From Amycolatopsis sacchari (GTDB taxonomy: Bacteria > Actinomycetota > Actinomycetes > Mycobacteriales > Pseudonocardiaceae), in NCBI RefSeq assembly GCF_900114035.1, contig NZ_FORP01000002.1, positions 372,001-436,000 of the forward strand: a stretch of 64,000 nt of DNA, in the 5' to 3' direction. The notes under the pieces are model-generated. The model did no database searches, was not told the origin of the DNA, and saw only the letters and a program-made list of their open reading frames with translations. The position numbers were made by a program, and so were the translations under genes. Positions 1 through 64,000 of this stretch are shown here, piece by piece (the first letter of the stretch is position 1; each line of letters opens with the position of its first letter).

Positions 1-1
1 C

Positions 2-220
<219 letters not shown>

Positions 221-315
221 CGAGCGGGCGTGCGCGGCGGAACGGGCCGAGGTCGGGGCGGCCCGTTCCGCTGTGTCGGTCGTGGCCGCCGGACACGGCG
301 CGTTAAAGTCGTTCG

Positions 316-924
316 GTGACCGACCGTCTTGTCTGGATCGACTGCGAGATGACGGGGCTCGACCTCGCCAAAGACGCACTCATCGAAATCGCCGTCCTGG
401 TGACCGACGCCGAGCTCAACATCCTCGGCGAGGGCCTCGACCTCGTCATCCACACCGACGACGAGACGCTGGCGGGCATGCCGGACGTGGTGCGGGACAT
501 GCACGCGCGGTCCGGCCTGACCGAGGAGGTCCGCCGCTCCACGACCACGCTCGGCGAGGCCGAGCGGCAGGTGCTGGCTTATGTGCGCCGCTTCGTGCCG
601 GACGCCAGGACCGCCCCGCTCGCCGGGAACTCCATCGCCACGGACCGGGGTTTCATCGCCAGGGACATGCCCGAGCTGGACGCGCACCTGCACTACCGGA
701 TGGTCGACGTCTCGTCGGTCAAGGAGCTGGTCCGCCGCTGGTACCCGCGGGTCTACTACGCCAAGCCGGAGAAGGGCCTCGCGCACCGGGCGCTCGCGGA
801 CATCAAGGAGTCCATCGGCGAGCTCGACTACTACCGCCGCACGGCGTTCGTCCCCCAGCCCGGACCCAGCACCGAGGAGGCCCGCGCCGCGGCCGCTGAC
901 GTGCGGGAACAGCACAGCGGGTAA
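316..924 (+). CDS. orn: Oligoribonuclease
   Basis: A 202-residue 3'-5' exoribonuclease of the DEDDh family that degrades 2-5 nt RNA fragments, including pGpG from c-di-GMP turnover, to mononucleotides in the cytoplasm. All signature acids are visible: D9 and E11 in [11 protein letters not shown]110 in NSIATD, and H157 and D162 in [10 protein letters not shown]. Length matches the family. The GTG start gives the standard N-terminus [10 protein letters not shown]. It is followed by tRNA-His on the same strand. A GGDEF protein near 56 kb could supply c-di-GMP whose breakdown product Orn would clear; that link is inference. Confidence 0.97.
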
Positions 925-997
925 CCCCCTGCGCGGCGGCGGGGACGGCACGCTACGATATCCCGGCTGAGGTTGGCGGGCTGCCGGCTCCTCGCGT

Positions 998-1074
998 GGT
1001 GGGTGTAGCTCAGATGGTAGAGCACCTGGTTGTGGTCCAGGATGTCGCGGGTTCGAGTCCCGTCACTCACCCCA
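998..1074 (+). tRNA. tRNA-His (GTG anticodon)
   Basis: A complete cloverleaf: acceptor 999-1005 pairs with 1064-1070 (one G-T pair), anticodon stem CCTGG/CCAGG encloses the loop TTGTGGT with anticodon GTG at 1032-1034, and the T arm reads GCGGG-TTCGAGT-CCCGT. Discriminator C1071 can pair with the extra G at 998, the G-1:C73 pair specific to tRNA-His. The CCA end (1072-1074) is encoded. Confidence 0.97.
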
Positions 1075-1076
1075 AC

Positions 1077-1112
1077 CGCCCCATCGCGGATTTCCGTGGT
1101 GGGGCGTTTTTC
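1077..1112 (+). terminator. Intrinsic terminator after tRNA-His
   Basis: Arms CGCCCCA (1077-1083) and TGGGGCG (1100-1106) pair perfectly and are followed by a T-run (1107-1111). The hairpin ends immediately before the TTG start of the next gene, so that gene probably depends on its own promoter or on readthrough. Confidence 0.8.
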
Positions 1113-2039
1113 TTGTCCCGCCTGCGGCGACTCGCCGTTGGCCTGCTGGGGATCCTGTTGCTCAGCGCGTGCGTGTCACCGCCGCCTCCCGCCGGACCTC
1201 CACCCGCCTTCCGCTTGCTCGCCGGGCGTTATCAGCTGGCGCGGGATCCGGACAATCCGGCGCTGACTTGGGTCCGCACCCATCTTGGCGGCGAGTCGTC
1301 GGCGGCCGAGCCGATCGAACAGCGAATCGCCTACACGCCCGTCGCACGCAGTTTTACGGCCCAGGACACGGATCTCGCCGGTCACGTGCACGACTACGTG
1401 GCGCAGGCGGCGCGACAACGCTGGCAGCCGATGCTCGTCGGCGCGTTCACCGAACCGGGGCGCTGCCCAGAGGCGGGCTCGCCCGCCGTCGCCGATTTCG
1501 CGCGTGGGCTCGGCCAGGAGAGGGCCATCGTCGTCCTCGAACCGGGGTTGCTGCTGGGTGATTGCCCTGGTGCAGCGGCCTACCTCGCTGCCGTGGTCCA
1601 CACCATCCGCACTGCCGCGCCGAACGTGTTCGTGTTCCTCGACGTGTCCGGAAACGACGATCCCAGTCAGTACGCCGGAAGACTTCTCGCCGCGGGAGTC
1701 CGTGAGGCTTCGGGGATCACTGTCAACGTCGGCCGATATGCCTCCATGGAGAAGCTCGCCGGGCCGACTCGACGGCTGTTCGACGCCTTGGCGGCGAGCA
1801 CGGGGCGCCGCGACTACTTCCTGCTCGCCGACAGCGCCCGCAACGGTGCCACGGTCACGGACGACTGCAATCCCGCGGGGGCGAAACCGGGTTCGCCCGG
1901 GGCGTTTTCGGATGAACCTGGCGCGCTGCAACAGGCCTGGCTGACGGTTCCGGGTGTTTCCGACGGACCCTGTGGCACCGCTCCCGGTTCTCGTCGCGGG
2001 GAATTCGTCCCGGACCTGGCCCGGCAGATGGCCGGTTGA
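1113..2039 (+). CDS. Lipoprotein of glycoside hydrolase family 6 fold, catalytic motifs altered
   Basis: A 308-residue protein from a TTG start, chosen because it yields a lipoprotein signal (LRRLAVGLLGILLLSAC, lipid Cys about residue 20); upstream in-frame starts would run through the tRNA. The body resembles GH6 cellulases: the C-terminal blocks CNPAGAKPG and WLTVPGVSDGPCG match the family's NP-x-G and PG-x-SDG regions, and VVLEPGLLLGDC aligns with the LEPD block. Two key positions differ: the Asp of LEPD is Gly (about residue 145), and the RDC segment is replaced by EPGRCPEAG (about 114-122). I infer an envelope-anchored protein with lost or altered hydrolase activity, perhaps glycan binding. 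A true cellulase is unlikely. Confidence 0.7.
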   Translation: MSRLRRLAVGLLGILLLSACVSPPPPAGPPPAFRLLAGRYQLARDPDNPALTWVRTHLGGESSAAEPIEQRIAYTPVARSFTAQDTDLAGHVHDYVAQAARQRWQPMLVGAFTEPGRCPEAGSPAVADFARGLGQERAIVVLEPGLLLGDCPGAAAYLAAVVHTIRTAAPNVFVFLDVSGNDDPSQYAGRLLAAGVREASGITVNVGRYASMEKLAGPTRRLFDALAASTGRRDYFLLADSARNGATVTDDCNPAGAKPGSPGAFSDEPGALQQAWLTVPGVSDGPCGTAPGSRRGEFVPDLARQMAG

Positions 2040-2273
2040 CCCGGCCTTTCCGGTGACGGTACTTGCGTCGTCGAGTCGGACACTCGAATATGGAGCCCGA
2101 ATCACACTGGGGAGGGGGACCACCGGTTGTGCCCGCAGCACCAACCGTCCTCATCGGACGTTGGCCGGAGGGGCGGCGGCAGGTCCCGATCACCGTTCCG
2201 CACAGCCGTGGAAGCGTTTTCGCGGCACCGTCATCGCGTGCTTTGAAGGTGCGCGGAGCAAGGGGGAGAGTTC

Positions 2274-2987
2274 GTGTCGTATCCGCAGCAGCCAGGGCAG
2301 CCGGGACCGTTCGGGCCGCAGGGACAGTGGGGCCAGCAGCCGCCCGCACATCCGGGCGCACCGGGGTATCCGGGGTATCCGGGAGGGCCGGGAGGGCCGG
2401 GCGGCTATCCGGGAGGGCCTGGTGGCTGGGGTGCGCCGCCACCTCCGCCTGGTCGTCGCCGGAAGGGACTGATCATCGGCCTGGTGATCGCGGCGGTGGT
2501 GGTCGTCGCCGGCGGGGTGACCACCGCGGTCGTGCTCAGCTCGGGACACAAGATCGACGCCGCGTCGATCCCGAGCTACACGCCGCCCCCGCTGCCGAGC
2601 CTGAGCGTCAGCGGGCTGCCGAGCAGCCGCCGCTCCGCGACGCCCAGCAGCTCCGCCTCGGCACCGAGCAGCGCCGTCGGCTCGGCCGGCGCCCGGGGCA
2701 AGTCCACTCCCGAGGAACTCCAGAGCGCGGCAGTCGCGGCGTACACGTCCCGCCAGGTGGCCGACTTCCAGGCGCTGAGCTGCAAGGAGCTGTCCCAGTC
2801 GCAGCTGGACCAGCTGCAGGGCGAGCTGGCTTCGCTGCCCGCGGACGCCACCTGGTCCAATGGTGCGCCGCCGCAGGTCAACGGTTCCACCGGCACGATC
2901 CACGTGGACGGCACCAGCGGCGGGCAGACCCGGACAGCCCAGCTGCCGATCGTCAAGAACGGCGATCTGTGGTGCGTTGACGCCTGA
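2274..2987 (+). CDS. Proline/glycine-rich single-pass membrane protein
   Basis: A 237-residue protein starting at GTG, with a GGGGGAG ribosome site about 7 nt upstream. Residues 1-60 are a Pro/Gly/Gln-rich cytoplasmic tail with PGYPG-type repeats, residues about 65-90 form one transmembrane helix after RRRK, then comes a Ser/Pro-rich linker and a compact extracellular domain of about 100 residues (EELQSAAVAAYTSRQVADF to NGDLWCVDA) with two cysteines, C168 region and near the end, that could form a disulfide. The layout is typical of actinobacterial membrane proteins with a small NTF2/DUF4878-like outer domain. Function unknown. Stands alone between GH6-like and convergent glxA-type genes. Confidence 0.75.
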   Translation: MSYPQQPGQPGPFGPQGQWGQQPPAHPGAPGYPGYPGGPGGPGGYPGGPGGWGAPPPPPGRRRKGLIIGLVIAAVVVVAGGVTTAVVLSSGHKIDAASIPSYTPPPLPSLSVSGLPSSRRSATPSSSASAPSSAVGSAGARGKSTPEELQSAAVAAYTSRQVADFQALSCKELSQSQLDQLQGELASLPADATWSNGAPPQVNGSTGTIHVDGTSGGQTRTAQLPIVKNGDLWCVDA

Positions 2988-2996
2988 CCGGACGTG

Positions 2997-3971
2997 TCAC
3001 GCCGGCGTCGACCGCTCGGCCCGGAACGTCCTCCGGTAGGCCAGCGGTGACACCCCGATCACCGCGTGCAGGTGCTGTCGCAGAGAGGTGCCGGTGGCGA
3101 AACCCACCTGGCTCGCGATCTCGTCGATCGGCAGGTCACTCGATTCGAGGAGGTGGCGGGCCCGGGCGAGTCGTTGCTGGATGATCCAGCGGCCCGGGCT
3201 TGTGCCGACCTCGTCGGTGAAGCGGCGGGCGAAGGTGCGCGGGCTCATCCGCGCGTGGTGTGCGAGATCGGCGAGCGCGAGCGGCTCGTGCAGGTGTGCG
3301 AGCACCCAGCTGCGGGTGGCCGACGTGCTGTCCTGCGACGTCCGGGGAACCGGCGCTTCGATGTACTGCGCCTGTCCGCCGTCTCGCCACGGCGGCACCA
3401 CGCAGCGGCGCGCCGCCCGGTTGGCGATCTCGCTGCCGTGGTCCCTGCGCAGGAGGTGCAGGAACACGTCGACGCCGGAGGCGGCACCGGCCGAGGTGAG
3501 GATGTCGCCGTCGTCGACGAACAGCACGTCCGGGTCGAGGTCCACCTTCGGGAAGAGGCTCCGGAAGCGCTCGGTCGCCTGCCAGTGGGTGGTGGCCCGG
3601 CGGTCGTCCAGCAGGCCGGCGGCGGCGAGCACGAACGCGCCGGTGCAGATGGACACGAGCCGGGTGCCGGGCCGGATCAACCCGAACGCCGCGGCGATGG
3701 GCTCCGGCAACCCGTGTGCGAGGAACTCAGCCATTTCGGGGGACGGGTCGAAGGACGCGATCACCACGGTGTCGGCGCTGCTCAGCACCTCCGGGCCGTG
3801 CTCGACGGCGATCGTGAAGTCGGCCGCCGTGCGCACCGGCCCGCCGTCGACCGTGCAGGTCAGGACCTCGTACAGGTCCTCGGTCGCGCCGAAGATCCGG
3901 CTGGGGATACCGAGTTCGAAGGGATACACCCCGTCGAGGGCGAGCACGACGACCCGATGCGGGTGTGTCAA
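2997..3971 (-). CDS. GlxA-family transcriptional regulator (DJ-1/PfpI + AraC HTH)
   Basis: A 324-residue protein with an N-terminal DJ-1/PfpI-like domain (about 5-185; VVVLALDGVYPFELGIPSRIF at the start, nucleophile-elbow sequence SICTGAFVLAAAGLLDDR) and a C-terminal AraC-type double HTH (about 215-320; LADLAHHARMSPRTFARRF and IASQVGFATGTSLRQHL). Such proteins regulate neighbouring catabolic or oxidoreductase genes in response to small ligands; the PfpI part is a sensor rather than a peptidase. It is divergent from the oxidoreductase at 4076 with a 104-bp gap, so that gene is the likely target. Ligand unknown. Confidence 0.92.
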   Translation of the reverse strand: MTHPHRVVVLALDGVYPFELGIPSRIFGATEDLYEVLTCTVDGGPVRTAADFTIAVEHGPEVLSSADTVVIASFDPSPEMAEFLAHGLPEPIAAAFGLIRPGTRLVSICTGAFVLAAAGLLDDRRATTHWQATERFRSLFPKVDLDPDVLFVDDGDILTSAGAASGVDVFLHLLRRDHGSEIANRAARRCVVPPWRDGGQAQYIEAPVPRTSQDSTSATRSWVLAHLHEPLALADLAHHARMSPRTFARRFTDEVGTSPGRWIIQQRLARARHLLESSDLPIDEIASQVGFATGTSLRQHLHAVIGVSPLAYRRTFRAERSTPA

Positions 3972-4075
3972 GAGCCGACTCCGATCGCTCGCGTGGTCAG
4001 GGATGGCACGATCTCATCGTAAGGTGACCATCTTGCCATTGCCGGGTCTGGTGCGGACCCAGCACGCTGGGGTTC

Positions 4076-5029
4076 ATGAGCGAAAGCACCACGATGCGTG
4101 CCATCAGCCAGGAAGCCTTCGGCGGCCCAGAGGTGCTCGAGGAGGTCGAACGGCCGCGGCCGGTGCCAGGAGGGAACGAGATCCTCGTCCGCGTCCACGC
4201 CGCGGGCGTGAACCCGACCGACTGGAAGCACCGCGGGGGCCTGCCGTGGCTGAGCGAGCCGGTACCGGTCCTCGGGTGGGACGTCTCCGGGGTCGTCGCG
4301 GAGGTCGGCGCCGGGGTCACCCTGTTCAAGCCCGGCGACGAGGTGTTCGGCATGCTGCCCTACCCGCACGGCGCGGGCGCTTATGCCGAGTACGCCAAGG
4401 CCCCTGCCAGGTCCTTCGCCCGGAAGCCGGCGAACCTCGACCACGTGCAGGCCGCCGCTCTGCCGCTCGCCGGTCTGACCGCGTACCAGGCGCTGGTCGA
4501 CGCGGCGGAGGTGCGGCCTGGGCAGCGGGTGCTGGTCCACGCCGCGGCCGGCGGGGTCGGGCACCTGGCCGTGCAGATCGCCAAGGCGCGGGGGGCGCAC
4601 GTCATCGGCACGGCCAGCGCCGGCAAACACGACCTGCTGCGTGACCTCGGGGCGGACGAGTTGATCGACTACCGGACCACGGATTTCACCACCGCGGTCG
4701 ACGGCGTCGACGTGGTCCTGGATTCCCTTGCCGGTGAAGTCCGCACGCGTTCCCTGGAAATCCTGCGCCGGGGCGGCGTCCTGGTCTCGTTCGTGGGCGA
4801 CGGCGGCGAATCCGCCGATCGACAGAAGGCGGCCGAGCTGGGTGTCCGGATGGAGGGATTGCTTGTGGAGGCCGACAACGCGGGCATGCGCGCCATCGCC
4901 GAACTCGCCGAGCAGGGCCGGCTCCGCCCCCACCTCGACGCGACCTTCCCGCTCGCTGAAGCCGCCAAGGCCCACGCCCACGGGGAGACTGGCCGGACCA
5001 CGGGGAAGATCGTCCTCGTCGTTCGTTGA
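4076..5029 (+). CDS. NADP-dependent quinone oxidoreductase-like MDR protein
   Basis: A 317-residue medium-chain dehydrogenase/reductase. It has the GroES-like N-terminal domain (GVNPTDWKHRGG, VLGWDVSGVVAEVG) and a Rossmann domain with the nucleotide motif AAAGGVGHLAVQIAK near residues 160-175. The zinc-ligand pattern of alcohol dehydrogenases is missing, as in the zinc-independent quinone oxidoreductase (QOR) branch. Expected to reduce quinones or enones with NADPH in the cytoplasm. It faces the GlxA-type regulator across a short shared promoter region and is followed by more than 300 bp without an intact gene, so it is probably monocistronic. Confidence 0.9.
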   Translation: MSESTTMRAISQEAFGGPEVLEEVERPRPVPGGNEILVRVHAAGVNPTDWKHRGGLPWLSEPVPVLGWDVSGVVAEVGAGVTLFKPGDEVFGMLPYPHGAGAYAEYAKAPARSFARKPANLDHVQAAALPLAGLTAYQALVDAAEVRPGQRVLVHAAAGGVGHLAVQIAKARGAHVIGTASAGKHDLLRDLGADELIDYRTTDFTTAVDGVDVVLDSLAGEVRTRSLEILRRGGVLVSFVGDGGESADRQKAAELGVRMEGLLVEADNAGMRAIAELAEQGRLRPHLDATFPLAEAAKAHAHGETGRTTGKIVLVVR

Positions 5030-5346
5030 GGGATGCCGGGTCGTTTTCGTGCGGGGGAAGCGATTCCGACAGGCAGGTTGGCTGCCACTCCTTGGGTGCA
5101 CCTACGTCGGTCGACACATTCCCTCACGGAGTCCGGTGGTGACCCTGAGGATGTCGGCAGATCAACGGAACTTTGTGGCAGTTCTTTGCCTATGCCCGCC
5201 GTTACCGGTCAAGAGCAGCGTTGTTTGCCGCCGTATAGGTACCGATTACTGCAGGACGGCGCTCCTCGCGCTCATCATCCGAACAATGTGAAACCCCGGC
5301 CGCTTGAATCAGAGGCGTGCCGGGGTCTTCGCAGACGAAGGTACAC
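5030..5346. other. Intergenic stretch with one long-loop hairpin
   Basis: No convincing gene. Base composition is less GC-rich than the neighbours. The only structure noticed is a perfect 8-bp inverted repeat, ACCCCGGC (5293-5300) and GCCGGGGT (5319-5326), with an 18-nt loop. It ends 20 bp before the start of the decayed Abi-like gene and is not followed by a T-run. Confidence 0.5.
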
Positions 5347-5621
5347 GATGGCTGCCCTGAGCCACCTCGAATCGCGGCTGTCCCATGAGCGTCTGCCGCC
5401 GTACCGAACGGCCGCCCATGACCATCGCGACGCGTGGCTCGCTACGAATGGACGGCGGGGTCTCGGCCACGTTCTGGCGCACCGGCCGGGCCGAGGCACC
5501 CGGCCGTGTGGTGGCGGAGCTGAACTTCGGGTTCTGGCGGTTCGGTTCCTGCTCGCCCGGCGTTAATGACGGCACGCTCTGGCAGTACCGCATGTACCGC
5601 GCCTTCCCCGGCAAGCGCTGA
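5347..5621 (+). pseudogene. Remnant of an Abi-like (abortive-infection family) protein gene
   Basis: Fragments of an Abi_2-type protein are spread over two reading frames. From the ATG at 5347 one frame gives AALSHLESRLSHERLPPYRTAA; another gives SATFWRTGRAEAPGRVVAEL, then NFGFWRF and DGTLWQYRMYRAFPGKR up to the TGA at 5619. Intact family members have roughly 200 or more residues between and around these blocks, so a central piece is gone. In the second frame FWRF is followed by GSCSPGV, whereas the other frame at the same place reads FLLARR, the sequence expected there. The 5-bp duplication GGTTC-GGTTC (5539-5548) followed by loss of about 2 bases near 5564 would explain this. Recognition is from memory of the family pattern. 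Confidence 0.6.
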
Positions 5622-5883
5622 GCGGGCGGTCTCAGAGCCGCACCTGCATCGGGCGTCACGACCCTGTCCACAACCGGCCTCTGCGAAGCCAGCCGTGACG
5701 GCTCGTGTTGGGTCGCCTGCCCTGATGCCGCTGGTAAGCACATGAAAGCAGCGACCAGCTGGCGACACACCAGGTGAAGTGGAACGCGCTACCGCCGTCG
5801 GCGGGTGGCAAACGCGCGGTCCCCACCCACGTGACTGGCGAGTAAGTGTGCAGTTTCTGTTCAATCAGACGTGGCCGAGCGTC
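5622..5883. other. Intergenic stretch, nothing recognised
   Basis: Between the Abi-like remnant and the tRNA-Lys terminator. Only short shadow reading frames on both strands, with no codon bias, ribosome site or repeat that I can support. It may be further decayed sequence from the same accessory insertion beside the tRNA gene. Confidence 0.4.
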
Positions 5884-5916
5884 AAAAAACAAAAACCCCA
5901 GGCCGTTGACCTGGGG
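5884..5916 (-). terminator. Intrinsic terminator of tRNA-Lys
   Basis: Perfect 7-bp stem CCCCAGG (5896-5902) / CCTGGGG (5910-5916) with a 7-nt loop. On the minus strand it is followed by a T-rich tract (complement of 5884-5895). Confidence 0.85.
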
Positions 5917-5919
5917 TGA

Positions 5920-5995
<76 letters not shown>

Positions 5996-6132
5996 TTGCT
6001 CGTTCCGCTTCGGTCTCCCTCAGCGACAAGAGAAGATTAGCACCCCCACCGAACCCCCTTCACGCAGGGTCCCCAAGCGCGTGACGGCACGCCTGTGTGG
6101 TTCAGTTTCACGCACTAAATACTGCTTCCAGC

Positions 6133-6138
6133 TACACT
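6133..6138 (+). promoter_or_regulatory. Possible -10 element (TACACT) for a leaderless transcript
   Basis: TACACT fits the actinobacterial TANNNT -10 consensus and lies 7 bp before the ATG at 6146. No purine-rich ribosome site lies between it and the ATG. This is the spacing expected if transcription starts on or next to the A of the start codon. No good -35 box is visible. Confidence 0.45.
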
Positions 6139-6145
6139 TCACGGC

Positions 6146-6895
6146 ATGAGTGAGCGGGATCAGGCACTGACGACCCTCCGGCGACGCGGGGTGCTGGACG
6201 CGCTCGTGTGGGCCCAGCGGTCGGCGTACGGGCAGGTCCGGCAGGACTACAACCCCGAAGGCGGCCACAAGCAGAGCTGGATCGGCTTCAGCGGGCACAC
6301 CTACCTGATCGACCGGCTCGACCGCGTCTTCCAGTGCGGCGACTACGCGGCGCCCCGCGGCGAGGGGCCCATCGGCCGCGACGTGCTCGCCGCCGGCATC
6401 ACCGACGAGGACTTCCGCACCATGCCCCACCTCCCCGCCGGCACGGTCGTTCGCCACGACTTCAACGGCTCACCCGGCTGGTCGGCCGACGGCTGGCGCT
6501 GGCTGCTCACCTCCTACCGCTTCGGCGAGGTGCACCGCATCCGCTGGCCCGAACACCGCAAGACCAAACAACTCGTCGCACGACAGCCGCACGACGACGG
6601 CGGCCTCTTCCCGCTGACCACGCTCACCACCGTGCCCGTCCAGCCCACCCTGATCCTCGCCCACGCGATGGACCCCGAGACCGTCGAATCCGAGCTGTTC
6701 CTCGGGCGCAGCAGGTGGAACCCCGACGGCGGGGACGCCTGGGTGTGGTGCGAGGACCTCCTCGCCCAGCCACCCGCCCGCACCACGTGGTCTGAACCAC
6801 ACCTGCCCATCGCGGCCGCCGACCCGACCGTGCCCGACGCGGACGTCGCCCTGCGTCGGGCGGTGGGCGGTCCTCGTGCTATTGGTGACGCATGA
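6146..6895 (+). CDS. Unknown protein paired with an XRE-ImmA protein
   Basis: A 249-residue protein that I cannot assign to a family. It is soluble, without signal peptide or membrane helices, and rich in Trp and His (SWIGFSGHTYLIDRL, GWSADGWRWLLTSYRF, DAWVWCEDLL). The first half looks like a compact alpha/beta domain; the last 50 residues are Pro-rich and probably flexible. It starts at ATG without a ribosome site and may be leaderless. Its stop overlaps the start of the XRE-ImmA gene by 4 bases (ATGA at 6892-6895), so the two are translationally coupled and probably act together, the second protein being a likely regulator or protease of the first. Partner-based function is inference only. 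Confidence 0.8.
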   Translation: MSERDQALTTLRRRGVLDALVWAQRSAYGQVRQDYNPEGGHKQSWIGFSGHTYLIDRLDRVFQCGDYAAPRGEGPIGRDVLAAGITDEDFRTMPHLPAGTVVRHDFNGSPGWSADGWRWLLTSYRFGEVHRIRWPEHRKTKQLVARQPHDDGGLFPLTTLTTVPVQPTLILAHAMDPETVESELFLGRSRWNPDGGDAWVWCEDLLAQPPARTTWSEPHLPIAAADPTVPDADVALRRAVGGPRAIGDA

Positions 6896-7977
6896 ACGAC
6901 CGGCTGGAGGACGTCGCCGCCTTCTTCGACGGTGGTCGGCTGACCCTGGCCCGCCGGCTGGCCGGACTCCGCAAGAACGCCCTCGCCACGCAGATCCAGA
7001 AGACCCCCACCGCCGTCGCCGCCTACGAAAGCGGGCTGAAGCGTCCCGCACCGGCCACCGTGGCCGCGCTCGCGCTCGCCCTCGACGTCGCACCCGGGTT
7101 CTTCGTCGCCAGGCCCAGCAGCCTTCCCGCGGCGACCACCGCGCCCCACTTCCGGTCGCTGCGCTCCACGAGCCAGCTCTCCCGCGACCAGGCGCACGCC
7201 TACGGCTGCCTCGCCGTCGACATCGCCACCGCCATCGAACGGCACGTCGAGTTCCCCGGACGCGACCTCCCCCAGTACCCCGTCGACGCGGCCGCCGGCG
7301 CGGGACCCGAAGAAGCCGCACGACTCCTGCGGAAGCAGTGGGAACTGCCGCCGGGCCCGGTCGGCCACCTCGTCCGGCTGGTCGAGAACCACGGCTGCCT
7401 CGTCGTGTTCAGCCCGCTCGACAACGCGACCGTCGACGCGTACTCCTTCGACACCCCGCTCCGCCCGATCATCCTGCTCAACCCGCTCAAGGACGACTAC
7501 TACCGCCAGCGCTTCGACGTCGCCCACGAGCTCGGCCACCTCGTGATGCACCTCGACGCCGAACCGGGCGGCCGCACCGTCGAGGACCAGGCGCACCGCT
7601 TCGCCGCGGAATTCCTCATGCCCGCCGACGAAATCGCCGCCGAACTGCCCCGCAAAGCCGACTGGCGCGTACTCGGGCAGCTGAAACAACGCTGGAACGT
7701 CAGCCTCCAGGCACTGCTCTACCGCGCACGCAGCCTCAAGGTCATGAGCGACGTGACCTACCGCAACGCGATGACCACCGTCTCCACCCGCGGCTGGCGG
7801 CGCCGCGAGCCCGGCCCCATGCCGATGCTCGAACAACCCTCGCTGCTCCCCCGCGCGGTCGAACTCCTCAAGGCGGAGAACCAGGCCGACGAACTGACGC
7901 TCGCCGCGGAATGCCAGGCACCGCTGCGCCTCTTCCGCACTGTCACCTCCCGCGCACCGGTTCCGCCTGAGCGGTAA
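6892..7977 (+). CDS. XRE-type HTH protein with ImmA/IrrE metallopeptidase domain
   Basis: A 361-residue protein. Residues about 15-70 form an XRE-like helix-turn-helix (LAGLRKNALATQIQKTPTAV, YESGLKRPAP). Residues about 165-260 form an ImmA/IrrE (COG2856) zinc peptidase domain, with HELGH at 212-216 in FDVAHELGHLVMH and a downstream acidic helix EDQAHRFAAEFLMP that supplies the third zinc ligand in this family. In known relatives such proteins cleave or inactivate a repressor or partner and control mobile elements, stress responses or toxin-antitoxin-like pairs. Translation is coupled to the upstream unknown gene. The C-terminal 90 residues are unassigned. Confidence 0.92.
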   Translation: MNDRLEDVAAFFDGGRLTLARRLAGLRKNALATQIQKTPTAVAAYESGLKRPAPATVAALALALDVAPGFFVARPSSLPAATTAPHFRSLRSTSQLSRDQAHAYGCLAVDIATAIERHVEFPGRDLPQYPVDAAAGAGPEEAARLLRKQWELPPGPVGHLVRLVENHGCLVVFSPLDNATVDAYSFDTPLRPIILLNPLKDDYYRQRFDVAHELGHLVMHLDAEPGGRTVEDQAHRFAAEFLMPADEIAAELPRKADWRVLGQLKQRWNVSLQALLYRARSLKVMSDVTYRNAMTTVSTRGWRRREPGPMPMLEQPSLLPRAVELLKAENQADELTLAAECQAPLRLFRTVTSRAPVPPER

Positions 7978-8035
7978 CGGACGCCGCCCCGCCCGCGACT
8001 TGAGGAAAACGGCACACACGGGCGAGGTGAGGACC

Positions 8036-9013
8036 GTGACCACGTTGCGGATTGCGACGTTCAACCTCGAGAACTTCGACGAGACCGCCCCGGACGCGCA
8101 TCCCTCGCTGGACGAGCGCATCACGCTGATGCGGCCCCAGATCGAACGGCTGCGGGCCGACATCGTGTGCTTCCAGGAGGTCAACGGCCAGGAGCGCGAC
8201 GGGCAGCCACGCGACCTGCACGCGCTCCGGCGCCTGCTGGAGGACACCAACCTCGACGCGGCGGAAACGGCCTCCACGCGCACGGCGACCAAGGAGGTCT
8301 TCGACGAGCGGAACCTCGTGGTGGCCTCGGTGCACCCCATTTCCGGTTCCGAGCAGCTGAAGAACGACCTGGTCGCGAAACCGCTCTACCGGCAGTTGAC
8401 CGCCGACCCGCCGGACGAGACCGCCGAGCCCGTGGAAATCGAGCGCCCGATCCTGCACGTCGAAATCAGCGTCGACGAAAAACCGTTGCACGTCATCAAC
8501 GTGCACCTCAAGTCGAAACTGCCCAGCGACGTCGCCGGGCGGAAGATCGACGCGTTCACCTGGAAAACAGCGGACTCGTGGGCCGAAGGCGCGTTCATCT
8601 CGTCGATGAAGCGCATGAGCCAGGCCGTCGAGGTCCGCCGCCTGGTCGACCGGATCCTGGATGACGACGGCGACGCGCGGATCGTGGTCGCCGGCGACTT
8701 CAACGCCACTCCCGACGAGGTGCCCGTGCTGGCCATCCGCGGCGCCGTCGAGGACACCGGCAACGGCGCGCTGACCACCCGCGTGCTCGTCCCCGTCGAG
8801 CACACCGTACCCGAGCCCGCCCGCTACACCCTCTACCACCAGGGCAAAGGGCAGATGCTCGACCACATGCTCGTCACCAGGAACCTGCTCGCGCACTACC
8901 GCGGCTCGGAGATCCACAACGAGCTCCTGCACGACGAGTCGGCCGCGTTCGCCGACGACCGGAAGTACCCCGAGTCCGACCACGCGCCCGTCGTCGCGGC
9001 CTTCGAGTTCTGA
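8036..9013 (+). CDS. Endonuclease/exonuclease/phosphatase (EEP) family protein
   Basis: About 325 residues from the GTG at 8036, chosen because GAGG lies 8 nt upstream and the fold begins at once with LRIATFNLENFDE. Earlier in-frame TTG and GTG codons are possible. The EEP motifs are in order: ATFNLENF, VCFQEVNG (metal-binding Glu), INVHLKSK, VVAGDFNATPDE (Asp/Asn) and SDHAPVVAAFEF (terminal SDH). This is a metal-dependent phosphodiesterase or nuclease-like hydrolase; there is no signal peptide, so it is probably cytoplasmic. Substrate unknown. It is downstream of the XRE-ImmA gene by about 60 bp and ends at a strong terminator, so it may close that transcript. Confidence 0.9.
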   Translation: MTTLRIATFNLENFDETAPDAHPSLDERITLMRPQIERLRADIVCFQEVNGQERDGQPRDLHALRRLLEDTNLDAAETASTRTATKEVFDERNLVVASVHPISGSEQLKNDLVAKPLYRQLTADPPDETAEPVEIERPILHVEISVDEKPLHVINVHLKSKLPSDVAGRKIDAFTWKTADSWAEGAFISSMKRMSQAVEVRRLVDRILDDDGDARIVVAGDFNATPDEVPVLAIRGAVEDTGNGALTTRVLVPVEHTVPEPARYTLYHQGKGQMLDHMLVTRNLLAHYRGSEIHNELLHDESAAFADDRKYPESDHAPVVAAFEF

Positions 9014-9106
9014 TCCGGCAGGAATTCGCGAACCTGGGGCACGAGAGGAAATTTTCCTACCTCGCCGATCCCCTCAGTTTTTCTGTTATGCTTCATTGAC
9101 CTACCC

Positions 9107-9142
9107 AGGGGTATGCGCGCCACATCGCCGCATACCCCTTTT
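9107..9142 (+). terminator. Intrinsic terminator
   Basis: An 11-bp perfect stem, AGGGGTATGCG (9107-9117) and CGCATACCCCT (9129-9139), followed by TTTT. It closes transcription coming from the EEP-family gene. Confidence 0.85.
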
Positions 9143-9300
9143 GCGTTACCGACTTCTTCCGTGCTTTTTGTCACGGTTTTCTCGTTGGGCTTTTCGAGTG
9201 CTTTCCGGCAAGATCCCTGCAGTCACCCAAAAGTGTGGTGACGGGGGTTGCGTCACGGACGCGGGGGCACGTGGCGCCTACTTACTCTTTGGAGCACATC

Positions 9301-10023
9301 TTGCGTAAGCCCTTGGGGCGCCTCGCGGCCGTGGTGGCCGCCAGCGCTCTGATCACGTTCGCGGCCGCCCCGGCCGCTTTCGCCGACGACACCGACACCA
9401 CGACCTCGACGGTGCCGACGTCCTCGATGGTGGAAACGCCGACCAGCTCTGCTTCGGAGGCACCGTCCTCCTCCTCGGCGTCCACCAGCGAGTCCGCGCC
9501 GTCGAGCTCGTCGGCCGCCACCACGTCGTCCTCGTCGTCGGGGACCACCGAGTCGAGCAAGCCGACCCAGACGAGCAAGCCGACGTCGGAGACCAGCACG
9601 CCCACCTCGTCCAGCCAGGCAGAGCCTCCCTACGAGGACAACGTGGCAGGCGGCGCCGACCTCCCCGAGGGCTTCGGCTTCGTGGTCGTCGCGTGCGCGG
9701 GGGGCGAGCCGAAGAACCTCAGCTCCCCGTCCTTCGACGTCCTGGAAGGCCCGTACCAGGAGGAGCAGGACGGCCGCTACTGGGACTACCTCGTGCAGCG
9801 GCACGAGGGCGTGAGCTTCGACGACCCGAACCAGCACATCGAGGCGTCCTGGGAGTGCCCCGCACCGCAGGGTGGCGGCGCTTCGACCGGCGGCGACATC
9901 ACCCCGATCCCCGGCACCGGGGACGCCGACGCATGGCAGGCCAGCAACGGTGGCAAGCCCCAGGTCCGCTACGCCCCGAAGACGGGCGTCGAGACGGGCT
10001 TCGGCGGCACCGCGCAGGGCTGA
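9301..10023 (+). CDS. Secreted Ser/Thr-rich protein, likely partner of the adjacent sortase
   Basis: About 240 residues from the TTG at 9301, chosen because GGAG lies 6-9 nt upstream and it gives a clean Sec signal peptide (RKPLGRLAAVVAASALITFAAAPAAFA, cleavage before DD). The mature protein starts with about 90 residues of Ser/Thr/Pro-rich stalk, followed by a roughly 90-residue folded part (DLPEGFGFVVVACAGG to HIEASWECPAP, two Cys) and a Gly-rich tail ending GVETGFGGTAQG. There is no LPxTG plus hydrophobic helix. The gene is 7 bp upstream of the sortase gene. I infer a cell-surface protein handled by that sortase, with the TG-rich tail as the possible signal. Confidence 0.8.
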   Translation: MRKPLGRLAAVVAASALITFAAAPAAFADDTDTTTSTVPTSSMVETPTSSASEAPSSSSASTSESAPSSSSAATTSSSSSGTTESSKPTQTSKPTSETSTPTSSSQAEPPYEDNVAGGADLPEGFGFVVVACAGGEPKNLSSPSFDVLEGPYQEEQDGRYWDYLVQRHEGVSFDDPNQHIEASWECPAPQGGGASTGGDITPIPGTGDADAWQASNGGKPQVRYAPKTGVETGFGGTAQG

Positions 10024-10030
10024 CACACAC

Positions 10031-10621
10031 ATGCGCAACGTTGTCCGGCAGGGCGGTCGCGGGATCGCGGCCGCCCTGCTGCTCGCACTGACACTGACCG
10101 GCTGCGGCGGTTCCGGCGGCCAGGCCGCACCCCCCGCACCCACCACGTCCGTCTCGGTCACCAAGCCGTACGACAAGCTGCGGCCGACCGAGGTCAAGAT
10201 CCCGAAGATCGGGGCGTCGTCCTCGCTGATCTCGGTCGCGATCAACAAGGACGGCGAAATCGCCGTGCCGCCGGTGAACGAGCCGATGCAGGCCGCCTGG
10301 TACCGGTTCTCGCCGGTGCCCGGTGACGTCGGCCCGGCCGTCATCCTCGGGCACGTCGACGGCAACCACCAGCCGGGGATCTTCTACCGGCTGAAGGAGC
10401 TGAACCCCGGCGACGAGATCCAGGTGACCCGCAGCGACGGCAAGGACCTGAAGTTCGTCGTCGACCACAAGGTGCAGGTCCCGAAGGACCAGTTCCCGAC
10501 CGAAGCCGTGTACGGCAACTCGGACAAGCCGCAGCTGCGCCTGATCACCTGCGGCGGCGCGTTCGACCACGCCGAGCACAGCTACGTCGACAACATCGTC
10601 GTCTACGCGAACCTCGCCTGA
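10031..10621 (+). CDS. Class F-type sortase lipoprotein
   Basis: A 196-residue protein from the ATG at 10031. It has a lipoprotein signal (GIAAALLLALTLTGC), a Pro/Thr linker, and a sortase beta-barrel from about residue 50 to the end: VKIPKIG, AWYRFSPVPGDVGPAVILGHVDG (catalytic His) and LRLITCGGAFDHAEHSYVDN (catalytic Cys in TCGG). This pattern fits the class E/F sortases of actinomycetes. No Arg is present after the catalytic Cys, where sortases normally carry the third catalytic residue. It is co-directional and nearly contiguous with the secreted Ser/Thr-rich gene, and a bidirectional terminator follows. Confidence 0.88.
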   Translation: MRNVVRQGGRGIAAALLLALTLTGCGGSGGQAAPPAPTTSVSVTKPYDKLRPTEVKIPKIGASSSLISVAINKDGEIAVPPVNEPMQAAWYRFSPVPGDVGPAVILGHVDGNHQPGIFYRLKELNPGDEIQVTRSDGKDLKFVVDHKVQVPKDQFPTEAVYGNSDKPQLRLITCGGAFDHAEHSYVDNIVVYANLA

Positions 10622-10623
10622 CG

Positions 10624-10667
10624 AAAAAGGCCGTCGGCGCGCCCCCTCGTGCGCCGACGGCCTTTTT
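10624..10667. terminator. Bidirectional intrinsic terminator
   Basis: A perfect 17-bp stem (10624-10640 with 10651-10667) that begins with AAAAA and ends with TTTTT. It serves both the sortase gene and the convergent LCP gene, whose stop codon is directly adjacent. Confidence 0.93.
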
Positions 10668-11639
10668 CTAGTTCACGCAGTCCGGCGCTCCCGCCGCGGG
10701 CGGGTTCGCGACGAACGTCCGCACCTTCGCGGGGTCGAGCCCCAGCGAGCTGCCGCTCGTGGACCGGGTCTCGCCCTCGGTCGGCACGGTCCCCGTCCGG
10801 ACCTCCCCGGGGCGGACCGACCGCAGCTGCCCCGCGAACGCCAGCAGGTCCCAGCCCGGATCGGTGCGGACGTTGGTGCGCACGACGTTGAGCAGCGCGT
10901 TCAGCCGTTGTGCGTCGGTGAGCAGGTTCCCGCTCAACGCCTGGTTCGCGAGCCCCCGCAGGAACGCCTGCAGCCGCACCACGCGATCCAGGTCACCGTT
11001 CGGCAGCCCGTGCCGTTGCCGCAGGAACGCCAGCGCCGAACTCCCCTCGAGGACCTGCTGTCCCGCCGGGAACGACGCCCCCGTCACCGAGTCGTGCGTC
11101 GCCGCGGACAGGCACACCGGCACTCCGCCCACCGCGGAACTCAGCGCGCCGAAGGCCGACATGTCGACCAGGGCGTAGTGGTCGACATGCACGCCGGTGA
11201 GCTCCTGCACGGTGCGGACGAGCGTGTTCGCACCGCCCTGGGCGTACGCGGAGTTCAGCTTGCCCATGCCGAAGCCGGGCACGTCCACCCAGGAGTCCCG
11301 CGGGATGGAGACGAGCGACGCCGTGCCGTCGTGCCCGAAGTGGCCCAGCACCACGGAATCCGCGAAGCCGGCGTCGTCGATGCCGGCGAGCAGGACGTTC
11401 TGGTCCACCGCCCCCGGCGGTGCGCCCACCACCGGTTCGCCGCGTTGCAGCATGCGGGGCACCACGATCGCGGCGACGGCCACGACGGCGGCCAGTGCGG
11501 CCGCGGCCACCAGTACCGGCGTGCGGTTCCTGCGCGGTCGGCGGTCCAGAGTGGACAGAACCAGCGCCGGGTCGGGCCGGTGCCTCGCCTCTTCCGCGAG
11601 CGCCGCGCGGATCAGGTGTTCGGTGCGGTCGGGGGTCAT
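10668..11639 (-). CDS. LCP (LytR-CpsA-Psr) family cell-wall ligase
   Basis: A 323-residue protein. Residues 1-35 are cytoplasmic (DRTEHLIRAALAEEARHRPD), residues about 37-57 form one membrane helix, and the LCP domain follows (NVLLAGIDDAGFADSV, LVSIPRDSWVDVPGFGMGKLNSAYA, FLRQRHGLPNGDLDRVVR). The Arg and Asp residues that bind the polyprenyl pyrophosphate in this family are present. LCP enzymes transfer wall polymers, such as arabinogalactan or teichoic-type glycans, to peptidoglycan. The start overlaps the end of the sigma factor gene by 4 bases (ATGA at 11639-11636), and the N-terminal tail resembles the cytoplasmic part of proteins encoded after ECF sigma genes, so it may also modulate that sigma factor. 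Confidence 0.92.
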   Translation of the reverse strand: MTPDRTEHLIRAALAEEARHRPDPALVLSTLDRRPRRNRTPVLVAAAALAAVVAVAAIVVPRMLQRGEPVVGAPPGAVDQNVLLAGIDDAGFADSVVLGHFGHDGTASLVSIPRDSWVDVPGFGMGKLNSAYAQGGANTLVRTVQELTGVHVDHYALVDMSAFGALSSAVGGVPVCLSAATHDSVTGASFPAGQQVLEGSSALAFLRQRHGLPNGDLDRVVRLQAFLRGLANQALSGNLLTDAQRLNALLNVVRTNVRTDPGWDLLAFAGQLRSVRPGEVRTGTVPTEGETRSTSGSSLGLDPAKVRTFVANPPAAGAPDCVN

Positions 11640-12151
11640 GACAACGCCTCCGTCACGGGCAGGCCCCGGCGACGGCCGCCCTCGGCGGTCCGCAGCGTGC
11701 TCAGGGCGCGGGAGATGTGGCTGCGCACCGTGCCGGCCGAGCAGCCGAGGGCCTCGGCGATCTCGGCGTCGGTGCAGTCCTCGTAGTACCGGAGCACGAT
11801 CGCCGCCCGCTGCTTGCGCGGCAGGCCGGCGATCCGCACGCGCATCGCGTCCCGCTCGGCGTAGTGGTCGGCGTGGTCCGCGGAGGGTGTCGCGAGCGCG
11901 TCCAGGGTGCTGTGCTCGGCGGTGACGTTGCGTGCCGCACGGCGGCGCCGCCACGACAGGTACTCGTTCGTCACCATGCGCCGCACGTAGCTCTCCGGCG
12001 CCCGCAACGACTCGATGCGTGCCCACCGCGACTGCGCGCGGAGCAGCACCTCCTGCACCACGTCCTGCGCCAGATGCGGATCGCAGGTCAGCGCCGTGGC
12101 GTAGCGCAACAACCGGTCGAGGCGTTCAGCCACGAATTCTTCGAAGCGCAC
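11636..12151 (-). CDS. ECF sigma factor (SigE-like family)
   Basis: A 171-residue RNA polymerase sigma factor of the extracytoplasmic-function group. It has region 2 (residues about 8-75: LLRYATALTCDPHLAQDVVQEVL, SYVRRMVTNEYLSWRRR) and region 4 (about 100-155: LPRKQRAAIVLRYYEDCTDAEIAEALGCSAGTVRSHISRAL). GTG start with GGGAG upstream. Its last bases overlap the LCP gene, an arrangement in which the second protein often anchors or restrains the sigma factor. A cell-envelope stress role fits this partner but is inference. No classical zinc anti-sigma domain (HxxxCxxC) is encoded next to it. Confidence 0.93.
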   Translation of the reverse strand: MRFEEFVAERLDRLLRYATALTCDPHLAQDVVQEVLLRAQSRWARIESLRAPESYVRRMVTNEYLSWRRRRAARNVTAEHSTLDALATPSADHADHYAERDAMRVRIAGLPRKQRAAIVLRYYEDCTDAEIAEALGCSAGTVRSHISRALSTLRTAEGGRRRGLPVTEALS

Positions 12152-12222
12152 CGATGCTCCCTTCGTCCCAGGATCGATGCGCCCCTACAACGCGCTGACC
12201 CCCTCCCGTTGTTGAATTCTCC

Positions 12223-12771
12223 TCACAAGGTTTTGGTCCAGTCCTCGATGGTCAGCACGTCGGCCTGCTGCGGGAAGATCCGCTCGAGCAGGAACCGGTG
12301 CACGTCGGGCTCGGGATCGGCGCACCCGTCGGACAGGACGGTGAGCCGGTAGTCGAGGTCGGCGGCCTGGCGCAGCGTCGAGAGCACGACGCCCCGGGTG
12401 GCGACGCCGGTCAGCACGAGGTGCTCGATACCGCGGGCGTCGAGCACGAGCCGCAGGTCGCTGCCGGTGAACGCGCTCACGCGCTTCTTGGTGACCACGA
12501 TCTCACCGGGTTCGGGTGCGACTTCGGAGACGATGGCCGCACCCGGGTCCTGGTCGGTGAAGGCGCCCTCCGGCAGGGCGCCGAAGGTCTTGTTGCGGGG
12601 GTGGCCTTCGGGGTGGCCCGCGCGGAACCCGAGCACGACGTGCACGACCGGCAGTCCGGCCGCGCGGGCGGCGCGCACGGCACCGGCGAGGCGCGGCACG
12701 TAGTCCGGATCGGGCACCCGGGAGGCGATCGCCTGCTGGAGGTCCATCACGAGCAGCGCGGTGTTCGTCAC
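12223..12771 (-). CDS. Isochorismatase-like hydrolase lacking the catalytic cysteine
   Basis: A 182-residue cysteine-hydrolase-fold protein. The N-terminal Asp (ALLVMDLQQ) and the Lys region (VVTKKRVSAF) are present, but the loop that normally reads GVAT-x-x-C is TGVATRGVVLSTLRQA, with Val in place of the nucleophilic Cys. A subfamily with this pattern is common in actinomycetes, and its reaction is unclear. The GTG start overlaps the MFS stop by 4 bases, so it is the third gene of a coupled MarR-MFS-hydrolase operon, and it probably acts on or with the exported compound. Isochorismatase activity itself should not be assumed. Confidence 0.88.
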   Translation of the reverse strand: MTNTALLVMDLQQAIASRVPDPDYVPRLAGAVRAARAAGLPVVHVVLGFRAGHPEGHPRNKTFGALPEGAFTDQDPGAAIVSEVAPEPGEIVVTKKRVSAFTGSDLRLVLDARGIEHLVLTGVATRGVVLSTLRQAADLDYRLTVLSDGCADPEPDVHRFLLERIFPQQADVLTIEDWTKTL

Positions 12772-14135
12772 GAAGAGGTCCTTTCGCGGTTGAGGGAACG
12801 GTCGGCAATGGTGATCGCCAGGAACAGAGCTGCGGCGGCGAGCATGAACGCCGCCAGGTGGTGCAGACCGCCGGTGTCGGCGTGCGCGCCGAAGAACGCG
12901 CCGTTGGCGGCGGAGGCGACGATGGCGCCGAGGTAGCCGAAGGTGCGCAGGAGGCCGGCGGAGGACCCCATGCGCTCGGCGTCGGCCTGTGCGTACACGG
13001 AGTTCTGCAGCGCCAGGCTGTTCAGCCCCTGCGGGACACCGAACACGACGGCGACGACCAGCAGCAGCCAGATCGCGCTGTGGGGACCGAGCAGGAGCAG
13101 CAGCGCACACGCGACCAGCTGCCCCAGCCCGCCGACGAGCAGCTTGGCGCGCACTTCCCGGCGACGACCGGTGAGGGTGGACACGACGATCGCCATGCCG
13201 AACAACGGCAGTTGCGTGAGCCCCGCCTCCGACGCCGACAGCCCGCGCCCCTCCTCGACCCACTGCGTGTAGCCGTACAGGAAGGCGTACGAGACGACGT
13301 ACGCGGCGAGCGCGCGGGCGTAGGTGAGCAGCAGCGGCCGGTTGCCGCCCAGCACCCGCAGGTCCAGGAACGGCTGTGCGGTGCGCAGTTCCCGGACGGC
13401 GAACCCGGCGGCCGCGACGGCGGTGAGTGCGAGCAGGTACCAGTCGGCCGTCCTCGGGTGCATCAGGAACAGCAGCAGCGACACCAGCATCACGGCGAAC
13501 AACGCCATCCCCGGCAGGTCCAGCCCGGCGACGGGCCGGTCCGGCTTCGGCGGCCGGGTGCGGGGCAGGAACAACGCGCCGACGACCAGCCCGGCGAGGG
13601 CCAGCGGGATGTTCACCGCGAACGTGGTGCGCCAGCCGCCGAGCCCGATCAGCAGCCCGCCCAGCGACGGGCCGATGACGGCGATGGTCTGGGTGGTGAC
13701 CGCGAGCGCCGTCAGCACCCACGCCGGGCTGTCGTGCCCGGTGCGCTCCGCCTCGCCGCGGATGAGGTACATCGCGGCGGGATAGCCCGCGCACGTGCCG
13801 AAACCCAGCAGCACCCTGGCGGCGATCAGCACCCCGAGCGTCGGGGCGAGCACGCCGACGAGCCCGGCGAGCCCGGTCAGCGCGGTGCCGATCAGGAACA
13901 GCCGTCGCGGGCCGTGCAGGTCGATCAGCCTGCCCACGACGGGCTGCCCGATCGCGGTGGCCAGGTACAGCGCGGAGATCAGCCACGCGGTCTCGGCGGG
14001 CGGTGCGCCGAACGCGACGCCGATCGGCACCAGCGAGACCGCGATGATCGAGGAGTTGACCGGGTTCAGTACCGAACCCAGCATCATCGGGGCGAGCAGC
14101 CTGCGGTCGAACCGCTCCGCGGTGGCGTGGCTCAT
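12768..14135 (-). CDS. MFS drug-efflux-type transporter
   Basis: A 455-residue major facilitator superfamily permease with about 12-14 predicted membrane helices. The start is the ATG whose last bases overlap the MarR stop (14132-14135). Family features include GQPVVGRLIDLHGPRRLFLIG (motif A region between helices 2 and 3) and ARVLLGFGTCAGYPAAMYLIRG. The overall layout resembles the DHA drug:proton antiporters. It is encoded between a MarR regulator and an isochorismatase-like protein in one overlapping operon, so MarR is the likely repressor. Substrate unknown. Confidence 0.9.
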   Translation of the reverse strand: MSHATAERFDRRLLAPMMLGSVLNPVNSSIIAVSLVPIGVAFGAPPAETAWLISALYLATAIGQPVVGRLIDLHGPRRLFLIGTALTGLAGLVGVLAPTLGVLIAARVLLGFGTCAGYPAAMYLIRGEAERTGHDSPAWVLTALAVTTQTIAVIGPSLGGLLIGLGGWRTTFAVNIPLALAGLVVGALFLPRTRPPKPDRPVAGLDLPGMALFAVMLVSLLLFLMHPRTADWYLLALTAVAAAGFAVRELRTAQPFLDLRVLGGNRPLLLTYARALAAYVVSYAFLYGYTQWVEEGRGLSASEAGLTQLPLFGMAIVVSTLTGRRREVRAKLLVGGLGQLVACALLLLLGPHSAIWLLLVVAVVFGVPQGLNSLALQNSVYAQADAERMGSSAGLLRTFGYLGAIVASAANGAFFGAHADTGGLHHLAAFMLAAAALFLAITIADRSLNRERTSS

Positions 14136-14575
14136 GAGCGGTAGATCCGCTCCAGCAAGGCCATCGCGTCGAGGACGGTCTGCCGTTCGGCCTCGGTCAG
14201 CTTGTCCTCGCAGACCCTGGCGAGCCACTCCTCACCGGCACGGCGCTGGTCCGCGAGGAAGGTGCGGCCCTCCTCGGTGACGGTGACGAGCTGCCGCCGC
14301 CCGTCCTCCGGGTCGGGGCGGCGCACCACGAGCCCGCGCTGCTCCAGCACGGCGACGACGGAGGTCATCGACTGGTGCCGGACACGCTCGGCCGCGGCGA
14401 GCTCGCTGACCGACGCGTCGCCGTCCTTGTCCAGCCTGCTGAGCACGGACGTCTGCGACGGTGTGAGGCCGCTGGTGTCGTACTCCTGCCGGAGCCGCCG
14501 CCGCAGCCTGCCGACCACGGTCCGGATCTCGTGCGCGGCGCGCACCGCCGATGCCGACACGGAACTTCCTGCCAT
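14132..14575 (-). CDS. MarR-family regulator of the MFS operon
   Basis: A 147-residue winged-helix regulator. The HTH core is about residues 45-110 (LTPSQTSVLSRLDKDGDASVSELAAAERVRHQSMTSVVAVLEQRGLV), with the wing RRPDPEDGRRQLVTVTEEG and flanking dimerisation helices. It is the first gene of the coupled operon with the MFS transporter and hydrolase. A 26-bp imperfect palindrome sits 19 bp upstream of its start, suggesting autoregulation with release by the transported compound, the usual MarR logic. Confidence 0.93.
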   Translation of the reverse strand: MAGSSVSASAVRAAHEIRTVVGRLRRRLRQEYDTSGLTPSQTSVLSRLDKDGDASVSELAAAERVRHQSMTSVVAVLEQRGLVVRRPDPEDGRRQLVTVTEEGRTFLADQRRAGEEWLARVCEDKLTEAERQTVLDAMALLERIYRS

Positions 14576-14593
14576 GCCGACACCGTAACTCCG

Positions 14594-14619
14594 CAGCCTT
14601 AACTGCGCAACTAAGGCTG
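14594..14619. promoter_or_regulatory. Palindromic operator upstream of the MarR-MFS operon
   Basis: A 26-bp inverted repeat centred at 14606/14607, with arms AGCCTTA and TAAGGCT around a TGCGCA core. It lies between the MarR start (14575) and the end of the second MarR gene (14627). Size and position fit a MarR dimer site. Confidence 0.65.
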
Positions 14620-14626
14620 TGCAGTT

Positions 14627-15082
14627 TTAGCTGCGCGCCGGCAGCGCCAGCTTCGCCAGCGCGTCGACCAGCGGGGCGAGCTCCGGGAGCTGCTCCGCGT
14701 CCGCCAACGCGCGGGTCAGCGCCTCGTCGTGCGTGGGGCGCGCCTCGTCGAGCAGGCGCCTGCCCGCCTCCGTCACCTCGGTGTAGATCCCGCGGCGGTC
14801 GGTCGGGCACAGGTACCGCTGCAGCAGGTCCCGGTTCTCCAGCCTGCTCACCAGCCGCGTCGTCGCGGACTGGCTCAGCACCACCGCGTTCGCGAGCTGG
14901 TTCATGCGCAGGTGGAACCCGTCCTGGCGGGCGAGGACGTCGAGCACCGTGTACTCGCTGACCGACAGGGAGTGCGCCTGCTGCAGGTCGCGCTCCAGCC
15001 TGTCCTCGATCCGCGCGTGCAGGGCGGCCAGCGTCCGCCACCCCTGTGCGCGCGCCTCCACCGCATCGTCGTCGAGTGACAC
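14627..15082 (-). CDS. MarR-family regulator facing an MFS/aldo-keto reductase pair
   Basis: A 151-residue MarR-type winged-helix protein. It has N-terminal dimer helix WRTLAALHARIEDRLERDLQ, recognition region LARQDGFHLRMNQLANAVVLSQSATTRLVSRLENRDLL, and wing LCPTDRRGIYTEVTEAG. It diverges from the MFS gene at 15202 and is separated by about 120 bp holding repeated TGCAAATA motifs. Probable repressor of the MFS and aldo/keto reductase genes. It is not closely similar in sequence to the neighbouring MarR at 14132, so the two are probably independent acquisitions and not a recent duplication. Confidence 0.92.
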   Translation of the reverse strand: MSLDDDAVEARAQGWRTLAALHARIEDRLERDLQQAHSLSVSEYTVLDVLARQDGFHLRMNQLANAVVLSQSATTRLVSRLENRDLLQRYLCPTDRRGIYTEVTEAGRRLLDEARPTHDEALTRALADAEQLPELAPLVDALAKLALPARS

Positions 15083-15149
15083 GGTTCACCACTTCCCTCG
15101 GGCTGCTCGGCTTGCCCCCTCATTGTTGCATGCTACGGTTGGCGACGCG

Positions 15150-15177
15150 TGCAAATACAAGCGTCTGCAAATATTGC
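15150..15177. promoter_or_regulatory. Candidate operator in the MarR/MFS divergent region
   Basis: Two direct copies of TGCAAATA (15150-15157 and 15166-15173), 16 bp apart. The second is part of the small palindrome GCAA-ATA-TTGC (15167-15177). The location between the divergent MarR and MFS genes fits a repressor site overlapping the MFS promoter. Confidence 0.45.
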
Positions 15178-15201
15178 TCACGCTCGATGAAAGAAGGGTT
15201 C

Positions 15202-16371
15202 ATGCCTGTCGCACTGTTCGCGCTGGCGCTCAGCGCGTTCGGCATCGGGACGACGGAGTTCGTGATCATGGGCCTGCTGCCCGAGGTCGCGGGGGACTTC
15301 GGGGTGTCGATCCCGACCGCTGGCCTGCTCATCTCCGGCTACGCACTGGGCGTGGTCGTGGGCGCGCCGGTGCTGACCGCGCTCGGCTCCCGCGTACCCC
15401 GCAAGACCGTGCTGGTCGGACTGATGGTCCTGTTCATCGCCGGCAACCTGGTGTCCGCGCTCGCGCCGGGCTACGGCCTGCTGATGACCGGCCGGATCGT
15501 CGCGGCGCTGTCCCACGGCGCCTTCTTCGGCGTCGGCTCGGTGGTGGCGGCCTCGCTGGTCGCGCCGTCGAAGCAGGCGAGCGCCATCGCCATGATGTTC
15601 ACCGGCCTGACCGTCGCCAACGTGCTGGGCGTGCCCGCCGGCACCGCGCTGGGCCAGCACTTCGGCTGGCGTTCGACGTTCTGGGTGGTCAGCGCGCTCG
15701 GCGTGCTCGGCCTGCTCGGCATCCTCGCGCTGGTGCCGCGCCGGACCGCCACCCCCGGCAACGGCCTGCGCAGCGAGCTGGCCGTGTTCCGGCGGCCGCA
15801 GGTCTGGCTCGCGCTGGCCATGACCGCACTCGGCTTCGGCGGGGTGTTCGCGTCGTTCACCTACATCGCGCCGATGATGACCGAGGTCGCCGGCTTCTCG
15901 CCGGGCGCGGTCACCTGGCTGCTCGTGTTGTTCGGCGTCGGCCTGGTCGTGGGCAACCTGCTGGGCGGGCGCGCCGCCGACCGCGCGCTGATGCCGAGCC
16001 TCTACACGATCCTGGCCGCGCTGGCCGTCGTGCTGGCGGTGTTCGTGTTCACCGCACACGCCCAGCTGCCCGCCGCGGTCACCATCGCGTTGTTCGGCGC
16101 CGCCGGGTTCGCCACCGTCCCGCCGCTGCAGGCGCGGGTGATGGCGAAGGCCGAGGGCGCGCCCGCGCTCGCCTCCGCGGCGAACATCGCGGCGTTCAAC
16201 CTCGGCAACGCCGGGGGCGCGTGGCTCGGTGGCCTCGCCATCGACTCCGGCCTCGGCTACACCGCCCCGAACTGGATCGGCGCACTGCTGGCGGCGGGCG
16301 GCCTGCTCGTCGCGGTCGTCTCCGGCCTGCTCGACCGCTCACGCCGCCGCGCCGACGTCCTCGTGCACTGA
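15202..16371 (+). CDS. MFS transporter, DHA1 sugar/drug efflux type
   Basis: A 389-residue permease with 12 predicted helices. The ATG at 15202 follows an AAGAAGG ribosome site. The opening MPVALFALALSAFGIGTTEFVIMGLLPEVAGDF is characteristic of the AraJ/YdhP/CmlR-like branch (TTEFVIMGLLP). Later come SRVPRKTVLVGLMVLFIAGN (motif A) and GLTVANVLGVPAGTALGQHFGWR (motif C-like), typical of antiporters. It is divergent from a MarR gene and 20 bp upstream of an aldo/keto reductase gene, so the two probably form a small detoxification operon. Confidence 0.92.
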   Translation: MPVALFALALSAFGIGTTEFVIMGLLPEVAGDFGVSIPTAGLLISGYALGVVVGAPVLTALGSRVPRKTVLVGLMVLFIAGNLVSALAPGYGLLMTGRIVAALSHGAFFGVGSVVAASLVAPSKQASAIAMMFTGLTVANVLGVPAGTALGQHFGWRSTFWVVSALGVLGLLGILALVPRRTATPGNGLRSELAVFRRPQVWLALAMTALGFGGVFASFTYIAPMMTEVAGFSPGAVTWLLVLFGVGLVVGNLLGGRAADRALMPSLYTILAALAVVLAVFVFTAHAQLPAAVTIALFGAAGFATVPPLQARVMAKAEGAPALASAANIAAFNLGNAGGAWLGGLAIDSGLGYTAPNWIGALLAAGGLLVAVVSGLLDRSRRRADVLVH

Positions 16372-16391
16372 AAGAAGAAGGAGAAGAAGTA

Positions 16392-17213
16392 GTGATTCCC
16401 ACCGTCAAGCTCAACAACGGCGTGGAGATGCCCCAGCTGGGCTACGGCGTGTTCCAGGTGCCCGACGACGAGACCAGGGCAGCGGTCGCCGCGGCGCTCG
16501 AGGCCGGGTACCGCAGCATCGACACCGCCACGGCGTACGGCAACGAAGGCAGCGTCGGGCGCGCGATCGCCGAATCCGGCATCCCGCGCGACGAGCTGTT
16601 CGTCACGACGAAGCTGTGGAACGCCGACCAGGGCTACGACGAGACGTTGCGGGCCTTCGACAAGAGCCTCGAGCTGCTCGGCCTCGACCACCTGGACCTG
16701 TACCTGATCCACTGGCCGGCGCCGGAACTCGGCCGCTACACCGAAAGCTGGCGCGCGTTCGAGAAGCTGTACGCGGACGGGCGCGTCCGGGCGATCGGCG
16801 TGTCGAACTTCCAGCCCGCCCACCTGGAGAGGCTCGGCGGCGAGGTCGTGCCCGCGGTCAACCAGGTCGAGCTGCACCCCTACCTGCAGCAGCGCGAGGT
16901 CCGCGCCTACAACGCCGAGCACGGCATCGCGACGGAGGCGTGGAGCCCGCTGGCGAAGGGCGGCGACCTGCTCGGCGACCCGGTCGTCAAGGCGCTCGCG
17001 GAGCGGCACGGCCGCACGCCCGCGCAGATCGTGCTGCGCTGGCACCTGCAGCTGGGCAACGTGGTGATCCCGAAGTCGGTCACGCCCTCGCGCATGCGCG
17101 AGAACCTGGCGGTGTTCGACTTCACGCTCAGCGACGCCGACGTCGCACAGCTGTCCACTTTGGACCGGGGTGAGCGGACCGGGCCGGACCCGGACACGTT
17201 CAACGTGGCCTGA
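16392..17213 (+). CDS. Aldo/keto reductase (2,5-diketo-D-gluconate reductase type)
   Basis: A 273-residue NADPH-dependent TIM-barrel reductase starting at GTG after a purine-rich GAAGGAGAAG site. The catalytic tetrad is visible: Asp in DTATAYGNE, Tyr in the same block, Lys in VTTKLWN and His in LIHWPAP. The coenzyme region IPKSVTPSRMREN near residue 235-247 is intact. It reduces aldehydes and ketones in the cytoplasm. Probably co-transcribed with the preceding MFS gene and controlled by the divergent MarR. Confidence 0.94.
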   Translation: MIPTVKLNNGVEMPQLGYGVFQVPDDETRAAVAAALEAGYRSIDTATAYGNEGSVGRAIAESGIPRDELFVTTKLWNADQGYDETLRAFDKSLELLGLDHLDLYLIHWPAPELGRYTESWRAFEKLYADGRVRAIGVSNFQPAHLERLGGEVVPAVNQVELHPYLQQREVRAYNAEHGIATEAWSPLAKGGDLLGDPVVKALAERHGRTPAQIVLRWHLQLGNVVIPKSVTPSRMRENLAVFDFTLSDADVAQLSTLDRGERTGPDPDTFNVA

Positions 17214-17229
17214 GCAGAGCACGAAGCGA

Positions 17230-17262
17230 TTCGGCGAGGAGGGCCGGGCCCTCCTCGCCGAA
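17230..17262. terminator. Long hairpin between convergent genes
   Basis: A perfect 15-bp stem (17230-17244 with 17248-17262) with a 3-nt loop, between the aldo/keto reductase and the convergent STAS gene. There is no T-tract, so it is a GC-rich stem-type terminator at best. Confidence 0.65.
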
Positions 17263-17277
17263 CGCACGTGCCGGGCG

Positions 17278-17658
17278 TCAGCCCGCGGCGAGCGCCTCGT
17301 CCCGCGTCGCGAAGACCGGGATCTCCTGGTCGAGGCCGGTCAGCTGGAGCGGGCGCGCGGTGGCGCTGCTCGTCGCGACGACCCGCAGCTTCGTGTGGTC
17401 GGCGGCCTCCTGGTGCGCCGCGACCAGCGCGGTCAGCCCGGCGGAACCGAGGAACTCGACCCCGCCGAGGTCGACGACCAGCGTGCCGGGGCGCTCACGC
17501 ACCGCGGCCAGCAACTGCTTCTCGAACTCCGGGGCGGTCACCATGTCGATGTCGCCGGAGACCGCCAGTACCGCGCCCTGGCCGTGTTTCTCCACGGTGA
17601 CGCGCACGGTCTGCCCGCTCGGGGGCCCGGCTGAGGATGACGGATCGGCTGCACTCAC
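17278..17658 (-). CDS. Anti-sigma factor antagonist (STAS domain)
   Basis: A 126-residue single STAS-domain protein. It has the typical beta1 (VLAVSGDIDMVTAPEFEKQL), VVDLGGVEFLGSAGLTALV with the phosphorylatable Ser in FLGSAGL, and a C-terminal helix (VFATRDEALAAG). Proteins of this kind are phosphorylated by an anti-sigma kinase and, when unphosphorylated, sequester it to release a sigma factor. Thirty-six bp separate it from a second STAS gene on the same strand. No anti-sigma kinase or SigB-type sigma factor is encoded nearby. Confidence 0.92.
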   Translation of the reverse strand: MSAADPSSSAGPPSGQTVRVTVEKHGQGAVLAVSGDIDMVTAPEFEKQLLAAVRERPGTLVVDLGGVEFLGSAGLTALVAAHQEAADHTKLRVVATSSATARPLQLTGLDQEIPVFATRDEALAAG

Positions 17659-17694
17659 GGCGTAAATATCTCACAGGTCGCCGGGAATCTCCGA

Positions 17695-18054
17695 TCAGCC
17701 GTGCAAGGCGTGCCCGAGATCCGGGCTGACCGGCAGCCGGGCGCCGAGTCCGGCGACTTCGACCGCCCGGTCGACGCAACGGGTACCGCCGACCAGCCGA
17801 AGGACGACCTCCGCGGTGTCCGCGTGGTCCGCGGCACGCAGCAGCGCGCCGAGCCCCGCGGTGCCGAGGAAAGTCACCCGGGAGAGATCGAGCACCACGC
17901 GGCCGGGCGCCGACGCCCAGACCGGTTCGAGCGCGGTGGTGAGCTGCGGCGCGGTGGCCGCGTCGATCTCGCCGTTCGCCTCGACGACCACGACGCCGGG
18001 CCGGGGGGTGCTGGAGCTGAGCCGCAGCAGGGGTGGGATCGCGGGAGCCGTCAT
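17695..18054 (-). CDS. Second STAS-domain anti-anti-sigma-like protein
   Basis: A 119-residue STAS protein (VVVVEANGEIDAATAPQLTTAL, VVLDLSRVTFLGTAGLGALL, LPVSPDLGHAL). The phosphorylation position is Thr (FLGTAGL) instead of the Ser in the neighbour. It is upstream of and co-directional with the other STAS gene. The two could respond to different kinases or form heteromeric inputs to one regulator; that is inference. Confidence 0.88.
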   Translation of the reverse strand: MTAPAIPPLLRLSSSTPRPGVVVVEANGEIDAATAPQLTTALEPVWASAPGRVVLDLSRVTFLGTAGLGALLRAADHADTAEVVLRLVGGTRCVDRAVEVAGLGARLPVSPDLGHALHG

Positions 18055-18193
18055 GCGGCACCTCCGTAACGGTCGGTTGGGCACGTGCCCGTCTCCGGGC
18101 AGGGGGAACGGCTGTGCTCTCAACCGGGTTCGCCGCCTGTCTACCACCGGCCGGTGCGTCTGTACAGCGGGCGAGGCACGGGTCATCGGCACG

Positions 18194-18228
18194 GAAAAGC
18201 CCGCCGACCCTCGGAGTCGGCGGGCTTT
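18194..18228 (-). terminator. Intrinsic terminator of the WhiB gene
   Basis: Perfect stem AAAGCCCGCCGAC (18196-18208) / GTCGGCGGGCTTT (18216-18228), followed on the minus strand by further T residues. It lies 12 bp beyond the WhiB stop codon. Confidence 0.88.
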
Positions 18229-18239
18229 CCCGGATGGGC

Positions 18240-18494
18240 TCAAGCGGCCTCGGCGCGCGTGCGGCGGACGAGCTTCCGCCGCTCGGCGTCGGTGGTACCG
18301 CCGAAGATCCCGTGGTCCAGGCCGGTGTCGAGCGCGTACTGCAGACACTCGGCACGAACCGGACAGCGTGCGCACACGGCTTTCGCCTGCGCGACCTGCC
18401 GGGCACCCGGGCCCATTTCGGACACGGGGAAGAACAGCTCGGGGTCCTCGCCCCGGCAGGCGGCACGCTCCTGCCAGTTGCCCTGGTAGGACAT
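18240..18494 (-). CDS. WhiB-family iron-sulfur transcription factor (WhiB1/WblE-like)
   Basis: An 84-residue WhiB protein with four cluster-binding cysteines C13, C41, C44 and C50 (CARC within VCARCPVRAEC), the acidic block GEDPELFFPV, the turn motif GIFGGTT and a basic C-terminal tail (ERRKLVRRTRAEA). The start is the ATG preceded by AGGAGG about 9 nt upstream. WhiB proteins bind a [4Fe-4S] cluster, contact the main sigma factor and regulate development or redox responses. Similarity of the whole protein is highest, from memory, to the WhiB1/WblE type; GIFGG replaces the common GVWGG. Confidence 0.95.
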   Translation of the reverse strand: MSYQGNWQERAACRGEDPELFFPVSEMGPGARQVAQAKAVCARCPVRAECLQYALDTGLDHGIFGGTTDAERRKLVRRTRAEAA

Positions 18495-18680
18495 TTCCTG
18501 CCGCCTCCTTTCTGGCGTGTGTTCCGGGCACGGCTCCGCCGCTCCTGCAATTCGGGAGAAGCACACGAGACGGGCGAACCAGCCGCAGGGTCAACACGCG
18601 CTGGTCGGGCTTCCATTCCGCCCTTGAGTTGTGGTGTTCCGCACTAGGCGGTACCCACGGCCGTGGAGATCCAACCACTT

Positions 18681-19700
18681 TCACCGCGAACGGTTCACGA
18701 CTTTCACCGTCTTCCGCGGGAACCGGCGTTCGACGTGCTCCTTCGCCGGCGAGCCGGGGTTCACGTAGATCGTCTCCGGCTTGTCCTGGAGCGGGCGCAG
18801 CACGGTGTCGAGGAACTCCCGGCGATCTTGCAGGTAGGGGCCGAGCACGTCCTCCCCCGCCGGGCAGACCGCCATGCAGTACGCCGCCTTGTAGTTCGCC
18901 TTGAACGACAGGCTCTGCCACATCGACGCGTTCTCGGATTCGGTGACGCGGGAGCGGAAATCGGCCCCGTCCTCGCTGTCGGCGATCGTGGCGACCCAGT
19001 CGGTGAACCCGGACATGAACTCGCGGTAGTTGTGGGTCGCGCAGGCGGCGGCGTCGAACGCGCCGTCCTTGGCGATCGCACCGACAGGGCACGCAGCGAC
19101 GCACAGCTTGCACTCGAGGCAGGGGTTGTAGTCCAGCGGTTTGCCGTACTCGCTGACCTCGGCGTCCACCAGCAACGTGGCGAGCAACACGAAGTTGCCG
19201 AACCGGGGGTGGATGACGTTGCGGTGGACGCCCATCGCGCCCAGCCCGGCGGCGACCGCGACCGTCTTGTGCGCGACCACCCAGATGCGGCCGGGGAAGC
19301 GGTCCATCTCCATCGGGAACGTCGCCGAGGGGTTGATCACGCGGTGGCCGGCGTCCTGCAGGATCCGCGTGATCCGGTGGCCGGCCTCGTTGATGATCTC
19401 GCCGCTGCGGTGGAACTCCTGGTTGGCGACGCTGCGTGCGGGCGTCCGGACGTTGTCGCGGTTCATGCGGACGACGAGCGAGACGAGGCTGCGCGTGCCC
19501 GGCAGGGCTTCGAGCACGTACTTCCGCTCACCCGCGAGGTCCGGGTGGTCGAGCGACACGGCGGCGACGTCGTCCGCACCCGCGGCGAGGCAGATCTCAC
19601 GCAGCCAGGCGGCGTCGATCGGGCCGGGCTCGGGCTTGTCCCGGCCCTGGACCGCGCGGACGGACGGATGCGCCGCGATGCGCGACGGCAGCTTGGTCAT
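18681..19700 (-). CDS. QueG-like / reductive-dehalogenase-like iron-sulfur oxidoreductase
   Basis: A 339-residue protein with a ferredoxin-type cysteine motif, CLECKLCVAACPVGAI at about 195-210, and a second Cys set in YKAAYCMAVCPAGEDVLGPYL near 275-290, giving two probable [4Fe-4S] clusters. The preceding 180 residues contain GLGAMGVHRNVIHPRFGNFV, a block shared with epoxyqueuosine reductase (QueG) and reductive dehalogenases. I do not think it is QueG itself, since the cobalamin-pocket blocks are only partly recognisable. The ATG at 19700 follows GGGAG. It diverges from an HxlR regulator with clear operator sequences between them, so it is the likely regulated gene. Confidence 0.78.
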   Translation of the reverse strand: MTKLPSRIAAHPSVRAVQGRDKPEPGPIDAAWLREICLAAGADDVAAVSLDHPDLAGERKYVLEALPGTRSLVSLVVRMNRDNVRTPARSVANQEFHRSGEIINEAGHRITRILQDAGHRVINPSATFPMEMDRFPGRIWVVAHKTVAVAAGLGAMGVHRNVIHPRFGNFVLLATLLVDAEVSEYGKPLDYNPCLECKLCVAACPVGAIAKDGAFDAAACATHNYREFMSGFTDWVATIADSEDGADFRSRVTESENASMWQSLSFKANYKAAYCMAVCPAGEDVLGPYLQDRREFLDTVLRPLQDKPETIYVNPGSPAKEHVERRFPRKTVKVVNRSR

Positions 19701-19711
19701 CGACAGCTCCC

Positions 19712-19758
19712 TGCTAAGTTGGAAAGTCCAACTAACCGTCTCACGTGCTAAGTTGGAA
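19712..19758. promoter_or_regulatory. Double operator region between the oxidoreductase and HxlR genes
   Basis: The 13-mer TGCTAAGTTGGAA occurs twice in direct orientation (19712-19724 and 19746-19758). The first copy is part of a perfect inverted repeat, AGTTGGA-AAG-TCCAACT (19717-19733). The second copy reaches almost to the ribosome site of the HxlR gene. One site near each divergent start fits autoregulation plus control of the oxidoreductase. Confidence 0.75.
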
Positions 19759-19780
19759 TTCAAGACGAGGAGGTGTGCTC

Positions 19781-20218
19781 ATGCCCGCACGCGAGTGCTC
19801 GATCGCCAACGCCCTGGCGGTGGTCGGGGAGCGGTGGAGCTTCCTCGCGCTGCGCGAGGTGATGCTGGGACAGCGCCGGTTCGACCAGATCGCGGCGAAC
19901 ACGGGCGCGAGCCGGGACATCCTGGCGGCGCGGCTGCGGAAGCTGGTGGAGCACGGCGTGCTGCGGAAGGAGCAGTACGAGGACCACCCGCCGCGCTACG
20001 AGTACGTGCCGACCGAGGCGGGGCGCGCGCTGCAGCCGATCCTGCTCGGGCTGATGCAGTGGGGGGACAAGTACGTGACGCAGGGCCCGCCGCCGACGGT
20101 GTGGGAGCACTCGTGCGGTGAGGAACTCCACACCACGACGGTGTGCGCGCACTGCGGCGAGCCGGTCGAACATGGCGAGTCCAGGCTGCTGCGGCTGGGC
20201 GGCGTGCCGCAGGCGTGA
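19781..20218 (+). CDS. HxlR-family regulator with C-terminal zinc-ribbon-like tail
   Basis: A 145-residue winged-helix regulator from the ATG after a GAGGAGG site. The HxlR signature is present: CSIANALAVVGERWSFLALREVMLG with redox-sensitive Cys near residue 5, RFDQIAANTGASRDILAARLRKLVEHGVL, and YEYVPTEAGRAL. After the HTH core the protein has HSCGEELHTTTVCAHCGEPV (about 108-127), three cysteines in a zinc-ribbon-like arrangement not found in the shortest HxlR proteins. It probably senses quinones, aldehydes or redox state and controls the divergent iron-sulfur oxidoreductase. Confidence 0.92.
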   Translation: MPARECSIANALAVVGERWSFLALREVMLGQRRFDQIAANTGASRDILAARLRKLVEHGVLRKEQYEDHPPRYEYVPTEAGRALQPILLGLMQWGDKYVTQGPPPTVWEHSCGEELHTTTVCAHCGEPVEHGESRLLRLGGVPQA

Positions 20219-20282
20219 TCAGCGGCGGCGGGGGCTGAGCTGACAGCGGCGCGTGGGCACGCGCGGACTGCGGCAGGCGTGA

Positions 20283-20405
20283 TCAACGGCGGCGGGGGCC
20301 GAAGCGCATCGCGAAATCCCGGGCCACGACCGTCAGGAACGGCCTCCGGCCACGCAACCAGCCGAGCACGCCACCCACGCGCCGGGCCGCGGATGCTCAG
20401 GTGGG
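20283..20405 (-). pseudogene. Remnant copy of the 3' end of the adjacent decarboxylase-like gene
   Basis: Positions 20273-20383 repeat 20416-20526 at an offset of 143 bp with about 8 mismatches. The copy still encodes RVGGVLGWLRGRRPFL, then VVARDFAMRFGPRRR and a stop, against RVGGALGWLRGRRPFL, VAARDFTMRFGPRRR in the intact gene. Similarity fades further upstream (a shared CAGGTG near 20398), and no start remains. The substitutions are mostly silent or conservative, so this is the tail of a once-functional tandem paralogue that was deleted. A shorter third copy of the junction sequence overlaps the HxlR stop near 20208. Confidence 0.75.
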
Positions 20406-20425
20406 CGCCGCCGCCGCAGGCGTGA

Positions 20426-21040
20426 TCAACGGCGGCGCGGGCCGAAGCGCATCGTGAAATCCCGGGCCGCGACGGTGAGAAACGGCCTCCGGCCGCGCAA
20501 CCAGCCGAGCGCGCCACCCACGCGCCACGTGCCGACCCCCAGGTGCACCGTCCCCGCCGCGCGCACCGGCGTCTGCGCGACGGCGCCGCGCAGGGCCTGG
20601 AGCACCGTGCCCCGCACCGGGAACGGCAGCTTCAGCCCCGGCGACAGACCACCCACCCGTGCCTCCGCGAGCAGTGCGCCGTCCGCCGTCGCGCCGCCCG
20701 TGAACGACGGCTCGTGCCGCACGGCGAACTCCGCCAGCTCCTTCGGGATTCCCCACAACTCGCGGCCGCCCTCGCGCGACGCCGGGCTGTCCACCCAGAT
20801 GTCGGTGATCGTCAGCCCGAACCGCCCGCCCTGCCGGACCGCGACCGCCGCCAGCAGCTCGTGGTACGGCAGCAGGCCACCGGGCAGGTAATCGACGAAC
20901 GCCGTCGCCACCACGGCCCTGCCGAACAGCGTCACGGGCCGCACGCCCGGCGGCAACGACGGGACCACGCCTGCGGGCACGAGCCACAGCGACACGTACC
21001 CGTGACCACGCAGGTCCCACGGCTCGGGTGGATAGTCCAT
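20426..21040 (-). CDS. Acetoacetate decarboxylase-family protein
   Basis: A 204-residue protein of the acetoacetate decarboxylase (ADC) beta-cone fold. Recognisable stretches are LVPAGVVPSLPPGVRP, ATAFVDYLPGGLLPYHELLAAVAV, DIWVDSPASREGGRELWGIPKELAEF and the C-terminal RGRRPFLTVAARDF. The block ELWGIPKELAEF contains a Lys (WGIPKE) in the position typical of this superfamily in actinomycetes; whether it forms the Schiff base is uncertain, so decarboxylase chemistry is not assured. It is the last gene of a minus-strand run with a GMC oxidoreductase and a BVMO-type monooxygenase, suggesting a catabolic or lipid/terpenoid oxidation pathway. Confidence 0.82.
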   Translation of the reverse strand: MDYPPEPWDLRGHGYVSLWLVPAGVVPSLPPGVRPVTLFGRAVVATAFVDYLPGGLLPYHELLAAVAVRQGGRFGLTITDIWVDSPASREGGRELWGIPKELAEFAVRHEPSFTGGATADGALLAEARVGGLSPGLKLPFPVRGTVLQALRGAVAQTPVRAAGTVHLGVGTWRVGGALGWLRGRRPFLTVAARDFTMRFGPRRR

Positions 21041-21050
21041 TGTGGATTCC

Positions 21051-22727
21051 TCACTTCGGGCTGATCGGCAGGCGCAGCGCGCCGGGCGCGGCCGCGGGCA
21101 CCACGGGCTTCCGCGGCGCCACCGGCCGGAGGCGGGCGTACGGCGAACCCTGCGGCGGTCGCCGATCATCTTCGCCCTTGTTGGGCCACAACGCCATCGC
21201 CCGCTCCGCCTGCGCGGTGATCGTCAGCGCCGGGTTCACACCGAGGTTCGCCGAGATCGTCGAACCGTCCACCACGTGCAGCCCCGGATAGCCGTAAAGC
21301 CGGTGGTACGGATCCACCACCCCCGTCTCGGCGGAGTCCCCGATCGGGCAGCCGCCGATGAAGTGACCGGTCAGCGGGATGTCGGCGAAGTCCGTCCACG
21401 CGCCGCCCGCGATGCCGTCGATCTTCTCCGCGACGCGCCGCGTCGCCTCGTGCCCGGCCGGGATCCACACCGGGTTCGGCTCGCCCCCACCCTGCTTCGT
21501 CGTCATCCGGCGACCGAACAGCCCGCGTTTGGTGTACGTCGTCAGCGAGTTGTCGAGGCTTTGCATGACCAGCAAGGCGATCGTACGCTCCGACCAGTGC
21601 CGCGGGTCGAACAACCGCCGCAGGTCCCGCCGGTGCCGCACCAGCTCACGCACCCCGAGCCGCCACCGCGCGCGCCCCTCCTGCGCGTCGACGAGCACCG
21701 TCATCAGCAGGCCCATCAAGTTGCTGCCGTGCCCGTACCGGACCGGCTCGATGTGCGTGTGCTCGTCGGGGTGCATGGACGACGTGATCGACACGCCCTC
21801 GGAGTAGTCCACGTCGGCGCCCCGGGCCCTCGCGGCGAGCACGGCCTCGGAGTTCGTGCGGGACAATGTACCCAGCCGCCCGGAGACGCGCGGCAGGCTG
21901 CCGTGGTCACGCAGCCGGTGCAGCAGCCGCTGCGTGCCGAGCGCGGCGGCGGAGAACACGACCTGCTCCGCGGTGAACACGCGCCGGCCCCGGCCGCCGG
22001 TCTGCCGGGCGTGCACGGCGTAACCGCCCTCGGGTAGCGGCCGCACATCGGTCACCGTGGTCAGTGCGTGCACCTGCGCACCGGCGCACTCCGCGAGGTG
22101 GAGGTAGTTCTTCACCAGCGTGTTCTTCGCGCCGTGGCGGCAGCCCGTCATGCACGCCCCGCAGTGCGAGCACGCCGTCCGCTCGGGACCGAGCCCGCCG
22201 AAGAACGGATCGGGCACGCGTTCTCCCCGCTCGCCGCCGAAGAAGACTCCGACCTCCGCGGGGTGGAAGGTGTCGCCGACACCCATTTCCTCCGCCACCG
22301 CCCGCATGACGCGGTCGGACGGGCTGACCCTGGGGTACGTCGTGGCGCCGAGCATGCGCTTGGCCTGGTCGTAGTACGGCGCGAGCTCGGCGCGCCAGTC
22401 GGTGATGTGGCCCCATTGCCGGTCGCGGAAGAACGCCTCCGGCGGCTCGTACAACGTGTTCGCGTAGACCAGCGAGCCGCCGCCGACCCCCGCGCCGGTG
22501 AGCACGAGGACGTCACGCAGCAACGTGATCCGCTGGATCCCGGTGCAGCCGAGCACCGGGGCGAACAGGTAGTCCTTGAGGTGCCACGAAGTCTTCGCGA
22601 ACTCCTCGTCGGCGAACCGCCGCCCGGCTTCGAGCACGCCGACCCGGTAGCCCTTTTCCGTCAACCGCAAGGCGGTCACGCTGCCGCCGAACCCCGAACC
22701 GATGACCACCACGTCGTAGTCGTACAC
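21051..22727 (-). CDS. GMC-type FAD oxidoreductase (cholesterol-oxidase-like)
   Basis: A 558-residue flavoprotein beginning with the Rossmann FAD motif DVVVIGSGFGGSVTALRLTEKG. Later features are VLTGAGVGGGSLVYANTL (FAD binding), HCGACMTGCRHGAKNTLVKN (a Cys cluster common in actinobacterial GMC oxidoreductases) and the C-terminal GGCPIGDSAETGVVDPYHRLYG and VVDGSTISANLGVNPALTITAQAERAM, which matches GMC_oxred_C. The GTG start lies 4 nt after the stop of the monooxygenase gene, so the two are co-translated. The substrate is probably a sterol or other alcohol; a secretion signal is missing, so it acts inside the cell. Confidence 0.92.
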   Translation of the reverse strand: MYDYDVVVIGSGFGGSVTALRLTEKGYRVGVLEAGRRFADEEFAKTSWHLKDYLFAPVLGCTGIQRITLLRDVLVLTGAGVGGGSLVYANTLYEPPEAFFRDRQWGHITDWRAELAPYYDQAKRMLGATTYPRVSPSDRVMRAVAEEMGVGDTFHPAEVGVFFGGERGERVPDPFFGGLGPERTACSHCGACMTGCRHGAKNTLVKNYLHLAECAGAQVHALTTVTDVRPLPEGGYAVHARQTGGRGRRVFTAEQVVFSAAALGTQRLLHRLRDHGSLPRVSGRLGTLSRTNSEAVLAARARGADVDYSEGVSITSSMHPDEHTHIEPVRYGHGSNLMGLLMTVLVDAQEGRARWRLGVRELVRHRRDLRRLFDPRHWSERTIALLVMQSLDNSLTTYTKRGLFGRRMTTKQGGGEPNPVWIPAGHEATRRVAEKIDGIAGGAWTDFADIPLTGHFIGGCPIGDSAETGVVDPYHRLYGYPGLHVVDGSTISANLGVNPALTITAQAERAMALWPNKGEDDRRPPQGSPYARLRPVAPRKPVVPAAAPGALRLPISPK

Positions 22728-22731
22728 GCTT

Positions 22732-24213
22732 TCAGGCCGCCTTCCCCGGCGCCACCTCGCGGTACGCCCGCAGGTCCACTTTCGCCGTGCGCCGGTGGTA
22801 CTCCCAGACCAGACCGGGCCAGTTCGTCGAGATCCGGCCGTTTTCCTCGCGGTACCAGCTGCGGCAGCCGCTCCACACGCTCGCCGCGAGCCTGCCCTGC
22901 ACCTCGCGGTCGAACCGCTCGGCAACGTCGCGTCGAACGTCCACACAGGACACACGGCCCGCCGCCATCTCACGCACGAGCTGAAGCACGTAACGGCACT
23001 GGTGCTCCATCATGTAGATGATCGAGTTGCCGCCGAGATTGGTGTTCGGGCCGTAGATGAGGAACATGTTCGGGAAGTCCGGCACGCTGATCCCGAGGTA
23101 GGCGTGTGCACCACCGGCCCACTCCTCCGCCAGCTCGCGCCCGCCGAGCCCGCGCACGCGCATCGGGGCGAGGAACTCGGTCGCCTTGAAGCCCGTGCCG
23201 TAGATCAGCACGTCCGCCTCGTGCAGCCCGGTTGTCGTGCGCACACCTTCCGGCGTGATCTCGGTGATCCGGTCCGTGACGACGTCCACATTGGACTTCG
23301 CCAGCGTCGGGAACCAGTCGTTGGAGAACAGCACGCGCTTGCAGCCGACGCGGTAGTCCGGCAGCAAGCGCTTGCGCAGCGCGCGGTCGCGCACCTGGCG
23401 CCGCAGGTGGACGCGGAACAGCAGCTCGACGAGCCTGCCCAGCGGCAGCACCGAAGTCAGCGCCAGCGTCAGCAACTCGCCCACACCCCACGTGCCGAAC
23501 CGGCCGAGCAGCTGGGTGACCGGCAGGGACCGGTACAGGCGGTGGTGCCAGCGGGTGTAGGCGCGGTCTGGTTTGGGCACGACGTAGGGCGCGGAGCGCT
23601 GGAACACCGTCAGCCGCGCGACCTGGGGCTGGATGCGCGGCACGAACTGGACGGCGCTCGCCCCGGTGCCGATGACCGCGACCCGCTTGCCCCGCAGATC
23701 GACGTCGTGGTTCCACTCGGCCGAGTGAAACACCTCTCCGGCGAAGGTCCCGGCGCCCGGGATGTCCGGCACGGCGGGCCGGGACAGCTGACCGGTGGCG
23801 GGCACCAGCACGTCGGCCTCGACGGTCCCGGCGGACGTCTCCAGCCGCCAGCGCCCGGTGCCCTCGTCGAACTCGGCGGCCGTGACCTCGGTGTTCAGCC
23901 GGACGTGGTCGAGCACGCCCTCGTCCTTCGCGACCCGGCGCAGGTAGTCGAGGATGTCGGGCTGCTCGGAGTAGCGGCGGGGCCAGGTGCGGTTCGGCGC
24001 GAAGGAGTACGAGTACAGCGGCGACGGCACGTCACAGGCCGCCCCGGGGTAGGTGTTCTCGCGCCAGACACCTCCGATGTCGCCGGCGCGTTCGAAGACC
24101 TCGAAGTCGGTGAACCCGGCGCGCTTGAGCATGACGGCCAGCCCGAGGCCGCCGAACCCGGCGCCGATGACGGCCACCTTCGGCTGACGGGAGGACGTCG
24201 GCGTCTTTCTCAC
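22732..24213 (-). CDS. Baeyer-Villiger-type flavin monooxygenase
   Basis: A 493-residue FAD/NADPH monooxygenase starting at GTG. It has KVAVIGAGFGGLGLAVML (FAD Rossmann motif at about 12-29), the BVMO fingerprint FxGxxxHxxxW as FAGEVFHSAEW (about 165-175), KRVAVIGTGASAVQFVP (NADPH motif) and the C-terminal block MFLIYGPNTNLGGNSIIYMMEHQ. Expected to insert oxygen into ketones to give esters or lactones. It is the first gene of a three-gene run (monooxygenase, GMC oxidoreductase, ADC-like protein) and diverges from an AraC-type regulator at 24284 across 70 bp, the likely control region. Confidence 0.94.
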   Translation of the reverse strand: MRKTPTSSRQPKVAVIGAGFGGLGLAVMLKRAGFTDFEVFERAGDIGGVWRENTYPGAACDVPSPLYSYSFAPNRTWPRRYSEQPDILDYLRRVAKDEGVLDHVRLNTEVTAAEFDEGTGRWRLETSAGTVEADVLVPATGQLSRPAVPDIPGAGTFAGEVFHSAEWNHDVDLRGKRVAVIGTGASAVQFVPRIQPQVARLTVFQRSAPYVVPKPDRAYTRWHHRLYRSLPVTQLLGRFGTWGVGELLTLALTSVLPLGRLVELLFRVHLRRQVRDRALRKRLLPDYRVGCKRVLFSNDWFPTLAKSNVDVVTDRITEITPEGVRTTTGLHEADVLIYGTGFKATEFLAPMRVRGLGGRELAEEWAGGAHAYLGISVPDFPNMFLIYGPNTNLGGNSIIYMMEHQCRYVLQLVREMAAGRVSCVDVRRDVAERFDREVQGRLAASVWSGCRSWYREENGRISTNWPGLVWEYHRRTAKVDLRAYREVAPGKAA

Positions 24214-24283
24214 GTCCCAGAAGGTAAGCCCGTGCCGGTACCCGGCCAAGACAACAGCGGACAGGCGATCCATAATTCCGGCC

Positions 24284-25309
24284 ATGAGCCAGCTGGTCGA
24301 GCCGGTGGTGCGGCACTGGGACTTCCCCCGGGGGATCGCGAGCGTGTGCCTGCTGGTGCGGTTCGCCGGGGACCACGGGGTCGCGGAGGACCAGGTGCTG
24401 GCGGGCAGCGGGCTGACCGCGGCGCGGCTCGCGGACGCGGGCGCCGAGGTGGACGCCCGGCAGGAGCTGCGGGTGGTGCGCAACCTCGCGGCGGCGCTGC
24501 CCGACGCGGGGCTGGCCGTCGGGCGCGAGTACCACGCGACCGCGTTCGGCATCTTCGGCTTCGCGTTCATGAGCAGTCCGACCATGCGGGACGCGGTCAA
24601 CCTGGCGCTGCGGTACCTCGACCTGAGCTTCGCGTTCAGCATGCCCCGCGCGCTGCTGGAGGACGGCAGGGTGCGGATGGAACTGGACGACACCGCACTG
24701 CCCGCCGACGCCGCCCGGTTCCTCGTCGAGCGGGATCTCGCGGCGATCCACACGATGCTCAGCGAGCTGCTGGGGAGCCAGGTCCCGTTGCTGTCGCTGG
24801 AACTGCGCTACCCCGAGCCGTCCACAGTGGAGGAATACGAGGCGCTTTTCGGGATGCGGCCCCGGTTCGGCGGCACGGGCAACATCGCCTACTTCGACGC
24901 CTCGCTGCTCGACGAACCACTGCCGCTGGCCAACCCGCAGACCGTCGCGCTGTGCGAGGCGCAGTGCCGCGAACTGGTGTCACGTCGTCGAAGCCGCGCC
25001 GGGATCGCCCACGAAGTGCGGGAACGGCTGACCCGCTTCGGCGCGCTGGCCGAGGGCATGCCCGGCGTCGCCCGCGAGCTGGGCATGAGCACCCGGACGC
25101 TGCGGCGGAAGCTGGAGGAGTCGGGGACGAGCTTCCGCGCGCTGCTCGACGAGGTGCGCGAGGCCCTCGCCGAGGAGCTGCTCACCACCGGCGCCCTGTC
25201 GGTCGAGGACGTCGCGATCCGGCTCGGGTACGCGGAGGCGTCGAGCTTCATCCACGCGTTCAAGCGGTGGAAGGGCACCACGCCCGCCGCGTACCTCCGC
25301 CGGAGTTGA
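24284..25309 (+). CDS. AraC-family regulator with arabinose-binding-type N-terminal domain
   Basis: A 341-residue regulator. Residues about 15-205 form the ligand-binding domain seen in OruR/ArgR-type AraC proteins (EYHATAFGIFGFAFMSSPTMRDAVNLAL, LDLSFAFSM), and residues about 235-335 are the HTH_18 domain (GVARELGMSTRTLRRKLEESG, DVAIRLGYAEASSFIHAFKRWKG). It diverges from the BVMO-GMC-ADC run and is followed at 34 bp by an SDR gene, so it probably controls both sides in response to a pathway substrate. Confidence 0.93.
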   Translation: MSQLVEPVVRHWDFPRGIASVCLLVRFAGDHGVAEDQVLAGSGLTAARLADAGAEVDARQELRVVRNLAAALPDAGLAVGREYHATAFGIFGFAFMSSPTMRDAVNLALRYLDLSFAFSMPRALLEDGRVRMELDDTALPADAARFLVERDLAAIHTMLSELLGSQVPLLSLELRYPEPSTVEEYEALFGMRPRFGGTGNIAYFDASLLDEPLPLANPQTVALCEAQCRELVSRRRSRAGIAHEVRERLTRFGALAEGMPGVARELGMSTRTLRRKLEESGTSFRALLDEVREALAEELLTTGALSVEDVAIRLGYAEASSFIHAFKRWKGTTPAAYLRRS

Positions 25310-25343
25310 CCTGGAGCCCGGTCCAGCTCCTAGCGTCGGCGGC

Positions 25344-26318
25344 ATGAGCACTTCCCAGCACAAGATCGGCTCCGGGTTCGGCGCGGAGACCACCGCCGCC
25401 GAGGTCGTGCGGGGCCTCGACCTGTCCGGCACCCTCGCGCTCGTCACCGGCGGCTACTCCGGGATCGGGCTGGAGACGACCCGCGCGCTGACGGCCGCGG
25501 GCGCCCACGTCGTGGTCCCCGCCCGCCGACCGGACGTCGCGAAGGAGGCGCTGGGCGGGCTCGCCGAGGTCGACGAGCTGGACCTCGGCGACCTCGACAG
25601 CGTGCGGGCCTTCGCCGGGCGGTTCCTGGCGTCCGGCCGCGGGATCGACATCGTGATCGCCAGCGCCGCGATCATGGCGTGCCCGGAGACGCGCGTCGGC
25701 CCCGGCTGGGAGGCCCAGTTCGCGACCAACCACCTCGGGCACTTCGCGCTGGTCAACCGACTCTGGCCGGCGATCCGCCCCGGCGCGCGGGTGGTGTCGG
25801 TGTCCTCGCGCGGCCACCACTTCTCCCCCATCCGCTGGGACGACCCGTGGTTCCAGCGGGGCTACGACAAGTGGCTGGCGTACGGGCAGGCGAAGACGGC
25901 GAACGCCCTGTTCGCGCTCCACCTCGACGAGCTCGCCCGGCCGGCGGGCGTCCGGGCCTTCTCGGTGCACCCCGGCAGCATCCTGACCCCGTTGCAGCGG
26001 TACCTGTCCCACGAGGAGCAGGTCGCGAACGGCTGGATCGACGAGGACGGCAACCCGCTCGGCGCCTACTTCAAGACACCGGAACAGGGCGCGGCGACCC
26101 AGGTGTGGGCCGCGACTTCGCCGCAGCTGGCCGGTATGGGCGGGGTGTACTGCGAGGACTGCGACATCGCCGAGCCCGCACCCGAGGACGACCTGCCCCC
26201 GTCCGGCGACCGGCCGCCGGTGCGGCTCGGGGTGCGGGACTACGCGTGCGACCCGGCGCAGGCGGCCCGGCTGTGGGCGTTCTCGGCGGATCTCACGGGC
26301 GTGAACGCCTTCGCCTGA
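25344..26318 (+). CDS. Short-chain dehydrogenase/reductase (retinol dehydrogenase-like)
   Basis: A 324-residue SDR. The cofactor motif is LALVTGGYSGIGLETTRALT (TGxxxGIG), the active site has SSRG and YGQAK (YxxxK), and there is NHLGHFALVNRLWPA. The C-terminal extension (EEQVANGWIDEDGNPL, CEDCDIAEPAPEDD) is typical of the long retinol-dehydrogenase/WW-domain oxidoreductase-like SDRs. It is close behind the AraC gene and 38 bp ahead of a cupin gene; an alcohol/ketone step linked to the divergent BVMO pathway is plausible. Confidence 0.93.
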   Translation: MSTSQHKIGSGFGAETTAAEVVRGLDLSGTLALVTGGYSGIGLETTRALTAAGAHVVVPARRPDVAKEALGGLAEVDELDLGDLDSVRAFAGRFLASGRGIDIVIASAAIMACPETRVGPGWEAQFATNHLGHFALVNRLWPAIRPGARVVSVSSRGHHFSPIRWDDPWFQRGYDKWLAYGQAKTANALFALHLDELARPAGVRAFSVHPGSILTPLQRYLSHEEQVANGWIDEDGNPLGAYFKTPEQGAATQVWAATSPQLAGMGGVYCEDCDIAEPAPEDDLPPSGDRPPVRLGVRDYACDPAQAARLWAFSADLTGVNAFA

Positions 26319-26356
26319 GTGAGAATGGGGGCCGGACCGACGGGAAGGAGCCGGCC

Positions 26357-26782
26357 GTGACCGACCAATGGCACCAGCCGCTGCGGCACATCAAGAGCGG
26401 CGAGCTGTCCGGCGACACCGGCCAGACCAGCGGGATGCGGCGGCTGGAGGCCATCTCGGGCAAGACGGCCGGTTCGCGGAAGGTCTGGATGGGCGAAACC
26501 CACGTCGGTCCCGCCACCAGCTCCGGTGACCACCACCACGGCGAGGCGGAGACGGCGATCTACGTCAAATCCGGGCACCCGGTGTTCGTCTTCGCGGACG
26601 GTGACGAGGAAGTGCGGCTGGAGACGAGCCCCGGCGACTACATCTTCGTGCCGCCGTACGTGCCCCACCGCGAGGAGAACCCCGGCGACGAGGACGCGGT
26701 CGTGATCATCGCCCGCAGCAGCCAGGAGGGCATCGTCGTGAACCTGCCCAGCCTGTGGGCGCCCGTGGAAGGTCCTGAATAG
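26357..26782 (+). CDS. Cupin-domain protein
   Basis: A 141-residue single cupin from the GTG after GAAGGAG. Cupin motif 1 is GDHHHGEAETAIYV with metal-ligand histidines (about 62-64) and Glu; motif 2 is PGDYIFVPPYVPHREENPG with His. It is probably a metal-binding dioxygenase, isomerase or ligand sensor. Position after the SDR suggests the same transcript, but the exact reaction is unknown. Confidence 0.88.
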   Translation: MTDQWHQPLRHIKSGELSGDTGQTSGMRRLEAISGKTAGSRKVWMGETHVGPATSSGDHHHGEAETAIYVKSGHPVFVFADGDEEVRLETSPGDYIFVPPYVPHREENPGDEDAVVIIARSSQEGIVVNLPSLWAPVEGPE

Positions 26783-26977
26783 ACGACCGTCCCGTCGTCA
26801 CCGCCACCGACCGGACCCCTTACCGGTCCGTGGACCGCCGGACGTATGCTTTCCGGTGCGTCAAGCAGCTGGCGCCGAAGCTTGGGCAAAGCACGGACGG
26901 CGCGAAGGTGGCGAAAGCTTGATGTCAGGTGTTTTTGTGGTACTCCCACGCGGAACGGCGTTGACGACCTGTCGCGG

Positions 26978-27727
26978 ATGAGCATTTCCCCCGAACGGCC
27001 GGAACCACTGATCCGACTGGACGAGGTGGCGGCCGCGTTAGCAGGACTGCGCACGGAAATCGCCGAGGAAGAACCCCTGTCCGCCGTGCTGCAGCGGCTC
27101 GCCGAAACCGCGGTGAAGGGGATCGCCGACGCGGACGGCGTGAGCGTCACGCTGCTGGGCGATGACGGCCCGCACACGGCGGCGACCACGGACGAGACGT
27201 TGATGCGCATCGACCACGACCAGTACGAGGCGGGCCGTGGCCCGGCGCTGCACGCCGCCCGCACCCGGCAGCCGGTCCGCGCGGCCGTCCGGCAGGACGA
27301 GCAGCGGTGGCCGGAGTTCGTGGCCGCCGCGCAGCGCAGCGCCGTGCTGGCCTACCTGTCGGTGCCGTTGCTGCTGGTCGGTGCGACCGAAAGCGAGGAC
27401 GAACTGCTCGGCGCGCTCAACGTGTACAGCCGCACCGCGTCGGCCTTCGACCCGTTCGACGAGCGGCTCATGCAGCTGTTCACGGCGTCGGCGTCGGCGG
27501 CGATCGGCAACGCGCGGCGCTGGCACCACGCCCGGCAGCGCGTGCGGCACCTGGAGATCGCGCTCACCTCGCGGGCGGACATCGACCAGGCCAAGGGCGT
27601 GCTGATGGCGGTGCACGGCATCACGGCGGACGAGGCGTTCGCCCGGCTCGTCGAGCAGTCGCAGCGGCGGAACACCAAACTGCGGGAGGTCGCGAGCGAG
27701 CTGCTGGCGTCCGTGCGGCGCCGGTAG
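26978..27727 (+). CDS. GAF-ANTAR RNA-binding antitermination regulator
   Basis: About 249 residues from the ATG at 26978; an upstream in-frame start near 26846 is possible but lacks a ribosome site. Residues about 30-175 form a GAF domain (ADGVSVTLLGDDGPHTAATTD, LSVPLLL), and residues about 180-240 form an ANTAR domain (LTSRADIDQAKGVLMAVHGITADEAFARLVEQSQRRNTKLREVASELL). ANTAR domains bind paired RNA hairpins to prevent termination. The GAF part is the sensor. It is followed 4 bp later by the FUSC-type gene; no obvious dual-hairpin target was found in the window. Confidence 0.93.
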   Translation: MSISPERPEPLIRLDEVAAALAGLRTEIAEEEPLSAVLQRLAETAVKGIADADGVSVTLLGDDGPHTAATTDETLMRIDHDQYEAGRGPALHAARTRQPVRAAVRQDEQRWPEFVAAAQRSAVLAYLSVPLLLVGATESEDELLGALNVYSRTASAFDPFDERLMQLFTASASAAIGNARRWHHARQRVRHLEIALTSRADIDQAKGVLMAVHGITADEAFARLVEQSQRRNTKLREVASELLASVRRR

Positions 27728-27731
27728 GGGC

Positions 27732-28883
27732 TTGAGGCCGGGCGAACCCGGGTACCGCAAGGAAGTGGATCGCCTGCGTTACTCCCTCCGTGCGCCCGGC
27801 TCCTGGCTGCTGCGTGCCCTCCGCGTGCCCGGCCGCGAGCGGGAAGCGTTGGTGCAGGCGGGAAAGATGGCTCTCGCCGCGGTGGTGGCGTGGCAGCTCG
27901 CGCGGGTGCTGCTGCCGTCGCCGCAATCGTTCATCGCGCCCTACGCCGCGGTGTTCCTGATGGCGGAGACCGTCTACCGCTCGCTCACCAACGCCGCCCA
28001 GCAGCTCGTCACGCTGATGCTGGGGCTCGTGCTGGCGTACGCGGGTGCGAACCTGCTGCCGCAGCCGTTGCTCGCGATGGGCGTGACGGTGTTCCTCGGC
28101 ATGCTCGTCGGGCAGTGGCACCGGCTGGGCAGCAGCGGGGTCTGGGTGGGGGTCATCGCGCTGTTGATGATCGCGGGCGGTACCGCGGATTCCGGCGCGT
28201 ACCTGCTGGAACGGCTCGGGGAGACCGTGCTGGGCGCGGGGGTCGGCGTCGCGGTGAACATGCTCATCCTGCCGCCCGTGCACCTGCGTCACACACGCCG
28301 CACGGGCAGCCTGCTCGCCGGGGAAATCCGGGAGCTGCTCAGCTCGATCGCCGACGACCTCGGGGGCGACTGGGATCTCGACACGGCGCGCTCATGGCTG
28401 CGCCGGGCTCGGACGCTGGACCAGACCGTGCGGCGCGCGGAGGAGGCGGTGAGCTGGGGCCGCGAGAGCACCCGGTTCAACCTGCGCTGGCGGTTCCAGG
28501 CCCGCCGGAACCGATCTCCGGTGCCGTCGCGGATCGAGTCGTCGATCGGGCTGCTGGGTGAGGTGTCGGCGCAGGTGCAGCGGATCGCCGAGGCGCTCGT
28601 GACCGAGGAACCGCTGGACAGCGCGTTCACGCAGCGTTTCGCCGACCTGCTCCACGGCCTGGCGCAAGCGATTGCTAACTACGAAGAGTCACTGGACCAG
28701 GGGGCGGAGTCGCTGCGGGAGCGACTCGACCCGGTCCACGAGAAGCAGCGTGACCTGGTCCAGTGGGTGTACGAGGGCCGCACCCTGTCGGCCGAGGCGC
28801 GGCAGACCGAGGACGCCCTGCTACTTGCCGTGTCCCGCGCCCTCCGCGTCCTCGCCAACGGCGGCCTCGCCGTGGGCCGCTAG
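27732..28883 (+). CDS. FUSC/aromatic-acid-exporter-type membrane protein
   Basis: About 383 residues from a TTG at 27732 (AGGGG just upstream); a GTG at 27765 is an alternative. Residues about 35-185 contain six predicted helices in the ArAE/FUSC_2 pattern (KMALAAVVAWQLARVLL, SFIAPYAAVFLMAETVYRSL, LGAGVGVAVNMLILPP), followed by a roughly 190-residue soluble helical C-terminal part with coiled-coil character. Relatives export aromatic acids or are of unknown function. The last 63 bp of the gene overlap the 3' end of the convergent GT9 gene. Confidence 0.85.
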   Translation: MRPGEPGYRKEVDRLRYSLRAPGSWLLRALRVPGREREALVQAGKMALAAVVAWQLARVLLPSPQSFIAPYAAVFLMAETVYRSLTNAAQQLVTLMLGLVLAYAGANLLPQPLLAMGVTVFLGMLVGQWHRLGSSGVWVGVIALLMIAGGTADSGAYLLERLGETVLGAGVGVAVNMLILPPVHLRHTRRTGSLLAGEIRELLSSIADDLGGDWDLDTARSWLRRARTLDQTVRRAEEAVSWGRESTRFNLRWRFQARRNRSPVPSRIESSIGLLGEVSAQVQRIAEALVTEEPLDSAFTQRFADLLHGLAQAIANYEESLDQGAESLRERLDPVHEKQRDLVQWVYEGRTLSAEARQTEDALLLAVSRALRVLANGGLAVGR

Positions 28884-29978
28884 CAGCTGCCGGGTCTCTT
28901 CGAGCACCGCGTCCACCTCGACGGAGGCGACGAACGAGTCGTCGTGTTCGCAGCGTGGCAGGTCCTCGCGCGTCACGTCCACCCCGCACACCGGGCAATG
29001 CGTCGTCCACGCGATGAGCACGCGGTCCCGCCGCCGGCCGAGCGGGCCGGCGTTGATCACGTTCCCCATCCAGTAGATGCCCACCGCGGGCGCGCCCACC
29101 GCCCGAGCCAGGTGCCGGGGCCCGCTGTCGTTGCCCACGAACACGCTGCAGCTCGCCAGCACCCCGCACAACGCCGACATCGACAGGTGCGTCATCGGCC
29201 GGACGCACTCCGCGGCACTGCCGAGGCGTTCCCGCGCCAGCCCGGTCACGCGGTCGACCAGCTCCTGCTCGTCGGGCGAACCGATGACCGCGACCCCGGC
29301 CCCGTCGCGCACGAGCGCGGCGATGACCTCGGCGAACTTCTCCGCCGGCCAGCGGCGGCGCGGATCGGTCGCGCTGGGGTGCACGACGACGAGCGGCCGC
29401 GGCAGGCCGCGCAGGTCGTCGGCGGCAGCGGCGAAATCGCTTTCCCGCACCGTCAGGCGCGGCTCCAGCGCGACGGGCGCCGCCCCCGCGAGCCCGACCA
29501 CCTCCAGCGCCCTCAGCACCTCGTGCTGGTAGTAGCGGAACGGCACCCAGCGGTCCAGCTCGACCGCGTCCTCGGTGCGGGAGCCGACGGTGTACCGCGG
29601 CTTGAGCCGCTGCACGAAGGGGTTCGAGTTCCGGCCGCCGCCGTGCACCTGCACCGCGAGGTCGACCGGGCCCACGCTGTCGAAGAACGCCTGCTGCTCG
29701 GCCTCGTCGAACGGTTTGCCCGCCGGTTCGTGCACCCCGCGTGCGGGCGGCAACTGCAGCACCTGGTCGATGGGCGAGGGCCGGTCCGCGAACAACTCGG
29801 CGTGCATCCGCGTGCCCAGCAGCACGATTTCGGCCTCCGGGTAGGCCGCCTCCAGCGACTCGATCGCCGGCACCGCGAACAGCAGGTCACCGAGGCCGCC
29901 GCCACGCAGCACCGCGATGCGCCGCACGTCGGGCCACGGTTCGAGCACCGGTCCTACCGCGGGTGTGAACGTCGTCAA
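28821..29978 (-). CDS. Glycosyltransferase family 9 (heptosyltransferase family)
   Basis: A 385-residue GT-B transferase starting at TTG, preceded by AAGGAGGAG. It has the GT9 pattern: VRRIAVLRGGGLGDLLFAVPAIESLEAAYP (substrate-side Rossmann), VDLAVQVHGGGRNSNPFVQ, LVVVHPSATDPRRRWPAEKFAEVIAAL, and the nucleotide-sugar region VFVGNDSGPRHLARAVGAPAVGIY. A Cys-rich tail (HCPVCGVDVTREDLPRCEHDD) could bind zinc. GT9 members typically move heptose from ADP-heptose. It diverges from the HldE-like gene at 30093, so donor synthesis and transfer are encoded side by side. Its 3' end overlaps the convergent FUSC gene by 63 bp. Confidence 0.9.
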   Translation of the reverse strand: MTTFTPAVGPVLEPWPDVRRIAVLRGGGLGDLLFAVPAIESLEAAYPEAEIVLLGTRMHAELFADRPSPIDQVLQLPPARGVHEPAGKPFDEAEQQAFFDSVGPVDLAVQVHGGGRNSNPFVQRLKPRYTVGSRTEDAVELDRWVPFRYYQHEVLRALEVVGLAGAAPVALEPRLTVRESDFAAAADDLRGLPRPLVVVHPSATDPRRRWPAEKFAEVIAALVRDGAGVAVIGSPDEQELVDRVTGLARERLGSAAECVRPMTHLSMSALCGVLASCSVFVGNDSGPRHLARAVGAPAVGIYWMGNVINAGPLGRRRDRVLIAWTTHCPVCGVDVTREDLPRCEHDDSFVASVEVDAVLEETRQLLAAHGEAAVGEDAEGAGHGK

Positions 29979-30092
29979 GGTCTCCTCCTTCTCGCGCTGG
30001 AAGAGGTGCCCGCTGCCGCGACAGGCAAACAGGAGAAGTTTGACCTTCGCGTATTCGGGCACGTTCTTGGCCGAGTAGGAGTGGAGGTGCAC

Positions 30093-31568
30093 ATGACGGC
30101 CATCACGGCTGACCTCGTCCAACGGCTTTCGCGGCACACCCCGAAGGTCGTCGTCGTGGGCGACGCGATCCTCGACGTGTGGTTGTCGGGGCACAGCGAC
30201 CGGCTCTGCCGGGAGGCGCCCGCGCCCGTCGTCGAGGTGGGCGAACGCGCGTTGTCCGCAGGCGGTGCCGCGAACACCGCGGTCAACCTGGCGGCGATGG
30301 GTGCCGAAGTGCGGTTCGTCAGCCTCGTCGGGGACGACGACGCGGGCCGCGAACTCCGGGAGCTGCTCGCCGGCCAGGGGGTGGACACGCAGCACGTCGT
30401 GGTCCAGCCGGGACGGCGCAGCGTCAGCAAGCACCGCGTCGTCGCCGACGACCAGGTGCTGGTGCGGTTCGACGAGGGCGACGACGCGGAGGCCGACGGT
30501 GACCTCGCGAAACGGGTCGCCGCCGCGCTCGAACTCGCCGTGGAGGACGCCGACGCGCTGCTCATCTGCGACTACGGCAACGGTCTTTTCGGCTCCACAG
30601 TCCGGAACTCGGTCGCGAAGGCGCGCGAGGAGCTGCCGCTGGTCGTCGTGGACGCCCACGATTGCTCGCGCTGGCGTGAAATCACGCCCGACCTGGTCAC
30701 ACCGAACGCGGGCGAGGCCGCGCGTCTGCTCGACATCTCCCTGCCGGAGAACGGAAAACGCGCCGAGCTGTTCGAGCGGCGCCGCGCGGACCTCGTCGGG
30801 GCGACAGGCGCGAAGGCCGTCGTCGTGACGCTCGACCGGGACGGCGCGTTGCTGCTCGCCCCCGACGCGCCCGGCTACCGCACGTGGGCCGATCCCGTGC
30901 CGGAAAGCCAGGCCAGCGGCGCGGGTGACACCTTCGTCGCCGCGTTGTGCCTGGGTGCCGCGGCGTCCCTGCCGCTGACCGCGTCCATGGAACTGGCGCA
31001 GGCGGCGGCGTGCATCGTGGTGGGCAAGAGCGGCACGTCCGTGTGCACGTGGACGGAACTTTCCGTGGCGCTGACCCGGGATGCCGCGCTGGACCACGAC
31101 GAACTCACCGAACTCGTGGCCCGGCACCGCGAAGCCGGGCAGACGGTGGTGTTCACCAACGGCTGCTTCGACGTGCTGCACCGCGGCCACATCACGTACC
31201 TCAACGAGGCCAAGCGCCAGGGTGACGTGCTGATCGTCGCCGTGAACTCCGACGACAGCGTGCGGCGGCTCAAGGGCCCGGACCGGCCGGTGAACACCGC
31301 GCAGGACCGGGCCGCGGTGCTGTCCGCGCTCAGCTGCGTCGACTACGTGACCGTGTTCGACGAGGACACCCCGATCAACCTGCTGCGCAGGCTGGAACCC
31401 GAGTTGTACGTGAAGGGCGGGGACTACGCGGAGAACATGCTGAAGGAGGCGCCGGTCGTGCGGTCCTACGGCGGCGAGGTCCGGGCGCTGGGCTACGTGC
31501 CCGAACAGTCCACCACGTCCGTCATCGAAAAGATCCGCACTTCTTCGGCGGTGAAGGGAGAAGCGTGA
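30093..31568 (+). CDS. Bifunctional HldE-like sugar kinase / nucleotidyltransferase
   Basis: A 491-residue fusion from the ATG at 30093. Residues about 15-325 are a PfkB kinase (KVVVVGDAILDVWLSG, GGAANTAVNLAAMGAEV, catalytic Asp in ASGAGDTFVAALC), and residues about 345-480 are a cytidylyltransferase-type domain (VVFTNGCFDVLHRGHITYLNEAK, GDVLIVAVNSDDSVRRLKGP). This is the order and length of E. coli HldE (RfaE), which makes heptose 1,7-bisphosphate and ADP-heptose. No gmhA, gmhB or hldD gene is in the window, so the full pathway must be completed elsewhere or the sugar differs. The stop overlaps the GT2 start. Confidence 0.9.
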   Translation: MTAITADLVQRLSRHTPKVVVVGDAILDVWLSGHSDRLCREAPAPVVEVGERALSAGGAANTAVNLAAMGAEVRFVSLVGDDDAGRELRELLAGQGVDTQHVVVQPGRRSVSKHRVVADDQVLVRFDEGDDAEADGDLAKRVAAALELAVEDADALLICDYGNGLFGSTVRNSVAKAREELPLVVVDAHDCSRWREITPDLVTPNAGEAARLLDISLPENGKRAELFERRRADLVGATGAKAVVVTLDRDGALLLAPDAPGYRTWADPVPESQASGAGDTFVAALCLGAAASLPLTASMELAQAAACIVVGKSGTSVCTWTELSVALTRDAALDHDELTELVARHREAGQTVVFTNGCFDVLHRGHITYLNEAKRQGDVLIVAVNSDDSVRRLKGPDRPVNTAQDRAAVLSALSCVDYVTVFDEDTPINLLRRLEPELYVKGGDYAENMLKEAPVVRSYGGEVRALGYVPEQSTTSVIEKIRTSSAVKGEA

Positions 31569-32368
31569 GCGAACTCGACGTGCTCATCCCGACCTGCGAC
31601 CGGCCCACCGAGCTGGCGGTCACGTTGTCCGGGCTGGCCGCGCAGGAGTTCACGGAGTTCTCGGTGATCGTCAGCGATCAGTCCGAGGGCGAGCCCGACT
31701 GGGAAACCCCGGCGGCGCAGGCGATGGTCCGGGTGCTGGAACGGCACGGGCACCGCGTGACGCTCAGCCGGAACCTGCCGCGTCGCGGGCTCGCGCAGCA
31801 GCGCGGGCAACTGCTTTCGCTGTCGTCCGCGCGGTACGTGCTCTACCTCGACGACGACGTGTGGCTCGAACCCGGCACCCTGACCCGCCTGCACTCGGCG
31901 ATCACCGAGCTGGACTGCGGTTTCGTCGGCAACGCGGTGACGGGACTGTCCTATGTGGATGACCATCGACCGCACGAGCTGGCCCCGTACGAAGAGTGGC
32001 AGGGGCCGCCGGAGCCCGAGCAGGTCTCACCGGACAGCCCGGCGTGGGGACGCTGGACGTTGCACAACGCCGCGAACCCCACGCATCTGTCCGACCGGGT
32101 CGCGGATCGTCCGAAGTGGACCGCTTACAAGGTGGCCTGGGTCGGCGGTTGCGTGCTCTACGACCGCGAGCTGCTGGAGTCGGTCGGTGGCTTCGAATTC
32201 TGGCAGGAGATCCCGGAAACCCACTGCGGCGAGGACGTGCTGGCGCAGCTGAGGGTCATGGCGAAATATGGCGGGGCGGGTATCCTGCCCACAGGTGCCG
32301 TGCACCTGGAAGCGCCGACGACCGTGCCCGACCGCACCCGACAGGCCTACGAGGTGGTATCGCCGTGA
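31565..32368 (+). CDS. Glycosyltransferase family 2
   Basis: A 267-residue GT-A transferase. It opens with DVLIPTCDRPTELAVTLSGLAAQEF (nucleotide-sugar site), has the metal-binding acidic triplet in YVLYLDDDVWLEPG near residue 96, and WVGGCVLYDRELLESVGGF with a downstream CGEDVLAQLR acceptor/base block typical of GT2. Soluble, without membrane helices. The GTG start and the stop both use 4-base overlaps with neighbours (31565-31568 and 32365-32368), so HldE, GT2 and the methyltransferase form a coupled unit. Confidence 0.92.
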   Translation: MSELDVLIPTCDRPTELAVTLSGLAAQEFTEFSVIVSDQSEGEPDWETPAAQAMVRVLERHGHRVTLSRNLPRRGLAQQRGQLLSLSSARYVLYLDDDVWLEPGTLTRLHSAITELDCGFVGNAVTGLSYVDDHRPHELAPYEEWQGPPEPEQVSPDSPAWGRWTLHNAANPTHLSDRVADRPKWTAYKVAWVGGCVLYDRELLESVGGFEFWQEIPETHCGEDVLAQLRVMAKYGGAGILPTGAVHLEAPTTVPDRTRQAYEVVSP

Positions 32369-33072
32369 ACCCCCTTTCCCAGGAGAGGCTGAGGAAACGT
32401 GACCGGTTCCTCGACCAGGCCGTACGGGAAATGTGGAAGTACGACGAAAGACTGCAGGGCATCGACGTCGAGGTCCGCTTCGACCGCGGTGTCGCGCACC
32501 TGACGGGAGAAGTGGAATCCGCCGCGCAGCTGGCCACGGCGCGTGCGCTCGTCGGCAGGCTCGACGGCGTGCTCGCGGTGTGGGACAGGGTGCGCGTCGC
32601 GGGCCGTGATCCGGTGGTGCTGGACCTGGGGTGCGGGGCGCAGAAGCAGTACCCCGGCAACTTCGGCGTCGACCTGTACCCGACGCCGAAGGTGGACGTG
32701 CTCGCCGACGTGTCGCGGGCGCTGCCGTTCGCGGACGGCTCGGTGGACCGCGTGTTCCTGGTGCACATCCTGGAGCACCTGATCGATTTCCTGCCGCTCG
32801 TGGACGAGGTGCACCGGATCCTCCGGCCGGACGGCGTCGCCTTCGTGCTGTCGCCGTGGTGGCAGTACGTCAACGCGGTCGCCGACCCGACGCACGTGCG
32901 GATGCTGGACGTGCAGACCATCAAGGGCATCTGCCGTCGCCCCGGCTCGAAGCGGCCGTGGTACCCGCTGCACGCTTCATGTGACGGGGCCAGCATTTTC
33001 GCCGAGCTGCAACCGCTTTCCGACGAGGCGGAGTTCCCGGACGAGACGGAACTCGCCCGGTTCTTCGACTGA
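32365..33072 (+). CDS. BON domain fused to a class I SAM methyltransferase
   Basis: A 235-residue protein. Residues about 30-80 match the BON fold (IDVEVRFDRGVAHLTGEVES, ARALVGRLDGVLAVWDRVRV), a domain normally found in secreted or membrane-associated OsmY-type proteins. From about residue 88 it is a methyltransferase: VVLDLGCGAQ (SAM motif I), DVLADVSRALPFADGSVDRVFLVHILEHLIDF and VDEVHRILRPDGVAFVLSPWW. There is no signal peptide. The gene ends the HldE-GT2 unit, so the methyl acceptor may be the glycan or lipid made there. A BON-methyltransferase fusion is unusual in my knowledge. Confidence 0.88.
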   Translation: MNPLSQERLRKRDRFLDQAVREMWKYDERLQGIDVEVRFDRGVAHLTGEVESAAQLATARALVGRLDGVLAVWDRVRVAGRDPVVLDLGCGAQKQYPGNFGVDLYPTPKVDVLADVSRALPFADGSVDRVFLVHILEHLIDFLPLVDEVHRILRPDGVAFVLSPWWQYVNAVADPTHVRMLDVQTIKGICRRPGSKRPWYPLHASCDGASIFAELQPLSDEAEFPDETELARFFD

Positions 33073-33075
33073 CGT

Positions 33076-33729
33076 TCAGCCGAGGACGAGCGGGAGTCGC
33101 GCGGCGAACCCGCCCAGCGCTTCCCGTTCGGCGTCGGTCGGCGTGCGACGCCCGGTGCCGACCAGCAGCGCGTCCTCGTCGGACATCGAGTCGGGGAAAG
33201 GTGTTCCGGCGATCTTCTCCAGCAGAGTTCTTGCCGCGGCAAGGGTTTCGGTGGGCGGTTTCGGCGCCGAAGGCAGGTGCGCGACGAGGTCGAGGTGGTG
33301 CAGGGTCCACTCGAGCACGTACGCGGACAGGTAGTCGCCGACCGCCAGCACCTGCCCCTGGGTGCCGACGAGGGCGGTGGGATCGGCGAGTTCGGCGGCC
33401 CGGCCCGCAGCGGAACCGACGTCGTCGAAGTGGAACTTCAGCAACCGCGGCTCACCGTAGGCCGCCGCGAGGCGGGGGATCAACGCGTCGAGCTCGTCCT
33501 CCCCCGTGGGTGGCTCGACGAGGTGCCAGTAGGTCACGGCGTCCACGGTCGCCGGGCCTTCGGCGGGCGTGACGAGGGTGATCAGCACGTCCTGCGCGCC
33601 GATGACCAGGTGGCACACCACGTCCCGCACGAGCCAGCCCCGGCACCCCGAGGGCCGGTCGAAGGCCTCGTCCGGAATTCCGGCGACGGCCCCGCGCAGG
33701 GCCGTCCAGGAGTGCGCAAAGAGGTCCAC
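33076..33729 (-). CDS. Mycothiol-dependent maleylpyruvate isomerase-like (DinB-fold) protein
   Basis: A 217-residue protein of the MDMPI/DinB-like four-helix family common in mycothiol-producing actinomycetes (AHSWTALRGAVAGIPDEAFDRPSGCRGWLVRDVVCHLVIGAQD at the N-terminus, with the metal-ligand His near residue 40; YVLEWTLHHLDLVAHL near 137-152 supplies further His ligands). Members use a metal and sometimes mycothiol for isomerisation or transfer; many have unknown substrates. It is convergent with the methyltransferase gene with only a 3-bp gap and is followed by the DUF4383 gene in reverse order. Confidence 0.82.
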   Translation of the reverse strand: MDLFAHSWTALRGAVAGIPDEAFDRPSGCRGWLVRDVVCHLVIGAQDVLITLVTPAEGPATVDAVTYWHLVEPPTGEDELDALIPRLAAAYGEPRLLKFHFDDVGSAAGRAAELADPTALVGTQGQVLAVGDYLSAYVLEWTLHHLDLVAHLPSAPKPPTETLAAARTLLEKIAGTPFPDSMSDEDALLVGTGRRTPTDAEREALGGFAARLPLVLG

Positions 33730-33741
33730 CCGGGCAAGGTA

Positions 33742-34191
33742 CTAGGAACGCTGTTCCCTCGTCCGCTCGATCGCGGTGCCCAGCACGCCGAGCGCGATCA
33801 TGCCGATGGCCAGCCCGAAGTGCAGCCAGTTGTCGGCGCCGTTGACGGGCAGGAAGTTCATCCCGCCGTGGCTGTCGATGACGAGGCCGTACACGCAGAC
33901 GAGCAGGTAGATGAACCCGCCGAGCACGAGGTACCCCCGCGCGCCGCCGGGGATCGTGGCGAGCGCGAGGCCCGCGACGCCGAACAGCAGGTGCACGAGG
34001 TTGTGCAGGACGGAGACGTTGAAGACGCCGAACAGCAGCGCTTCCGAATGGTGCCCGCCGAAGGTGAGCTGGTCGTAGTGCGTGGTGATGCCGGGGATGA
34101 AGCCGAGGATGCCCGCGAGGAGGAAGGCCACCGCCACGACGATGGCGAAGACCTGCACCGGCCGCCGGGTCCGGGTTGTCGTTGGGGTCAT
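33742..34191 (-). CDS. DUF4383 membrane protein
   Basis: A 149-residue protein with four membrane helices (VQVFAIVVAVAFLLAGILGFIPG; LLFGVFNVSVLHNLVHLLFGVAGLAL; YLVLGGFIYLLVCVYGLVI; WLHFGLAIGMIALGVLG). The FNVSVLHNLVHLL segment is the hallmark of DUF4383. The ATG was chosen at 34191 because upstream residues are not membrane-protein-like. Function unknown. A related four-helix module seems to be fused at the C-terminus of the phospholipase-acyltransferase protein at 57114. Confidence 0.9.
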   Translation of the reverse strand: MTPTTTRTRRPVQVFAIVVAVAFLLAGILGFIPGITTHYDQLTFGGHHSEALLFGVFNVSVLHNLVHLLFGVAGLALATIPGGARGYLVLGGFIYLLVCVYGLVIDSHGGMNFLPVNGADNWLHFGLAIGMIALGVLGTAIERTREQRS

Positions 34192-34243
34192 GGCGTTCCC
34201 TGTACCCAGCTCCGGGGGTGCCGATGCACTACAGTTCGGCGCA

Positions 34244-34636
34244 GTGATCGACAAGGTGGCGTGGCTCCGGGTGGAGTCGGGCCGGGTGCTGACCGCCCGG
34301 TCGCACGGCAAGGACGTGTACTACCTGCCGGGCGGCAAACGCGAAGCCGGGGAAAGTGACGTCGACACGCTGGTGCGTGAGGTGCGCGAGGAGCTGTCGG
34401 TGGCGATCGTGCCCGGCAGCGCGGCTCACATCGGCACCTACGAAGCCCAGGCCGACGGCAAGGCGGCGGGCACGACCGTGCGGATGACCTGCTACTCCGC
34501 CGACTTCGAGGGGGAACTGGCGCCCGCGAGCGAGATCGCCGAACTCCGGTGGCTCACCTCCGCGGACCGTGCGCTCGTCTCCGCGGTCACCCGGAACGTC
34601 TTCGACGACCTGCTTCGGCGCGGGCTCCTGCACTGA
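34244..34636 (+). CDS. NUDIX hydrolase
   Basis: A 130-residue protein from the GTG at 34244. The Nudix box is intact: GGKREAGESDVDTLVREVREEL (about 28-49) with the metal-binding EEL helix. It hydrolyses a nucleoside diphosphate linked to another group; the substrate cannot be deduced. The start is divergent from DUF4383. The 3' end overlaps the tail of the convergent GT4 gene by 50 bp. Confidence 0.92.
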   Translation: MIDKVAWLRVESGRVLTARSHGKDVYYLPGGKREAGESDVDTLVREVREELSVAIVPGSAAHIGTYEAQADGKAAGTTVRMTCYSADFEGELAPASEIAELRWLTSADRALVSAVTRNVFDDLLRRGLLH

Positions 34637-35666
34637 GGTCGGCCAGCGTCTCGGCGACTTCGGCGGCGGCGCGCCGCACGTCGAAGTCCCGTACGGCCAG
34701 TTCCCGCCCCGCCCTGGCGAGCTTCACGCGCAGCCCGGCGTCCGTGACCAGCCGTTCCAGTCCGCTCGCCAGCGCGTCGGCGTCGTCGGGTGGCACGACG
34801 GCGGCGGCACCGGCGAGGATGTCGACGGCGTCCCCGACCGCCGTGGTCAGGCACGGCAGCCCGTGGGCCAGCGCGGTGAGCAACGCCCCCGGCGGGACCT
34901 CCTGCCGCGCGGGCGCGCAGAACACGTCCACCCGCCGCAGCAACGGGATCGCGTCCGCCACCGGCCCCACGAAGCGCACGGGCAGGCCGCGGGCGCGGTC
35001 GATGAGGGCCGCTCGCTCCGGCCCGTCCCCCGCGATCAGAACGCGCACCGCCCGGCCCCGCCGGACGAGCGTCGCCGCGGCCTGTACGAGCAGGTCCAGG
35101 CCCTGTTCCCCGCTCAGCGGCGCGACCGCACCCACCACGACCGGCGTCTGCGTCCGCACCGGCACGGGGTTCGCGGGGATCTCGACGCCCGGCCGGATGC
35201 GGTGCACGCGTTGTGCGGGCACGCCCAGCTCGGCCAGGGTGCGGACGAGGGAACGCAACGGGGCGAAGGCACCGGCGAGCCGTCCGTAGACGTCCCACAA
35301 CTCGGCGGACGGTTGCCCCGCCGTGTGCAGGGTCGCCACGGTCGGCGCGACGGACGTGGCCGCCCGCAGGGCCGCCGCGTTGCTGGTGGGGTCGGGCAGG
35401 TCGACGTGCACGACGTCCGGCGCCAGCTCCGCGAGCACCGCCTGCGTTCCGGGCGCCCACGACCGGCCGCGCGCCGACGGCACCACCCGCAGGCCGGGCC
35501 GCTGCCCGAAGAACCCGGCGACCTCCCGGCTCACCACGAGGCTCGGCCGCACCTCCGGCGGCAGGAACCGCAGCAGTCGCGCCACGTGCGCTTCCGGAGC
35601 GCCGAAGGAGACCGCGTCGATCACGAACGCCGCGTGCAGGGAATCCACGGCGGGCCGGGTACCCAT
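34587..35666 (-). CDS. Glycosyltransferase family 4 (GT-B)
   Basis: A 359-residue transferase. The N-terminal half is acceptor-binding (HAAFVIDAVSFGAPEAHVARLLRFLP, DVVHVDLPDPTSNAAALRAA). The C-terminal half has VVGAVAPLSGEQGLDLLVQAAATLV, VLIAGDGPERAALIDRARGLPVRFVGPV and PPGALLTALAHGLPCLTTAVGDAVDIL, the GT4 pattern with the donor site (the usual E-x7-E motif is weakly kept as QEVPPGALLTA). Probably transfers a sugar from an NDP donor to a wall or lipid glycan. Monocistronic. The last residues (ARAEAGRRRRSG) fall in the overlap with the NUDIX gene. Confidence 0.85.
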   Translation of the reverse strand: MGTRPAVDSLHAAFVIDAVSFGAPEAHVARLLRFLPPEVRPSLVVSREVAGFFGQRPGLRVVPSARGRSWAPGTQAVLAELAPDVVHVDLPDPTSNAAALRAATSVAPTVATLHTAGQPSAELWDVYGRLAGAFAPLRSLVRTLAELGVPAQRVHRIRPGVEIPANPVPVRTQTPVVVGAVAPLSGEQGLDLLVQAAATLVRRGRAVRVLIAGDGPERAALIDRARGLPVRFVGPVADAIPLLRRVDVFCAPARQEVPPGALLTALAHGLPCLTTAVGDAVDILAGAAAVVPPDDADALASGLERLVTDAGLRVKLARAGRELAVRDFDVRRAAAEVAETLADLSAGARAEAGRRRRSG

Positions 35667-35723
35667 CGCCCGAAGGAGTTACGCGTGGGGGTTCGCCGGG
35701 CGCGGCGCCGGGTAGCCGGAGCC

Positions 35724-36185
35724 ATGCTGTCCTCGATCCTCCGCGGAATGGCGGCCGGTGCGGCCGGCACCACCGCCCTGAACGCGGTCACGTACCTCGA
35801 CATGGTGTGGCGGGGCCGTCCGGCCAGCAGCACCCCCGAGAAGACGGTCGAGACCCTGTCGGAGAAGACGGGTCTGCCGGTACCCGGCGACGAGCAGCAG
35901 CGCGGCAACCGCGTGTCCGGTCTGGGGCCGCTGATGGGGCTGCTGACCGGTGTGTGCGTGGGCGCGGGGTACGGCGCGCTGCGCGGGCTGGGGTGGCGGC
36001 CGTCGGTGCCGGTGGCGGGGCTCGTCACCGGGGTCGCCGCGATGGCCGGGTCGAGTGCGCCGATGACGCTGCTCGGCATCACCGATCCGAGGGAGTGGTC
36101 GGCGGCGGACTGGGCCAGCGACATCGTCCCCCATCTCGCGTACGGGCTGGTCACGGCCGGTACCTACGCGGCCACGACCAGCTGA
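35724..36185 (+). CDS. Small membrane protein of unknown function
   Basis: A 153-residue protein from the ATG at 35724. It has hydrophobic stretches at about 5-20 (ILRGMAAGAAGTTALNAVTYL), 75-95 (GLGPLMGLLTGVCVGAGYGAL), 103-125 and 140-150, interrupted by a polar loop PEKTVETLSEKTGLPVPGDEQQRG. The Gly/Ala-rich TM segments recall actinobacterial DUF1440/YagU-like inner-membrane proteins, but I am not confident of that family. Confidence 0.7.
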   Translation: MLSSILRGMAAGAAGTTALNAVTYLDMVWRGRPASSTPEKTVETLSEKTGLPVPGDEQQRGNRVSGLGPLMGLLTGVCVGAGYGALRGLGWRPSVPVAGLVTGVAAMAGSSAPMTLLGITDPREWSAADWASDIVPHLAYGLVTAGTYAATTS

Positions 36186-36253
36186 GATACGTTTCGTTCT
36201 TCACTCGAACGGGTAGACCCTCCCCCGGCGAATTCCGGGAGAGGGGAAGCACG

Positions 36254-36412
36254 ATGGCGAGGCACCGTTTCGAGGACAACGACAACGACGAGAAGTGGGG
36301 CGGCCCCGAGCTGGCGGAGCAGATCGACCACCAGCCGCGCAAGCACCGCCAGGACCGCGAAGGCAGGGAATCGCGGCCGGAGGCCGAACCGAGCCCACCA
36401 CCGCAGCGGTGA
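36254..36412 (+). CDS. Small highly charged orphan protein
   Basis: A 52-residue hydrophilic protein (Arg/His/Asp/Glu-rich, RHRFEDNDNDEKWGG at the start, Pro-rich end) with no hydrophobic core. The ATG follows GAGGGGAAG at a 4-5 nt gap, a good ribosome site for such a short gene. Probably disordered. No family recognised. It lies 68 bp after the membrane protein gene on the same strand. Confidence 0.6.
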   Translation: MARHRFEDNDNDEKWGGPELAEQIDHQPRKHRQDREGRESRPEAEPSPPPQR

Positions 36413-36750
36413 TGTGCGGGGTGTGACCGGCCGCCCGGACGACCGCAGCAGCGGACGAAACCCGGCAGGCCGCGGACCCACCCCCGTGCAACTCGGGCCG
36501 CTGTGACCGGCTGCCCGAAACCCGCCAGACCGCGCATCCACGCCAGTGGAGCTTGGGGGCGGCGTGACCGGAGGGGGCACAGCGGTCACGCCGCCGGTGA
36601 GGCCACCCGGGCGGAGCCGGTGACCGTGGCGTGCTGCGGTGGACCTGCCAGGTCCACCCCCCAGTCGCTCTCGCACAGTCTCAGCTACCCAGGCCCCGCG
36701 CGCGGCAAACGTGGGTTTCGCGCGGCGCCGGGGCGGGGTACCGCGTCCCC
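36413..36750. other. Non-coding stretch with decayed tandem repeats
   Basis: No gene is supported. Two imperfect units start at 36422 and 36502 (TGTGACCGGC-C/T-GCCCG, then AAACCC-GCAG/CCAG, CCGCG, CCAC, ending before TGACCGG again near 36563), about 80 bp apart with many differences. Further TGACCGG/GGTGACCG pieces follow. Perhaps a degenerate intergenic repeat. Upstream promoter sequence for the PfkB gene was not identifiable. Confidence 0.4.
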
Positions 36751-37650
36751 ATGAGCGTCGTCGTGATCGGGCAGGTCGCCCGCGATCTCGTGCTCCGCGT
36801 GCCCGAGGCACCGGGCCCCGGGCAGTCCGCGAACGTGCGGGAACGCAGGGAGGTGCTGGGCGGCAAGGGCGCGAACCAGGCGGTCGGCCTGGCGCAACTG
36901 GGCATGCACGTCGCGCTCGTCGGCGTGGTCGGCGACGACGGCACGGCCGACCGGCTGCTGTCCCGCGCGGAGGCGGACGGTATCGACGTCTCGCACGTCG
37001 CGCGGCGCCCAAGCGCCGAGACCGCCTTGATCGTGGACGTGCTCGACGACTCCGGCCAGTGGCGCTACCTCGAGCACATCCCCGAGGAGACCCTCGTGAC
37101 GCCACGCGACGTGTTCGCGGCGTCCGGCTTGATCCGGTCCGCGCGTGCCGTCGTGGTGCAGTTGCAGGAACCGCCGGAGGCCGCGCTCGAAGCCGCCCGC
37201 ATCGCCCGCGCCGCAGGCGTGCGCGTGGTCCTCGACGGCGCGCCGGGCGGCCTCACCGAGGAACTGCTCGCCCACGCGGACGTGCTGCGCGCGGACCGGC
37301 GTGAAGCGGAATTGCTGGCGCACAAGGAGATCACGTCCGTCGACGACGCGATCGAGGCCGGTCGTTCCCTCGTCGAGCGCGGGCTTTCGCTCGCCGTGCT
37401 CGACGCGGCCGGCGTGGGGAACGTGTTCGTCACCCGGCGCGGGCACGAGTTCCTGCCGCTGTCCGACGTGGAGGTGGTGGACTCCACCGGCGCGGGTGAC
37501 GCGCTCGTCGCCACGCTCACGTATGCGCTGGTCGCGGGCGAACCGCTGCCCGTCGCCGCGCGGCTGGCGGTCGCGGCGTCGTCCCTGACCGTGCAGCACC
37601 CGGGCGGTCGCCCACGGCTGTCGCGGGCCGCACTGTCCGCATACACCTGA
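36751..37650 (+). CDS. PfkB-family carbohydrate kinase (ribokinase-like)
   Basis: A 299-residue kinase. It has the N-terminal GQVARDLVLRVPEAPGPGQ, substrate glycines GGKGANQAVGLAQLGMHVALVG, and catalytic DSTGAGDALVATLTYAL (anion hole GAGD, base Asp) near residues 245-260. The pattern is closest to ribokinase. It phosphorylates a free sugar with ATP in the cytoplasm; the true substrate is uncertain. It lies 40 bp before a small zinc-ribbon-like gene. Confidence 0.88.
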   Translation: MSVVVIGQVARDLVLRVPEAPGPGQSANVRERREVLGGKGANQAVGLAQLGMHVALVGVVGDDGTADRLLSRAEADGIDVSHVARRPSAETALIVDVLDDSGQWRYLEHIPEETLVTPRDVFAASGLIRSARAVVVQLQEPPEAALEAARIARAAGVRVVLDGAPGGLTEELLAHADVLRADRREAELLAHKEITSVDDAIEAGRSLVERGLSLAVLDAAGVGNVFVTRRGHEFLPLSDVEVVDSTGAGDALVATLTYALVAGEPLPVAARLAVAASSLTVQHPGGRPRLSRAALSAYT

Positions 37651-37690
37651 AAGAGTGTTTGCCTGATCACATCGCGGGCACTCCCCGGCC

Positions 37691-37885
37691 ATGCTGACCA
37701 CTGCCCTCACCGGCAAACCCAAGGCGGCCCGGCGCCTGTACATCCCGCCCGACCAGACCGCGCCGCCCGTCCCGTGCGAGGAGTGCGGTTACACGGCACT
37801 GCACGTGGGCCGGATCGTCGAGGACGAGCGGGTGGTGGCCACGATCCTCGTGTGCACCCGCTGCCGCGCCCGCACGCCCCGCTGA
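37691..37885 (+). CDS. Small CxxC...CxxC protein
   Basis: A 64-residue protein with two Cys pairs, CEEC (about 28-31) and CTRC (about 54-57), separated by a short beta-like stretch (VGRIVEDERVVATILV), a zinc-ribbon layout. The N-terminal part is basic and Pro-containing. Function unknown; it may bind zinc and nucleic acid. There is no strong ribosome site, but codon use fits the neighbours. Confidence 0.6.
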   Translation: MLTTALTGKPKAARRLYIPPDQTAPPVPCEECGYTALHVGRIVEDERVVATILVCTRCRARTPR

Positions 37886-37888
37886 CGT

Positions 37889-38269
37889 TCAGGCGAGCAG
37901 TTCGCGGCTCGCGACCTCCGCCGCCCCGAGCTCCTGCCCGAGCTGCATGATCAGGTTCTGCGCCCTCGCGAGCGCCGACGCCGCGTCGAACACCGACCTG
38001 GTGATCGCGTCGAACCCGCGTGGCGGCAGATCGCCCGAGCACATGCGCTGTTCGAGCCACGCCCCGAGTTCCGGCAGGCTCCGCCCGACGTTCTCGGCGA
38101 GCAGCCGCAGGGAAGCCAGCACCTCGGAGACCTCCGCCGTGCTGCCGATCCCGCCCTGCCCGTCGAGCCCCGACGTCTGCCGGTAGAGGTGGCGCGTCGC
38201 CTCCTGGGCGCGCGCGGCGAAGGTGGTGGCGGCGGTGGCCTCGGCCCCGCCGTTCGGCGATACGTCCAT
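37889..38269 (-). CDS. Helical protein of unknown function
   Basis: A 126-residue, predominantly alpha-helical protein (ARAQEATRHLYRQTSGLDGQGG, VSEVLASLRLLAENVGRSLPELGAWLEQRM, FDAITRSVFDAASALARAQNLIMQLGQELGAAEVAS). There is one Cys and no signal or membrane segment. I know no named family. The ATG at 38269 was chosen because sequence before it is not conserved-looking. It diverges from the 38395 gene across 125 bp. Confidence 0.65.
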   Translation of the reverse strand: MDVSPNGGAEATAATTFAARAQEATRHLYRQTSGLDGQGGIGSTAEVSEVLASLRLLAENVGRSLPELGAWLEQRMCSGDLPPRGFDAITRSVFDAASALARAQNLIMQLGQELGAAEVASRELLA

Positions 38270-38394
38270 CTTGAGTTCCTTCGTCGGCGAGGGGTGGTAG
38301 AAGCCGTACCCCGAGCGGCCGCGGTCAAACGACGTTTCGGCCGGATCGTGCCGGGAACCCGCCCCGCAATGATCCCCGGCACGATGGAATTCCC

Positions 38395-38832
38395 ATGACG
38401 CACAGCGAACTCCGGCGGGACGTCCGCCAGCTCGCCGACCGGCTCGTCGAGGTCGTGGCGGCCGGTGACCACGGTGCGCTGGCCGCGCTCGTGCCCCGGC
38501 TGCTCGGCGGGCAGTCGCCCGAGCGGCGCCTTTTTCCACCGCTGCTGGCGGAATTCGCCGCCGAGGTCGCGTGGCGGCTGCGGGCGCACGCCGGGGCAGT
38601 GCGGCCCGAGGACGTGTTCGTCGTCGACCTCACCGGCGACGACGAGGACGGCGTGCCGGTGGACGAACTGCCCCCGCCGTTGCGTGCCGTGTTGCGCGCC
38701 GTGCTCGCCGAGCTCAACGACGATTCCGAGAACTCCTTGTTACAACTGGAATTCGTGGCGCGGGACCCGGACCCGCTCGGCAGGCTCGACGCGCTGCTGC
38801 ACCTCGTCTGGTGGGTGAGCGACCTCCGCTGA
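38395..38832 (+). CDS. Acidic protein of unknown function
   Basis: A 145-residue acidic protein, mostly helical (ELRRDVRQLADRLVEVVAAGDHGALAALVPRLLGG; LLAEFAAEVAWRLRAHAG; LRAVLRAVLAELNDDSENSLLQLEFVARDPDPLGRLDALLHLVWWV), without signal peptide or known motif. It starts at ATG, diverges from the 37889 gene and ends 44 bp before the broken alpha-glucosidase gene. A role with that enzyme is possible but unproven. Confidence 0.65.
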   Translation: MTHSELRRDVRQLADRLVEVVAAGDHGALAALVPRLLGGQSPERRLFPPLLAEFAAEVAWRLRAHAGAVRPEDVFVVDLTGDDEDGVPVDELPPPLRAVLRAVLAELNDDSENSLLQLEFVARDPDPLGRLDALLHLVWWVSDLR

Positions 38833-38876
38833 AGCGGCTACCCTGGAACACCCGGAGCCGAGTGGAAGGGGAGCAC

Positions 38877-40696
38877 GTGGGCAGCCGGTGGTGGCGGGAC
38901 GCGGCGATCTACCAGATCTACATCCGGAGCCTGGCCGACGGCCAATACCGCTAAGTTTAGGCGAGTTTCCGCAGCTCAGAGGCGTTTGGAGGCGTCGCCC
39001 ACAGAGCGGTCACACCCCGACAGAACAGTTGCCTCGATTGAAGATTCCCCTCAACCGCAACGGCGACTGTCTCAAGTGGAGAACCGCCTAACCGGCGGGA
39101 ACGACTGAACAGAGCCTCCGATAACGCCCTGACCAGGTAAAACGTACTAACTTAGCGGTATTGGCCGACGGCAGCGGTGACGGGATCGGCGACCTCGCCG
39201 GCATCCGCGCCCGGTTGCCCTACCTGCGGGACCTCGGTGTCGACGCGGTGTGGATCACGCCGTGGTACCCGTCCCCCATGGCGGACGGCGGTTACGACGT
39301 CGCCGACTACCGCGACATCGACCCGCTGTTCGGCACGCTCGCCGACGCGGAGGCGCTCATCGCCGAGGCGCACGAGCACGGCCTGCGGCTGATCGTCGAC
39401 GTCGTGCCCAACCACACCTCCACGCGGCACCGGTGGTTCCGGGAAGCGCTGGCGGCCGGGCCGGGTTCCCCCGAGCGGCAGCGCTACATCTTCCGCCCTG
39501 GCAAGGGTTCCGGCGCTCCCCCGAACGACTGGCGCAGCGTGTTCGGCGGCCCGGCGTGGACCAGGGTCGCCGACGGCGAGTGGTACCTGCACCTGTTCGA
39601 CGCCTCCCAGCCGGACCTCAACTGGGACCTGCCGGAGGTGCGCGCGGAGTTCGAGGACGTGCTGCGGTTCTGGCTCGACCGCGGCGTGGACGGGTTCCGC
39701 ATCGACGTCGCACACGGGCTGGTCAAGCACCCCGGACTGCCGGATCTCGGCGTGGACCACGAGGACCTCGTGAAGCCGCCGGACCGCACGAACCACCCGC
39801 ACTGGGACCGCGACGAGGTGCACGAGATCTACCGTTCTTGGCGCCGCATCACGGAATCGTACGGGGAGGACCGGATCTTCGTCGCGGAGGCGTGGGTCTC
39901 CCGCCCCGAGCGGCTGGCGAACTACGTGCGCCCGGACGAGCTGCACACCGCGTTCAACTTCGACTTCCTGCGCTGCGCCTGGGATGCCGGCGCCCTCCGC
40001 GCGGTGATCGACTCCAGCATCGGCGCGCTGCGGGAAGTCGGCGCACCGGCGACGTGGGTACTGTCCAATCACGACGTCGTCCGGCACGTGACCCGTTACG
40101 GGAAGGGGGATCCCGAGCTCGGCAGGCGCCGCGCGCGGGCGGCCCTGCTGCTGATGCACGCACTGCCCGGCAGCGTCTACCACTACCAGGGCGAGGAACT
40201 CGGCCTGGAGGAAGTGGAGGACCTGCCCGAGGAGGTGCTGCAGGACCCGACGTGGGAACGCTCGGGTCACACGAAACGGGGGCGGGACGGTTGTCGCGTG
40301 CCGCTGCCGTGGGAGGGCACCGAGCCACCGTTCGGCTTCGGTACCGGCGGGTCCTGGCTGCCCCAACCCGCGCACTGGCGCGATCTCACGGTGGCCGCCC
40401 AACTGGATGACGAGGGTTCGATGCTGTCGTTGTACCGCAGGGCTTTGCACCTGCGGCGCGAGCACCCTGCGCTCGGCGACGGGGAACTGTCCTGGTTGGA
40501 CTCCCCGGAGGACGTGCTGCTGTTCCGCCGGGAGCCGGGGCTGGTGTGCGCGGTGAACCTCGGAGACACGCCGGTCCCCCTGCCGCCGCACGAAAAGGTG
40601 CTGCTGTCGAGCGAGCCACTGCCGGACGGGAAGCTGCCCTCCGACGCGGCTGTCTGGCTAGGCCAGCCCCTCGCCCACCGCCACCCTCGACGGTGA
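38877..40696 (+). pseudogene. GH13 alpha-glucosidase gene interrupted by a MITE
   Basis: The gene starts at the GTG at 38877 with GGAAGGGGAG upstream and reads GSRWWRDAAIYQIYIRSLADG; translation then enters the inserted element and stops at the TAA at 38952. After the element the same frame of protein resumes with ADGSGDGIGDLAGIRARLPYL and continues to 40696. The downstream part keeps the GH13 blocks DVVPNHTS, GFRIDVAHGL (nucleophile Asp), FVAEAWV (acid/base Glu) and VLSNHDVV. Without the insertion the enzyme would be about 530 residues, an alpha-glucosidase/oligo-1,6-glucosidase. Insert plus duplicated target is 230 bp, not a multiple of three, so splicing in frame is impossible. A truncated product from a TTG at 39161 has no ribosome site. 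Confidence 0.9.
38943..39163. mobile_element. 221-bp MITE with 15-bp terminal inverted repeats and 9-bp target duplication
   Basis: The left end CAATACCGCTAAGTT (38943-38957) and the right end AACTTAGCGGTATTG (39149-39163) are perfect 15-bp inverted repeats. They are flanked by the 9-bp direct repeat GCCGACGGC (38934-38942 and 39164-39172), which is the target-site duplication. The interior has no transposase reading frame and is visibly less GC-rich than its surroundings. This is a non-autonomous element that needs a transposase from elsewhere. Its source family is not identified; the ends and 9-bp duplication would suit an IS4-like or related DDE family. Confidence 0.92.
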
Positions 40697-40712
40697 CGCT
40701 GCGCGTCGCTGG

Positions 40713-41117
40713 TCAACCCAAGTGCTGCCGTAGCTGCTGGCAGGCGTCCTCGCAGCTGCGGCATGCTTCGGCGCATTCGGCGCAGTGCCGGTGGTGCTCG
40801 GCGTGCTGCTCGCACTCCTCCGCGCACATCCGGCACGCCTGCTCGCAGACCTCCAGCAGTCGCCTCGTCACGCCCACGGCATCACCGCGCCGGGACAGGA
40901 TCCGCGCGGTCACCTCGCAGACGTCCGCGCAGTCGAGATCGGTGCGGATGCAGTCGCGCATGGCGGCGGGGTCGGCCTCGGCCAGGCAGGCGTCCGCGCA
41001 CGCGGTGCACGCCTGCGCGCAGGTGAGGCACTCCTGTATGCACGCCGCGATCGCCTCCGGGTCCACGCCCCCGAGGTCGGCGGGGTGGCTTTCCAGCATC
41101 GCCAGTGCTTTCGTCAT
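40713..41117 (-). CDS. Cys-rich four-helix copper-storage-type protein (Csp/DUF326)
   Basis: A 134-residue protein with about 17 Cys arranged as repeated CxxxC/CxxC pairs on helices (CIQECLTCAQACTACADACL, CIRTDLDCADVC, CEQACRMCAEECEQ, HCAECAEACRSCEDACQQL). This is the pattern of the copper storage proteins that fill a four-helix bundle with Cu(I). No signal peptide is present, so it would be a cytosolic store. The ATG is at 41117. Divergent from the RecQ gene. Confidence 0.9.
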   Translation of the reverse strand: MTKALAMLESHPADLGGVDPEAIAACIQECLTCAQACTACADACLAEADPAAMRDCIRTDLDCADVCEVTARILSRRGDAVGVTRRLLEVCEQACRMCAEECEQHAEHHRHCAECAEACRSCEDACQQLRQHLG

Positions 41118-41188
41118 GCCCCGCGCGTACCCGCGTGCGCACCGGAGAAACCAGGTTTCCGGAGGCCGGGGCAGGGAACCACCGGACG

Positions 41189-42798
41189 GTGTCCAGACGC
41201 GACGAGCTGCAAGACGCGGCGAAGAAGACCTTCGGCTGGGACCGGTTGCTCCCCGACCAGCTGACCGCGATGGAGCAGCTCCTCGGCGGCCGCGACGTGC
41301 TGGTCGTGATGCCGACGGGATCCGGCAAGTCGGCGATCTACCAGGTGCCCGCGTTGCTCCGCCCGGGGCCCACGCTGGTGGTGTCGCCGTTGACCGCGCT
41401 GCAACGCGACCAGGTGAACCAAATCGCCGAGAGTGAAGCCCCCGACGCGGTCGCGGTGAACTCGGCGCAGCGCTCACGCGACAGCAAGGACGCCTGGGAG
41501 TCGATCGAGGAGGGTGACGCCGAGTACCTGTTCCTCTCCCCCGAGCAGCTGGCGAAGGAGGAGGTCCTGCGGCGGCTGGACGAGGTGCGGCCGAGCCTGT
41601 TCGTGGTCGACGAGGCGCACTGCGTTTCGGCCTGGGGACACGACTTCCGGCCCGACTACCTGCGGCTGAGCCCCGTCATCGAACGCCTCGGGCACCCGCC
41701 GGTGCTGGCGCTGACGGCGACCGCGGGCGGTCCGGTGCGCGACGACATCGTGACGCACCTCGGCATGCACGACCCGGTGCAGGTGATCACGGGCTTCGAC
41801 CGGCCGAACCTGCACCTTGCCGTGCACTGGTTCGCCACGGACGAGGAGAAGCGGCAGGCCCTCGCCGAATGGGTCGCGCAGGCGCCCAAGCCGGGCTTGG
41901 TCTACACGGCCACGCGCAAGGACTCCGAGCGCTACGCGGAAGAACTCGGCCCGGCCGCCGCCGCGTACCACGCGGGCATGAAGGCGAGCGACCGCAAGGA
42001 CGTGCACGAACGGTTCCTCGCCGATGAACTGGAGGTCGTCGTCGCGACGTCGGCGTTCGGCATGGGCATCGACAAACCGAACGTGCGGTTCGTGGCGCAC
42101 GCGTCGATCCCGGAGTCGCTGGACTCGTACTACCAGCAGATCGGGCGTGCGGGCCGGGACGGCGAACCGGCGGAGGCGCTGTTGTTCTACCGCCCGGAAG
42201 ACCTTGGGCTGCAACGGTTCCTCACCGCGCGACGGCTCGACGAGGAGGGCGTGCGGGAGGTCGCCGAGGCGGTGCGTGAGGCCGACGGGCCCGTGGCGCC
42301 GCACGATGTCGACGAAGCGGTCGACCAGTCCCACCGGCGCGCGATGAACAACCTGAACCTCCTCGAGCAGGCCGACGTGGTCGAGTGCGCGACGGCGAGT
42401 TCGACTACCGCGACGACGCGCCGGAAGACCCCACGGAGGAAGTCAGCGAGGTCTCGGAGAAGCAGAAGGAGCTGGACCGCACGCGGCTGGAGGTGATGCG
42501 GCAGTACGCCGACACGCAGTCGTGCCGCCGCCAGTTCCTGCTGGGCTACTTCGGCGAAACCCTCGACGAGCCGTGCGGCAACTGCGACACGTGCGAGGCG
42601 GGGACGGCCGCGGAGCAGGCGCAGTTCACCGATGCCGAGTACCCGCCGGACGCGAAGGTCCGGCACCGCGAGTGGGGCGCCGGCCGGGTCGTGCACCGCG
42701 AGGCCGACCGCATGACGGTGCTGTTCGACGAAGGCGGCTACCGGACGCTGTCGCTGGCCGCCGTCGAGGAGGGGGACCTGCTGACTGAGGACGGGTGA
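41189..42798 (+). pseudogene. RecQ-family DNA helicase gene with a single-base frameshift
   Basis: From the GTG at 41189 the reading frame encodes a RecQ helicase core: DVLVVMPTGSGKSAIYQVPALL (Walker A), FVVDEAHCVSAWGHDFRPDYLRL (DEAH box), LALTATAGGPVRDDIV, and YYQQIGRAGRDGEPAEALLFY (motif VI). Near 42385 the frame runs into ECATASSTT and an unrelated tail, while the next frame continues with VRDGEFDYRDDAPEDP and RRQFLLGYFGETLDEPCGNCDTC, the RecQ zinc-binding domain. Inserting one G after GAG at 42385 restores EQADVVEVRDGEFDY. So one base has been lost. True mutation, assembly error or recoding cannot be distinguished here. Confidence 0.87.
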
Positions 42799-42874
42799 AC
42801 CGTGCTCATCCACCAGTGGTGAACTTTCGGCATTCCGTGCCTCCGCACCGGCGGCCTTGGGTATCGTGCCGATC

Positions 42875-43621
42875 ATGACGTCTCCGGGGGGTGGCTGGTC
42901 GCAGCCACAGTCGCAGCGGCCCAACCCGTCCACACCGTTCCCACCGGGCGCTGGGCAGGGTTTCGCACCGCCTGCCGGAGGGCCTCCCCCCGCACCGGGC
43001 TACTCCCCGGCCTGGCAGCAGGTCTATCCGCCCGCTCACGGATACCCGCCAGCGCGGCCCTATCCGCCAGGCCCGTACCCCCAGGCTCACCCGGTCCAGC
43101 CGGTGGCCGGGCCCTACACCCTCCCCGGCTTCGGCGCGATCCCCGCGGTGCTCGGCGCCGTGCTGCTGATCGTCGGTTTCTTCGCCCTGCCGTGGGCGAG
43201 TGTGGCGGGGCATTCGGTGCACTTCGTCGACCTCACGAAGCTCGCCTGGGACAGCGAGGGCAGCGGCGGCGGTTACGGCAAGGCGTACGCCGCCGCGATC
43301 GGGTACCTCGCGCTGCTCGCCCAGCTGGTCAACCCGCTGCCCTGGACGCTGGGCTCCTTCCGCGGCCCGAAGTCCGCACTGGTGTTCAGCGGGATCCGGC
43401 GCAAGGAGTTCAACCGCGCGAACTACTGGTGGTACCGAACTTCGTTCGCCGTCCGCTCGGCCCTCATGGTCATCCTGCACGCCGTGGGCGTCATCGCCCT
43501 GTTCAAGGACGACCTGGGCGCCACCGGCGCCGGTGCCTGGCTCGTGCTCGGCGGCAGCATCCTGGTCACCGCCGGTGCCGCCATCGGGCCGCGCATCACG
43601 GCGCACATGCCCCGAGGTTGA
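42875..43621 (+). CDS. Proline-rich four-helix membrane protein
   Basis: About 248 residues from the ATG at 42875 (an upstream GTG at 42857 is possible). Residues 1-85 are Pro/Gly/Gln/Tyr-rich with PP-x-Y-type repeats, and residues about 90-245 contain four predicted helices (IPAVLGAVLLIVGFFALPWA; AAIGYLALLAQLVNPLPW; FAVRSALMVILHAVGVIALF; AWLVLGGSILVTAGAAIG). No function known. Its last 26 bp overlap the tail of the convergent transposase gene, so the natural C-terminus may have been changed by that insertion. Confidence 0.78.
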   Translation: MTSPGGGWSQPQSQRPNPSTPFPPGAGQGFAPPAGGPPPAPGYSPAWQQVYPPAHGYPPARPYPPGPYPQAHPVQPVAGPYTLPGFGAIPAVLGAVLLIVGFFALPWASVAGHSVHFVDLTKLAWDSEGSGGGYGKAYAAAIGYLALLAQLVNPLPWTLGSFRGPKSALVFSGIRRKEFNRANYWWYRTSFAVRSALMVILHAVGVIALFKDDLGATGAGAWLVLGGSILVTAGAAIGPRITAHMPRG

Positions 43622-45173
43622 ACAGCTCGAACAACCGCTGCTGCGTCGCGTCCCGCGCCGTGAGCACCCGTCGCGTGCGCGGCCGCCCGCCCGTCGACGG
43701 GTAGCGCAGGACGGTCTCGCCGATCCCCGCCAGCTGGTCCAGCAACTCCCGCACGGACAGGTCGAGCCCCGCCCGGTCCGCCTCCCGCCGCATGACGTGG
43801 GTGACGGCCGTCGCGAGCACCGTGACCAGCGAATGCACCGCCATGCGGTGCTCGCTCCAGTCCCACCGCGGCGCGGGCGCGGCGACGAACGAGTCGTTGA
43901 GCATCCGCACGGTCGAATCGAGGTGGTAGCGCGCCCGGTACGCGGTGACGACGTCCACCACGGGCCAGTCGTGGTCCGTGACCAGCAGCTGCTTGCCGAA
44001 GAACTCCTCGTCCAGCCGGGCCCGCGCCGCCTCGTCGATGCGGTGCTCCAGCCGCAGCTCCCCCGGCCTGCTCCCGGTCAGCCGGGCGCTGAGCACCCGG
44101 TCCACCCACCGCACCCGGGTGATCCGCGCGATGTCCGTGAGCAGCTGCTCCCTCGGCCGGCGGTTGGTGCCCGCCTCCAGCGCCAGCGCCAGGCCGTCGA
44201 GCTGCCGCGTCGCACTGCTCAAGGCCTGCGCGAAACTCCTCGACTGCGCCGCGTGGAGCCGGGCCGAATGCGTCAGCACGACCCGCCGCTGTACGCCGAA
44301 CACGTTCGTCCGGGCCTCCAGGGCGGTCAGCCCCGGAAACCGCCCCGGGTCCACCGGGCGACGGCTCGAAGCGGGCCTTGCCAGCAGGTCGGGGAAGTCG
44401 GCCAGCGGTAGTGCCCCGACGAAGTGCAGCCCCGAGTCGAGGTCGAGCTGGGCGTGCTGACCGGTGTCGAACACCACGGTCACCTCACCCGCCTGCCGCG
44501 CGCCCAGCCGGTCGACCGCCACCCCGAACGGCTCGACCCCCAATCCGCCCCGCCGGTAGACGCGCGACACCAACGGGATCGCGCCGTCGAGGGTCACCAG
44601 TGCGCTGAGCCCCGCGAGCGTCGCGTCGGCGGTGTCGGACTCCGCGTACGTCGCGAAGTTCGGCACGTCCACGGCGAGCGTGACCGACTCTCGCGGAATC
44701 CTCGCGGCGACGGCGTCTTCGATGCGTTCCAGCTGCCCGCGCGTCAGCCGCCGCGTGACGCGCCAGAACTCCTCGTCCCGCACGGCGTCCGCAGGCAGGC
44801 GAGGGCGCACGAACCGTGCCGCGGCGGCACCTTTCCACCAGTCTTCGAGCGGGACGTCCGGCGCGGTCGCCCGGTGCAGGACGGCGAGCACGAGGTACGT
44901 CGCGATCTTCGCCCGGCGCGGCGTCAGCACGTCTTCGATCGCCTGCCGCACCTGGAGCCGCTCCAGGGTGGACCAGACCGCCGCGACGTCACCGAAAGCC
45001 AGGTGCCGCGTGGATTCGGGCAATCCGGTCGCTCCGTCGAGTGCCGCGGCCACGTCCGCGGCGGAGCCGAGGTAGCGCTGCGACACGATCCGGGGCGAAC
45101 CGTCCACCCGTTCGGACTCCACCAGGTAGTAGTACGTCCGCCCGTTGATGCGCTTGCCGACGATCGAGGCCAC
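43596..45173 (-). CDS. IS1634-type (IS4 superfamily) transposase-like protein with D-D-D catalytic set
   Basis: A 525-residue transposase. It begins with the family-typical MASIVGKRINGRTYYYLVESER and ends in the C-terminal helices VHSLVTVLATAVTHVMRREADRAGLDL. The catalytic Asp positions are D169 (LAVDVPNFATY) and D236 (VVFDTGQHAQ). The third acidic position, which is Glu in the family (YRxRxxIExxFR), reads AYRARYHLDSTVRML with D419. I found no terminal inverted repeats or target duplications within about 100 bp of either end. So this is either a decaying element or a captured transposase gene with reduced activity. The reading frame is intact. Confidence 0.88.
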   Translation of the reverse strand: MASIVGKRINGRTYYYLVESERVDGSPRIVSQRYLGSAADVAAALDGATGLPESTRHLAFGDVAAVWSTLERLQVRQAIEDVLTPRRAKIATYLVLAVLHRATAPDVPLEDWWKGAAAARFVRPRLPADAVRDEEFWRVTRRLTRGQLERIEDAVAARIPRESVTLAVDVPNFATYAESDTADATLAGLSALVTLDGAIPLVSRVYRRGGLGVEPFGVAVDRLGARQAGEVTVVFDTGQHAQLDLDSGLHFVGALPLADFPDLLARPASSRRPVDPGRFPGLTALEARTNVFGVQRRVVLTHSARLHAAQSRSFAQALSSATRQLDGLALALEAGTNRRPREQLLTDIARITRVRWVDRVLSARLTGSRPGELRLEHRIDEAARARLDEEFFGKQLLVTDHDWPVVDVVTAYRARYHLDSTVRMLNDSFVAAPAPRWDWSEHRMAVHSLVTVLATAVTHVMRREADRAGLDLSVRELLDQLAGIGETVLRYPSTGGRPRTRRVLTARDATQQRLFELFNLGACAP

Positions 45174-45317
45174 ACTTTAGGTAATACCGCCCGCACCGGT
45201 CCGCGGCAACGAAAGCAGGGTCACTGAGCTGCGTAAACACCCGGCCGCGGTCGGGTGCGGACGGAATCACCGAAGCGGTCGTGGAGGTGCTTCGCCCCGC
45301 GCACCTACGTTTGCCCT

Positions 45318-47906
45318 ATGGCTTCCGCTGACCAGCAGGACCGACCGACCGCCTCCGCGATGCGCCGCGCGCTCGCGCGGGCGCGCGACGGCAAGACGCT
45401 CGACCTCACCGAAGCGACCGTGCTGCTGCACGCCCGCGACGAGGACCTGGCGACGCTGTCGGAGTACGCGTCCCGGGTCCGCGACGCCGGGCTCGCCGCC
45501 GTCGGCCGCGAAGGGATCATCACCTACAGCCGCAAGGTGTTCATCCCGCTGACCCGGCTGTGCCGGGACCGCTGCGGGTACTGCACGTTCGCGACGGTGC
45601 CGGGCAAAGTGGACGCTCCGTTCCTGTCGCCGGACGAGGTGCTGAAGATCGCCCGCGACGGCGCCGCGATGGGCTGCAAGGAGGCGCTGTTCACGCTCGG
45701 CGACCGCCCGGAGGACCGCTGGAAGGCCGCCCGCGAGTGGCTCGACGCGCACGGCTACGACGACACGCTGTCGTACGTGCGCGCGATGGCGATCCTGGTG
45801 CTGGAGGAGACCGGGTTGCTGCCGCACCTCAACCCCGGTGTGATGACGTGGCAGGACCTGCAGCGGCTCAAGCCGGTGGCCCCGTCGATGGGCATGATGC
45901 TGGAGACCACGGCGACGCGCCTGTGGAGCGAGCGCGGCGGCCCGCACTACGGCTCGCCGGACAAGGATCCCGCGGTGCGGCTGCGGGTGCTGGAGGACGC
46001 GGGGCGCAGCGCGGTCCCGTTCACCACGGGCATCCTCATCGGCATCGGCGAGAACTACGCCGAGCGCGCGGACGCGTTGTTCGCGATCCGCAAGGCCGCG
46101 CGTGCCTACGGCGGCATCCAGGAAGTCATCGTGCAGAACTTCCGCGCGAAGCCGGACACGAAGATGCGCGCGACGCCCGACGCCGACCTGCAGGAGCTGG
46201 CGGCGACGATCGCCGTGGCGCGGCTGGTGTTCGGGCCGAAGATGCGGTTGCAGGCGCCGCCGAACCTGATCGGCAGCCAGTACGACCTGATGGTGAAGGC
46301 CGGCATCGACGACTGGGGCGGGGTTTCGCCGCTGACGCCCGACCACGTGAACCCGGAGCGGGCGTGGCCGCAGATCGACGAGCTGGCGCGGCAGACCGCG
46401 GCGGCGGGGTACGAGCTGCGTGAGCGGCTGACGATCTACCCGGAGTACATCCTGGCCGGTGAGCCGTGGCTGGACCCGCGCGTGGCGGGGCACGTCGCGG
46501 CGCTGGCGGATCCGGCGACGGGGCTGGCGCTGGACGTCAAGCCCGAGGGCAAGCCGTGGCAGGAGCCGGACGGCGGCTGGCAGCAGCAGGGCCGCACGGA
46601 GCTGCACGTCGAGGTGGACACGGTCGGCCGCACGGGCGACCGGCGCAGCGACTTCGACTCGGTGTACGGCGACTGGAACGAGATCGCCAAGCAGGTGCCG
46701 ACCGCCCCGGCGCGGATGGACGCCGACATCGCGGCGGCGTTGCGGCGCGCGGAAAAGGACCCCTCGGGACTGTCCGATGAGGACGCTCTGGCGCTGTTGC
46801 ACGCGGACGGCGCGGAGCTGGACGCGCTGGCGGAGCTGGCGGACGGCCTCCGCCGCGACGCGGTCGGCGACGACGTGACGTTCGTGGTGACGCGGAACAT
46901 CAACTTCACGAACGTGTGCTACACGGGCTGCCGGTTCTGCGCCTTCGCGCAGCGGCGGACGGACGCGGACGCGTACACGTTGTCGTTGTCGCAGGTGGGT
47001 GACCGGGTCGACCAGGCGTGGGAGGCCGGGGCGACGGAGATCTGCATGCAGGGCGGGATCCACCCGGACATGCCGGGCACGGCGTACTTCGACCTGGCGG
47101 CGGAGGTGAAGCGGCGGCAGCCGGACATCCACCTGCACTCGTACAGCCCGATGGAGGTCGTCAACGGCGCGTCGAGGACGGACCTGTCCATTCGCGACTG
47201 GCTGACGCGCGCGCACGAGTCCGGTGTGGACTCCCTGCCGGGCACGGCGGCCGAGATCCTGGACGACGACGTGCGGTGGGTGCTGACGAAGGGGAAGCTG
47301 CCGACGTCGAGCTGGATCGAGGTGATCACGACCGCGCACGAGCTGGGCATCCCGACGACGTCGACGATGATGTACGGGCACGTCGACACGCCGGCGCACT
47401 GGGTGGGGCACATCAAGCTGATCGGGCGGTTGCAGCGGCAGGCGCTGGAGCGGACGGGGCGGCGCGGGTTCACGGAGTTCGTGCTGCTGCCGTTCATCCA
47501 CCAGAACGCGCCGATCTACCTGGCCGGCCTGGCGCGCCCGGGGACGACGGTGCGGGAGAACCGGGCGGTGCACGCGCTGGCGCGGATCCTGCTGCACGGG
47601 TTGATCGACAACATCCAGTGCTCGTGGGTGAAGCTGGGTGAGGAGACGTGCCGGGCGGTGCTGCGCGGTGGCGTGAACGACCTCGGCGGCACGCTCATGG
47701 AGGAGACGATCAGCCGCATGGCGGGCGCGAACAACGGCTCGTACAAGACGATCAGCGAGCTGGAGGCGATGGTCGAGCCGCTCGGCCGCCCGCTCGTGCA
47801 GCGCACCACGTCGTACGGCCGCCCGAGCCCGGAACGCGTGGCGGCCGCCCGCCTGAGCGACGGAGTAGCGCAAGCGGTGCGAAACCCCCTCCCCATCGTG
47901 GGCTGA
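45318..47906 (+). CDS. fbiC: FO synthase (fused CofG-CofH), F420 biosynthesis
   Basis: An 862-residue protein with two radical SAM domains that makes the deazaflavin FO from a pyrimidine precursor and tyrosine. The CofG-type half has C82-C86-C89 (LCRDRCGYC) and the CofH-type half C534-C538-C541 (CYTGCRFC), each binding a [4Fe-4S] cluster. Length and domain order equal the actinobacterial FbiC. Its presence means the host makes coenzyme F420, used by dehydrogenases and reductases. The downstream 370 bp are low-complexity repeats. It runs divergent to the transposase-like gene across 140 bp. Confidence 0.97.
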
Positions 47907-47924
47907 TCGCGGAGGTCCGGCGAG

Positions 47925-48290
47925 GTTCGTGCGCGGCGGCTCGGCGGGGTGCGTGGCCCGGCGGGGGTGGCGCGACCCGGTGGGGTGCGGTCCAGCACGA
48001 TGCGCGGTCCGGCGGGGTGCTCCCTCGACGCAGTGACGCGGCCCGGTGGGGTGGCGGCCCGGCGCGGTGGCGCGGCCCGGCGCGGTGGCACGCCCGGTGG
48101 GTGCGCGGCCCGGTGGCGCGGTTAGGGGCGGTGGCGCGGTTGGGCGCGGTGGCGCGGCCCGTTGGGTGGCGGCCCGGTGGGGGCGGTCGCTCCCCGGGTG
48201 GTGGCACGGCCCAGTGGGTGGCGGGTCGCTCCGCGGGGCCCTGCGGAGCGCGGCCCGGCGCGGTGACGGGCCGCTTCGTGGGGTGGCACG
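47925..48290. repeat. GC-rich low-complexity degenerate tandem repeat
   Basis: About 370 bp made of shuffled units such as GGTGGCGCGGCCCGG, GCGGTGGCGCGG and CCCGGTGGGTGGCGG. It occupies the space after fbiC, and together with 48290-48522 (no gene seen) fills the gap to the kynureninase gene. All frames on both strands are open because of base composition, which generates spurious reading frames. No fixed unit length; about 15-20 bp is most common. Possibly arisen by slippage. Confidence 0.8.
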
Positions 48291-48522
48291 CCAAGTTGCG
48301 GCGGCTTCGGGTGGAGCGGCATCGGCTCCCGGGTGAGGCGGCAGTGGCTGCGGGCGGCCATCAGGGGCAGTCGCGGTCGCGGGCGTCCCGGGGGGGCAAC
48401 AGGGTCCTTCGGCCCTGGTGTGGGGGGTCGGCATCAGCGATCGTTGAGGCATCAGGAATTTCTCGGTCATGCCGGTCGCAGCGACTGGGAAAGGCCGGGG
48501 CGGCGACTCCCACACCTCCCCG

Positions 48523-49695
48523 CTACCCCGGCCATCCTGAGAGAAAACGAGCAGCGCGAAGCACATCCCCATACCTCGTGTACAACGCGGCCAGCCCGAA
48601 CCGCAGAACGTCGGGCGGCCGGAAGTCACCGATGATGTCGGACTCCGCCATCGCGGCCATGACGTGCTGGGCGTCGGGCCAGCGGACGGAGAGCTGGTTG
48701 CCTCGGGAAGCGTGGTCTCTCGGGGTCAGGACCTCGGCAGCGGGCACCAGTTCGTCCAGGCACCGCAGGAAGAAGTCACCCAGGGAAAGCGCTTTCTCGC
48801 GCACCTGGGCGATCGACACGTCGGCCCAGACGTCCAGTGCCGCGTCCAGCGCGAGCATCGACAGGATGTCGGGCGTGCCGGCGCGGGCGCGCCCGATCCC
48901 CGCCTTGCCCGTGTACTCCTCGCTCATGCCGAACGGGTCCGCGTGCCCCGCCCAGCCCGGCAACGGCTGGTCGAACCGCTCCTGCCAGCGCACCGGCACG
49001 TAGCAGAACGCGGGTGCGCCCGGCCCTCCGTTGAGGAACTTGTACGTACAGCCCACCGCCAGGTCCACGCCCGCCGCGTCCAGCTCCACCGGCACCGCCC
49101 CGACGCTGTGGCAGAGGTCCCACACCGCCAGCGCGCCCGCCGCGTGCAGCCCCGCGGTGATGCCCGGCAGGTCGTGCAGGCGGCCGCTGCGGTAGTCGAC
49201 GTGGTTGACCAGCGCCGCCGCCGTCCGCTCCGACACCGCGGCAGGCATCTCCGCCGGCGTGACCCGGCGGATCTCGTGGCCCGTCAGGCGTGCGGCGCTC
49301 TCCGCGACGTAGCCGTCCGTCGGGAACGTCGTGGCGTCGACCACGATCTCCGGGCGCCCCGGGTTCAACCGCACAGCCGCGACGAGCACCTTGAACAGGT
49401 TCACGCTCGTCGAGTCGCCGACCACGACCTGCCCCGGCGCGGCACCGACGAGCGGTGCGATCCGGTCGCCGATCCGCTGCGGCGCATCCCACCAGCCCTC
49501 GTCCCAGGACCGGATGAGCCGCCCCGCCCACTGCTTCCGCACGACCTCGTCCATCCGCGCGGCTACGGTCCGTGGCGGCGCACCCAGTGAGTTCCCGTCG
49601 AGGTAGGCCAGCTGTGGGTCGAGATCGAACTCCGCCCGCTTGCCCGCCAGCGGGTCACGGGCATCGAGTTCCGCCGCCTCCTGCCCCAACGACAT
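48523..49695 (-). CDS. kynU: Kynureninase
   Basis: A 390-residue PLP-dependent aminotransferase-fold hydrolase. Distinctive kynureninase stretches include DPQLAYLDGNSLGAPP, IVVDATTFPTDGYVAESAARLTG, VWDLCHSVGAVPVELD (PLP Asp), GCTYKFLNGGPGAPAFCYV (PLP Lys) and FGMSEEYTGKAGIGRARAGTP. It cleaves kynurenine to anthranilate and alanine in tryptophan degradation. The ATG at 49695 gives the normal N-terminus. No tryptophan 2,3-dioxygenase or formamidase gene is next to it in the window. It diverges from the acyl-CoA synthetase gene across 133 bp. Confidence 0.93.
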   Translation of the reverse strand: MSLGQEAAELDARDPLAGKRAEFDLDPQLAYLDGNSLGAPPRTVAARMDEVVRKQWAGRLIRSWDEGWWDAPQRIGDRIAPLVGAAPGQVVVGDSTSVNLFKVLVAAVRLNPGRPEIVVDATTFPTDGYVAESAARLTGHEIRRVTPAEMPAAVSERTAAALVNHVDYRSGRLHDLPGITAGLHAAGALAVWDLCHSVGAVPVELDAAGVDLAVGCTYKFLNGGPGAPAFCYVPVRWQERFDQPLPGWAGHADPFGMSEEYTGKAGIGRARAGTPDILSMLALDAALDVWADVSIAQVREKALSLGDFFLRCLDELVPAAEVLTPRDHASRGNQLSVRWPDAQHVMAAMAESDIIGDFRPPDVLRFGLAALYTRYGDVLRAARFLSGWPG

Positions 49696-49828
49696 GGGAA
49701 TCCTTCCTCTTCGCCCTTCTGGCCGCGAATGCCGATTCACTGTCCGCGAATCGCTACCTGTTTGTGGCATGCCTCACATAGGGTGGCGAGCACTCGTCAC
49801 CATCCGTGCACCGCCGAGGAGGCCAACG

Positions 49829-51658
49829 ATGACCACTCAGACCTCAGTCACGGACCGGACGCAGGGCCAGACCATCGCCAAGCTACTTCGCCGCGACGCC
49901 GAGGAGTACGGCGACCTGCCCGCGCTGACGTCCCTCGACGCCGAAGGCGAGCCGACACTGACCTGGTCGGAGGTGCGCCACGAGGTCGCGGTGCTCTCCC
50001 ACGGGCTCGCCGGCCTCGGACTAGCCCGTGGCGACCGGATGCTGATCATGGCGCCCAGCTCCCCCGACCACATCCTCGTGGACCTCGCCGCCATGCACCT
50101 GCGCGCGATCCCGTGCACCGCGTACGCCACGCTCAGTCCCGACCAGATCCGTTACGTCGCACGGCACAGCGGCGCGCCGGTGGTGGTGCTTCAGGGCACG
50201 AACGAACTCAAGCGCTGGGAGCAGGTGCTCGACGACCTGCCGGCGCTGCGGCACGTGGTGATGATCGACAGCGGAGCCGTCCCGCCCGGCGACGACCGCT
50301 TCGTCAGCCTGGCCGACCTGCGCCGGAGGGGCGCGGAATCGCACGCGGCCGACCCAGCCGCGTTCGAGCGGATGACGGACGCCGTCCAGCCCGGCGACCC
50401 GCTGTCGATGATCTACACCTCGGGCACCACCGGCGACCCCAAGGGCGTGGTGCTCACCCACGCCAACGCCGTGCACGAGTCCTACGCGTTGCAGGCGCTG
50501 CACGACATGGCCATGCACCTCACGAACATCGCGTACCTGCCGCTGGCGCACATCGCCGAGCGGGAGATCTCCATCTACCTCCCGATCGCGATCGCCGGTC
50601 ACGTGCACACCCTCGCCGACCCGACCGCGATCGCCGCCGCCCTCGGCCGCGTGCACCCGCAGGGCTTCTTCGGCGTCCCGCGCGTGTGGGAGAAGATGGT
50701 GGCGGGCCTGAAGAACATGCTGGCCAACGTGCCGGAGGACCGACGCGCCGCGCTGCTGGCCGCGAACGACCTGCTGCAGCAGGGGTACAAACTGCGCAAC
50801 GCGGGCCAGGAGGTGCCCCCGGACCTCGCGGAGAAGATCGCCGAGACCGACCGGACGGTGCTCGCCCCCATCCGCCAGCTGCTGGGCCTGGACCGCCTCC
50901 TCTTCTGCTCCAGCGGCGCCGCCGCGCTGCCGCTGGAGGTGCTGCACTTCCTCGCCGGGCTCGGGGTGGAGATCCACGAGGTGTGGGGCCTGTCCGAAAC
51001 CACCGGCGCCGTCACCGCCAACTGCGCCGCCGCCTTCCGCGCGGGCACGGTCGGCCGCCCCGTCGCAGACACGGAGGTCAAGGTCGCCGAGGACGGCGAA
51101 CTCCTCGTGCGCGGCCCGCTCGTGTTCGCCGGTTACCTGCGCGAGGACGGCTCGATCGAGCCCGCCGTGGACGCCGAGGGCTGGTACGCCACCGGCGACA
51201 TCGGCTCGATCGACGACGACGGCTTCGTCACGATCACCGACCGCAAGAAGGAACTGATCATCACCTCGGGCGGGAAGAACATCGCCCCCACCCGGATCGA
51301 GGGCCTGCTCAAGGAGCACCCGCTGATCGGGCAGGCGGTGGCGATCGGGAACGACCGGCCGTACGTGACGGCGCTGATCGTGCTCGACGACGAGATCCTG
51401 CCGGGCTGGGCCACGGCTCAGGGGATCGAGTTCACGGACGTCTCCGCGCTGGCCGGGCACCCCGCGGTGCGCGACGAGATCGACCGCGCGGTCGAGTCGG
51501 CCAACAGCAGGCTTGCGCGCGTTGAGCAGATCAAGCGCTTCGAGCTGCTGACAAAGCCGTGGACGCCGGAGTCCGGCGAGGTCACGCCTACGCTGAAGCT
51601 CAAGCGCCGGGTCATCGGCGAGCGCTACGCCCCGCAGATCAGCGCGCTCTACGCCTGA
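49829..51658 (+). CDS. Long-chain fatty acid-CoA ligase (AMP-dependent synthetase)
   Basis: A 609-residue ANL-family enzyme starting after GAGGAGG. It has the AMP-binding signature SMIYTSGTTGDPKGVVLTHAN (about 193-213), the family blocks YLPLAHIAEREISIY, GLSETTGAVTANC, YATGDIGSIDDDGFVTITDRKKELIITSGGKNIAP and a C-terminal catalytic Lys region TLKLKRR. The long-chain/FadD15-like branch fits because of the long insertion before the linker (QLLGLDRLLFCSSGAAALPLE). It activates fatty acids to acyl-CoA. Possibly linked to lipid remodelling at 57 kb, but without genetic coupling. Confidence 0.94.
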   Translation: MTTQTSVTDRTQGQTIAKLLRRDAEEYGDLPALTSLDAEGEPTLTWSEVRHEVAVLSHGLAGLGLARGDRMLIMAPSSPDHILVDLAAMHLRAIPCTAYATLSPDQIRYVARHSGAPVVVLQGTNELKRWEQVLDDLPALRHVVMIDSGAVPPGDDRFVSLADLRRRGAESHAADPAAFERMTDAVQPGDPLSMIYTSGTTGDPKGVVLTHANAVHESYALQALHDMAMHLTNIAYLPLAHIAEREISIYLPIAIAGHVHTLADPTAIAAALGRVHPQGFFGVPRVWEKMVAGLKNMLANVPEDRRAALLAANDLLQQGYKLRNAGQEVPPDLAEKIAETDRTVLAPIRQLLGLDRLLFCSSGAAALPLEVLHFLAGLGVEIHEVWGLSETTGAVTANCAAAFRAGTVGRPVADTEVKVAEDGELLVRGPLVFAGYLREDGSIEPAVDAEGWYATGDIGSIDDDGFVTITDRKKELIITSGGKNIAPTRIEGLLKEHPLIGQAVAIGNDRPYVTALIVLDDEILPGWATAQGIEFTDVSALAGHPAVRDEIDRAVESANSRLARVEQIKRFELLTKPWTPESGEVTPTLKLKRRVIGERYAPQISALYA

Positions 51659-51738
51659 CCCGGTCGGAGAAGTCGGAAAGGTCACCTCTTCATCGTGGTG
51701 GCCCTCCCGGCTCCCGGTCCACACCCAAAGTGCCTACC

Positions 51739-51765
51739 TGTGGACAACTGGGGTCTTGTGGACAA
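51739..51765 (-). promoter_or_regulatory. Two perfect DnaA-box-like 9-mers (TTGTCCACA)
   Basis: On the minus strand TTGTCCACA occurs at 51747-51739 and again at 51765-51757, 18 bp apart and in the same orientation, which equals the high-affinity actinomycete DnaA box. They sit between the acyl-CoA synthetase gene and the broken aminoglycoside kinase gene. No dnaA, dnaN or other replication genes lie nearby, so this is not the chromosomal origin. Confidence 0.55.
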
Positions 51766-51784
51766 CTCGGCGAGGACTGTGCCG

Positions 51785-52598
51785 GTGCGCGAAGAAGACC
51801 TGACCACGAGATTGGTGGACCGCTTCGGCCCCCAGGGCGAGACCTGGCTCGCCGAGGTACCTGCGCTGGCCACGCGCCTGGCCTCGCGCTGGGGGCTCGA
51901 GCTCGGCGAACTGTTCGCGAGCGGGGCCTCTTCGCTGGTCATGCGCTGCCGTTGGCCCGACAGCACACCCGTGGTGCTGGCGGGTGCCTGCCGTACTGGC
52001 CACGGACGCGGAAGCCGGCGCGACGGTGCTGGAGGAGATCCTGCCTGGCACCGAGGCCGAAGACCTGCCCGCGGCCACTTTGCCTCCGCTGTGGGGAAAA
52101 CTGCTGGCCGCGCTCCACGCCGCGTCCCCGCCCGTCGGATGGCCTTGGCATCTGCGGGGTCGCTGTGAGGAGGCCTTCGACCGGATCGGCCCGAGGCTGT
52201 CCGACCCGGCCAACGCCGCAGGGATCAGCGAACCCGACTGGCAGCGGGCGATACGGCGCTGCGAGACGTTGCTGGACACCCAGGCCGCCAACGTGTTGCT
52301 GCACGGCAACCTGCACCTCGGCAACGTTCTGGACGCCGGGCCAGCGCGGGGCCTGGTCGCGATCGATCCGAAGGCGTGCGTAGGTGATCCGTGCTTCGAC
52401 GCCGTCGACTACGCCGTCGCCGGTGCCGGGCACGAAGGGGTCGAGGCCCGTTGTCAGCGGCCGGCGGCCGCGTGCGGGCTCGACGGCGGCAGATTGTTCG
52501 CCTGGAGCCGCGTCGTCGCGCCGATGGCCGCCATCGCGCACCTCACCTACGGCGGTCCGGAGCCGGTCATCGACGAACTACTCGCCCTCAGCAGGTGA
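51785..52598 (+). pseudogene. Aminoglycoside phosphotransferase (APH(6)/streptomycin-kinase type) gene with internal deletion and frameshift
   Basis: The first frame gives REEDLTTRLVDRFGPQGETW, GLELGELFASGASSLVMRCRWPDSTPVVL. It then shifts into sequence without meaning, while the next frame picks up VPAVLATDAEAGATVLEEILPG and runs to 52598 with VLLHGNLHLGNVLDAGPARGLVAIDPKACVGDP, the Brenner-type catalytic loop (HGNLHLGN) and metal-binding DPK. In intact relatives about 20-30 residues lie between the VVL and VPAVL blocks, with the nucleotide-binding Lys, so both a deletion and a frameshift have occurred near 51985. The start at 51785 is approximate. Active resistance is not expected. Confidence 0.8.
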
Positions 52599-52604
52599 AA
52601 CCCC

Positions 52605-53519
52605 TCAGGCCGTGCGCAGCGGCGTCGACGTCGACTCCGTCCACTTCCGCAGGCGGGGCGGCACGCGCTTCTCCAGCCCGTACGGCTCCAGGTGCGCGCT
52701 GAACACCTCGTCGAACGCGCGGCGGACCGTCTCCGTGTCCCACGTCTGCCGCTCCAGGATCGGCGCCTTCAGGTACGGCTGGCCGATGATGTGCAGCTGC
52801 GGCCCGTTGAACCGCACGAGCTGTCCCGTGATGCCCTCGGCGTCGTCGGAGAGCAGGAACAGCACCAGCGGCGCGATGCGCGAGGGCGTCCGGTCGGGCG
52901 GGCAGTTGCGCAGGGAGCGCTCCGACTTCCAGACCATCCGCGTGTGCGCGAGCGGGCACACGGCGTTCACCCGGATGCCCACCTCCTCCAGGTCCAGCGC
53001 CCACGAGTAGGTCAGCGAGGCCACCGCGCCCTTGCTCGCCGAGTACACGCCGAGCTTGCGCTGGCCCAGCGAGGCACCCGAGGAGATGTTGACGATCGAC
53101 CCGCCGGTGCCCTGCTCCACCATGGCCTTGATCGCCGCGATGCCGGTGTACATCACCCCCAGCACGTTCACCTCGACGAGCTCGCGCACCTGCTCGGGCT
53201 CCTCCTGCCACGGCAGCGCCTCGTAGTTCAGCGCCGCGTTGTTGACCAGCCCGTCGATCGAGCCGAACTCGTCCACGCACCGGCTGACCAGCGCCGCCGC
53301 CTCGGCCGGGTCGGTCACCGTGTGGCCGCTCGCGACGGCCTGCCCGCCGTGCTCCCTGATGTTCGCGGCCGTGCGCTCCGCCAGCTCCACGTCGATGTCG
53401 TTGGCGACGACCCTGGCGCCCGCCTGCGCCAGGTGCACGGCGAACGCCTCACCGAGCCCACGGCCGGCACCCGTCACCACGACTGCCCTGTCCTTCAGGC
53501 CGGCAAGCTCCATGTTCAT
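52605..53519 (-). CDS. Short-chain dehydrogenase/reductase (hydroxysteroid/acyl-type)
   Basis: A 304-residue SDR. It has AVVVTGAGRGLGEAFAVHLAQAGARVVANDID (cofactor site TGxxxGLG with Asp selecting NAD), NNAALNYEAL, IVNISSGASLG (Ser) and YSASKGAVASLTYSWALDLEE (Tyr and Lys). A 60-residue C-terminal extension follows (QTWDTETVRRAFDEVFSAHLEPYGLEKR). In the actinobacterial peroxisomal-HSD17B4-like group it would oxidise a hydroxyacyl or hydroxysteroid substrate. It is convergent with the broken kinase gene with a 6-bp gap. Confidence 0.92.
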   Translation of the reverse strand: MNMELAGLKDRAVVVTGAGRGLGEAFAVHLAQAGARVVANDIDVELAERTAANIREHGGQAVASGHTVTDPAEAAALVSRCVDEFGSIDGLVNNAALNYEALPWQEEPEQVRELVEVNVLGVMYTGIAAIKAMVEQGTGGSIVNISSGASLGQRKLGVYSASKGAVASLTYSWALDLEEVGIRVNAVCPLAHTRMVWKSERSLRNCPPDRTPSRIAPLVLFLLSDDAEGITGQLVRFNGPQLHIIGQPYLKAPILERQTWDTETVRRAFDEVFSAHLEPYGLEKRVPPRLRKWTESTSTPLRTA

Positions 53520-53922
53520 GTCCTTCACTCCCCACTGGCCAGCCCCGAACTCGAGCCGCGGGCGGCTCCTCTGACCCTGGTTCCAGTGTTCGCCGTCCGC
53601 ACGCGACCGCCACTCGGCCGACGACGAGCGGTCAGCAGACTGCGCCGAACGAGTGACCGCCGACCAGCGCCGCATACTCTCCGACCGGTCAGTGGGACGG
53701 TTCGCTGCGCCGTTCGTCGTAATCCGAAGGTTGGTGATTGCCTCCGCTCAGGCCCAAACCCGGACTACCGTCGTGCTGTGACTGTTCGCCTCCGGGCTGT
53801 AAGCGGCATACTGAGTGTTGTCTTTCCTGTCGCTTGGGTGAGTGCCCGGTTCCCGCGCCCCACGGCGGACGACAGAATGCGGAACGGCCAGGCGTTCACT
53901 CGATCAGGGGGGAGCTAGGGAG
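53520..53922. other. Intergenic region between divergent SDR and MFS genes
   Basis: About 400 bp with no supported gene. It contains the palindrome GACCGGTC (53683-53690) in the middle, possibly an operator for one side, and a GGGGGGAGCTAGGG purine-rich site just before the MFS start. No regulator gene lies here. Otherwise I see nothing. Confidence 0.45.
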
Positions 53923-55143
53923 ATGGTGAGGACGCAATCCCGTCCCGGCATGAGTTCCGCGCTGGCCAACGGCGAGTTCCGCACCGTCTGGCTGGCCGAG
54001 GCGCAGTCCACCATCGGTGACCAGCTCACGATCGTCGCACTGGCCCTGCTCGTCTACCACCGCACGGGTTCGGCGCTGCTGTCCGCGATCGCCTACGCGC
54101 TGACGTTCCTGCCCGCCCTCGCGGGCGGTCTCGGCCTCGCGCAGCTGGCCGACCGCTACCCGCGGCGGACGGTGCTCGCCGGTTCGGCCGCGGTGCAGGC
54201 GGTGCTGGTCGGCGTCATGGCGATCCCGGGGATGCCGCTGCTGCCGCTTTGCGTGCTGGTCGTGCTGGCCCGGCTGGCGGGCGCGCCGTCCAACGCGGCG
54301 CAGAACGCGCTGACGCGCGAGATCTTCACCGACGACGAGCTGTACCTGCGCAGCCAGGACATCCGCGGCATCACGACGAACACCGCGATGCTGCTCGGCC
54401 TGGCCTGCGGCGGGTTCCTCGTGACCGCGGCCGGCCCGTCGTGGGCGCTGGCGATCGACGCGGCCACCTTCGCCGTGAGCGCGTTCGCCCTGCACCGCTG
54501 GGTGCGGCCGCGCCCGGCGGCGGACGGCGGCGACGGCGCGTGGTTCGGCGCGATCCGCTGGGTGGCTGGGCAGCGACGGCTGCGCGTGCTGCTCGGCCTG
54601 TCGTGGCTCGTCGGCCTCGCGGTCATCCCCGAGGGCCTCGTCGCGCCGCTCGCGCGCGAGATCGGGGCTCCCGACCAGGCCGTCGGCTGGCTGCTCGCGG
54701 CGGACCCGCTCGGCTTCGTGGCCGGGGTCTTCGTCATGTCCCGCTTCGTCTCCGCGGAGGCGCGCAGGCGGGTGCTGGGGGTACTCGCCATCGTGCCGAC
54801 GGCGGTGCTGCTGGTGTTCTCCCTGCGGCCGGACCTCGTGCTGGCGCTGGTCGCGCTCGCGGCCGCGGGTGCGGCCGGCGCGTACATCGTCACCGTGGGC
54901 GCCTCGTTCATCACGTGGGTGCCCAACGAACTGCGGGGCGGCGCGGGGGGTGTGTACCGGACCGGACTGCGGGTGGCACAGGGCGTCGGCGTGGCCATCG
55001 GTGGTGTGCTCGCCGAATGGGCGGGCTCGGCCACCACCGCCATCACGATCGCGGGCGCGGCGGGGGTGCTGCTGGGCATTCCGCTCGCCGTGTCCTGGGC
55101 GCGGTTGGGTCCGGGTACGACGGAAGCAGCCGGCGCGTCATGA
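53923..55143 (+). CDS. MFS transporter (efflux type)
   Basis: A 406-residue permease with 12 predicted helices and an N-terminal cytoplasmic lead (ALANGEFRTVWLAEAQSTIGDQLTIVALALLVYHRTGSALL), the pattern of the EntS/MFS_3 exporters. It has the motif A-like loop LAQLADRYPRRTVLAGS, and FITWVPNELRGGAGGVYRTGLR before the last helices. The ATG at 53923 follows GGAGCTAGGGAG. Substrate unknown. It is convergent with the micro-ORF array, which starts to be encoded 23 bp beyond its stop on the opposite strand. Confidence 0.92.
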   Translation: MVRTQSRPGMSSALANGEFRTVWLAEAQSTIGDQLTIVALALLVYHRTGSALLSAIAYALTFLPALAGGLGLAQLADRYPRRTVLAGSAAVQAVLVGVMAIPGMPLLPLCVLVVLARLAGAPSNAAQNALTREIFTDDELYLRSQDIRGITTNTAMLLGLACGGFLVTAAGPSWALAIDAATFAVSAFALHRWVRPRPAADGGDGAWFGAIRWVAGQRRLRVLLGLSWLVGLAVIPEGLVAPLAREIGAPDQAVGWLLAADPLGFVAGVFVMSRFVSAEARRRVLGVLAIVPTAVLLVFSLRPDLVLALVALAAAGAAGAYIVTVGASFITWVPNELRGGAGGVYRTGLRVAQGVGVAIGGVLAEWAGSATTAITIAGAAGVLLGIPLAVSWARLGPGTTEAAGAS

Positions 55144-55165
55144 GCCGACCGGCGTCCGGCGGGCA

Positions 55166-55186
55166 TCAGAAGTCACGGTTCGACAC
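55166..55186 (-). CDS. Micro-ORF unit 1 (last): M-S-N-R-D-F
   Basis: GTG-TCG-AAC-CGT-GAC-TTC-TGA, preceded by GGAGGTGA (55200-55193) at a 6-nt gap. It ends 22 bp from the stop codon of the convergent MFS gene. Confidence 0.6.
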   Translation of the reverse strand: MSNRDF

Positions 55187-55243
55187 GGGGGGTCACCTCC
55201 GGTTTTCGAGCGAGAAACAAACGCGAAGCGAGCAGGCAGCGGA

Positions 55244-55264
55244 TCAGAAGTCGCGGTTCGACAC
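55244..55264 (-). CDS. Micro-ORF unit 2: M-S-N-R-D-F
   Basis: GTG-TCG-AAC-CGC-GAC-TTC-TGA, preceded by GAGGTG (55276-55271) at a 6-nt gap. The Arg codon is CGC where the other units have CGT. Confidence 0.6.
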   Translation of the reverse strand: MSNRDF

Positions 55265-55323
55265 GAAGAACACCTCTCCCACGGCAGCAGCGGCGAAAGA
55301 ATCAGGATTTTCCGGGGCACGGA

Positions 55324-55344
55324 TCAGAAGTCACGGTTCGCCAC
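55324..55344 (-). CDS. Micro-ORF unit 3: M-A-N-R-D-F
   Basis: GTG-GCG-AAC-CGT-GAC-TTC-TGA, preceded by GGAGGTG (55358-55352) at a 7-nt gap. The second residue is Ala where the other units have Ser, the only amino acid difference in the array. Confidence 0.6.
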   Translation of the reverse strand: MANRDF

Positions 55345-55405
55345 GGCAAGCCACCTCCACACAACCGAGCAACACACACAAACGAGCGCGCAGAACTCCC
55401 ACACC

Positions 55406-55426
55406 TCAGAAGTCACGGTTAGACAA
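55406..55426 (-). CDS. Micro-ORF unit 4 (first transcribed): M-S-N-R-D-F
   Basis: TTG-TCT-AAC-CGT-GAC-TTC-TGA, preceded by GGAGGTG (55439-55433) at a 6-nt gap. It is the only unit with a TTG start and the codon TCT for Ser. Nearest to the candidate promoter, so it would be translated first on a minus-strand transcript. Confidence 0.6.
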   Translation of the reverse strand: MSNRDF

Positions 55427-55518
55427 GAAGAACACCTCCAATCGGTGCTCGCACGCCGAGCAGAGACGTACCACTGTGGACGAGGTCGCCGTCCGCCCGG
55501 TGCGTCGTATGCGGTGGG

Positions 55519-55524
55519 ATGATA
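55519..55524 (-). promoter_or_regulatory. Possible -10 element (TATCAT) for the micro-ORF array
   Basis: TATCAT on the minus strand fits TANNNT and is about 80 bp upstream of the first Shine-Dalgarno sequence of the array. A -35 box is not convincing. The divergent diguanylate cyclase gene starts about 90 bp to the other side. Confidence 0.3.
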
Positions 55525-55610
55525 CCTGTTGAAGAGAAAGCACCCGGCGTCTCTCCGGGCACAGCAAAGTTACCCCGCCAGTGTGCGGTCCGTCGAGAGA
55601 AGGTGATCCA

Positions 55611-57047
55611 GTGCCCCCACCCCCCGCCCGGTCCGGATCACCGACACTGCCCGGGCAAACGGCCGCGACGCCGGACCCCCAGGGGAACGGGGCGGCGGTG
55701 GCCGGCGGATCCCCGGCCGGGCACCCCGCCCCGGACACGTCGAGTGATTCCCCGAGCACTCGCCGCTCTTTCAAACCACAATATTGGGCGCTGTGGCGGC
55801 GTCCGAAAGCATTCATCGCATTCCTCCTCGTAGCGGAACTCGCCGCCGTCGCGTGGTTCGTCCTCGTTTTCGTGGACATGACGGCGCCGACCCGTCTGGA
55901 TTTGCTCCGGTTCGCGATTCTGACGGCCGGCGCGACGGTCCACATCCAGATGACCCGGCGACAGGAGGAACGCCGCAGAAATCGCGTGCGAACGGTCCTG
56001 ATCGACCTCACCGCGGTATGGGTCTTTCCCGCCGCGATTATTCTTCCGGCACCGCTGACCATCGGCTTGGTACTGCTGATTCGCGTGCAGCACTGGTTCG
56101 TCGCACGCCGTCCCGCGCACAACTTCGTGTTCTCCTCGATCACGCACATGCTCGCCGCGACGGTGGCGCACCGCGTATTCGTGGCGCTGGGCGGACAACA
56201 GTGGATGTCGCTCACCGCGCTGTCCTCGCTCGGCGAATTCGCGAAACTGCTCTTGGTCGGGCTCGTCTACGAGGCCGTGCAGATCCTGTACGTCGGCAGC
56301 ATTCTGAGTCTGTCCGGGAAGTCGAAACCGACGATCCGCAGCGTGCTCGGCAGCAAGGCGGACAACCTGCTGGAGGCCATCACGATCGGCCTCGGCGCGG
56401 TCACCGCGATCCTGCTGGTGATCCTGCCGCCGACGGTGGCGATCATGGCGGTGGTGACGGTCGTGTTCAACCGCCTCGCGGAGCTCGACCAGCTGCAGGA
56501 CGACGTCCGGACGGACCCGAAGACGCAGGTCTACAACATGCGAGGGTGGACGGAGTCGGCCGAGCGGGCCCTCGCGCGGGCGGCGAAGTCGGACGACAAC
56601 CTCGGCATCCTGATGATCGACCTCGACCACTTCAAGTGGATCAACGACACCTACGGCCACCCGGCGGGCGACGACGTGCTGCGCAACCTCGCCCAGCTGT
56701 TGGACGAGGTCACGCGGCCCGCCGACGTGGTGGGCCGCTTCGGCGGCGAGGAGTTCCTCGTGCTGCTGCCCGACGCGGACCAGGCGGCGGCGACCGGCGC
56801 GGCGGAGCGGATCCGGTCGTCGGTGGCGCGGCTGCGGATCGCGACGACGGACAAGCGCGGTGACCAGATCACCGTGTCCGACCGCACGGCGTCGATCGGT
56901 GTCGCGGTCTTCCCCGACCACGGCGACTCGCTGGAGAAGCTCATGCACGCCGCCGACGCGGCCGTGTACGAGGCGAAGGAGGGCGGCCGGAACCAGGTGC
57001 GCCTCGCCGAGCACCGCGCTCATCACGGAGCGACAACCACTCACTAG
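55611..57047 (+). CDS. Membrane-bound diguanylate cyclase (GGDEF)
   Basis: About 478 residues from the GTG at 55611 (GAGAAGGTGA upstream). The Pro/Ser-rich N-terminus of about 60 residues is followed by six to eight predicted membrane helices (about 70-300) and a GGDEF domain at about 310-475: MIDLDHFKWINDTYGHPAGDDVL, VGRFGGEEFLVLLPDA with the active GGEEF, and ASIGVAVFP. The inhibitory I-site RxxD is present five residues before GGEEF (RPADVVGRF). So it should make c-di-GMP with product feedback control. No EAL domain is attached. It diverges from the micro-ORF array. Confidence 0.94.
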   Translation: MPPPPARSGSPTLPGQTAATPDPQGNGAAVAGGSPAGHPAPDTSSDSPSTRRSFKPQYWALWRRPKAFIAFLLVAELAAVAWFVLVFVDMTAPTRLDLLRFAILTAGATVHIQMTRRQEERRRNRVRTVLIDLTAVWVFPAAIILPAPLTIGLVLLIRVQHWFVARRPAHNFVFSSITHMLAATVAHRVFVALGGQQWMSLTALSSLGEFAKLLLVGLVYEAVQILYVGSILSLSGKSKPTIRSVLGSKADNLLEAITIGLGAVTAILLVILPPTVAIMAVVTVVFNRLAELDQLQDDVRTDPKTQVYNMRGWTESAERALARAAKSDDNLGILMIDLDHFKWINDTYGHPAGDDVLRNLAQLLDEVTRPADVVGRFGGEEFLVLLPDADQAAATGAAERIRSSVARLRIATTDKRGDQITVSDRTASIGVAVFPDHGDSLEKLMHAADAAVYEAKEGGRNQVRLAEHRAHHGATTTH

Positions 57048-57113
57048 GGTGAGGCACTCATCCGGGGACCACCCGGATGTGCGAAACCCACGGACCCTGC
57101 CACCCTGGAGTTC

Positions 57114-59246
57114 ATGATCGCCCCAGCCGAGACCCCGCGCCTGCGCAGGCGCCTGTCGAACTCGGCCTGGCTGCTGGTGCTGACGCTGGCCCTGCTGGGC
57201 TTCGGCTTCGTCGCGTCCCGCCCCTCCGCGCCCCCCGACCACGGCCCGCCCACCGGCGGCGCGGCCGCCGCGCAGCGCGCCATCGAAGCCCTCACCCATC
57301 CGGGTGGGGAGCCGACGGCGCTGAGCCTGCTGCCCGCGGACTTCACCCGCGTCACGGGCGTCGTCCCGGGTGCCCTGCCCGCGCGCGACGGCACGGTGCG
57401 CGCGGTCCACGTCGACGGCGGCTGCTCGACGCCGTGGGGCGACGACAACACCAAGTGGGACTACGCCGTGCCGTGCAAGGCCCACGACCTCGGCTACGAC
57501 CTGCTGCGTTACGCCGACAAGGTGGGCCAGCCGCTCGCCCCGGCCGTGCGGGAGTCGCTCGACGCGCGCCTGTCGGCGGACATGCACAACATGTGCCACG
57601 TCAACCCGATGGACTCGCCTAGGACGTGCCAGCTGGTCGCCTCGCTGTACTCCGCCGGGCTCGTGGTGAACTCCTGGCACCAGCGCTGGGGGCCGCCGGT
57701 GGGTGACCCGATCGGGCCGATGCTCGCCGGTGTCGCCGTCATCGGGTGCCTGCTGGTCCTGCGGCTGCGGGGCTGGCTGTCCGCTCGCCACACGCGCCCG
57801 GCGCGCCCCGCGCCCGCCCGCGGCCCGGCTCCGGCGTCGAGCTGGGTGACGCTCGGCGTGACGAGCCTGGTGCTCATGATCGCCGGGGAGTCGGTGATCC
57901 AGCTGGCCCGGTGGGCGGGCGTGGCCGAGTCGTGGCTGTGGCCGTTCACGTGGCTCGCCCAGCTGGCTCCCGTGTTCTTCTTCGCCGGCGGCCGCGCCAA
58001 CGCCGCGGGCTGGCACGCGGTGCTCGACGGCGGGGGCGGGTACCGGCAGTACCTCGCGCACCGCGCGAGCTGGCTGCTGCGGCCCGCGTTGATCTTCGTC
58101 GTGGTGACGCTCGTCGTGCCGCTCGCGCTCGAGCTGCTCGGCATCCCGGACAGCACGAACGCGACGATCGTGCGCGTCGCGCTGCACCCGTTGTGGCTGC
58201 TGGCGGTGTACCTGCTGACGATGGTGGCCGCCCCGGTGATGCTCGCGCTGCACCGGCGGGCGCCCAGGGCGGGCGCGCTCGCGCTGCTGGCGTTCGTCGT
58301 GCTGGCCGAGCTGGGCGCCGGCTGGACCGGGTCGAAGATCCCGCACTACCTCGCCGCGTTCGGGCTCGCGCTGCTCGCCCAGCAGGTCGCGTTCGGCAGG
58401 CTGTTCGCGCGGAACCGGTGGTGGCTGCTCGGCGGCGCGCTGGCGGGACTCGCCGGGCTGGTGCTGCTCACCACCGTCGGCGGCACGGCGCCGAACCTGC
58501 TCGGCACGCCCGGCGCGCCGCCCGCGCTCGCCGCGCCCGCGCTGCCGGTGCTGCTGCTGGGCGCGGTGCAGCTGGGCGTGCTGGGCCTGTCCGCCCGTCC
58601 GCTGAACCGGCTCACCGCGCAGCCCGTGGTCTCCGCTGTGGTCCGCCTCGCCCTGCGCGCTCCGATGAGCCTGTACCTCGGGTTCCTCGCGGCCGTGTTG
58701 CTGCTGGTGACGGTGGTGTACCTGCCGCCAAGCCCGGCTGCCGCGCTCGCGTGGCTCACCGGCCCGCGCACGCTCATGGCGCTGGGGCTGCTCGCCGTGC
58801 CCGCGTTGATCGTGTTCTGGTGGTTCGAGCGGCACGGTGACGGGTATGTCCCGGTTCCCCTGTCAGCGCCGACGGGGTGGCTGGCGCACGCCGCCACCGC
58901 ACTGGGCACGGGTTTCGCCACGATCGGCCTGTTCGGGTTCGCGCTGACGCAGTTCGGCGGGGACACCGGCGCCACGCTCCTCGGCCTGCCGCTGGACCCG
59001 ATCCAGAACCTGATCGAACTGCTGCTCGGGGTGTTCCTGCTGCACGCCGTGCGCACCGGGGCGAGTGCGACAGCGAGCACGTGGGTCGTCACGGCCTTGG
59101 CGTGCGTGCCGCCGCTGCTGGACGCGGCCGACGGCGTCGAGGCGTCACCCGTTCCGGTGCTGGTCCACGGGCTCACCGGACTGTTCGCCCTGGGGGCTGC
59201 CGCGAGCACCCTCCTGTCGGCCAAGGCGGTGGTGGAGAACACGTAA
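57114..59246 (+). CDS. Phospholipase A2-like domain fused to a membrane acyltransferase and a DUF4383-like module
   Basis: A 710-residue protein starting at ATG. Residues about 18-36 form a membrane anchor or signal. Residues about 60-185 form a bacterial phospholipase A2 domain, with CSTPWGDDNTKWDYAVPCKAHDLGYDLL holding the His-Asp pair H124-D125 and four cysteines (C104, C121 and two later). After a second helix come about 10 membrane helices of the acyltransferase-3 type (WPFTWLAQLAPVFFFAGGRANAAGW, YLAHRASWLLRPALIF). The last 120 residues resemble a DUF4383 module (LPLDPIQNLIELLLGVFLLHAV). The combination suggests release and re-esterification of lipid acyl chains at the membrane outer face; function is inference. 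Confidence 0.85.
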   Translation: MIAPAETPRLRRRLSNSAWLLVLTLALLGFGFVASRPSAPPDHGPPTGGAAAAQRAIEALTHPGGEPTALSLLPADFTRVTGVVPGALPARDGTVRAVHVDGGCSTPWGDDNTKWDYAVPCKAHDLGYDLLRYADKVGQPLAPAVRESLDARLSADMHNMCHVNPMDSPRTCQLVASLYSAGLVVNSWHQRWGPPVGDPIGPMLAGVAVIGCLLVLRLRGWLSARHTRPARPAPARGPAPASSWVTLGVTSLVLMIAGESVIQLARWAGVAESWLWPFTWLAQLAPVFFFAGGRANAAGWHAVLDGGGGYRQYLAHRASWLLRPALIFVVVTLVVPLALELLGIPDSTNATIVRVALHPLWLLAVYLLTMVAAPVMLALHRRAPRAGALALLAFVVLAELGAGWTGSKIPHYLAAFGLALLAQQVAFGRLFARNRWWLLGGALAGLAGLVLLTTVGGTAPNLLGTPGAPPALAAPALPVLLLGAVQLGVLGLSARPLNRLTAQPVVSAVVRLALRAPMSLYLGFLAAVLLLVTVVYLPPSPAAALAWLTGPRTLMALGLLAVPALIVFWWFERHGDGYVPVPLSAPTGWLAHAATALGTGFATIGLFGFALTQFGGDTGATLLGLPLDPIQNLIELLLGVFLLHAVRTGASATASTWVVTALACVPPLLDAADGVEASPVPVLVHGLTGLFALGAAASTLLSAKAVVENT

Positions 59247-59368
59247 CCGGGTGTGCTGAACCACATTCGCCGATCAATGTGCGACGCTACGGCAACCGGG
59301 TGACCGGGTGGCGCGTCCACCCGATCGGGCACTCGTGTGACTGAGAGCCGGGGAAGGGAGACGAGGGC

Positions 59369-60994
59369 GTGGAGTATCCGCCGCGGAACGAGCGTGGGGC
59401 ACCTCGTCGTCCCGTGCCGCGGCAGGGCCGTCCGGCCGACGCCCGCTACGTCGGCCCCGCCCGCCGCGGTGCACCACCGCCCCGTGGCGACCGCCGCCCC
59501 GCACCGCCCAGCCCCCGCCGCCGTCCCGCTCCGCCGCCTCCGCCACGCCGCCGCCGGTACGGCGCCAAGATCGCCGTCGCGGTGGTGTCGCTGCTGGTGA
59601 TGAGCCTGACCGGCTACGCCTGGGCCGCCATGCAGGGCCTGGTCAGCGGGCTGACGACGGCGGACGTGATCAGCGGCGACCAGCCGGCCGACGGCGCCCG
59701 CGACATCCTCCTGGTCGGCATGGACAGCCGCACCGACGCGCAGGGCAACCCGCTGTCCGAGCAGCTGCTCGCGGAGCTGCGGGCCGGGGTGTCCGACGGT
59801 GTCGAGAACACCGACACGCTGATCATGGTGCACATCCCCAACGACGGCAGCAAGGCCGTCGCGATCTCGCTGCCGCGCGACTCCTACGTCAGCATCCCGG
59901 GCTTCGGCACCCACAAGATCAACTCCGCCTACGCGCGGGGCAAGGCGGCCGAACGCAAGAAGCTGCAGGACTCCGGCGACACCGATGCCAAGGACATCGA
60001 GGTCAAGAGCGCGCAGGCCGGCGCGAAGACGCTGATCGCGACCGTCGAGCAGCTGACCGGCTCCTCGATCGACAACTACGCCTCGATCAACCTGCTCGGC
60101 TTCTCCGACATCACCAAGGCCATCGGCGGCGTGGACGTGTGCCTCAAGGACAACGTCAACGACCCCTACTCGGGCGCGAAGTTCACCAAGGGCAAGCACA
60201 CGATCTCCGGTGTCGAGGCGCTGGAGTTCGTGCGCCAGCGGCACGGGCTCCCCCGCGGCGACCTCGACCGGGTGGTGCGCCAGCAGGTGTTCATGGCCGG
60301 GATGGCGCGCAAGGTGCTGTCGGCGGGCACGCTCGCCGACCCCGGCAAGCTCAGCTCCCTCACCGACGCGATCAAGAAGTCCGTGGTGCTCAACCAGGGC
60401 TGGGACATCCTGGGCTTCGCCCAGCAGATGAAGGGCCTGACGGGCGGGCAGCTGCAGTTCCAGACCATCCCGGTGGTCAACGTGGACTACCCGACGCCCG
60501 AGGACGGCCAGGCCATCAAGGTCGACCCGTCGGCGGTGCGGAAGTTCGTGCAGGGCCTGACGGGCCCGCCGGCCGGCGCCCAGTCCACCCCGCCGGGACC
60601 GGACAACTCGGCGACCACTGTGGACGTCCACAACGGAACTCCCAAGTCCGGTCTCGCCGCGACCGTCTCGCAGGCGCTGACCGGGAAGGGCTTCAAGGCG
60701 GGCGAGACCGGCAACGCCAGCGCCCGCGTCAAGGCCACCACCATCCGCTACCCGGCAGGCGCCAAGGACGCCGCCCAGTCCGTCTCGGACGCACTGGGGG
60801 TCACCGCGGCGCTGCAGGAGGACGACAGCGTCCAGACCGGACACGTCCTGGTCGTGGTGGGCAGCGACTACTCGGCCGCGTCGTCGGCGCAGAACGTCCA
60901 GCAGTCCTCCGGCGCCCCGTCCACCGGTGCCGCCGCGCCCGCGGACGATGACGACAAACCGATCACCGCCGACGGGATCACTTGCGTCAACTGA
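59369..60994 (+). CDS. LCP-family cell-wall ligase with C-terminal LytR_C domain
   Basis: A 541-residue protein from GTG. It has a basic Pro/Arg-rich cytoplasmic tail (1-65), one membrane helix (about 67-90), the LCP domain (about 105-370: DILLVGMDSRTDAQG, AISLPRDSYVSIPGFGTHKINSAYA, FVRQRHGLPRGDLDRVVRQQVFMAGM) and a LytR_C domain (about 405-485, VDVHNGTPKSGLAATVSQALTGKGF). This is the architecture of the main wall-polymer ligases of actinomycetes, about 200 residues longer than the LCP protein at 10668. It probably attaches arabinogalactan or other anionic glycan to peptidoglycan. Confidence 0.95.
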   Translation: MEYPPRNERGAPRRPVPRQGRPADARYVGPARRGAPPPRGDRRPAPPSPRRRPAPPPPPRRRRYGAKIAVAVVSLLVMSLTGYAWAAMQGLVSGLTTADVISGDQPADGARDILLVGMDSRTDAQGNPLSEQLLAELRAGVSDGVENTDTLIMVHIPNDGSKAVAISLPRDSYVSIPGFGTHKINSAYARGKAAERKKLQDSGDTDAKDIEVKSAQAGAKTLIATVEQLTGSSIDNYASINLLGFSDITKAIGGVDVCLKDNVNDPYSGAKFTKGKHTISGVEALEFVRQRHGLPRGDLDRVVRQQVFMAGMARKVLSAGTLADPGKLSSLTDAIKKSVVLNQGWDILGFAQQMKGLTGGQLQFQTIPVVNVDYPTPEDGQAIKVDPSAVRKFVQGLTGPPAGAQSTPPGPDNSATTVDVHNGTPKSGLAATVSQALTGKGFKAGETGNASARVKATTIRYPAGAKDAAQSVSDALGVTAALQEDDSVQTGHVLVVVGSDYSAASSAQNVQQSSGAPSTGAAAPADDDDKPITADGITCVN

Positions 60995-61105
60995 CGTAGG
61001 CCGTTCAGCCTCCTCCTGTTAGCCCGTTCGGCCTAATCACAAGATCAAGTTGAACGATCCGCGCGAACTCGCGTAAGAGCAGCGGTCTCAGCGACTTACA
61101 TACGC

Positions 61106-61681
61106 GTGGACACCGCTGAAGTACGACGGCACGCGCCGCCGCAGGGGTATGACGCGAGGCAGGGCAGGGGACCAGGAGTGCACATCGACAGTGACCTCTA
61201 CCAGCGAGTTCTGGGGGAGGAACTCAGGAAGCTGCGGCGCAGGCGGGGCTGGACGCGCAAGGAGCTGAACCAGCACCTGCAGAGCGACATCTCGCTGCAG
61301 ACGCTCGCGACCTACGAGCTGGGCACGCGGCAGTGCTCGGTGGTCAGACTCGTGGAGCTGTGCCTCGCCATGGACGAGCTGCCCCAGGACCTGCTGGCCC
61401 GCGTGCACCGGCGCGTCTTCACGGACGAGCCCGGCAAGGTGCGGCTCGACCTGCCGCGCATCGTCGCCGACCACCGGCCCGAGCTGCTGCCGCTGCGGCG
61501 CTGGGCGGAGGACCGCCTGCGTCAGCAGGGCGCGCCCCGCGAGGTGCAACTGGACCGGCCCGCCGTGGACCGGATGGCCGAGCTGTGCGGGCTGAGCACG
61601 GCGGAACTACTGGCCCTGCTGCACGACCTCGCCGAACCCGTGCCGGACGGGCTGGATCCGGGGGGCGGCGGAAGGCTCTGA
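61106..61681 (+). CDS. XRE-family HTH transcriptional regulator
   Basis: A protein of up to 191 residues; GTG at 61106 is used, but ATG at 61148 or GTG at 61178 are possible starts. The HTH is at about 35-90 (GEELRKLRRRRGWTRKELNQHLQSDISLQTLATYELGTRQCSVVRLVELCLAM). The remainder is helical, with KVRLDLPRIVADHRPELLPLRRWAEDRL and AVDRMAELCGLSTAELLALLHDLAEP. I recall close relatives as conserved single-copy regulators in Pseudonocardiaceae and mycobacteria, but no target is established. It stands alone after the LCP gene. Confidence 0.85.
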   Translation: MDTAEVRRHAPPQGYDARQGRGPGVHIDSDLYQRVLGEELRKLRRRRGWTRKELNQHLQSDISLQTLATYELGTRQCSVVRLVELCLAMDELPQDLLARVHRRVFTDEPGKVRLDLPRIVADHRPELLPLRRWAEDRLRQQGAPREVQLDRPAVDRMAELCGLSTAELLALLHDLAEPVPDGLDPGGGGRL

Positions 61682-61732
61682 CACCGACCAGCCGCCCCGC
61701 CGGGAAATCAGCAAGATGCGGACCGCCAGGTG

Positions 61733-63217
61733 CTACTTGCCACCTGCGGTGCCGATTAGTTCGAAGTCGGCGGGGCGGACCCGGCGGGTCGCGAGCCAGT
61801 ACCGCCAGGTGAAGCCGGGCCACAGCGTCCGGTTGACCCCCTGGGCGTCGAGGTACCAGCTCTTGCACCCGCCCTGCGTCCAGACCCCCTTGGCCAGTTT
61901 GCGCTGCATCTGCGCGTTGAACCGGTCCTGCACCTCCGGCCGGGTCGCGAGCGCCTCCGCACGGGAACCCTCGACGAGGTCGATCGCCTCGGCGATGTAG
62001 TGGGCCTGGGACTCGACCATGAAGACCACCGAGTTGTGGCCCAGACCGGTGTTGGGGCCGAGCAGGAAGAACAGGTTCGGGAAGCCGGCCACGGTGATGC
62101 CCAGGTGCGTGCGCATGCCCTCGGCGGCCCATTCCTTCGCCAGGTTCCGGCCGCCTTCGCCGACGATCTCCAGGTTCTCGAACGCGTCGATCACGTGGAA
62201 GCCGGTGCCGAAGATGATGGCGTCGACCTCGTGCTCGCGGCCCGCGGCGTCCACGATGCTGTGCTCACGCACCTCGGTCACCCCGTCGGTGACCACGTCG
62301 ACGTTGTCCCGCGCCAGCGCCGGGTAGTAGTCGTTCGACATGAGCACGCGCTTGCAGCCCATGACGTAGTCCGGCGTCACGCGGCGGCGCAGCTCCGGGT
62401 CGGCGATGGACCGCGCGATGTGCCGCTTCGCCAGCTGCTGCGCGGCCTTCATCAGGGTGAGGCTGCCGTTGAAGCCCAGCACCCGCGCCTCCAGCGACCA
62501 GTACAGGGCGTCGCGGTAGAACGTCTGCAGCGCGGGCACCTTGCGGAACGCCTTGCGCGCCCAGTCCGGCACGCTGTGGTCGGGCTTGGGCAGCACCCAC
62601 GGCGGCGTGCGCTGGAAGACCGTCAGCTCTGCGACCTGCGGCGCGATCTGCGGGATGAACTGGATGGCGCTCGCGCCGGTGCCCACCACCGCGACGCGCT
62701 TGCCGCGCAGGTCGAAGTCGTGGTTCCACTCCGCGGAGTGGAAGCTCTCGCCGCGGAAGTTCGCCATGCCGGGCAGGTCCGGGATCTGCGGCAGGTGCAG
62801 GGCACCGACGCCGTTGACCAGGTAGCGCCCCACGAACTCGTCGCCGCCCCTCGTGGCGACGTGCCAGCGGTGCTCGCCGGCGTCCCAGCGCGCGCCGGTC
62901 ATCTCCTGGCCGAAGCGGATGTAGGAGTACAGGTCGTACTTCTTGGCTATGCCGCGCAGGTAGTCCCAGATCTCCGGCTGCGGCGAGAACGTCCTCGTCC
63001 AGTCCGGGTTCTGCTCGAAGGAGTACGAGTACATGTGCGACTGCACGTCACACGCGCAGCCCGGGTACGTGTTGTCGCGCCACGTGCCGCCGACCTCGGT
63101 CGCCTTCTCCAGGATCACGAAGTCCCGGCGGCCCTTCTTCAGCAGCTCGATGGCCATGCCGAGTCCGGAGAATCCCGTGCCGACGATGACCACGCCCGCC
63201 TCGGTGCGCTCGCCCAT
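61733..63217 (-). CDS. Baeyer-Villiger-type flavin monooxygenase
   Basis: A 494-residue monooxygenase starting at the ATG at 63217 after GAGGTGGA. It has VVIVGTGFSGLGMAIELLKKG (FAD), the fingerprint FRGESFHSAEW, KRVAVVGTGASAIQFIPQ (NADPH), and the C-terminal LFFLLGPNTGLGHNSVVFMVESQ. It is homologous along its length to the monooxygenase at 22732. It diverges from a TetR regulator with an inverted-repeat region between them, so it is probably repressed by that protein and induced by its ketone-type substrate. Confidence 0.94.
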   Translation of the reverse strand: MGERTEAGVVIVGTGFSGLGMAIELLKKGRRDFVILEKATEVGGTWRDNTYPGCACDVQSHMYSYSFEQNPDWTRTFSPQPEIWDYLRGIAKKYDLYSYIRFGQEMTGARWDAGEHRWHVATRGGDEFVGRYLVNGVGALHLPQIPDLPGMANFRGESFHSAEWNHDFDLRGKRVAVVGTGASAIQFIPQIAPQVAELTVFQRTPPWVLPKPDHSVPDWARKAFRKVPALQTFYRDALYWSLEARVLGFNGSLTLMKAAQQLAKRHIARSIADPELRRRVTPDYVMGCKRVLMSNDYYPALARDNVDVVTDGVTEVREHSIVDAAGREHEVDAIIFGTGFHVIDAFENLEIVGEGGRNLAKEWAAEGMRTHLGITVAGFPNLFFLLGPNTGLGHNSVVFMVESQAHYIAEAIDLVEGSRAEALATRPEVQDRFNAQMQRKLAKGVWTQGGCKSWYLDAQGVNRTLWPGFTWRYWLATRRVRPADFELIGTAGGK

Positions 63218-63237
63218 CCGTCCACCTCGCACTTCCC

Positions 63238-63290
63238 GTTTTACTGTTACCGCGAGTCCACCTTACTGGAAGTAGGTTACCTCCGGTAGA
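63238..63290. promoter_or_regulatory. Inverted-repeat operator region between the monooxygenase and TetR genes
   Basis: The region holds the near-palindrome CCTTACT-GG-AAGTAGG (63261-63276) inside a wider pair TACCG (63249-63253) and CGGTA (63284-63288). It covers the space where both divergent promoters must lie. A TetR dimer site is the simplest reading. Confidence 0.55.
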
Positions 63291-63299
63291 GTCAATTGC

Positions 63300-63893
63300 G
63301 TGACCACCCGCAAACGCATGCCCCGGGCCGAGCGCGAACGTCAGATGCTCGAGGTGGCCGAAGCGGTGTTCGCGGAGCGCGGGTACGCGGCGGCGTCGAT
63401 GGACGAGATCGCCGAGCAGGTCGGTGTCTCGAAGCCGATGCTCTACGAGTACTTCCATTCGAAGGAAGGACTCCTTTTGGCCTGCATCGCCGCGTCCAGG
63501 GCGCAGCTGCGCACGGCCACCGAGGAGGCGGTCGCGGGGGCGACGTCGGCCGAGGACGCGCTGCGGCGGGGGCTGCACGCGTTCTTCGTCTACATCCGGG
63601 AGCACCAGCAGGCGTGGTCGCTCCTGCGGAACGAGATGGTGCTGATCGGCACGTCGGCGTCGGAGGAGATCGAAGCCACGCGGCGGCAGCAGACGGACCT
63701 GATCGCCAAGTTGATGGCGGGCCTGCTGGACGTGGGGTCCCCCCTGCGGGTGGAAGCGGCGGCGGAAATCGTGGTGGGGGCCTGCGAGCGTTTGGCTATC
63801 TGGTGTGAGCAGCACGACGAGGTGACACCTGAACGGGCTACTGAGTACGCCATGGCCGTCCTGTGGAGCGGCCTGCGCGAGCGCGCTCAGTGA
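63300..63893 (+). CDS. TetR-family regulator
   Basis: A 197-residue regulator starting at GTG. The HTH (about 14-60) reads MLEVAEAVFAERGYAAASMDEIAEQVGVSKPMLYEYFHSKEGLLLACI, typical TetR_N. The C-terminal ligand domain is helical (FFVYIREHQQAWSLLRNEMVLIG, EIVVGACERLAIWCEQH). It is divergent from the flavin monooxygenase and most likely represses it and itself. The remaining bases to the window end (63894-64000) show no gene. Confidence 0.94.
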   Translation: MTTRKRMPRAERERQMLEVAEAVFAERGYAAASMDEIAEQVGVSKPMLYEYFHSKEGLLLACIAASRAQLRTATEEAVAGATSAEDALRRGLHAFFVYIREHQQAWSLLRNEMVLIGTSASEEIEATRRQQTDLIAKLMAGLLDVGSPLRVEAAAEIVVGACERLAIWCEQHDEVTPERATEYAMAVLWSGLRERAQ

Positions 63894-64000
63894 GCAGTTT
63901 TGACACGCCCGTGCATCTGCTCGTGCATTAGCTAACCCTATGGTCACGTAGAGCACATCTGAATCCCTTGCTTGTCACGCACAGTCGTGTTGAGGTACCG

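Follow-up and report, generated by a model that had tools for sequence, protein, structure and literature searches.

Leaderless communication peptides of the Firmicutes (SIP/LCP, RopB) are encoded by an ultrasmall ORF that specifies the mature peptide with no leader, beside the receptor gene, and their peptide code differs by species, according to the accessible part of PMC10518010. In their way of working these systems are the closest to the locus considered here, where an ultrasmall leaderless ORF (21 bp in the window, that is, the whole 64,000-nucleotide stretch of Amycolatopsis sacchari DNA analysed; 18–24 bp elsewhere) also lies beside a proposed receptor gene. However, the LCP receptor is a cytosolic Rgg/RRNPP protein, whereas the receptor proposed here is a membrane diguanylate cyclase (DGC), and no Pfam match to an Rgg/RRNPP receptor was found among eight window proteins (51984–63232). 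LCP peptides are mostly hydrophobic and 8–10 residues long, while those considered here have 5–7 residues and are polar or charged. Moreover, unlike LCP genes, these ORFs form tandem arrays of up to 23 copies in an actinobacterial host, usually with an MFS gene in the locus. The biarylitide RiPPs also resemble them, in that bytA genes are 18-bp pentapeptide genes, multicopy in some strains, as the accessible part of PMC13417212 describes; they differ in motif, and here the neighbour is a DGC. The signals reported from actinobacteria were mainly gamma-butyrolactones and other small molecules in the portion available of a 2016 review (PMC4748050), and a 2022 census of c-di-GMP stimuli mentions “peptide” once in the main text, there as a general ligand for domains of the PBP clan (PMC8846402). 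The literature searched, with most subscription papers outside reach, contained no account of tandem hexapeptide minigenes paired with diguanylate cyclases, nor of a genetic arrangement in which multicopy minigenes keep one residue uniform across an array. The sequence-only reading had known no system like this one, and none turned up in that literature; the tracking of the DGC by peptide identity and the spread beyond the family lay outside its view.

In the window, the array lies on the minus strand between an MFS gene and a DGC gene:

53842 to 55143, plus strand: MFS transporter (MFS_1/MFS_3; TIGR00900 below cut-off), convergent with the array; proposed exporter, the true start of which may lie downstream of 53842
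55166 to 55200, minus strand: array unit 4, Shine-Dalgarno sequence (SD) GGAGGTG (55200–55194), 7 nt, GTG-TCG-AAC-CGT-GAC-TTC-TGA (MSNRDF; GTG at 55186)
55244 to 55276, minus strand: array unit 3, SD GAGGTG (55276–55271), 6 nt, GTG-TCG-AAC-CGC-GAC-TTC-TGA (MSNRDF; GTG at 55264)
55324 to 55358, minus strand: array unit 2, SD GGAGGTG (55358–55352), 7 nt, GTG-GCG-AAC-CGT-GAC-TTC-TGA (MANRDF; GTG at 55344)
55406 to 55439, minus strand: array unit 1, SD GGAGGTG (55439–55433), 6 nt, TTG-TCT-AAC-CGT-GAC-TTC-TGA (MSNRDF; TTG at 55426)
55519 to 55524, minus strand: TATCAT, candidate -10 element of a putative dedicated array promoter, from aligned loci
55605 to 57047, plus strand: membrane DGC (Pfam PF00990, E 2.3e-46), divergent from the array, with a start codon that we chose from an SD; proposed cognate receptor

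The array of four SD-led ORFs (M-(S/A)-N-R-D-F-TGA; 55166–55439, minus strand) is genuine, and on re-reading the sequence all four units stood where the sequence-only reading had placed them. The gaps between SD and start are 6, 7, 6 and 7 nt in units 1–4, and the stop-to-stop distances are 82, 80 and 78 bp. The pattern AACCGNGACTTCTGA, with up to two mismatches allowed, had four matches in the window, all of them exact (0.32 expected), and none of 100 dinucleotide shuffles of the window reached four, so the four-unit set is not a chance expectation. The exact pattern occurs in its own genome at these four sites only. The spacers had been described as completely diverged. Their identity is low, with 15-nt spacer pieces averaging 39% within arrays and the final 15 nt of the ORF 91% (721 unit pairs, most of them from long arrays), but TTTGTTT-like runs recur in many spacers (by eye), and TATCAT is kept upstream of unit 1.

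When related genomes were searched, relatives were found to carry the array with its reading frame kept. Of the 19 genomes searched in the window's genus (its own included), 8 had tandem copies of the exact NRDF pattern, with 4 to 6 units; eight named Amycolatopsis contigs carried the NRDF pattern, and each of them had it in tandem when read with a wider pattern. Across the family, the SD-plus-NRDF pattern matched 41 of 390 genomes and 4 of 46 genera; in the class sample, the strict pattern matched only the window's own genome (1/394) and none of the 393 others. A relaxed pattern (third residue free; final codon for F/W/Y, with those for L and C also admitted) matched 170 of the 390 family genomes, with tandem sets in many genera. 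Within the window's genus, 18 of 19 genomes had at least two such matches, and the nineteenth (G018) had four MRDREA units. Single relaxed-pattern matches can be chance, because a reversed control also matches some genomes, and they were not counted as arrays; the control gives scattered matches to the loose pattern. The loose RD-[FWY] pattern had single matches in a few percent of the genomes of the class sample, and two genomes with two close or overlapping loose matches (G616, G441) gave no ORF-array reading, or one overlapping match. Annotation misses the minigenes because the genes are only 18–24 bp long.

Unit spacing across arrays was mostly 57–83 bp. The MRSRDW/MSRDW arrays of genus g70 comprised 18 (L193), 11 (L194), 16 (L195), 7 (L196), 12 (L225) and 23 (L198) units, the last being the longest array, with 18 TGA and 5 TAA stops. 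Their SDs were mostly of the AGGAG type, and the period was often 60–66 bp in L193–L196 and L198. Degenerate extra units upstream of the first counted unit in L182, L183 and L191 (e.g., TTGTCTGGCCGTAACTTCTGA in L182) suggest decaying copies at the promoter-proximal end. In genus g27 (L080, L081), a single MRNRDF unit lies upstream of and co-directional with an MFS gene, with no GGDEF match in 12 kb. A second similar element in G044 (C1:6407376, L023) has GTA where the start codon would be.

Selection was assessed on pattern-free clusters, of which 97 (378 units) were collapsed by upstream-DNA similarity to 53 non-redundant arrays (266 units). Within these arrays, distinct codon pairs in the last four codons were synonymous in 114 cases and non-synonymous in 2. 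The second codon is free, since it showed 35 synonymous versus 75 non-synonymous pairs. The fourth residue from the end was uniform in all 53 arrays and its codons varied in 23; the stops were 248 TGA, 15 TAA and 3 TAG. In the 34 collapsed arrays that had not been picked by a pattern, the counts were 59 synonymous to 0 non-synonymous, and the fourth-from-end residue was uniform in 34 of 34. Non-synonymous differences could have surfaced, because the clustering allows one mismatch in the last four residues, and random single-base changes are non-synonymous in 63–96% of cases, depending on the codon. A first codon test gave 134 synonymous to 1 on units from a pattern fixing R and D, which leaves only the third residue (77 to 0) unbiased, and 19 of its 24 mixed-serine arrays came from one g16 clade; for these reasons, the selection claim rests on the pattern-free, collapsed recount. 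A distinct collection, 260 units from 71 loci retrieved by a pattern fixing R, D and TGA, had a uniform third residue in 57 of 57 arrays of at least two units, and the codons for this residue varied in 36. A generic scan over the spans of 48 of the pattern-found arrays yielded 11 further mini-ORFs: six with the same peptide and TAA, four exact unit repeats and one unrelated (MNRS).

The sequence-only reading had claimed that what is selected is the translation of a short peptide and not the DNA or RNA sequence in itself. This claim is supported by the array in relatives with its frame kept, the almost purely synonymous variation of the core codons and the switching of stops among TGA, TAA and TAG, and it is very likely that translation of the ORFs is under selection. 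Repeated protein-binding sites or an RNA sponge, readable as an ORF by accident, might also be tandem and stand beside a divergent gene at the spacing given above. Nevertheless, we consider such an element highly improbable, given the synonymous core and exchanged stops, the mixing of AGY and TCN codons in 7 of the 13 collapsed serine arrays (1 of 6 among those not pattern-picked), and an array RNA in the window that folds no better than shuffles (z +1.17; 87 of 100 shuffles fold as well) and has no Rfam match above threshold. A single, sub-threshold Rfam match to an animal miRNA was taken as chance.

Upstream of unit 1, the sequence around TATCAT (AGGTATCATCCCACCGC) was identical in 9 of 9 aligned loci; a scan of the array region for sigma-70 consensus promoters found none, which counts against a promoter at TATCAT. 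Three terminator-like hairpins lie on the array strand (55450–55430, 55404–55388 and 55562–55540) versus 0.6 expected. The first of them (GAGCACC..GGTGTTC) is nearly identical in sequence in the window's genus and overlaps the SD of unit 1, which it could hide. Hairpins near and between the first window units, a constrained part made up of the last four residues and the stop, and MSRDW pentapeptides together with MRSRDW hexapeptides in one array would all suit a nascent x-R-D-aromatic peptide that stalls termination, the array being a ribosome sink, a drop-off source or a transcript regulator. We judge this improbable, because at 60 of 71 array loci the array is followed by an MFS gene on the opposite strand, the C-terminal residue and the stop codon vary, heptapeptides end in W-T, W-S or W-D, and arrest does not predict that peptide identity tracks the DGC sensor. 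Ribosome occupation and an RNA decoy are further disfavoured because the fourth-from-end residue, uniform in 53 of 53 arrays, differs between DGC types. Among the three roles considered before (a directly translated signalling peptide, a ribosome-occupying mini-gene and a regulatory decoy), the signalling peptide therefore fits best. An amino-acid attenuation leader was also considered and is disfavoured by the same position of the MFS gene on the other strand and by the interchange of F, W and Y.

The array lies between an MFS gene and a divergent GGDEF gene in all 18 fetched loci of genera g1, g16 and g8, and both neighbours are thus conserved in relatives. In five loci of other genera (L186, L190, L192, L197 and L199), the DGC is present with no MFS match in the fetched DNA. 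We also searched in reverse: DGC relatives were taken by protein, and their upstream DNA was then scanned for tandem mini-ORFs. L093 was dropped before the counts because it repeats the L088 locus, and L209 because no DGC match was left once it had been cut; also excluded were loci with less than 300 nt upstream and the catalytic-domain-only loci L264–L275 and L279. Among 175 loci with at least 300 nt upstream, at least two similar mini-ORFs were found in 97 in the divergent direction versus 1 in the other. Without the 38 loci picked by the array pattern, tandem near-identical mini-ORFs occurred in 70 of 137 loci versus 0 of 137 on the other strand, and sets of at least three units in 35 versus 0; no tandem mini-ORF set appeared in 875 mononucleotide shuffles. 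In genus g16, tandem mini-ORFs were present at 28 of the 29 best-matching DGCs and at 18 of the 19 loci selected because the F/W/Y pattern was absent. Of the other DGC loci, which came from 27 family genomes, 10 of 30 had them, as did 8 of 38 DGC paralogues, 5 of 17 loci from other bacterial families and 1 of 4 GGDEF hits of the window's own genome (the other three matching the catalytic domain only). These counts are not independent, because the g16 loci are close relatives. Mini-ORF arrays are linked to the DGC, and the window array belongs to a wider and apparently undescribed system present in many soil-type actinobacteria and in several bacterial families.

The modelled DGC has 478 residues, with a multi-helix membrane sensor (about residues 50–298) and a GGDEF domain in the predicted structure. 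The domain of the window DGC carries both catalytic and I-site residues, and G378, G379 and E381 as well as R369 and D372 of the RxxD site are invariant or above 90% in 57 sequences. Membrane DGCs of the MASE type are the same kind of enzyme; the window sensor belongs to no confident Pfam family (DUF1600, E 0.002, was below the cut-off) and did not match MASE9 (PF20972) at E 0.01, a threshold at which the sensors of 5 of 57 relatives did (best 1.5e-8). The predicted sensor appears to resemble the S-components of ECF transporters, which we treat as a lead only. Its identity to RibU, BioY, ThiT and PanT was 9–15%, a PDB profile search gave nothing convincing for this kinship by sequence, and full-length fold searches had GGDEF structures among the top 50. 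ECF S-components bind vitamins, whereas the domain here is fused to GGDEF and its proposed ligand is a peptide.

The peptide cores differed by DGC type and included NRDF, DRDF, SRDW, NRDL, DREA, DKIW and NRDS. Further cores in the family were SRDF, GRDF, GRDY, ARDF and DRDW; NRDG, DRAW, DREY and NRAW were also found, as were SRDN, DRGN, TREH, SWDW, EKIW and NREY. The C-terminal residue thus differs between loci (F/W/Y/L/G/A/S/N/H/M). Outside the family, we found MRDNTWT (eight units), MRANSWD (two), MNSNSW (seven, with TAA stops), MRHTSWS (two) and MRGWKWS (two). Among g16 relatives (L078, L200–L208 and L217), the last residue moves from F to W, L, G, A or S, and L078 has NRDF and NRDW units together, as in a transition.

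An aromatic residue is common near the C-terminus, and biarylitide genes of 18 bp for five residues reach six copies in a Lysinibacillus strain (PMC13417212, accessible part). The units might accordingly be read as multicopy ultrashort RiPP precursors with a modifying enzyme encoded elsewhere, an MFS that exports the product and a DGC that regulates. The chance of this is slim, since the NRDS, DREA, DRGN and NRDG cores have no aromatic residue and no P450, including the cross-linking kind, was found among the eight window proteins scanned. The aromatic residues of biarylitides at positions 3 and 5 are not matched by MSNRDF in the window or by MSRDW and others elsewhere.

In 13 listed genomes with more than one peptide-bearing DGC, no core was common to any of 22 pairs; the list was compiled by hand, includes single ORFs and is not exhaustive. 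In a tree of 83 DGCs, peptide type tracked the DGC clade in several places. The four MR[D/E]KIW DGCs, from three genera, formed one clade (100/100), and those with MRDNTWT, MRDNNWT, MRANSWD, MRDNNWAA, MRDSNW and MRDVNW, from three bacterial families, grouped together weakly (96/55). As exceptions, NRDS fell in two separate clades, and NRDF, DRDF and GRDF each in more than one place. Peptide distance was related to sensor distance with catalytic distance held (partial r 0.159, 8/999 permutations, 81 loci) and with MFS distance also held (0.375, 0/499 permutations, 69 loci), and had no positive link to MFS distance (r -0.288, 499/499 permutations, 69 loci). Because a single phylogeny underlies all these distances, the test supports but does not prove that peptide similarity goes with the DGC sensor domain and not with the MFS.

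Based on these results, we propose that the locus is a three-part signalling cassette of array, DGC and MFS. A dedicated transcript would carry the tandem minigene copies, each with its own strong SD and translated separately to give a leaderless peptide of 5 to 7 residues, and a higher copy number would give a larger peptide dose. The window peptide would be fMet-Ser/Ala-Asn-Arg-Asp-Phe, with the last four, Asn-Arg-Asp-Phe, as the constrained part. It would be the cognate ligand of the divergent membrane DGC and change c-di-GMP synthesis, and the flanking MFS would most likely export it, making a cell-to-cell or self-sensing signal. We consider it slightly likelier right than wrong that the DGC has as its cognate ligand a short peptide made by direct translation and probably exported through the MFS; transcription, export, binding and the direction of the effect on the cyclase are steps that we infer. 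With its own peptide for each DGC type, one genome could run several insulated channels. The wider proposal, of an actinobacterial family of directly translated 5–7-residue signals with tandem minigenes (up to 23 copies), dedicated MFS export, S-component-like DGC sensors and insulated peptide-to-c-di-GMP channels, is offered tentatively, at somewhat less than an even chance. c-di-GMP controls development in actinobacteria. If the proposal is true, a phylum whose reported signals are mainly small molecules has a peptide communication system, and a ligand can be named for a class of membrane sensors on DGCs, tied to c-di-GMP.

An MFS gene was within 2.5 kb in 61 of the 71 array loci, and in 60 it was on the DGC strand and flanked the array. 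Four array loci outside the family (L251, L252, L255 and L258) also have it on the DGC strand. In five g70 loci (L193–L196 and L198), it is more than 1 kb away and on the array strand, and 20 of 44 loci without a tandem array have an MFS as well. The peptide might instead act inside the cell, as a dose-dependent modulator at the cytosolic face of the DGC or of a partner, with no export and the MFS a bystander. In favour of this, the DGC is present at array loci whose fetched DNA lacks an MFS, MFS distance does not track the peptide, and 5–7 residues allow no leader or cleavage site. However, the frequent flanking MFS, also outside the family, and the closer tracking of the membrane sensor than of the catalytic domain by peptide distance argue against this, as does the S-component fold, which usually binds from outside; we therefore regard intracellular action as unlikely, although it deserves more weight than the ribosomal or RiPP explanations.

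The MFS N-termini begin with an NREFR-like motif resembling NRDF. Mimicry of this N-terminus by the peptide was considered and rejected: where both are readable, the MFS proteins keep EF even beside peptides that end in W, and the residue before EF does not track the peptide (the N-terminus lies outside many short loci). The likeness of NREF to NRDF is probably coincidence, given no covariation where readable. By Pfam, the eight window proteins were GGDEF, MFS, SDR, APH, LytR-CpsA-Psr, acyltransferase/PLA2-like, an HTH_31 protein (61106–61681) and FMO. A short-chain dehydrogenase gene (52605–53675) adjoins the MFS gene, and translated look-alikes of it were seen by eye near the array in many Pseudonocardiaceae loci, some without an MFS. 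On the other side, 57114–59246 encodes a long membrane protein that weakly matches acyltransferase 3 (score 28.7, below the cut-off of 31) and prokaryotic phospholipase A2 (29.7, about at the cut-off of 29.4), and its look-alikes follow the DGC at several other loci (by eye).
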